The notes beneath the pieces were generated by a model, which saw only the letters and a list, made by a program, of their open reading frames with translations, ran no database searches and was not told the origin of the DNA. DNA of 23,445 nucleotides from a virus. Made by a program: the position numbers and the translations under genes. Position 1 is the stretch's first letter; each line of letters starts with the position of its first letter. Of the stretch, positions 1 through 23,445 are shown piece after piece. Where the stretch lies: positions 1 to 23,445 of IMG/VR virus record IMGVR_UViG_3300044591_000257; one strand, 5' to 3'.

Positions 1-626
1 AGCTCTACGGAGACTGACCAATACTTCAACTCAAACCCGTTGATCACCTCGACCTGCTGCTGGCCGCTGATTCCCTGGCACTTCCATTGGTACGGCTGGG
101 CTCCGAGGTAGGCGTCGAGGTTCACGCAGTTGGTGACACTGGCCGCCACGCCAACAGGAAACGCGGCTCGGTTGCCTGAGATCGTGGCACGCAGTTCCGC
201 CTCCTCGGTCATCGCGCCCTCGAAAAAGTCGTATGCCGAGTTGACCAGGGCACGCACGTCGCCGTTGCCGCTGCCGTGGAAGTAGGCCAGGGCCGGGATC
301 GCGGCCCCACCCGTCGAGAAGCTCCAGATGTCTGCACGGGCCAGCGGGTTTGGGTCGCTGTCCTGCGTGCCAATCGCGGGCACGGAGTACGAGTAGGTGA
401 CCTCGACGTGGTATCGGTCGAGCTCCGTTACAGCCCCCTCGTTGCAGAGCAGGTAGCCATACTCAGGGTGTGGCGTGCCATGCAGGATGCCGATGGTGTT
501 GAGCACGACTTGCGTACCCACAGGCGCGCTAGTCGTCACGTGGTACTTGATCTCGGCAGTTGGAGACTCTCCGAACTTGTGCGAGAACGTGCGAGGGATG
601 ACCTCACGGTATGCGACAATGCTCAT
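1..626 (-). CDS. Conserved phage structural protein downstream of tape measure (partial, C-terminus off window)
   Basis: The frame stays open from an ATG at 626 to the left edge, giving 208 complete codons and no stop. It begins MSIVAYREVI and contains segments such as HPEYGYLLCNEG, DPNPLARADIWSF and LVNSAYDFFEG. The ATG overlaps the tape measure stop codon by one base (TGATG), which suggests translational coupling. I see no signal peptide or membrane segment; the composition is mixed alpha/beta and aromatic-rich. In siphoviruses the gene after the tape measure usually encodes a distal tail or baseplate component, so that role is inferred from position. I recall similar proteins from planctomycete phage-like regions but cannot name a family. 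Confidence 0.8.
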   Translation of the reverse strand, partial: MSIVAYREVIPRTFSHKFGESPTAEIKYHVTTSAPVGTQVVLNTIGILHGTPHPEYGYLLCNEGAVTELDRYHVEVTYSYSVPAIGTQDSDPNPLARADIWSFSTGGAAIPALAYFHGSGNGDVRALVNSAYDFFEGAMTEEAELRATISGNRAAFPVGVAASVTNCVNLDAYLGAQPYQWKCQGISGQQQVEVINGFELKYWSVSVE

Positions 627-3600
627 CAGGCGGCCCCCACAATGTCGACCACGCCGCCGAGCTTGCCGATCTCGCGGGCAATCTTCTGAAGCTCGGAAAG
701 CTGCTTACGGTATTCGGAGATTGCCGGATCCTCGCGGCCGGTCGCCAGCCGCAGGAACTCGCTTGCGCCTTCGCTTGTCCGCACGTCCGTTGCCTGCACC
801 GTTTGCTGAGATGCTTGCGAAAGAGCGTTGAGCCGATCAGATTCGATCTCTGCGGCCCGCTGGGCGTACTGCTCGTTCAGGTCTCGGATCTTCTCGGCTG
901 TCTTTAGGGCATCCTCAAAGCCAGACCGGATCGCATCGGCAGCCTGCTCGAATGTCTCGGGGTCGATCACCTTGGCGTCGAGGTCGGCCTCCAGCTGGGC
1001 CAGTTGCTCTTGGGCTGCGGTGAACGCCTCGGGGGCGAGCTCAAAGTTGACGAAGGAGAACGTCTCGTCGAGCTTGTCGCGTACGGACGCAATTGCCCGC
1101 TCGGCGTCTTGCGTGGAGAATCCGAACTGAGCCCCCTCCTCCGCTGCCGCCTGGGCCTGGTCGAGCAGGGCGAGGCGACGGGTTGCGGCCTGTTCTGCCG
1201 CAACGTCGCCGCTGGCACGGGCCTCGGCGATTGCCGCCTCGGTCTCTTCGATCTGGCGTGTGATGGCCAGCAGGGTGTCTGCGGCCGTGGCTTGGTCGCC
1301 GCCGCCGAGGCCCTGCGCTGTGATGAACGCATCTGCCAGCTTGCGGTCAGCCTCAACGGCTGCAGCTGCGGCACGCTCTGCCGCTGCCGCCCTGTCGTCC
1401 TCAGCCTTTGCCAGTTGCTCTAGCGTGTCAATCTGACGCTTGTACTCCTGCTGTACCTTGTCGACCTCTTGAGCCAAGGCGGTTTCGTTCAAGATGCCAC
1501 GGTCTGCTTGATTCTGAAGTTCACGAATCGCAGCTTGGAAATCAGCAGCCGCCTTGAATCCCGCTGCCCCGAAACGCTCGGCATCATCGGCCGCCGCATT
1601 GAGTACCACCTGAGCCTTAGACACAGCATCCTGAATGCCTTTGAAGTCTTGGGCATCCTGTTTGGCTAGTTCGCTGGCAAGCTCCGCCGCCGAAGCGGCA
1701 GCACCTTCTGCCGCACCTGCGATGCCGCCGGCTGCCTTTGTCGCTTCGTCTGACGCGAACGCCCACTCAAGCAACGCACCAGCCCCCAGCCCGAAAGCAG
1801 TGACGAGCACGCCCACGCCTGTGGAGTTGATGGCTGCACGGATCGACACACCGAGGGCGGCAGTCGCAATTGACGCACCGGCCGCACTTGTCGCGTAGGC
1901 AACTGCTGCCGCTGAGGCTGCAGTGAAGAACTTGGCAAGGTTTGCCACTGCACCAATAAGAATCTGCCGGTTGATGAATGCGATGCCAGCACCAACAGAT
2001 GGCAGTATGCTCCCGCCGAGGGGCTCCAGTATTTGTTGAACGATTCGGAAGCCGCCAGCAATAACATCTGCCGCGAGCAAAGCCGCTTTGCCCAACGCTT
2101 GAAATAGATTCCCAAGCGTGTTCATCTCGGGGGCGAGAATGTCACCGATGGCCGATGCAATCTGACTCACGCCTCCGATGAAATCCGCAGCCGCCAGAGC
2201 CACGCCTTCGCCAAGCTGAACAAATGGCACCGTGACCTCTTGGCCGAGAGCACGGGCCGCCACGCCTAGTGCATCAATGCCATCGCCAAAGCTGTCAATC
2301 CGTGCGCGGTCAATGTCGTTGAGCGCTGCACCGAATCGCTGAATGTCGTCTGCCGCTGGCTTAAGTTGTCGGAAGAACGGCAGCAGGTCCGCCCCGCTCT
2401 TGCCGAAGATCTGCATGGCGGCTGCCGTCCGCTTGGCAGGGTCTTCGATGCCCTGCAGCTGCTCGCCCACCAGGCGGACCTGCTCTTCTGGGCTCAGCTT
2501 CTCCAAGTCAGAGAACGAGATCCCAAGCCGGCCGAGGGCCTCCGTTGCGGCACGGCTCTCTTCGTCCGCACCAGCAAGCGTTTTCTGTAGCTTGCCGAAT
2601 GCACTACTCACCGACTCAATCGACACGCCAGAGCGGTTGCCTGCTTCCTCCAGTGTCTGGATGAACTCAAACGAAACGCCCAACTTGTCGGCAGTGTTGC
2701 CGAGCTTCTCTACGCGGTCCTCGAGGTCGAGCAGACCGCTGGCCACCGCACTCGCACCAGCACCAAACGCAGCCACCGCAGCCAGGCCGACAGTGAACGG
2801 ATTCACTAGCCCGGCCACCGAGGCTCCGATGTTGGCCAGCCCGCCCGACAGCCCGGCACCGCCGCCAAAGACCTTGCTGAGCCCCTCACCGGCAGACGCC
2901 AGGCCAGACAGCCGTCCTGCCACGTTGCCGATTGGTCCCGGCAAGGCAGACAGCACGCCTGAAAGCTCGTTGAACTTCATCGTGCCGCCGTCGCCAGCAC
3001 CATCGACGGAGTCCCCGAACTTGTCCGCCGCACCAGCGGCCCTGTCCAACTCCGCTGCGGCCTTAGCCATCGCGGCGGTGTACGTTTCCTGCGATATGCG
3101 ACCTGCTGCCAAGTGGTCGCCGAGCTCCTGCACCTGGGCGTCGTACTTTTGCTGCGGAGTGAGGTTGGCCTGAGTGATCTGGGCCGCTCGTGCTAGAGCC
3201 TTTGCTCTTTCGGTCTCAGCTGCGGCGGCCTCCTCGTTCGCACCGCTGGCCTCTGCTGCAGCACGGGCATAGGTCTCCTCGCTGATCGCACCAGCCGCGA
3301 GCAGCTGCCCGAGCCGCTCGAGCTCGGCGGTGCGCCGCTCCTCGGCCGTGGCCACCTGCTCGGTGATCCGTGCCCCCTCGGCAAACGCAGCCGCAGCAGT
3401 CTGGGCACTGCGAACGACAGCCTGCAATTCTGCTGCGTACTCCTCGGCGGAGATCTGGCCCGTCTTCAGGGCACTGCCGAGAAAGGCGATGTCGGTGGCG
3501 ACCTGCTGCTGGGCCGCACCGGCCGCAGCCGTTGAACCCTTGAACGTGTCGAACAGCGACGCCGCAGCCGCAGCCTGCTTGCCGAGGTTCTGTAGCTGGC

Positions 3601-3679
3601 GATCTACCTGCGACAGCCCCTTGGTCATGCCGTTGGCATTGGCCGAGAACTGCACGCCGAGTCCGATCACCGTAGCCAC
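626..3679 (-). CDS. Tape measure protein
   Basis: This 1017-residue protein is the longest in the window and follows the frameshifted tail chaperones, the standard place for the tape measure that sets siphovirus tail length and carries DNA-ejection functions. The first 250 residues are Ala/Glu-rich helix. The middle (roughly 270-340 and 500-680) holds long Gly/Ala-rich hydrophobic stretches of the kind thought to insert into membranes. The C-terminal third returns to charged coiled coil. Three SHOCT-like helical repeats sit at residues 67-89, 123-144 and 186-207. The start is a GTG whose G is the last base of the chaperone TAG stop. At about 0.15 nm per residue (family rule of thumb) a tail near 150 nm would be expected. 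No lytic domain was recognised. Confidence 0.93.
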   Translation of the reverse strand: MATVIGLGVQFSANANGMTKGLSQVDRQLQNLGKQAAAAASLFDTFKGSTAAAGAAQQQVATDIAFLGSALKTGQISAEEYAAELQAVVRSAQTAAAAFAEGARITEQVATAEERRTAELERLGQLLAAGAISEETYARAAAEASGANEEAAAAETERAKALARAAQITQANLTPQQKYDAQVQELGDHLAAGRISQETYTAAMAKAAAELDRAAGAADKFGDSVDGAGDGGTMKFNELSGVLSALPGPIGNVAGRLSGLASAGEGLSKVFGGGAGLSGGLANIGASVAGLVNPFTVGLAAVAAFGAGASAVASGLLDLEDRVEKLGNTADKLGVSFEFIQTLEEAGNRSGVSIESVSSAFGKLQKTLAGADEESRAATEALGRLGISFSDLEKLSPEEQVRLVGEQLQGIEDPAKRTAAAMQIFGKSGADLLPFFRQLKPAADDIQRFGAALNDIDRARIDSFGDGIDALGVAARALGQEVTVPFVQLGEGVALAAADFIGGVSQIASAIGDILAPEMNTLGNLFQALGKAALLAADVIAGGFRIVQQILEPLGGSILPSVGAGIAFINRQILIGAVANLAKFFTAASAAAVAYATSAAGASIATAALGVSIRAAINSTGVGVLVTAFGLGAGALLEWAFASDEATKAAGGIAGAAEGAAASAAELASELAKQDAQDFKGIQDAVSKAQVVLNAAADDAERFGAAGFKAAADFQAAIRELQNQADRGILNETALAQEVDKVQQEYKRQIDTLEQLAKAEDDRAAAAERAAAAAVEADRKLADAFITAQGLGGGDQATAADTLLAITRQIEETEAAIAEARASGDVAAEQAATRRLALLDQAQAAAEEGAQFGFSTQDAERAIASVRDKLDETFSFVNFELAPEAFTAAQEQLAQLEADLDAKVIDPETFEQAADAIRSGFEDALKTAEKIRDLNEQYAQRAAEIESDRLNALSQASQQTVQATDVRTSEGASEFLRLATGREDPAISEYRKQLSELQKIAREIGKLGGVVDIVGAA
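3059..3481 (-). repeat. Three degenerate SHOCT-like repeats in the tape measure gene
   Basis: Residues 67-89, 123-144 and 186-207 of the tape measure share the pattern LGxxLxxGxISxExYxxxxxxA (for example LGQLLAAGAISEETYARA and LGDHLAAGRISQETYTAA). Two looser copies occur later: one with DRGILNETAL, one with DAKVIDPETF. The pattern resembles the short SHOCT helical hairpin (LxxLxxxGxITxEEF). The conservation is at protein level; the DNA copies have diverged. Confidence 0.7.
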
Positions 3680-4053
3680 TAGTCACCTGCCAAGTCTCTT
3701 GCCAGCTGTTCCAACGCTTCCTGTATCTGCAGATCGTGCTGCGGTGCTTTCACAACCGGCACGAAGTCTTCCGCCTTTGGCGTCCTGCCCCGTGGGCAGT
3801 ACGGCGCGAGTGCCGCACTGGCCACAAGGCCCGTCTGCCTCCATGTGTCAGGGAGTGGGTGGAAGTGCCTGTGGATCGCAATCCACTCGGCAAACTCCCG
3901 GCTGTCCATTTCCTGACATAACCGCCGAACCGTCATTCCGAGATGCGCCGCCAGACGAAACAGGAAAACTCTCGTCGGGCGGACTGCTAGTTTTTTGCCA
4001 ACTCCTCCACGTCCTTGTCCGTAAGTGCGTTGTGCTCCATCGCCTTCGCCCAC
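3679..4053 (-). CDS. Tail assembly chaperone, T part (expressed by -1 frameshift)
   Basis: This frame is open from 4053, but the meaningful part starts at 3990, where ribosomes would enter from the upstream chaperone. The 103 residues after the slip contain RLAAHLGMTV, LCQEMDSREFAEW and PKAEDFVPV. These match the pattern of lambda gpT-like/DUF4035 proteins ('L..MSS.E..EW', ending in a 'K.EDF.P' motif). The N-terminal 21 residues (MGEGDGAQRTYG...) are antisense-like read-through and probably not translated. A fusion with the upstream gene would be 217 residues. It would bind the tape measure while the short form recruits tail tube subunits, as known for gpG/gpGT. The frame ends in the TAG that overlaps the tape measure GTG. 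Confidence 0.85.
   Translation of the reverse strand: MGEGDGAQRTYGQGRGGVGKKLAVRPTRVFLFRLAAHLGMTVRRLCQEMDSREFAEWIAIHRHFHPLPDTWRQTGLVASAALAPYCPRGRTPKAEDFVPVVKAPQHDLQIQEALEQLARDLAGD
3949..3996 (-). promoter_or_regulatory. Programmed -1 ribosomal frameshift signal (slippery heptamer plus hairpin)
   Basis: On the coding strand the heptamer A AAA AAC occupies 3996-3990 in the correct zero frame (gcA AAA AAC), directly before the TAG stop of the short chaperone (3989-3987). Eight bases after the heptamer, CGCCCGACGA (3981-3972) can pair with TCGTCTGGCG (3958-3949) in 9 of 10 positions around a 13-base loop. A slip of -1 enters the open frame ending at 3679. The heptamer, spacer and hairpin are all within the usual geometry for efficient -1 frameshifting. 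Confidence 0.88.
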
Positions 4054-4331
4054 ACCCGCGACATCACCTTGGCCGACTTGTTCGCAAACTGCTCAATCTC
4101 TGCGTCGGCAAACAGCCGCTGGCCCTTGTCGTCACACAGGCAGCGTGCCAAGAACTTCGTGCGGAAGTTCTCCACGCCCTTGCCCTTGTTGGCCACCCAG
4201 TCGTTTTCGTAGCTGTCACGCTCGCCGCATGTCATCACACGAATGAACACGCTGCCGCCCCACTCTTTGACCTTGACCTCGAGAAGGCCCAAGTCGTCCG
4301 CTGCCAGAATCTGTTCTTTGGTCAGTGCCAT
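3987..4331 (-). CDS. Tail assembly chaperone, G part
   Basis: This 114-residue protein begins MALTKEQILAADD and ends in VEELAKN. It lies between the tail-tube-like genes and the tape measure, the invariant place of the siphovirus G chaperone. It contains VFIRVMTCGERDSYE and FLARCLCDDKGQRLF, typical of phage tail assembly chaperones that begin with a small beta domain ('V.VR.LT..E.D.YE'). The ATG at 4331 is preferred over an in-frame TTG at 4343. The last sense codons form the slippery heptamer, so a fraction of ribosomes should continue into the overlapping T frame. The start lies 5 bases beyond the stop of the preceding gene. Confidence 0.88.
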   Translation of the reverse strand: MALTKEQILAADDLGLLEVKVKEWGGSVFIRVMTCGERDSYENDWVANKGKGVENFRTKFLARCLCDDKGQRLFADAEIEQFANKSAKVMSRVWAKAMEHNALTDKDVEELAKN

Positions 4332-4335
4332 AGGT

Positions 4336-4647
4336 TCATCCAATCAGGTCGAACGTGAACGTGTAACGCGTCACATCGTTGGCAGCCGCTGTGGCTCCCT
4401 TGCCTGTACATACTGCGTTGTATGTCAAGCTGACGCCGCCACCGCTGATACTGAGCGAGCCGTAGGCGCCCCAGTTGAAATTAGTCGGCGCGAGAGCTTC
4501 GACGCTCACGCTGCCGCCGCTGGGGGCATACGCGTTGCCGCTGCGATTCACGGGCGTACCGCCGCCGAGCTCCAGCTGCACGCTCGCCAGCTCTGTGATT
4601 GCAGAGCCGGCAAACGACACCGTACAGCCTTGCGAGTACGTCGCCAC
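4336..4647 (-). CDS. Tail tube-like protein, paralogue 2
   Basis: This 103-residue protein (MATYSQGCTVSFAGS...) is rich in Ser, Gly, Thr and Val, with an alternating pattern expected of beta strands. Start and end resemble the neighbouring 122-residue protein: both open with MA-x-x-x-QG-x-T and close with an ISGG segment followed by an NDxTR motif and a hydrophobic strand. It sits just upstream of the tail chaperones, where tail tube and related Ig-like tail proteins are encoded. I infer a tail tube or tube-associated subunit. Which of the two is the main tube protein cannot be decided from the sequence. Confidence 0.75.
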   Translation of the reverse strand: MATYSQGCTVSFAGSAITELASVQLELGGGTPVNRSGNAYAPSGGSVSVEALAPTNFNWGAYGSLSISGGGVSLTYNAVCTGKGATAAANDVTRYTFTFDLIG

Positions 4648-4665
4648 GGAAGCCTCCGTAGCGGA

Positions 4666-5034
4666 CTAGACCCGCGCGACTCGGAAGGTGGCCTGGCCCC
4701 GCGTGGCGTCATTGGTCGCCAACGTGACGCTGGACGAACTGACGGTGGCGGCCGCACTCAGAGTCAGCCCGCCAGAGATGACAAGCGTGCCCGTGGCACC
4801 GTCGGTGATAGGTGCAGTGCCGAGGTACTCAATGCTGACTTCGCGGCCCGTGTCGGTTGCCGATCCCTTGAGCGGCCGGTCCATCGTCAACACGTTGCTG
4901 CCAGCGGACTGGCCGAGGTGCGACACGTCGATAGTGTCGCCGGCCGCCACGTCGGTCATCGAGTAGGTGATGTTCGTGACCGTGTAGCCCGTGCCGCCGA
5001 AAGTGAGCGTCGTGCCCTGAGCGTGCGAAGCCAT
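4666..5034 (-). CDS. Tail tube-like protein, paralogue 1
   Basis: This 122-residue protein begins MASHAQGTTLTFGGTGYTV and ends in NDATRGQATFRVARV. It is predicted mostly beta and low in Cys and Trp, like small siphovirus major tail proteins. The central stretch DTIDVSHLGQSAG, with MDRPL after it, resembles motifs of phage tail tube proteins that recognise 'D.T.LD..G....' patterns. It follows the tail-completion gene by 3 bases and is followed after 18 bases by a shorter paralogue. Position and composition support a tail tube subunit, the polymer through which DNA is delivered. The assignment is by context and pattern rather than a strong signature. Confidence 0.78.
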   Translation of the reverse strand: MASHAQGTTLTFGGTGYTVTNITYSMTDVAAGDTIDVSHLGQSAGSNVLTMDRPLKGSATDTGREVSIEYLGTAPITDGATGTLVISGGLTLSAAATVSSSSVTLATNDATRGQATFRVARV

Positions 5035-5037
5035 GTG

Positions 5038-5457
5038 TTAATTCTCCAGCCAAAAGAGGTCGTATGTTTGCCGGACCAGATAGAGCGAGTTTTCCGCTCC
5101 GTCGATCTCCACCAAGTCGTCGGCTTCGTCCATCAAGGACGCCTGCCGCACTTCCGTATTGTCGAGAACGCCAGCGAACCCATCCAGAACCCGCCGGCAC
5201 TTATCTGCTAGGTCTCGTGCCGTCTCGTAGGTGGTGCCGTAGACGTACATCTCCACCGTGACTCGTGGCAGGCCCACTGGGCCACCCATCGCCATCTCGC
5301 GGAGAACCCGGGCACGCCGCCAGATGATCAGCGGAAACTGGATCGGAGCCGGCCCGACGTAGCGGAGCGGGTAGATCCGCCCGCTGATCAACGCTTGCAC
5401 GTCGGCGTTGGCCACGAGGGCATTTCGTAGGATCGCTTCTGGGGATTTCAGCGCCAT
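5038..5457 (-). CDS. Tail completion / terminator protein (gp17-like, DUF3168 type)
   Basis: This 139-residue protein (MALKSPEAILRNALVANADVQ...) contains the features of the DUF3168/gp17-like family: an N-terminal helix with 'L.....V..LI.GRIYP', then a strand FPLIIWRRAR, a central VTVEMYVYG strand, a helix with ARDLADKCRRVLDG, and a C-terminal strand ending LYLVRQTYDLFWLEN. Family members cap the tail tube and join it to the neck. The ATG overlaps the stop of the preceding gp10-like gene by one base. The order adaptor, gp10-like, gp17-like, tube is that of HK97-type phages, which strengthens the call. Confidence 0.88.
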   Translation of the reverse strand: MALKSPEAILRNALVANADVQALISGRIYPLRYVGPAPIQFPLIIWRRARVLREMAMGGPVGLPRVTVEMYVYGTTYETARDLADKCRRVLDGFAGVLDNTEVRQASLMDEADDLVEIDGAENSLYLVRQTYDLFWLEN

Positions 5458-6008
5458 CAGAACGGCCCCTGTAGTGACTTGATTTGGTCGGCAAGCTCGC
5501 GGGCAGCTGCATTGAATGCGGCCGTCATTTCCTCAACCATCATCGACTCGACCCGCTCGCGGGTCTGCTCCCACGCCGACCGCACAGGCGGCCTGCCGTA
5601 CGAGCCGCCGACCGGCATCTTTCCTGTGGACACCCGTGTGCCGCCCTGCGTGCGGCGGGTACGCTCCTTGGTGCCGAACTCGACGAGCCCCTGGTGGTAG
5701 CCGAGCTTCTTGTTGTCGTAGGGCTCGTTCATCTTGCGGCCAGAACGGAAGCCAAGGACGACCAGGCCCACGCCGGTCCTTGGGTAGCGTTTGCTCTTGA
5801 TCGCAATGGACCGCCGCAGGTTGCCGGTCGGCCCGCGTGGCGTTGCCGACTTAAGGGCCTGGAGCGTGCCGCCCTTTTCGGCAGCACGCCGCAGCCCGGC
5901 GGCCATGTGCTTGGCGGCTAGATTTTTTGGCAGGGCCACGAACGCATTGCGGATGCTTTCCAGCCCCGGGATGTTCGTCGTGATACTGATGCCAGTCTGC
6001 TCAGCCAT
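5457..6008 (-). CDS. HK97 gp10-like minor tail / neck protein
   Basis: This 183-residue protein starts MAEQTGISITTNIPG. The ATG at 6008 was chosen because it overlaps the upstream stop by 8 bases; the frame is open further upstream but only across the preceding gene. The pattern LRRAAEKGGTLQALKSATPRGPTGNLRRSI is the classic HK97 gp10 signature ('A...V...AK..AP..TG.LR.SI'). It is followed by YHQGLVEFGTKERTR ('...VEFGT') and RPPVRSAWEQ. Family members (HK97_gp10, PF04883 type) act at the head-tail joint or tail completion. It lies between the head-closure and tail-terminator genes, as expected. Confidence 0.92.
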   Translation of the reverse strand: MAEQTGISITTNIPGLESIRNAFVALPKNLAAKHMAAGLRRAAEKGGTLQALKSATPRGPTGNLRRSIAIKSKRYPRTGVGLVVLGFRSGRKMNEPYDNKKLGYHQGLVEFGTKERTRRTQGGTRVSTGKMPVGGSYGRPPVRSAWEQTRERVESMMVEEMTAAFNAAARELADQIKSLQGPF

Positions 6009-6324
6009 TGCGACGCTCCATGCAGATCGCCTCGTGCTCGGTGCGGTTGCCGTGCTCGAGCAGGCTGGAGATCTCAAGCGTGCGGCCACGCCAGGCGAAA
6101 CGCATCTGGCTGTTAAGGCCGGGCAGGTGCCGCAGCCGCAGCCGGTGCGTCACGGTGGTTTCCTGCTGGCCGGCTGTCAGGGCCTCGCGGGCCGAGACGC
6201 CCTCGACGCTGGCCCAGACGGCCGAGGAGTCGGACCACGCCAGCACGGTCTCGCCGAGGGCATTGGTGGTGCCGCTGGCGATCTGGACAGTGACACGCTC
6301 GCGTAGGTCGCCGGGTCGGATCAT
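6001..6324 (-). CDS. Head closure / head-tail adaptor protein (SPP1 gp16-like)
   Basis: This 107-residue protein starts MIRPGDLRERVTVQ and contains WASVEGVSARE and RLRHLPGLNSQMRFAWRGRTLEI. This is the phage head-tail adaptor pattern (PF05521 type: 'G.LR.RV.IQ...D..G....W....WA.V......E......T..I.IRY.....M.......Y.I'). Such proteins close the DNA exit channel after packaging. The start is ATG at 6324 after a GGTGGA ribosome binding site. The previous gene ends about 45 bases upstream, one of the few real gaps in the head-tail operon. It is separated from the connector gene at 9068-9673 by an unusual block of fibre-like genes. Confidence 0.92.
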   Translation of the reverse strand: MIRPGDLRERVTVQIASGTTNALGETVLAWSDSSAVWASVEGVSAREALTAGQQETTVTHRLRLRHLPGLNSQMRFAWRGRTLEISSLLEHGNRTEHEAICMERRNG

Positions 6325-6368
6325 TCCACCACGGTACGCCGAAACTACGGGATACTGGCAGTTTCTGC

Positions 6369-6590
6369 CTACTCAGCGACAGGCGGCACGAACACGTCGA
6401 GCTGCTGGTCGTAGCGGTAGCCAATCCCCGCGTAGACGCCGCGAATGTTTCCGTTGTAGCTAGTCCGCAGGCAGCGTTGCCCCCGCACGTCTGCGTAGTG
6501 CGATTCCCAATCGACGCCCTCGTTCTCGTCGCGGCCTACGATCACTTCGGTGACGATGTTCTGCTCGTCGAGGAAAGCGTAGTGCGCCAT
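6369..6590 (-). CDS. Conserved small phage structural protein ('YAGIGYRYD')
   Basis: This 73-residue protein starts MAHYAFLDEQNIVTEVIVG and ends in GVYAGIGYRYDQQLDVFVPP. The pattern (short 'F..L...N.V..V.V..', then SYN, R.VYAG.G..YD...D.F.PP) is a well-spread phage family, common in cyanophages and marine phages and usually encoded next to tail-fibre or structural genes. Its molecular function is unknown to me. The ATG lies 2 bases after the stop of the glycine-rich fibre gene, so the two are almost certainly co-translated. I infer a fibre-associated or neck structural role. Confidence 0.85.
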   Translation of the reverse strand: MAHYAFLDEQNIVTEVIVGRDENEGVDWESHYADVRGQRCLRTSYNGNIRGVYAGIGYRYDQQLDVFVPPVAE

Positions 6591-6592
6591 GA

Positions 6593-7474
6593 TTAGCTCC
6601 AAGTGACGGTGCCGGTGCCTGCTGTGATCTGAATTACCGTGTCCGTGCCAACTGTGGTGCGGGTGAATGTCAGGCCAGACGAGAGAGTGATCTGTGCTTG
6701 CGAGGCGTTCCAACGGAGGATGACAATGCCAGAGCCACCGGCCCCACCCGCACTGCTTGCCGAACCGTTGCACGCGCCACCTCCGCCGCCACCGCCAGTG
6801 TTCGCCAGACCGGCAGACCCAGCAGACGCCACCGCCGATGAACCAGCACCTCCACCAGTCAGCCCGCCAGAGCCAGCCGTAGAAATGCCGACAAAAGAAC
6901 CCGCACCACCACCCGCACCATAAAAAACAGTTGAGGCAGTGATTGTTGAAGCCCTACCAATCCCGCCACTGCCAGCAGCAGAAGCGGTTGCATCACCGCC
7001 AGCAGCGCCAGACCCGCCACCACCGCCGGAAGATGTAATGGAAGCAACTCCAAGCCCTCCAATATTGCCTTGCAAAGATACGACTGAGGCTATCCGACCA
7101 CTACTGCTGCTGTTTCCCGCTCCGTTAGCACCAGAAGCAGGGTTAGCTGTAGTGTTTGAGGCATGTCCGCCAATTGCAGCAACTGAAGAAAAATTTGAGA
7201 AGCTCCCGTTTGTCCCGTTCGCTCCGCCAGCGCCTCCAGCGCCAACTCTAACCTCATAGGACGTACCAATAGTGACACCAAGAGTTTGAATAGCCACACC
7301 GCCGCCACCAGCACCCGGCCCGGGGCGGCCATTGTTACTGCCACCGCCACCGCCACCGCCCGCGACGATGAGTGCCTGCACGGCCAGCAACTTCCTCGCA
7401 TCGGCAGTGCCGCTGAACGGACCCTGCACGGGCGTAGCGATCTGCCCGCCTAGTCCGTAGATGCCTTGATTCAC
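6593..7474 (-). CDS. Glycine-rich fibre-like protein
   Basis: This 293-residue protein begins with GTG at 7474, overlapping the upstream TGA by 4 bases (GTGA). The start is MNQGIYGLGGQIATP. From about residue 35 it has the hallmark of the glycine-rich domain found in phage tail fibres and adhesins: a strand ALIVAGGGGGGG, a long Gly/Ala/Ser-rich tract with repeated GGxGG, and the closing strand GGSGIVILRW. After that come about 45 residues of Thr-rich beta sequence. Such domains form stacked polyglycine helices in receptor-binding tips. Codons in the Gly tract are AT-richer than the neighbours (GGT/GGA), perhaps reflecting recombination. It probably binds a host surface structure or forms a neck fibre. 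Confidence 0.85.
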   Translation of the reverse strand: MNQGIYGLGGQIATPVQGPFSGTADARKLLAVQALIVAGGGGGGGSNNGRPGPGAGGGGVAIQTLGVTIGTSYEVRVGAGGAGGANGTNGSFSNFSSVAAIGGHASNTTANPASGANGAGNSSSSGRIASVVSLQGNIGGLGVASITSSGGGGGSGAAGGDATASAAGSGGIGRASTITASTVFYGAGGGAGSFVGISTAGSGGLTGGGAGSSAVASAGSAGLANTGGGGGGGACNGSASSAGGAGGSGIVILRWNASQAQITLSSGLTFTRTTVGTDTVIQITAGTGTVTWS

Positions 7475-7854
7475 AGGTCGGCCCCGAGAGCGGTGACGTG
7501 CGTTGCCTGCGAGACGCTGGTGGTGACTCGGATAGACCACGACGCGGACGGAAGAATCAGGTTGTTGTAGCTAGTGCTGACGCGGGTCTGCTGCACAGTG
7601 CTAGAGCCGGTCGCAGCCGCCACAGTGATTTCGTCGAAATGCCAGTACGTTGTGCCGTCATACAGAAACACGCGGACGATAGCCGCCGCGCTCGTCGCCG
7701 CCAGCTTCACAACGATTTCAGCAATGCGAGTGCCCGTGCTTGCACCTGTGATGAGCGTGCCCACGTTTGTCGGCGCGGTGTAGCTAGATTCTGCCGTGGC
7801 GATGCTGACGGCACCGATGCGAGGCGTCACGGCGAATGCTGGTGATGTAGCCAT
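7471..7854 (-). CDS. Conserved phage structural protein, beta-rich
   Basis: This 127-residue protein starts MATSPAFAVTPRIGAVSI. It contains GASTGTRIAEIVVKL, IVRVFLYDGTTYWHFDEI and NLILPSASWSIRVTTS, and ends THVTALGADL. The sequence of strands ('G..G..I..I...A......GMVRLFLYDG......EI.V.......' then 'L.LP.G...R.....') is a recurrent family in tailed phages and their metagenomic relatives, always among structural genes. I do not know a characterised member. It is flanked by collagen-like and glycine-rich fibre genes, so a head-decoration, neck or fibre-attachment role is likely. It starts 9 bases after the collagen-like gene. Confidence 0.8.
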   Translation of the reverse strand: MATSPAFAVTPRIGAVSIATAESSYTAPTNVGTLITGASTGTRIAEIVVKLAATSAAAIVRVFLYDGTTYWHFDEITVAAATGSSTVQQTRVSTSYNNLILPSASWSIRVTTSVSQATHVTALGADL

Positions 7855-7863
7855 GTGGTTTCC

Positions 7864-8751
7864 TTATCGAAAGTTGGCCCAGAGATAGAGATTGTCAGCT
7901 GCCGAAGGCGTCGAGGCACCGCCGCTACCACTACCGCCACCCGACACACCGACCTCAACGTAGACCGGCGACTCCCACTGGTAGAGCCGCGACGTGTCTT
8001 CTGCGAGGTAGAGCGCAGAGTCTGAGCCGGTGGCAGGGAAGTTGGTGATAGACGCATAATTGAGCGAGGCGGCTGGGCCTTGTGGGCCTGTGGCTCCCGT
8101 AGCACCCGCCGGCCCCTGAGGGCCAGTGGCACCAGTAGCACCAGTCGCACCTGCTGGCCCCTGCGGGCCAGTGGCTCCCGTGTCGCCTGCTGGACCTTGT
8201 GGGCCAGTTGCACCCGTAGCTCCCGCAACGCCCTGCGGACCCTGCGGGCCTGTCGGTCCAGCTGGGCCAGCGTCACCCTGGTCGCCCTTCGCCCCGGCGG
8301 ATCCTGTCGCGCCAGTGGCTCCTGCAGCGCCTGCCGGTCCTTGGATGCCTTGCGGTCCCGTGGCACCTGCAACGCCGGCCGGCCCTTGCGGACCAACGTC
8401 GCCTGTGTCGCCCTTAGCTCCAGCTGCACCGGCAACGCCTTGAATGCCTTGCGGTCCTTGTGCCCCAGCTGCACCAGCGGCCCCCGGAACGCCTTGCGGC
8501 CCTTGCGGCCCGACATCGCCCTGATCGCCTTTCGTGCCCGCTGGCCCGGCCGGACCTTGCACGCCAGCAGCACCAGCTACGCCTGGGATGCCCTGCGGCC
8601 CCGTAGCCCCGACGCTTCCGGTCGCGCCTGCCGGCCCAACACCGCCGGCCGCGCTCACAGACGAGCTCGAGCTCGTCACGGCGGCAGACACGACACCGCT
8701 GGAAACGGTGGCCGTGATCGGGCTGCTCGTGACGGTTGCGGTGGTCGTCAC
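7864..8751 (-). CDS. Collagen-like fibre protein
   Basis: This 295-residue protein starts at GTG 8751, which overlaps the stop of the upstream gene (GGTGACG). Residues 1-35 form a Thr/Ser/Val-rich head region. Residues 36-227 are about 64 uninterrupted Gly-X-Y triplets ([12 protein letters not shown] and a few GDQ/GAK). Residues 228-295 form a C-terminal domain with the motif [27 protein letters not shown], a common end-piece of phage fibres. Collagen-like triplets trimerise into rigid rods in phage fibres. It lies among neck genes rather than after the tape measure, so it may be a head or neck whisker rather than a tail-tip fibre. Confidence 0.92.
8071..8646 (-). repeat. Collagen Gly-X-Y triplet tract
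   Basis: About 64 consecutive Gly-X-Y codon triplets without a register break encode residues 36-227 of the collagen-like protein. At DNA level this is a 9-base periodicity with recurring blocks such as the [12 protein letters not shown] unit. The tract is prone to length variation by slippage or recombination. Confidence 0.93.
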
Positions 8752-9071
8752 CCGACTACCTCCACCTGGCCTTGTAGGGCCGTACGTCGCACGCTGCCGG
8801 GGGCATCCCACTCAAGCCGCCAGCCGTAGGTGCCAACAGGCAGGGCCGTCGTCTGCGTCTCAGTCAGTGCAATGTTCACGATCCCGGCCGCAGCGTTTGT
8901 CAGCGTCGTCGTGAATGCCGTCATCGTGTTGCCGGTGACGAGCGACGTGATAACAGCCGTCACCGTGTAGCCCGTCATCGTCGTGGGCGAGAAGTCGATG
9001 GCCGTGCTGAGCTCGTCGCCTCGGCGAAGCGACAGCCCAAGCTGGCCAGGCAGTTGTTCGTAGGTGCTCAT
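8748..9071 (-). CDS. Ig-like / baseplate-upper-protein-like phage protein
   Basis: This 107-residue protein starts [21 protein letters not shown]. The ATG at 9071 overlaps the upstream stop in an ATGA, which decides the start over an in-frame ATG at 9092. The pattern 'RGDe....idFsp..mtGytvta.it......' followed by [26 protein letters not shown] and GQVEVV is the small beta-sandwich found in many phage neck, fibre or BppU-like proteins ('GD...pvdLTGyt....' and 'lpaGtY.wdl'). It precedes the collagen-like fibre and may be its attachment platform. Function is inferred from pattern and position only. Confidence 0.78.
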
Positions 9072-9673
9072 CGGTAGGCTCCCCAGCGGCACGAGTCAAG
9101 AAGCGACTTCACGCCAAACTCAATCTCGTTTGACACGGAGCCTGCTGCCTCACGCCGGTCGTACCAGTAGGCCACGAGCATCAGGATCGCGTGCCGGATC
9201 TGCGTGGGCACGCTGCGGCCGTCCTCGCCGTAGCCGCCCCACCAGGTGATCACCACCGCGTTCTCGTCCCGGCGATGCACAGGCCACGCCTGGTCGAAGA
9301 GCGGGCTGATACCGCCCGGTGTCGAGTGCCGATCGACCCGGTACTCGTTCGACGGGAACACGACCACGGCACCGCTCTCAGTGGTGTACGTGATTGCCAC
9401 AGAAGTGACAGCAGCGGCCGTGGCCATCGGCGGCCGTGGTAGCTCTATGTTGTCCATCCCGTTGGGCGGGAAGCCATCCATCCGCATCGTCCACTGGGTG
9501 TGGACGAGCGAGCGGTCTAGGTACTCCTCGACCCAGCCTCGAGCAGAACCCACGAGGCCCATGACGTAGGCATTGTCGATGTCGTTATCGACCCGCAGGT
9601 GGGCCTTGGCCTCCGTGAGCGTCACGGGCTCGACGACAGGCTGCGTGGCTCGTGTCAGGCTGCGGTAGGTCAT
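9068..9673 (-). CDS. Head-tail connector protein (gp6-like)
   Basis: This 201-residue protein starts MTYRSLTRATQPVVEPVTLTEAKAHL. The N-terminal pattern 'EPVTLTEAKAHLRVD...D..Y...L...AR.WVEEYLDRSLV.TQWTM..DGFP' is the phage gp6-like/phiE125 gp8 head-tail connector signature. The C-terminal part (VPTQIRHAILMLVAYWYDRREA...GVKSLLDSCRWG) is also typical. Members form the dodecameric adaptor ring docked below the portal. The gene overlaps the small conserved gene upstream by 4 bases and the Ig-like gene downstream by 4. Confidence 0.94.
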   Translation of the reverse strand: MTYRSLTRATQPVVEPVTLTEAKAHLRVDNDIDNAYVMGLVGSARGWVEEYLDRSLVHTQWTMRMDGFPPNGMDNIELPRPPMATAAAVTSVAITYTTESGAVVVFPSNEYRVDRHSTPGGISPLFDQAWPVHRRDENAVVITWWGGYGEDGRSVPTQIRHAILMLVAYWYDRREAAGSVSNEIEFGVKSLLDSCRWGAYR

Positions 9674-9867
9674 CTGGTGCGTTTCCTGCGTGGCGTGGCG
9701 TCGGCAGTCCTGGTTGGCACTTCGATAGCAGCAGTCTCAATCAGCGGGTGCTGCTTGTCCTCGACAGCGACCTTTCTGGCGATTAGCTCGGCAGCCAGAC
9801 CGCCGGGGATGTCCACCATCTGGCCCAAGCGGTAGGAACGCCACGACCGAACAAACTTCAGTTTCAC
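9670..9867 (-). CDS. Small conserved phage head-module protein
   Basis: This 65-residue protein is translated from GTG 9867, which overlaps the glycosyltransferase TGA (GTGA) behind a GGAG/GGA-rich stretch. An upstream in-frame ATG at 9885 lacks such a site. It reads MKLKFVRSWRSYRLGQMVDIPGG..., then AAELIARKVA, and ends in a basic tail RRKRTR. The pattern 'vKlkFlRsw.gYr.GqvvdlpdG.A.eLi.rgvA' is common in phage head-tail modules, where such proteins sit between capsid and connector genes and are often likened to a small beta-barrel (FtsZ-like, head-fibre-like) fold. Function is unknown; a head completion role is inferred from position. Confidence 0.8.
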   Translation of the reverse strand: MKLKFVRSWRSYRLGQMVDIPGGLAAELIARKVAVEDKQHPLIETAAIEVPTRTADATPRRKRTR

Positions 9868-10601
9868 GATTGTCCTACGCTCCATGCAGTTTCGGGGGCC
9901 TTGTTCGCCTTCATCCAATCGCCCGTGTATTGGAAAACAGGCCTGCCGAGATCCTTTCCCGGCCACGTCACGACGTACTCGCCGTGGCCAATTGACACCC
10001 GTGGCGTGACGAAGCACTTGTTGCCAGAGTCGCGCCACGTGCGCCAGAAGCCGATGTCCGAATCGACACGGCCCTCGCCGTAGCTGCCTTGGGGATCTGG
10101 GCACTCCCAGAACCACGGCTTCCGCATTCTCTTGAGTGCGGCCGTCGAGAGGATCGTGCAGCCGAAGTGGGCCGAGTCCACCTGCTGCACAGGCTCGGCA
10201 AACCACGAAGCCGGCAGCGTGGTTGTGCCGCTGGCCGGCGGATCGTCCAGCGTGCCCAGCAGCGTCAGCATCGGCCTGCCGTCCTCCCGCTTCACCTGCA
10301 GCGGCGCGAGGGCGTCGCACTGGAACGCCAAGGCCATGGCGAATAGCTGCTCGATGTCCTGCTTTGAAACGAACGTGTCGAAATCCAAACAGATGATGTA
10401 CTCGCACTGATCGACGAATTGCTCCATCATCCGCGTGAGCACCTGAGACCAGAACGCGCCCTGGCCAAGCGTGGGCCGGATGCCGAGCGGCATGAGGGCC
10501 TGAGCCCAGCCGAACAGGTTGGCCAGCGGGCCGAACCGTGGCCCTGACAGAATCGCCTCGGCCCGGATCTCGACCTCTGTGCCGCCGACCTTGATGAGCA
10601 T
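9864..10601 (-). CDS. GT-A glycosyltransferase in the head module
   Basis: This 245-residue protein starts MLIKVGGTEVEIRAEA behind GGAGG. It has the features of a GT-A fold sugar transferase: a metal-binding DxD motif in IICLDFDTF (D73-D75), a central acceptor region with SAHFGCTIL, and the acidic SDIGFWRTW segment (181-189) followed by IGHGEY (His206). Such enzymes transfer a sugar from a nucleotide-sugar donor. There is no signal peptide or membrane span, so it should act in the cytoplasm. It is the first gene after the terminator behind the capsid gene and lies within structural genes, so glycosylation of a virion protein is a reasonable inference. The acceptor is unknown. Confidence 0.85.
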   Translation of the reverse strand: MLIKVGGTEVEIRAEAILSGPRFGPLANLFGWAQALMPLGIRPTLGQGAFWSQVLTRMMEQFVDQCEYIICLDFDTFVSKQDIEQLFAMALAFQCDALAPLQVKREDGRPMLTLLGTLDDPPASGTTTLPASWFAEPVQQVDSAHFGCTILSTAALKRMRKPWFWECPDPQGSYGEGRVDSDIGFWRTWRDSGNKCFVTPRVSIGHGEYVVTWPGKDLGRPVFQYTGDWMKANKAPETAWSVGQS

Positions 10602-10617
10602 GCAACCTCCAAAATGA

Positions 10618-10649
10618 GAGCGGGCGGCCCCGTGTGGAGCCGCCCGCTC
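10618..10649 (-). terminator. Intrinsic terminator after the major capsid gene
   Basis: A perfect 11-base-pair GC-rich stem (GAGCGGGCGGC at 10618-10628 pairing with GCCGCCCGCTC at 10639-10649) with a 10-base loop lies 30 bases after the capsid stop. On the minus strand it is followed by TCATTTTGG. The short T-run makes it a moderate terminator that would cut read-through after the most abundant structural mRNA. The next gene starts 17 bases later with its own strong GGAGG site. Confidence 0.82.
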
Positions 10650-10678
10650 AGGATTGCACGACTGTCAAGCCGTTAGGC

Positions 10679-11992
10679 TCACGCACCGACCAGGGCGATG
10701 ATCGGCCCGGCGACGGTGTCCGAGCCGAGCGTGTGGTGGCTGATGCCAACACGAGCCGTGGCACGGATCACGGTCTGATCCGAGAGGAAGTTCACCTGGT
10801 CGCTCGACTGGATCTCCAGATCCCGGCGGCTGCCGTAGATCGAAGAGTTGGCCATGTTGCCGTAGAGAGCCATCACCACGCCGGTCGAGTCGGCCCCGCT
10901 CGGCAGCTGATCGGTCAGAACGACCGGCGAGCCGAGGAAGGTCAGGCCCATGCCCTGCGAGAGACCGACCGAGCCGCCCTGGTTGAGGTCCAACGCCTGC
11001 ATGCAGGTGGCGAAGAAGAACGGCGAGCAGTACCACTTGGCACCCTGCCGGCTGTGCTGGGGCAGCTTTGCCATCATCGCCAGCAGGTTGGCCTTGGTCA
11101 CCTCGTCGGGCGTATCGCCCGCAGCGGTCACCAGCGAGGCCGCATAGGTCGCAGCCGAGGCCGCGAGCAGACCGCCCGTGTGGCTGGTCACGAGACCGGC
11201 CACCGCAGGAGCGTTGCTCGGGTTGCCGGCCCACGCCGCCGTCTCGATGGCGTTCGACAGAGTCAGGGCCAGCTCGGCCGCGATCCAGTCGGAGATCGAC
11301 ACGATGGAGTCCTGCAGGAGCTCGCTCGACAGCACCACAGCCCCGCCGACCTTCTTGGCCGTAACGCTCACCTGCGACGCACTCGGGTCGCTTGCAGTGA
11401 TCGCGGAGTTTTCCGAGATCCAGTAGCCGGTCGTCCCGCCGGTACGCTTCGGGAAGAGCACCACGTCGGACGGCATGGCCAAGCTCGTGGCGTTTGCCGC
11501 GAACGCGGAATACTGATCGACGAGGCGGAGCACCGTGCTCGACAGCACATCGGGTACGAAGTTCGCACCGCTGCCGCTGGCACCGCCGAGAGCACGAGCC
11601 TCGACGCCGTGATCAGCACACCACCGCTTCGCGTGGGTGTCGCCGCTCTTGGCCCGGAGCCACATGCCCACCTTGTAGGCGTCCTCGTGCTTTTCGAACG
11701 CCCGGAGCTTGCCGCTGTGCGAAACAGCGTGGACCTCGACAGCCCGCTCCTCGGTCACCTCGGGAGCCGGAGCGCACCGCTCGACCACCGCCCGCAGGTT
11801 CTTGGCCGACTCGGCCACCGACTTCTCGAAATCGACCTTCTTGGCGAGCTCACCGGCCCGCTTGTTGAGCTGCTCGAGCTCGAGGTCTCGCTCCGCGATC
11901 TTGTCGGCGTCGTCCGACTCGACAGCCCGAACGGCGTCGATGCGGTTGGCAAGGGTAACGGCTTCGTCCTGAAGCTTCTTGAGGTTGTCCAT
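10679..11992 (-). CDS. Major capsid protein (HK97 fold)
   Basis: This 437-residue protein starts MDNLKKLQDEAVTLANRI behind AGGAG. Residues 1-100 are charged coiled coil, the HK97-type delta (scaffold) domain removed by the prohead protease. The mature part begins near GGASGSGANFVPDVL (136-150). Typical capsid segments follow: ITASDPSASQVSVTAKKVGGAVVLSSELLQDS, a helix SISDWIAAELALTLSNAIETA, KLPQHSRQGAKWYCSPFF, LGSPVVLTDQLP, and the closing beta region RRDLEIQSSDQVNFLSD...TVIRATARVG. It assembles the icosahedral shell. It is flanked by the prohead protease and the Ogr-like gene upstream and by a terminator downstream. Confidence 0.96.
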   Translation of the reverse strand: MDNLKKLQDEAVTLANRIDAVRAVESDDADKIAERDLELEQLNKRAGELAKKVDFEKSVAESAKNLRAVVERCAPAPEVTEERAVEVHAVSHSGKLRAFEKHEDAYKVGMWLRAKSGDTHAKRWCADHGVEARALGGASGSGANFVPDVLSSTVLRLVDQYSAFAANATSLAMPSDVVLFPKRTGGTTGYWISENSAITASDPSASQVSVTAKKVGGAVVLSSELLQDSIVSISDWIAAELALTLSNAIETAAWAGNPSNAPAVAGLVTSHTGGLLAASAATYAASLVTAAGDTPDEVTKANLLAMMAKLPQHSRQGAKWYCSPFFFATCMQALDLNQGGSVGLSQGMGLTFLGSPVVLTDQLPSGADSTGVVMALYGNMANSSIYGSRRDLEIQSSDQVNFLSDQTVIRATARVGISHHTLGSDTVAGPIIALVGA

Positions 11993-12041
11993 GTGCGGTG
12001 AATCTCCTGCGGCGGTATTGCCGATGGAGTCAACAATCGCA

Positions 12042-12212
12042 CTACACCCGTGGCCCCTTGCAGAAGCGGACCTCGGAATGTGTTGTTTTCACAAACGCCA
12101 CACCGCGAGCACCGCACCTCGGGCAACGGAGATACCGCTGCCGCTCGTTGCCGACCGGCCGGCTGGATCTGCACCGCAGACGCTCACCGCACTGGCACCG
12201 AACGTCAGACAT
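12042..12212 (-). CDS. Small zinc-finger protein, Ogr/Delta- or Com-like
   Basis: This short 56-residue frame starts MSDVRCQCGERLRCRSSR and contains RQRYLRCPRCGARGVAF and then KTTHSEVRF. Cysteines C6/C8 and C30/C33 form a zinc-finger-like set. The spacing and flanking residues (R-S-S-R, then R-x-R-Y-x-x-C-x-x-C-G, then an aromatic) resemble P2 Ogr/Delta late-gene activators and Mu Com. The ATG overlaps the protease stop by 8 bases and the capsid follows 49 bases after the stop. I infer a nucleic-acid-binding regulator, perhaps of late transcription or capsid translation. Low complexity is absent and the reading frame is clean, so I regard it as a real gene. Confidence 0.75.
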   Translation of the reverse strand: MSDVRCQCGERLRCRSSRPVGNERQRYLRCPRCGARGVAFVKTTHSEVRFCKGPRV

Positions 12213-12840
12213 TTCGGAGCCTCAGTGTCCACGCAGCAGCTGCGTCACGCACCAGCGAACGCTTGGCGATCTCGGCCTGACTGGCCGGCGGCTGCTGCGT
12301 CTGCATCCACGCCTCATAGGACCGCATGGCCACGGCAGCGGAGGTGGCGGGATACGCTGGCACGAGTACCGGCCCAACGTCATAAAGCCCGCTCACCTCC
12401 CTGATCTGCCGGATGGCGTTGCCGTCCTCGCCCTGGCGGAAGCCCTCGCCGCCCTTGTCGACGGTGAACGCGAACGATGAGCCGCGAACGTCACGCCGCG
12501 AAATCAGTTCCATCACATCAGCCCGGCTCACGGGTGGCGTCACAACGTACCGCAGCCCCTTCTCGTCGCTCGACAGTTCCAGCGTCCCGCTCGACGTGCG
12601 GCCCAGCACGATGTTGCTGTCGTGATTGAACAGGGCGACAACGTCCTGCTTGCCACGCTGGCGGGTCAGAATCCGGTCGAAGGCTCCCGGCAGGATCTCT
12701 TCGCGGAAGCCGCCGAGGTCGAGGCTGAGACGGTTGTAGACGGCAGCGTACCCGACGATTGCGGCCCGGCCGTCGGCCCGGCTCTCGACAATCAGTTCGT
12801 TGTCGTCCTCAAAGGCGAAGTCGCGGCGTTCAATTTCCAT
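12205..12840 (-). CDS. HK97-family prohead protease
   Basis: This 211-residue protein starts MEIERRDFAF. It shows the prohead protease (peptidase U35, herpes-assemblin fold) signature: IVGYAAVYNRLSLDLGGFREEILPGAFD, the catalytic histidine in LFNHD (H73) followed by 'GRTSSGTL.L..DE.GL...V', and the catalytic serine in RGSSFAF (S121/S122). The C-terminal VSGLYDVGPVLVPAYPATSAAVA is also diagnostic. It cleaves the capsid delta domain and itself during maturation. It starts inside the end of the portal gene (11-base overlap) and precedes the zinc-finger gene. Confidence 0.96.
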   Translation of the reverse strand: MEIERRDFAFEDDNELIVESRADGRAAIVGYAAVYNRLSLDLGGFREEILPGAFDRILTRQRGKQDVVALFNHDSNIVLGRTSSGTLELSSDEKGLRYVVTPPVSRADVMELISRRDVRGSSFAFTVDKGGEGFRQGEDGNAIRQIREVSGLYDVGPVLVPAYPATSAAVAMRSYEAWMQTQQPPASQAEIAKRSLVRDAAAAWTLRLRNV

Positions 12841-14119
12841 CTGTGTCGTCCTCCTCGGATTGGTCCTCGGCCTCGTCGGCTGGGCTTTCCTCGTCTTCGA
12901 CTGGTGGCTCGGGCATGGGCTCTGGTGCTGGCGGCTCCTCGCCGACCTTGTCCAGCGTCGTCATGTTGAGTTGCACGAAGTGCTTGTCGCCCTCTGGCCC
13001 GATTGGGTTCAAGTTCTCAAGCTCGCGGATCTCGTTGACTGTCATCCAGCCGTTCTGCAAAGCCGAGACGTAGTAGGCCGACCGGCTGGCGTGATCGCCA
13101 CGGAGCAGGCCCGAGACGCTGTGCTCGGCGAAGTAGGTCTCGTCGTCCACGATGAGGTCGCGGCTGATGGCCGCCTCCCACCGCTTGAGATGCGGCAACA
13201 GGCAGTGTTGGACAAACTCCGTGCCCTGCACTTCAATGTTGGAGTACGTGCTGCGGGTCAGGTCTTGGATCATGTGCGGCGGCACGCGGAACGCTCGGCA
13301 GATCTCAATCACCTGATACTGCCGAGTCTCAAGGAACTGGGCCGCCTCGTTGCTGCCGGAGAGCTCGTGGGCCTTTACGCCGTTGGGCAGGACAGCCGTA
13401 CGGAACGCACGGTCAGGCCCTCGGTGCATCCGCTCCCACTGCTCGCGGAGTCGCTCGGACGCCTCGGGCGGGATCGGGTTGTCGCTCTCCAGCACGATGC
13501 CCGGCCGGGCACCGTTGCCGAAGTAGGTGCTGCCGTGGGCCTCAAGGGCTTGAGCCAAGCCGATGGCATTCTGGAAAATCTTGTACGTCGGGATCGGCTT
13601 GATGCCGTCCTCGGTCGTGAACCGCAGGGCGAAGATCTGGTCCTGCGAGTAGATCGTGATCTTCCCGCTGGGCTCCTTGTACCTGTACCGCAGCCGGCCA
13701 TCTTCCAGCCGCTCGGCCTCCATGCGAGACGAGTGCAGCGGCCACAGCTCGGAGATCGCACCTCGAGCACCTGGGCGGATCTCGGCGTACGAGGCCCCAT
13801 AGTGCAGATACATGCCAGTCATCCAATCGCGGAACTCCTGCGCCGTCTGCCACGGATTCGGCTGCATGTGCAGAAGTCGGTAGACCGGGTTTGACGGGGC
13901 CTTGGCCTTACCGCCGTTGGGCAGCCGCTCGTAGACGTGGAGTGGCAGGGAGCTCACCGCGTCAGAGATGACGCGGATGCACGCCGTGTAGGCCGAGCAC
14001 GCCATAGAGTTGTCGGCCGTGACGCGGATACCGGACGGCGTGCGGCTGCCGCCGTCACCGTGCCATTCGATGCCACGCAGGTCGATCATCTTCCAATCGG
14101 CGGCAGCGTTCTCACTCAT
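12830..14119 (-). CDS. Portal protein (HK97 family)
   Basis: This 429-residue protein begins MSENAAADWKMIDLRG. The ATG at 14119 overlaps the terminase stop (ATGA), which decides the start although the frame is open further up. HK97-type portal hallmarks are present: SAYTACIRVISDAVSSLPLHVYER, PNPWQTAQEFRDWMTGMYLHYGASYAEI, a LWPLHSSRMEAERL strand, the QDQIFALRF segment, GSTYFGNGARPGIVLE, and FRVPPHMIQDLTRSTYSNIE. The last 45 residues are an acidic, Pro/Glu-rich tail. It forms the 12-mer ring for DNA entry and exit. Confidence 0.96.
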   Translation of the reverse strand: MSENAAADWKMIDLRGIEWHGDGGSRTPSGIRVTADNSMACSAYTACIRVISDAVSSLPLHVYERLPNGGKAKAPSNPVYRLLHMQPNPWQTAQEFRDWMTGMYLHYGASYAEIRPGARGAISELWPLHSSRMEAERLEDGRLRYRYKEPSGKITIYSQDQIFALRFTTEDGIKPIPTYKIFQNAIGLAQALEAHGSTYFGNGARPGIVLESDNPIPPEASERLREQWERMHRGPDRAFRTAVLPNGVKAHELSGSNEAAQFLETRQYQVIEICRAFRVPPHMIQDLTRSTYSNIEVQGTEFVQHCLLPHLKRWEAAISRDLIVDDETYFAEHSVSGLLRGDHASRSAYYVSALQNGWMTVNEIRELENLNPIGPEGDKHFVQLNMTTLDKVGEEPPAPEPMPEPPVEDEESPADEAEDQSEEDDTDGN

Positions 14120-15678
14120 AGCGTGATGATGTCCCAAGATTGTGCGGGTGCTGGTGCGGTCGAGGTCGCGTGGATGCCGAGTGCCATGATCAGGGCGACG
14201 ATGCCGTCGATCCGCTCCGTGCTCTTGGCCTTCGACGGTTTCTTGTTTCCTTGGTGATCGCTCTGCACCGCCACGTTGGAAGCCTGCCACGACAGCACGG
14301 GGTGGCCGCCGTGCAGCAACTTGCCGCCGACAACGGCAGCCTCCAGCGCGGCCGTAGGGCTCGACATAGAGCCGTATCCCTGCCCAAATCCTAAGACGTT
14401 CAAGCCCTCGCCTTGCAGTTGAGTAGTGATCTGGTGGGCGTTCCAGCGGTCGATCGCCACCTGCCGGATGTTGTATTTCTTGGAGAGTGCCACAATGTCG
14501 GCCCGCACCTGGTCGAAGTCGGTGACGTTGCCTGGAGTCAGGTGCAGTTTGCCTGCCTTCGCCCACACGTCGTACGGCACCCGGTCACGCTTCACCCGGT
14601 CCCGCATGTTTTCCTCTGGTATCCAGAAATGAGGCTCGGCCCAGAAGGTGCCGTCGTCCAGCGGGAACAGCAGACAGAAACAGGTCGTGTCGTAGGTGGT
14701 CGCTAGGTCTAAGCCACCGAATGCCTCCCTGCCATCAAGCATCACCGGGCACGGCTTGTCGCCCTGTGCCCAGTGAGACATCTGCAAGAAGCGAGTGTCC
14801 TGCTCGGTCCACATATTCAAGTGAAGACGCTTGAACGTGTTCTCTTCGGTCGGCATGTCTTGGGCACGCTTGCACCGGACCCGCAGGTCGTCGAGCTTCA
14901 CGCTTACGCCCAGGTTGGGATTTGCTTTGCGCCACGTATCCTCGGCTGTCCAATCATCCGCGGCGTCCGCTGCGTAGATCGCAGGCAGGAAGGTCGGGTC
15001 TTTGATCGCCCCGTCCCGCACGGCCAGGGCGTACCGCCAGAGCTCCCAGCAGATGCTCTTCCTGTCGAAGCCTGCCGTGGTGATCGCCACGCACAGCGGC
15101 TGCCGCCGGGCTCCCGTGCTCGTGGTCATCACGTCCCAGAGCTCTCGGTCGGGCTGGGCGTGCAGCTCGTCGAAGATAATCCCGTGAGCGTTGAGCCCGT
15201 GCTTGGTAAACGCCTCGGCCGAGAGGGCCTTGTAGGTGGTGTGCGTGTCCTCCCGCACGATGGAGTTGCGGAACACCCGCAGCCGGCTCCGCAGCTTGGG
15301 CGAGTTCTCTACGCAGACCTTCGCCATCTCAAAGACGAGTCGGGCCTGGTCCCTGTCGGCGGCGCACGAGTAGATCTCGGCCCCCGGCTCGCCGTCAAAC
15401 ATCAACTTGAGCGCAATGCCAGCACACAGCGTGCTCTTGCCGTTCTTGCGAGGGATCGCAAGCAGGCTCGTGCGGTACTGCCGCACATCGCCGTTCATCG
15501 TGCCGAACAGTTTTCCGACGTAGTCCTTCTGCCACTGCTCAAGCACGAACGCTTTGCCGCCGAGCTCGCCCTTGCTGTGGGTCAGGTTCTCCTCAAAGAA
15601 CCGGACGGCGATGTCGGCCGCCTTTGCATCAAGCGAACATGCGGGCGTCGTCTTCGTCTTCCTTCGGGCCTTGGTCAA
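14116..15678 (-). CDS. terL: Terminase large subunit
   Basis: This 520-residue protein (MTKARRKTKT...) is the packaging ATPase and nuclease. The ATPase domain has a Walker A variant PRKNGKST (residues 76-83, Lys81), a Walker B HGIIFDE (D170/E171), and the coupling motif VAITTAG. The C-terminal RNase H-like nuclease domain begins with GGLDLATTYD (Asp324) and continues with RQVAIDRWNAH. It belongs to the Terminase_1-like group that pairs with P27-type small subunits. The ATG overlaps terS by 50 bases. No alternative ATG exists before residue 61, so the long overlap is accepted. It acts in the cytoplasm at the portal vertex. Confidence 0.97.
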   Translation of the reverse strand: MTKARRKTKTTPACSLDAKAADIAVRFFEENLTHSKGELGGKAFVLEQWQKDYVGKLFGTMNGDVRQYRTSLLAIPRKNGKSTLCAGIALKLMFDGEPGAEIYSCAADRDQARLVFEMAKVCVENSPKLRSRLRVFRNSIVREDTHTTYKALSAEAFTKHGLNAHGIIFDELHAQPDRELWDVMTTSTGARRQPLCVAITTAGFDRKSICWELWRYALAVRDGAIKDPTFLPAIYAADAADDWTAEDTWRKANPNLGVSVKLDDLRVRCKRAQDMPTEENTFKRLHLNMWTEQDTRFLQMSHWAQGDKPCPVMLDGREAFGGLDLATTYDTTCFCLLFPLDDGTFWAEPHFWIPEENMRDRVKRDRVPYDVWAKAGKLHLTPGNVTDFDQVRADIVALSKKYNIRQVAIDRWNAHQITTQLQGEGLNVLGFGQGYGSMSSPTAALEAAVVGGKLLHGGHPVLSWQASNVAVQSDHQGNKKPSKAKSTERIDGIVALIMALGIHATSTAPAPAQSWDIITL

Positions 15679-16087
15679 CTGATGAGACCCTCGCCAGTGC
15701 AGATGCTGTCAGGCCGAACTCGGCCGCGAATTTCAGCATCTGATTCCGTGCGTCACGCTTCCTGTTCCACGCCGGGTGATTGCTCACCCTACCCTTCTCG
15801 TCAACGAGAGTTGTGCCGTTGGCCTTGAGCTCTTGGTCGGCCTGGACCATGTCCGCGAACGAGTCGCAGTAGGCCGCGAGCGTCTGCTGGTGCCTCGGGC
15901 TCATGACCTTGGACGCCTCAAGCATCGGCACGATGCGTTGCCACTCAGCCGAAGCGACTTCCGACAGCCACGCCGGGGCCGGCGGTACGCCAGGTGGTGC
16001 GTCTATGCCAGCCTTATGCGGTCCCCTAACGCGAGAGCCTCGCAGGCTAAGAATCGCTTTAGGCGTCGGCTTCCTGCCTTTTCCCAC
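15629..16087 (-). CDS. terS: Terminase small subunit (P27 family)
   Basis: This 152-residue protein starts with GTG at 16087 behind GAGG (MGKGRKPTPKAILSLRGSR). It matches the P27 family: 'GKGRKPTP' N-terminus, PPGVPPAPAWLSEVASAEWQRIVPML, a central HQQTLAAYCDSFADMVQADQEL helix, NHPAWNRKRDARNQMLKFAAEFGLTASALARV, and an acidic end. It recognises phage DNA and guides terL cleavage. Only 114 bases without a supported gene separate it from the HNH gene upstream. Confidence 0.95.
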   Translation of the reverse strand: MGKGRKPTPKAILSLRGSRVRGPHKAGIDAPPGVPPAPAWLSEVASAEWQRIVPMLEASKVMSPRHQQTLAAYCDSFADMVQADQELKANGTTLVDEKGRVSNHPAWNRKRDARNQMLKFAAEFGLTASALARVSSVDQGPKEDEDDARMFA

Positions 16088-16201
16088 GGCAAAACCTCAA
16101 CTTCCAATTTCGGCCACGCCTACGCAGCGGTTACAACCGTGGTTCGCCAGCCCGCGCGGTTTTCATGATTTTCCATGCCCCCGGTGGCGCTCATCCAGAC
16201 A

Positions 16202-17194
16202 TCAGACCAAAGCAAGCCTCAACTGGCCTTGCGGCGTAGCACCTTTAGCAACGTTGCACTCCCAGCATGCACACTGCACATTGTCCCACGTGTGCCCTTT
16301 GATACCCAAGGAAATGGGCACGATATGGTCAACTGTCGGACTCAGTAAGAGCGGCATGTCATCCACAACGGTGTAGGACGCCAAGCACTTCCTTCCGCAC
16401 AGTTGGCATACGTACCGATCTCTCTCGAACACCTTGAGCGGCTTGACGCTAGAGTCCCACGGAACGCCGTGCCGCTTGCACCTCTTCTGAGCGTTCTTTC
16501 CCGATAGTCGCTTGCTTTTTGCTTTTCTCTTCTTTTTGCAAGATTTGCAAATTCGGACATATCTTGTGCTTGCATTGAGTTGGCATCCGCAATCAATGCA
16601 CAAATCGTGTAATGGATTTGCGAATCGGTGCCTGCACGCGTCGTCGCAGAACTTCCTTTGCCCTGTGGTATTTAACAAAAGGGCACCACATGCTAAGCAC
16701 GGCGTGATCTTTTGGTGCTCGCAATGCCAATCTTGGAACCACGTTGCTATCTGAATTGCTTTTCTTGTGCTGACGGGGACACCGCGAAAGTCGCGTTTTA
16801 GATCCCTCGCGTCAGCCCCTGCACACGCCTTGCCGCAGTATTCATAGCGGTTCTCTTTGACGAGATCATTGCAGCCATATCGCCTGCACACCTTCTTTGG
16901 CGCTACAGGTTCTCGTTTTTTTGCAAGGCCGGCTTTCCATCGTGCAACGCGAACCTTGGCGTCTGCATTGCAATGCTTTTTCTGGCAAATGTCGCTGTTG
17001 CAAACAGTAGCGCGGTGCCTATTCGGACTGACCGAGAACTCTGCCCCGCAGATGCGACATGCTTTCAAAAGGCTTGACGGCCACAAGCCTTTCTTTCTCG
17101 CGTCGCATCGCCTGCCTTTACAGCAATGCGGGCACTTGTTGCAATCGGCCCCGTCATTACCCAACCAGTCGCTTCCGCATTTTCTACAAGCCAT
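16202..17194 (-). CDS. Multi-zinc-ribbon HNH endonuclease, probable homing-type
   Basis: This 330-residue protein starts MACRKCGSDWLGNDG. The ATG at 17194 is preferred over one at 17296 because GGAGG lies just upstream in a hairpin. The first 260 residues carry at least five Cys pair sets (CRKC with CNKC, CRIC with CNSDIC, YCGKAC, CLAC with FCDDAC, CIDC with CKSC) separated by basic linkers, including KSCKKKRKAKSKRLSGK. The C-terminal domain is a full HNH: C263/C266, DHIVP (D289, H290), DNVQ (N305), C310/C313 and N314. The gene is visibly AT-richer than its neighbours (long T/A runs near 16510-16560). It sits between a second HNH gene and terS, so it looks like a recently acquired mobile gene. 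Confidence 0.88.
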   Translation of the reverse strand: MACRKCGSDWLGNDGADCNKCPHCCKGRRCDARKKGLWPSSLLKACRICGAEFSVSPNRHRATVCNSDICQKKHCNADAKVRVARWKAGLAKKREPVAPKKVCRRYGCNDLVKENRYEYCGKACAGADARDLKRDFRGVPVSTRKAIQIATWFQDWHCEHQKITPCLACGALLLNTTGQRKFCDDACRHRFANPLHDLCIDCGCQLNASTRYVRICKSCKKKRKAKSKRLSGKNAQKRCKRHGVPWDSSVKPLKVFERDRYVCQLCGRKCLASYTVVDDMPLLLSPTVDHIVPISLGIKGHTWDNVQCACWECNVAKGATPQGQLRLALV

Positions 17195-17214
17195 CGTCAC
17201 ACCTCCGTGTGACG
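17195..17214 (-). promoter_or_regulatory. Hairpin with the ribosome binding site in its loop
   Basis: On the coding strand CGTCACAC (17214-17207) and GTGTGACG (17202-17195) form a perfect 8-base-pair stem around the tetraloop GGAG, which is the Shine-Dalgarno core. The stem ends at the base just before the ATG (17194). When folded it should hide or restrict the ribosome binding site of the zinc-ribbon HNH gene. It would be opened by translation, temperature or a binding protein. Confidence 0.7.
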
Positions 17215-17232
17215 CCCAGCCTGCATTACTTG

Positions 17233-17547
17233 TCAAGCTAGTTTTATCGGCCGCTCTCGGATCGTCTTCCGTGAGTGGCACGCACGACATCGACACGCTC
17301 CGTTGGTGATCTCGTAACGCAGGTCGGGGCGCTCGGCCACTGGCACGATGTGGTCGGCATGGTTGGCCTGGTCGATGCGTCCACAGTCAACACATGCCCA
17401 TGCGTCACGTGTGAGCACGGCCTGCCGCCACTTGCGGTGCTGCTTGTCCGTGTACCCACGAGCCGATGCGTTGGGCCTAGCGGTGTCGTCACGCCTGCTT
17501 TGTGTACGCAGGCGAGGAGGGCGATAGCTTGGCATCCTGCTGGGCAT
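17233..17547 (-). CDS. HNH endonuclease (packaging-associated)
   Basis: This 104-residue protein starts MPSRMPSYRPPRLRTQ behind GGGAGGAAG. The HNH core is complete: CVDCG (C52, C55), ADHIVP (D65, H66), N82, and CRACHSRKT (C87, C90, H91). The N-terminus is basic. Small HNH nucleases of this kind lie immediately before terS/terL in many HK97-like phages and help terminase cleavage. Here a second HNH gene is inserted between it and terS. It begins 3 bases after the stop of the zinc-ribbon peptide gene. Confidence 0.92.
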   Translation of the reverse strand: MPSRMPSYRPPRLRTQSRRDDTARPNASARGYTDKQHRKWRQAVLTRDAWACVDCGRIDQANHADHIVPVAERPDLRYEITNGACRCRACHSRKTIRERPIKLA

Positions 17548-17550
17548 GGG

Positions 17551-17811
17551 CTACTTCCTCCCAGCACAGGTAGGGCACACGGTCCTATGGCCATCACCGT
17601 GGACGATGTAGCCTTTGCCGCCACAGTCCACACACACGGCGGGCTTAGGCTTGGGAGGCTCTGGCGTGGGCTCTGGGGCCTTCTCCTGTGCAGTCGTGGC
17701 ATATGCTGCCGACACCGCAGCCGAGGCTCTCGGGGCCTCGAGGTCGATCTGTGCAGGATCAGCAGCGAGGGCCGCAAGCACCGAGAGGATGTACTGCCAC
17801 ATGGTCACCAT
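17551..17811 (-). CDS. Small secreted/membrane zinc-ribbon peptide
   Basis: This 86-residue protein starts MVTMWQYILSVLAALAADP. Residues 4-17 form a short hydrophobic N-terminal segment (signal or anchor). A helix APRASAAVSAAYATTAQEK is followed by a Pro/Lys/Glu-rich linker and then a DnaJ-type zinc knuckle: CVDCGGKGY (C60, C63) and CPTCAGRK (C79, C82). The start overlaps the upstream gene by 7 bases; a second in-frame ATG lies at 17802. Its place at the end of the membrane-protein cluster suggests an envelope role, perhaps spanin-like or partner of the protease. I recall similar architectures in Planctomycetota but cannot assign a function. Confidence 0.75.
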   Translation of the reverse strand: MVTMWQYILSVLAALAADPAQIDLEAPRASAAVSAAYATTAQEKAPEPTPEPPKPKPAVCVDCGGKGYIVHGDGHRTVCPTCAGRK

Positions 17812-18065
17812 CCTTGCCCGTGGTTGATCACCCTGTTTCCGTTCTCATCCACCCGTGCATGGACAACGTAGCGAGCCTCTTGCGGGGGCGGCTCAGCAAA
17901 CATCATCACCCACAGGCCCGCCTTGGCGATCCTAGCCAGCAGACGCAGGACGGGGCGTGTGGGCTCAGGCTTTACGGGCGAGTAGTCGCTCGTGGCTGCC
18001 CACCACGTGAGCAGCACGGCCACCAGGCCCACAACCACGGCTGTCTGCATTTCTTTCTGGGTCAT
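17805..18065 (-). CDS. Small membrane protein
   Basis: This 86-residue protein starts MTQKEMQTAVVVGLVAVLLTWWAATSDY. One clear transmembrane helix lies at about residues 8-25, and a weaker hydrophobic stretch (LARIAKAGLWVMMF) at 43-56. The rest is a hydrophilic C-terminus (YVVHARVDENGNRVINHGQGW). The ATG overlaps the GlsB-like gene in an ATGA, indicating co-translation. Size and setting next to the membrane-anchored protease fit an accessory holin or a spanin-like component, but no family signature was recognised. Confidence 0.75.
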   Translation of the reverse strand: MTQKEMQTAVVVGLVAVLLTWWAATSDYSPVKPEPTRPVLRLLARIAKAGLWVMMFAEPPPQEARYVVHARVDENGNRVINHGQGW

Positions 18066-18289
18066 CGGTCAACGCTCCAGACGGAGTAGACGAACATCAC
18101 CACGCACGCACCGATCACGCTGCCGATCAGGCCAGCAGGGCCATTCCCAAACGGCAGGCCGCCTGCGAGAGAGCCGATGAGGCCGAGGCCGATGGTGGGC
18201 ACCCAGCCTTCTGGGCACTTGCCGGGCATCAGCCACTTGGCGATGCCGCCCGCAATAGCGCCGAAAACGAGCCACAAGAGAAGCGACAT
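18062..18289 (-). CDS. GlsB/YeaQ/YmgE-like small membrane protein
   Basis: This 75-residue protein starts MSLLLWLVFGAIAGGIAKWLMPG. It has three Gly-rich hydrophobic stretches (about 4-20, 32-46, 50-70). The pattern 'GaiAGgiAkwlmPG...gw..TiglGliGSlaGG......' followed by GSVIGA is that of the GlsB/YeaQ/YmgE family (formerly 'transglycosylase-associated' proteins). Bacterial members respond to envelope stress and their function is poorly known. It lies 8 bases after the papain-like protease, so it may be a holin or membrane-conditioning protein in the lysis cassette. It has no known enzymatic residues. Confidence 0.85.
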   Translation of the reverse strand: MSLLLWLVFGAIAGGIAKWLMPGKCPEGWVPTIGLGLIGSLAGGLPFGNGPAGLIGSVIGACVVMFVYSVWSVDR

Positions 18290-18297
18290 GGGATCTC

Positions 18298-19431
18298 CTA
18301 CTGTGCAAGGTGGAACGTGTCAGCAATGAGGCGAGCAGGTGAAGGCATCCGAGCTTCTGGCGGGAATGGCTGCAGCCAATTGCCGTGGTCCAGATTCCGA
18401 TACTTGAAATTCACGCCGCTGATGCTGAACGAATCTTGACCCGAGAGCATCGCGTCAACCGTCTGGCGATCCACCCAGAATGAGCCGTCTGGCTGGTCTG
18501 CCGGCCACTTCGGGCCTGCATTAAAGACGCCCCAGCTGTTCATGCAGAGAAGCCCATCCCGCTTGCCTTCGTTCTTGGCGTAACGCACGGCAATGAAGCA
18601 CATGCAATGCGCCCAAGAGCCTTGGCGTGGCGCGAAGCCATCGGCGTCACGCTGCGACGAAAAGCCAACTCCGCTGCAAACTGGCACGCAGTAACCGCTT
18701 TCGATGCTGGCGGCAGCCTCGTCAAAGTTTCGCACGAGGGCGACGTTTGTCGCCGTGTTCTTGTTGGCTAGCTTGGCGAGGGAAATTCCCACTTGCCCAC
18801 CGCCGCACAACAAGTTGCCCCATTCCTTCGCCCGCTGCGGGCTGTAGGTCGTCAGGTCGGCACCGGGATACTGCTGCCGGAACAGGATGCCGCCTACCGT
18901 CGGGTCTTTGCACTTGCCGGCGACCCAGCGTGCAGCTGCTCCGCCATAGGAGCCGTCGGAGTACCCTGCCTGCGTGACCGGGGGAAGCCGTCCCGCAGTA
19001 CGACTTCCCGAGTACAGGCTGGTCGTGTCCACGAGCTTGGGCGGCTCAGGCAATTCGCCCTCGGCCCAATCGACGCACTGGCCAACGTAACTTCCCATCG
19101 CCCACCCGAAACTGACACAGTCCCCGATTCCCTGCTTCCACGGGCCGAAAGGCTTGCCGTAGACCTGGCGGTGAGCACGGTCTGCGAAGCGATAGAGGAA
19201 CGTGTCCTGCCCCTTGGCGTTCTTGATCACGTCCTTGGCAGCGTCCGAGAAGAGTGGCTGGTCGAGCTCGGCCAAGAAACGCTGCGTCCCGGCAGGATCT
19301 GGCACATAGCCGAACTGCCCGTCAATGCGTGCCGCGACCCGGTGCGTGGCTCGCTCAACGAGCGCACCCAAGATCGCCATCACGATCACGAACACAACGG
19401 CAGACAGCGACCAGCGGTTAGCGCGTGACAT
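18298..19431 (-). CDS. Membrane-anchored papain-like cysteine protease, candidate endolysin
   Basis: This 377-residue protein starts MSRANRWSLSAVVF. The ATG at 19431 is preferred over one at 19455 because it has GAGG upstream and a smaller overlap. Residues 8-25 form a hydrophobic Ala/Val/Ile/Gly segment like a signal-anchor. The rest is soluble and carries the papain (C1) catalytic set: Q100 and C105 in KQGIGDCVSFGWA, H275 in GSWAHCMC, and N298 in CMNSWG. Several further cysteines (119, 173, 209, 248, 252) could form disulfides outside the membrane. It should act in the periplasm or paryphoplasm on proteins. It lies among holin-like genes with no peptidoglycan hydrolase nearby. That position suggests it is the lysis enzyme, acting on a protein-rich envelope; this is inference. 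Confidence 0.85.
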   Translation of the reverse strand: MSRANRWSLSAVVFVIVMAILGALVERATHRVAARIDGQFGYVPDPAGTQRFLAELDQPLFSDAAKDVIKNAKGQDTFLYRFADRAHRQVYGKPFGPWKQGIGDCVSFGWAMGSYVGQCVDWAEGELPEPPKLVDTTSLYSGSRTAGRLPPVTQAGYSDGSYGGAAARWVAGKCKDPTVGGILFRQQYPGADLTTYSPQRAKEWGNLLCGGGQVGISLAKLANKNTATNVALVRNFDEAAASIESGYCVPVCSGVGFSSQRDADGFAPRQGSWAHCMCFIAVRYAKNEGKRDGLLCMNSWGVFNAGPKWPADQPDGSFWVDRQTVDAMLSGQDSFSISGVNFKYRNLDHGNWLQPFPPEARMPSPARLIADTFHLAQ

Positions 19432-19972
19432 CGGCAGCAGCCCTCGACAGGTCACGGAGTGCCGACACCCACGCCGCTCGGCTCTCTGGCGTCACAGGAC
19501 CGCCAGATGAGCCCACGGCGTCGTCTAAGAACTTATGGATGGCTTCTTTGGCGTGCGGCTGCCGGGCACCGATGCTCTCGCCACGGCATCGCATCTCGCG
19601 GGCGGCGATCCGCAGCTCATCAAACGCCACGCCCGTCTTGAGCCGCTGGTCGTGCTGCCCGTCGTACTCGATGCAATCTGCAAGTTCTGAGCACAAGGCT
19701 GACAGGACACTGGCGTCTGAGGCGGCGCGTTCGCCGATAAATTTTCCCTTGAGCGTGAACGCATCCGGCGGCACCGGCGCAGGGGATGGCTGCGGTGCTT
19801 GCCGCTGCGGCGCGAACGCAATCGCCGCAGCCATGAGCAACGCCACCGCTGCGACGTGCTTGCCGTCAAACGTCGGCCACTTTGCCGTGGCAATGAACGC
19901 TTTGAACTTCTCGGTGATCTGCTGGCCGGCAAGCACGTAGACCGCAAAGGCAATGAGTAACGCTGTGATCAC
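19418..19972 (-). CDS. Two-TM membrane protein with soluble helical domain
   Basis: This 184-residue protein starts at GTG 19972, which overlaps the upstream TGA (tcGTGAtca). The frame is open further upstream but only across the holin-like gene. Two hydrophobic helices lie at about residues 1-16 (ITALLIAFAVYVLAG) and 37-51 (VAAVALLMAAAIAFA). A Pro-rich linker follows, then a helical domain with ALCSELADCIEYDGQ, LKTGVAFDELRIAAREMRCRGES and GPVTPESRAAWVSALRDLSRAA. Between holin-like and protease genes, it may be a holin or a tether for lysis proteins. I recall related proteins in planctomycete phage-like loci; no characterised family is known to me. Confidence 0.8.
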   Translation of the reverse strand: MITALLIAFAVYVLAGQQITEKFKAFIATAKWPTFDGKHVAAVALLMAAAIAFAPQRQAPQPSPAPVPPDAFTLKGKFIGERAASDASVLSALCSELADCIEYDGQHDQRLKTGVAFDELRIAAREMRCRGESIGARQPHAKEAIHKFLDDAVGSSGGPVTPESRAAWVSALRDLSRAAADVTR

Positions 19973-20340
19973 GACTTCCTCAGCAGTGGCAGAATTGTTT
20001 CGATAATCCCGGCAGCAATGGCGACGACCAGTGCTCGAGCTGCGGGGCGGACGAAGTACCAGAACGGGTACAGGCTCATCGGCACACACAGCACGGCCAC
20101 GGAGTCAAACAGCACGCCGATAGCCTCAAGCACGATCTGCCGTTTCTCCTCGCCCGTCAGGTTCTGTGTGGCGTCAAGCGTCTCGACAGACAGCCTGACG
20201 AGCGCTGCGACGAGAGCACCGAACTCCGTGAGCGTCAGCCCGTCTTTCGCCGAGACGCGAGCCGTGACGAGAAACGCCGACACCTTTGACGCAATGTCGT
20301 TGAACGGCGCAGCGGCAGCGAGTGGGGCGTCGGCGACCAT
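19969..20340 (-). CDS. Holin-like membrane protein
   Basis: This 123-residue protein starts MVADAPLAAAAPFND at ATG 20340; a TTG at 20349 is also in frame. The N-terminal half is amphipathic helix with DGLTLTEFGALVAALVRLSVETL and LTGEEKRQIVLEAIGVLFDS. The C-terminal half has two hydrophobic segments (about 76-96 and 100-119) and ends in LLRKS. An N-terminal soluble helical domain followed by two membrane helices and a basic end recalls some phage holins. Position immediately before two further membrane proteins and the protease supports holin-like function, but this is inference. Confidence 0.72.
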   Translation of the reverse strand: MVADAPLAAAAPFNDIASKVSAFLVTARVSAKDGLTLTEFGALVAALVRLSVETLDATQNLTGEEKRQIVLEAIGVLFDSVAVLCVPMSLYPFWYFVRPAARALVVAIAAGIIETILPLLRKS

Positions 20341-20342
20341 AC

Positions 20343-20702
20343 CTACCAATCTGGCTGGATTTCGGGGCTGTCTTGCAGTTCTTCAGGCAGGGAATACGAA
20401 CGCAGCTGGAAAAACTGCGTCTTCACCACGCGGCGATCCTGCTCGGTCGCGTCGTCCCAGGAATCGCGGATACGCTTGGTGGCCGCTCGGATCTCGCTCG
20501 GCGTCGGGTCGCGGCACTCTGACCTCTTCGGCTTGAACCGAAACCGCCGGTCGTGCCGAGGTGCCAGCGGCACGACACCCTTCAGCCTGATCAACTGGTC
20601 CTTCGTTATCGTCCAATGGGTGCAGATCGCCACCATGGCTGAATGAGAATCCCACTGCATACGCAGGAGGTTCAGATCAATCCTTGCCGTGTTGCCCGCC
20701 AT
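20343..20702 (-). CDS. HTH protein with 'DPTPSEI' motif, paralogue of the right-edge protein
   Basis: This 119-residue protein starts MAGNTARIDLNLLRMQWDSH behind GAGGTGG and overlaps the glycosyltransferase end by 26 bases. Residues 12-45 resemble a GcrA-like/homeodomain-like HTH ('LLRMQW...AMVAICTHWTITKDQLIRLK...L.PR'). Then comes a basic linker (RRFRFKPKRSE), the motif RDPTPSEIRAATKRIRDSW, and a C-terminal tail. The same order (HTH, 'DPTxxxI', 'R...CR') occurs in the gene at the right edge of the window. It probably binds DNA as a transcription regulator. The target is unknown. Confidence 0.75.
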   Translation of the reverse strand: MAGNTARIDLNLLRMQWDSHSAMVAICTHWTITKDQLIRLKGVVPLAPRHDRRFRFKPKRSECRDPTPSEIRAATKRIRDSWDDATEQDRRVVKTQFFQLRSYSLPEELQDSPEIQPDW

Positions 20703-21570
20703 CCAGCCACCTCATCAAGCACCGTTGAGACGGGTTGAGGTACAATCGCTGCCCCGTCGCAGCGGCAATGCTCTCGTGAAACGTGACGTGCTCGCAGTCC
20801 GCTCCGTCGTACTTGCCGGCCAGATATGCGGCTGTCCGGTAGATCGTCAGCCCGCCCATCGCGCTACACACCGGCACAGGAGGCGACCCGACCGGCGGCA
20901 GCCACTGGTGCTTCCACCCGCCGAGGCCGTTGGTGTAGTCGTCCCAGTACGAATTCAGCCTGAGTGCCCAGCAGTCGTAGTGCAGCCACGCGGCGACCAG
21001 TTGCGTCTCACCACTGGCGTTTGTCTGAAACGCCGGGTGCTGCAAGAGCGACACGCTGGCCATGCCGTAGGCGTCAGGCATGTCGCGCATCCAGCCGATG
21101 CCATTCAGGAGCCCTCGGTTGCTCCACCCGCCCCATGCGTCCAAGTCAATCACCACGACGTAGTCGGCCTCGGCCGCACACTCACGCACCCAACGCTGGC
21201 ACGCTGTGCGGTACTCGGCCAGGGCCTCAGTCCGCAGGCCAGCAAACTCCGTGGTAAAATGCTGCCGGTTGAGCCGCTGGCTTGTGAATGTCGCCTGGCT
21301 GTGCTGGCGGCAGAAGTCGGCGAGCACCTGGTCGGTGTTGTCCTCGTTGTCGTTTGTCTCGACGTGGGATTTCCACGAGCGGCAGCCGGCGGCCAGCTGC
21401 TCGAGGAGGCCAAGGTTTTCTTTCAACCACGGGGCGCAGCTGCGGGCCAGCCCAACGAACGCCACATCGGAGTCGCGCCAGACAGACTCTCCGACGCTGT
21501 GCGTCCGCTTGAAGTCTTCCGCAAAGCAGTCCATCGGATAGAGCAGGTGCTCGGGCACATTGATTGTCAT
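20677..21570 (-). CDS. Glycosyltransferase, DLD type (CAP59-like)
   Basis: This 297-residue protein starts MTINVPEHLLYPMDCF. It shows VAFVGLARSCAPWLKENL, the segment ETNDNEDNTDQVL (71-83), RTEALAEYRTACQRWV, and the nucleotide-sugar and metal-binding VVVIDLDAWGGWS (D142-D144). After these come a DCWALRLNSYWDD region and CEHVTFHESIAAATGQRLYLNPS. This is the layout of CAP59-like and other GT-A mannosyl-type transferases ('ENNS.D.T', 'R...L', 'DlD'). No membrane segment is visible. It overlaps the FkbM methyltransferase by 4 bases (ATGA-type), so both likely modify the same glycan. The acceptor is unknown. Confidence 0.85.
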   Translation of the reverse strand: MTINVPEHLLYPMDCFAEDFKRTHSVGESVWRDSDVAFVGLARSCAPWLKENLGLLEQLAAGCRSWKSHVETNDNEDNTDQVLADFCRQHSQATFTSQRLNRQHFTTEFAGLRTEALAEYRTACQRWVRECAAEADYVVVIDLDAWGGWSNRGLLNGIGWMRDMPDAYGMASVSLLQHPAFQTNASGETQLVAAWLHYDCWALRLNSYWDDYTNGLGGWKHQWLPPVGSPPVPVCSAMGGLTIYRTAAYLAGKYDGADCEHVTFHESIAAATGQRLYLNPSQRCLMRWLDGGQHGKD

Positions 21571-22160
21571 ACGTCGCCCGGCCTTCCTATTGCCCAGCAG
21601 TGGTCAGGGTGGGCGTCTGCGTGCGGGTGCGGCACTCGCTCAACGTCTTTGCCAAGCCGCATCAACTCCTTCACCACCTCGTCAAAGGTTGCGTGGCACT
21701 CCACAAGGAACGTCGCCCGGCTCCACACGCCAGCGGAAGCGACAGACAGCACATCCACCTCGGCCCCCTCAATGTCGATCTTGATGAAGTCGGCACCGTC
21801 AGGACACAGAGCGTCCAGCGTGAAGCCTCGCACCGTCACTACTTCATGCACAGGGGCATCAGCGCACCCGCTCGCACCAATCGGGTGAACCTCCAGCAAC
21901 GAGCTCTGCTCGGAAGATGGGCGGCTGTAAAGCAGTGCGTCGCCATCGCGGCTGCAGGCCGCCCCATGGATCGCCACAGCGTTTCCGGGCAGACCAGCAG
22001 ACAGCACCTCATAGGCCCGCCCGTCAGCCTCTACGGCCGTGACGGCAGCGAATTCGCCAGCCAGCATGCGTGTCCACGATCCGACATTCGCACCGATGTC
22101 GGCGGCGTGCCTGCGAGCAACGCCAGTCAGTGAATGCAACAGCCAACGCTCAACGCTCAC
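21567..22160 (-). CDS. FkbM-family methyltransferase
   Basis: This 197-residue protein starts MSVERWLLHSLTGVARRHA. The SAM-binding glycine loop is DIGANVGSWTRML (21-33), followed by an acidic residue in AVEADGRAYE, and the family motif FIKIDIEGAEVDVL (125-138), which is highly specific to FkbM/Methyltransf_21. It should O-methylate a small molecule or sugar using S-adenosylmethionine in the cytoplasm. It overlaps the RusA gene upstream by 4 bases and the glycosyltransferase downstream by 4 bases. That pairing suggests capped or methylated glycan synthesis on the virion or host surface. Confidence 0.94.
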   Translation of the reverse strand: MSVERWLLHSLTGVARRHAADIGANVGSWTRMLAGEFAAVTAVEADGRAYEVLSAGLPGNAVAIHGAACSRDGDALLYSRPSSEQSSLLEVHPIGASGCADAPVHEVVTVRGFTLDALCPDGADFIKIDIEGAEVDVLSVASAGVWSRATFLVECHATFDEVVKELMRLGKDVERVPHPHADAHPDHCWAIGRPGDV

Positions 22161-22555
22161 GTTACACGCACGGTAGTCCGTGCCTCCGTGCCGTACCGCT
22201 TTTCGATCACCAGCCGCTTCACCTGCTTGTCGTTGCCGATGATTGGGCCGATGGCATCCAGAACCGCCTTGGCCACGTTGTCCACGTCCGGCAGCGGGGC
22301 GGGCGGTGCGGTGGGCTTGAGCCCCTTTTTGTTGAGGTGCGACCTCGGCCGCACGAACACGGCGTCGATCACCACCTCCACCGTCCCGGTGCAGGCACGC
22401 AGGCCAGCGTCCACGGCTGCCAGTTGCAGGGCCTTCCTGTAGGCGTGGATCGGGTGCCGTGCCTCAACGTAGGCGTGCGCGAACTTGCCACGGGTCGTGA
22501 TACGTGCCCGAGGCTGCGGGACCGGCTCGCCGTCAACGCTGAACGTGATGGACAT
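22157..22555 (-). CDS. rusA: RusA-type Holliday junction resolvase
   Basis: This 132-residue protein starts MSITFSVDGEPVPQPRARIT, the N-terminal 'f.v.G.P.pk.R.R' pattern of RusA. The catalytic region is LPDVDNVAKAVLDAI (D90, D92, K96, D100), with a further acidic site at GNDKQV (D109), matching the three essential aspartates and the lysine of E. coli RusA. It ends with a strand VKRLVIEKRYG. Length fits the family (about 120-140). It resolves branched DNA before packaging. It is the only replication or recombination gene in this window. Confidence 0.95.
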   Translation of the reverse strand: MSITFSVDGEPVPQPRARITTRGKFAHAYVEARHPIHAYRKALQLAAVDAGLRACTGTVEVVIDAVFVRPRSHLNKKGLKPTAPPAPLPDVDNVAKAVLDAIGPIIGNDKQVKRLVIEKRYGTEARTTVRVT

Positions 22556-22576
22556 GCACGCAACATCGCAGGCGTG

Positions 22577-22783
22577 TCAAGCAAACCAGTGCGACACGTT
22601 CAGGCACTCAAAGTGCCGCATCACCTGACGCACGCAATAGCCTTCGTGGATCTCATCAAGCACATACGAATGGATGACGAGTCCATTCGCCAGATAGAAA
22701 ACATCGACGCCCGCTTGGATGGGCCGTAAAGCGCCATCCAGCGGGCCGCCGAGGAACTCGACTGTTATCCACTGCGTTTTCAT
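22577..22783 (-). CDS. Small conserved phage protein with 'GGPLDG' motif
   Basis: This 68-residue protein starts MKTQWITVEFLGGPLDGALRPI. The 'LGGPLDG' motif near the N-terminus, followed by a beta-hairpin-like stretch (VDVFYLANGLVIHSYVLDE) and a C-terminal Y.V....HFE region, is a recurrent small protein type in phages and actinobacterial elements, with no known function. There is no signal peptide or TM segment. It overlaps the upstream gene by 4 bases and is followed after 21 bases by rusA. Confidence 0.8.
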   Translation of the reverse strand: MKTQWITVEFLGGPLDGALRPIQAGVDVFYLANGLVIHSYVLDEIHEGYCVRQVMRHFECLNVSHWFA

Positions 22784-23085
22784 TCGTACCGAATCACGGC
22801 GAACCAGCCACGCGGGCCGCGAGCGACACCCTTTTCCACGATGCGGTAGCGCCCGTAGTAGCAGCAGTTACGCATCGCAGCGTCTGGCGAAGCAGACGAA
22901 AAGCCGATGCCCTCTCGCCTGCCACCAGCAGTGCCGCAATGTCGCAGCACGCCTGAGCGTGCCATCGTCTCAGCGTCCTGCTGCGCCGACGTGATGTTGA
23001 CCCGCCGTGCGTTGATCACCACGTTGTCGGCCTGGGCCACGACGCCGCAGAACGCCAGAAGAATCGCAAAGCAAATCCGTTGCAT
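22780..23085 (-). CDS. Small secreted Cys-containing protein
   Basis: This 101-residue protein starts MQRICFAILLAFCGVVAQADN behind a strong GGAG site (GAAGGAGCG). Residues 1-19 are a typical signal peptide with an A-x-A cleavage site (AQA). The mature part has HCGTAGG, REGIGFSSASPDAAMRNCCYYG (C74-C75 vicinal pair) and ARGPRGWFAVIRYE. The GFS-SPD-CCYYG order recalls small secreted proteins I associate with Planctomycetota, but I cannot name a family. It should act outside the inner membrane, perhaps on the host envelope or in superinfection exclusion; that is a guess from location. Confidence 0.78.
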   Translation of the reverse strand: MQRICFAILLAFCGVVAQADNVVINARRVNITSAQQDAETMARSGVLRHCGTAGGRREGIGFSSASPDAAMRNCCYYGRYRIVEKGVARGPRGWFAVIRYE

Positions 23086-23148
23086 ACCTTTCGCTCCTTC
23101 GTGAAATGCGGCACTCCTGCACCGCTGCGATCCACCGTAGCCAACGTG

Positions 23149-23445
23149 TCAACTCAAACCGTGGAATCGGTAGCCGTCCCATGAGTATTTCGGGACGCTG
23201 AACCGTTCTTCCTTTGGCGTTGCTGGCTGTGCTCGACGTGCTCGACACTCAGCCGCACGCTCCGCGATCTGCTCTTGCGTGGGATCGTCGTCCAGAATGT
23301 CTCGCGTAGACCGCTGACGATTCGGCAGCTTGTGCCGAACCTTGAGGTGATGCACAAACGACTCCGAACAGCCCAGGGCGGCGGCGATCTCCATGTAGGA
23401 GTCGCCGCGCGCCCACAACTGGTGCAGCGTCGCCGCACAGTATTC
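23149..23445 (-). CDS. GcrA-like HTH protein (partial, N-terminus off window)
   Basis: The frame is open to the right edge, giving 98 residues. Visible sequence begins EYCAATLHQLWARGDSYMEI, so the annotated start lies outside the window. An internal TTG at 23418 is probably not the start. Residues 6-45 (LHQLWARGDSYMEIAAALG, then SFVHHLKVRHKLPNR) match the GcrA-like HTH pattern 'L..LW..G.S..EIA..LG.S...V..K...L..R'. The motif DDPTQEQIAERAAECR follows, then a C-terminal YSWDGYRFHG. It probably binds DNA. The gene at 20343-20702 has the same order of parts. Confidence 0.78.
   Translation of the reverse strand, partial: EYCAATLHQLWARGDSYMEIAAALGCSESFVHHLKVRHKLPNRQRSTRDILDDDPTQEQIAERAAECRARRAQPATPKEERFSVPKYSWDGYRFHGLS

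Follow-up and report, generated by a model that had tools for sequence, protein, structure and literature searches.

An optional zinc-ribbon HNH nuclease gene, probably of the homing type, at the cos end of HK97-like phage chromosomes

The stretch of viral DNA analysed here (positions 1 to 23,445 of IMG/VR record IMGVR_UViG_3300044591_000257; hereafter the window, 23,445 nucleotides) carries HNHzr, a gene encoding an array of zinc ribbons followed by an HNH nuclease domain (Table 1). HNHzr lies between HNHp, a packaging-type HNH gene located upstream, and the small terminase gene terS, located downstream. An earlier note on this DNA had remarked that the gene separates the usual HNH-terS pair, which is indeed the case; it had missed the cos site, also located in between, on the terS side of HNHzr. 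The difference in base composition that it reported was recovered as well: HNHzr has a GC content of ~52% (0.52) compared to ~63% for its neighbours (0.63 for HNHp and 0.62 for terS), corresponding to the minimum of the window (0.50 at HNHzr, at least 0.57 elsewhere), and the GC of HNHzr is below that of both neighbours in 43/43 distinct alleles (means of 0.550 vs 0.643 and 0.628). A search for RNA families over positions 15500-18500 gave no match, and no isolate was found sharing the 3-kb region at the DNA level. Scanning genomes for terL returned TerL proteins 41-52% identical at best, mostly from Firmicutes, so that no host was found for the window phage. The minus strand of the window also encodes a small protein upstream of HNHp with a C-terminal CxxC pair motif, diverged in relatives (17551-17811), a protein with collagen-like Gly-X-Y repeats among the structural genes (7864-8811) and an FkbM-family methyltransferase (21567-22160; TIGR01444, E=5e-18).

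Table 1. Features of the HNHzr locus in the window
Feature	Position	Strand	Basis and remarks
terL, large terminase	14116..15678	minus	profile matches
terS, small terminase, P27 family	15629..16087	minus	Terminase_4 E=1e-23; downstream of HNHzr
Conserved GGCCGAAATTGGAAGTT block, candidate TerS binding site by position	16099..16115	minus	~15-31 nt inside left end; kept across loci
cos, inferred 11-nt 3' overhang CACGGTTGTAA	16131..16141	minus	contig ends, adapter read-through, long linear records
HNHzr, zinc-ribbon-array HNH endonuclease gene	16202..17194	minus	complete ORF, ATG at 17194, 330 codons
HNH nuclease domain, own C4 site (C263, C266, C310, C313); D289-H290, N305, N314	16238..16408	minus	PF01844
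Zinc ribbon 5 (C199, C202, C216, C219)	16538..16600	minus	kept in 40/41 relatives
Zinc ribbon 4 (C166, C169, C183, C187)	16634..16699	minus	kept in 41/41 relatives
Zinc ribbon 3 (C103, C108, C120, C124)	16823..16888	minus	kept in 40-41/41 relatives
Zinc ribbon 2 (C46, C49, C65, C70)	16985..17059	minus	kept in 32-36/41 relatives
Zinc ribbon 1 (C3, C6, C21, C24)	17123..17188	minus	kept in 38-39/41 relatives
Leader hairpin CGTCACAC-GGAG-GTGTGACG, enclosing the Shine-Dalgarno, directly 5' of ATG	17195..17214	minus	predicted fold
TTGACA motif at insert left edge, overlapping HNHp stop codon; possible -35 box	17231..17236	minus	leader motif count
HNHp, packaging-type HNH gene	17233..17547	minus	PF01844 E=5.4e-7, phrog_589; upstream of HNHzr

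When aligned with 41 relatives, the cysteines of HNHzr fall into six C4 sets, five N-terminal to the HNH domain and one within it. Since these sets are conserved in 32-41 of the 41 relatives, we describe the 330-residue protein as five ribbons plus an HNH zinc site, in agreement with the earlier count of at least five Cys-pair modules ahead of a C-terminal HNH domain. PF01844 (HNH) matches residues 263-319 above cut-off (E=1.7e-9), and the catalytic residues D289, H301, N305 and N314 are invariant in the alignment, with H290 present in at least 90% of the relatives. Judged from this domain and these residues, HNHzr belongs to the HNH endonuclease superfamily; a fold search gave weak matches to the HNH domains 5vgb and 4h9d. 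The structure prediction that the earlier note had proposed (AlphaFold2; mean pLDDT 82.7, pTM 0.36) yields a model of confident small modules without a fixed overall layout, as expected of beads on a string, and the zinc sets were counted by alignment. The profile PHROG 1271 (phrog_1271) matches residues 22-319 (E=4.9e-19), covering both the ribbon and HNH regions, and the architecture has therefore already been catalogued, in a record without locus, mobility or mechanism. The modular zinc region described as unusual is thus real, but its arrangement is not unique, as it is found both in this PHROG and in actinophages.

We then located the chromosome end relative to HNHzr. Many contigs begin at one point upstream of terS, with a conserved GAAATTGGAA-like block following exactly 19 nt later in 13 of them and 20 nt later in 4; those on the opposite side end at ...AAC, 11 nt before these starts. 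The missing 11 nt vary between groups. One public viral contig (L225) terminates at ATAAAC and continues, directly past the cos end, into Illumina adapter sequence (L225:4707-4736). This pattern fits an 11-nt 3' overhang lost during library preparation; the HK97 overhang is 10 nt, also 3' (PMC11331095). In the linear records G001 (36,843 b) and G002 (38,032 b), one end lies 47-70 nt from terS and the opposite end ~70-77 nt from the HNHzr gene; G003 and G010 share these ends and lack HNHzr. From the contig ends, the adapter read-through and the long linear records, we infer that cos lies between HNHzr and terS, and therefore that HNHzr would be the last gene of the packaged chromosome. We rejected the reading of this terminal position as a mere assembly break, because in numerous independent contigs the left and right ends fall at one position, adapter sequence is present on one of them, and long linear records terminate on both sides. 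Note that the HK97 TerS site is 15-29 nt from the HK97 cos cleavage (PMC11331095), a spacing comparable to that of the conserved block inside the left end.

Occupied and empty versions of the locus were compared among relatives collected by scanning viral contigs for terL (best 80 of 342) and with an HNHzr profile (best 80 of 142). The comparison with phages lacking the gene, another check put forward from the sequence, is best illustrated by L006, in which TerL, TerS and HNHp are 99%, 97% and 95% identical to those of the window and 110 nt separate the end of the HNHp match from terS. In the window the HNHp frame stops at the left border of the insert, and in L006 it continues and terminates within the cos sequence. 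L013 and L016, with TerS 98% and 97% identical, carry HNHzr only 37-39% identical to that of the window, and HNHzr beside 97-98% identical terminases is in general 37-40% identical. Overall, the HNHzr family occupies 24/78 intact HNHp-terS intervals and is absent from 54/78, including phages with 96-99% identical TerL; this occupancy is an estimate, some near-identical contigs being included and the two queries biasing the sample. Likewise, L201 and L206 are without HNHzr beside the TerL of the L065/L109 group. The gene is therefore neither present in all relatives nor matched to its neighbours in composition, the combination that the earlier note had named as speaking against an inserted mobile gene. 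Among the best 80 of 142 profile matches, nearly all relatives with enough sequence carry HNHzr between HNHp and terS, even at TerL identities of 34-50%. A second clade is inserted between cos and terS, with the gene end abutting or overlapping the terS start (L027, L028, L050, L061, L187, L188 and others), and has its own empty counterparts (L030, L075). The insertion side follows the clade, the two clades splitting with 100/100 support; side labels were assigned by best match and the coordinates agree. With occupied and empty alleles in close relatives, HNHzr appears as an optional gene at a fixed site, as expected of a homing endonuclease, and does not behave as a packaging HNH, which should be a lineage-wide component needed with the terminase.

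Other genes are found in the same interval. ParB-like/DNA methyltransferase genes occur in L038, L098 and L121, the last two of which also carry HNHzr; a methylase of this kind might shield a target site. A DNA ligase-like gene, mostly adjoining a prim-pol-like gene, replaces HNHzr or lies beside it in L044, L051, L181, L183 and L147.

TerL identity barely predicts HNHzr identity (Spearman 0.18, 40 distinct alleles), and whole-gene moves link phages with 48-52% identical TerL. In the pair L106 and L113, HNHzr is 81% identical, TerL 48% and the flanks ~50%, the homology extending from ~45 nt inside the HNHp 3' end to near the end of the HNHzr gene. Parts of the gene are also exchanged. L101 and L102 are 97-100% identical within the initial ~500 nt of the gene, beyond which identity drops to background level; L108 and L145 form the mirror image, with the nuclease half and downstream DNA in common; and L065/L109 and L080/L108 have both flanks and the ribbon half in common with differing nuclease halves. 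In the clearest cases, the halves join around residue 160-170, in the stretch that separates ribbons 3 and 4. These alignments indicate that the ribbon half and the nuclease half recombine independently, and that HNHzr has spread horizontally into the same slot, out of step with the phage phylogeny, as homing endonucleases do. The mosaicism matches the published location of nuclease genes at the borders of exchanged segments (PMC10448857); part of it could result from ordinary homologous recombination between cos phages. We also considered HNHzr as a cos-specificity factor, a role that is unsupported because the ~80% identical alleles of L106 and L113 serve different cos cores. In L140 (488-1633), an HNHzr relative is split across two frames (27% and 82% matches) and is possibly a decaying or frameshifted copy.

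Ten allele pairs gave dN/dS values of 0.07-0.27, indicating purifying selection and leading us to reject a pseudogene reading for the family; the allele of the window is intact, with no relative close enough for its own dN/dS. The 34-nt leaders of HNHzr are predicted to fold better than those of the neighbouring genes (mean z of -1.54 vs -0.07 for HNHp, -0.19 for terS and -0.36 for terL; p=1e-9). In the 13 alleles with a hairpin of the window shape, pairing is kept in 97% of cells and two pairs show compensatory changes, and other alleles hold the Shine-Dalgarno in unrelated stems; in total, it is enclosed by a hairpin in only 27/42 distinct leaders. Such a predicted hairpin over the ribosome binding site is a common, non-defining trait of homing endonucleases, documented in I-TevI and mobE and implicated in segB (PMC3014915). 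An exact TTGACA is present in 21/42 distinct leaders, compared to 0.5 expected from shuffles; no consistent -10 box partnering it was seen in window-type alleles.

Among isolates, the nearest matches to HNHzr cover the nuclease end only (33-44% identity). By profile, gp107 of Mycobacterium phage Shauna1 is an HNHzr homologue (probability 99.8%), with three ribbons instead of five and ~23% identity across the aligned region. The right genome ends of Shauna1 and Aminay carry a small HNH gene and, after it, a larger one with zinc ribbons that lies 59-66 nt from the terminus; Arthrobacter phage 1191A has a pair of small and larger HNH genes before terS, and the right end of Horus is a 247-aa HNH gene. 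Within the first 2.5 kb (terS, terL), Tweety and Shauna1 are 98.5% identical, and Tweety ends with a single HNH gene, whose first 32 residues are those of Shauna1 gp106 and the remainder different (right ends of Shauna1 and Tweety, L303 and L308). The HNHp-type domain thus changes together with the insert, and a link between them is possible. Of 281 matching records, only 34 extend over most of the Shauna1 right end.

Overall, these data make it probable that HNHzr encodes a homing-type HNH endonuclease of the free-standing kind, and that the gene colonises the cos end of the chromosomes of HK97-like phages. Of the two possibilities initially offered, homing endonuclease or moron, the former is the better supported, by the polymorphic insertion, the recurrent slot, the gene movement and the leader hairpin, and a moron in the sense of host-benefiting cargo is unsupported. 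Comparative genomics thus provides an optional insert, recurrence in the same slot, horizontal movement, recombination of halves and purifying selection, together with a predicted hairpin. HNHzr resembles the T4 Mob/Seg, Aeh1 MobE and ICP1 zinc-finger HNH genes in being an optional nuclease gene adjoining an essential one, with DNA-binding modules at one end and the nuclease at the other, and free-standing phage homing endonucleases share the ribosome-site hairpin (PMC3014915) and the location at exchange boundaries (PMC10448857). It differs from the T4, Aeh1 and ICP1 enzymes by its five tandem zinc ribbons and its cos-end location.

In the mechanism that we propose, the zinc-ribbon array would bind conserved DNA within the empty locus. 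The HNHp 3' end, which encodes the HNHp active-site helix, is the leading candidate together with the adjacent pre-cos block, because this flank is common to otherwise different carriers; the target of the clade inserted between cos and terS must differ from it. The HNH domain would nick or cut this target in a co-infecting phage without the insert, and repair from the insert-bearing genome would copy HNHzr and co-convert flanking DNA. The insert would split the target into two sides, and its carrier would therefore be protected. By covering the ribosome binding site, the hairpin probably keeps translation from read-through transcripts low.

Alternatively, HNHzr could be a second packaging HNH, an accessory aiding TerL in cutting or processing cos, with ribbons reading a pre-cos element. 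Its distance from cos is always roughly 60-150 nt at most, it evolves under purifying selection, cultured actinophages have a two-HNH right end, and the HK97 gp74 HNH stimulates cos cleavage (PMC11331095); horizontal exchange could also occur for a useful accessory. HNHzr has in common with HK97 gp74-type packaging HNH proteins (Kala 2014, cited in PMC11331095 and PMC10448857) an HNH fold beside cos and terminase, but it is optional, carries a zinc-ribbon array and sits next to a packaging-type HNHp that remains intact. Moreover, L006 does without it with essentially the same terminase and cos, as do L201 and L206 within their TerL group, near-identical terminases function beside unrelated nuclease halves (L065/L109, L080/L108), and the closely related alleles of L106 and L113 are found at different cos cores, which together make this reading unlikely. 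It has been argued that the packaging and homing readings of terminase-adjacent HNH genes are not mutually exclusive (PMC10448857).

We consider it quite unlikely that HNHzr is mainly a weapon, i.e. an interference nuclease cutting the cos/HNHp region of co-infecting phages and kept for competition instead of homing. The intron HNH endonuclease of phage PhiPA3 does so against PhiKZ (PMC11620839), purifying selection suits such a role, the target region would be packaging-essential, and the right end may, if cos phages of the lambda type are a guide, be the first part to enter the cell; however, the frequent absence from close relatives and the movement as a unit suit homing at least equally, and one and the same enzyme may do both. 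Lastly, a passive cargo held in a generally permissive recombination junction, the nuclease having no part in its own spread, would agree with the ligase, prim-pol-like and methyltransferase genes of some intervals, but is very improbable given that the zinc-ribbon HNH family outnumbers any other recognisable cargo of the intervals sampled and is nearly confined to the cos-side locus, with catalytic residues kept under strong purifying selection.

HNHzr, read as a homing-type gene, belongs to a known kind, the free-standing phage homing-type nucleases, of which cos-end specialisation and an exchangeable zinc-ribbon array make a variant; we found no description of this combination in the literature searched. 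More tentatively, the family may be a natural retargeting system specialised to the chromosome ends of cos phages, in which exchangeable ribbon arrays joined to different HNH halves would reach new targets. Across very different terminases, the family remains tied to the chromosome end, on one side of cos or the other, and its reading and cutting halves recombine. This bears on the debate over the nature of terminase-adjacent HNH genes, packaging components or selfish homing elements: with a constant HNHp and a mobile HNHzr side by side, the two roles can be told apart. The question is testable in a cultured pair of M. smegmatis phages, 98.5% identical over their first 2.5 kb, with and without the extra gene.
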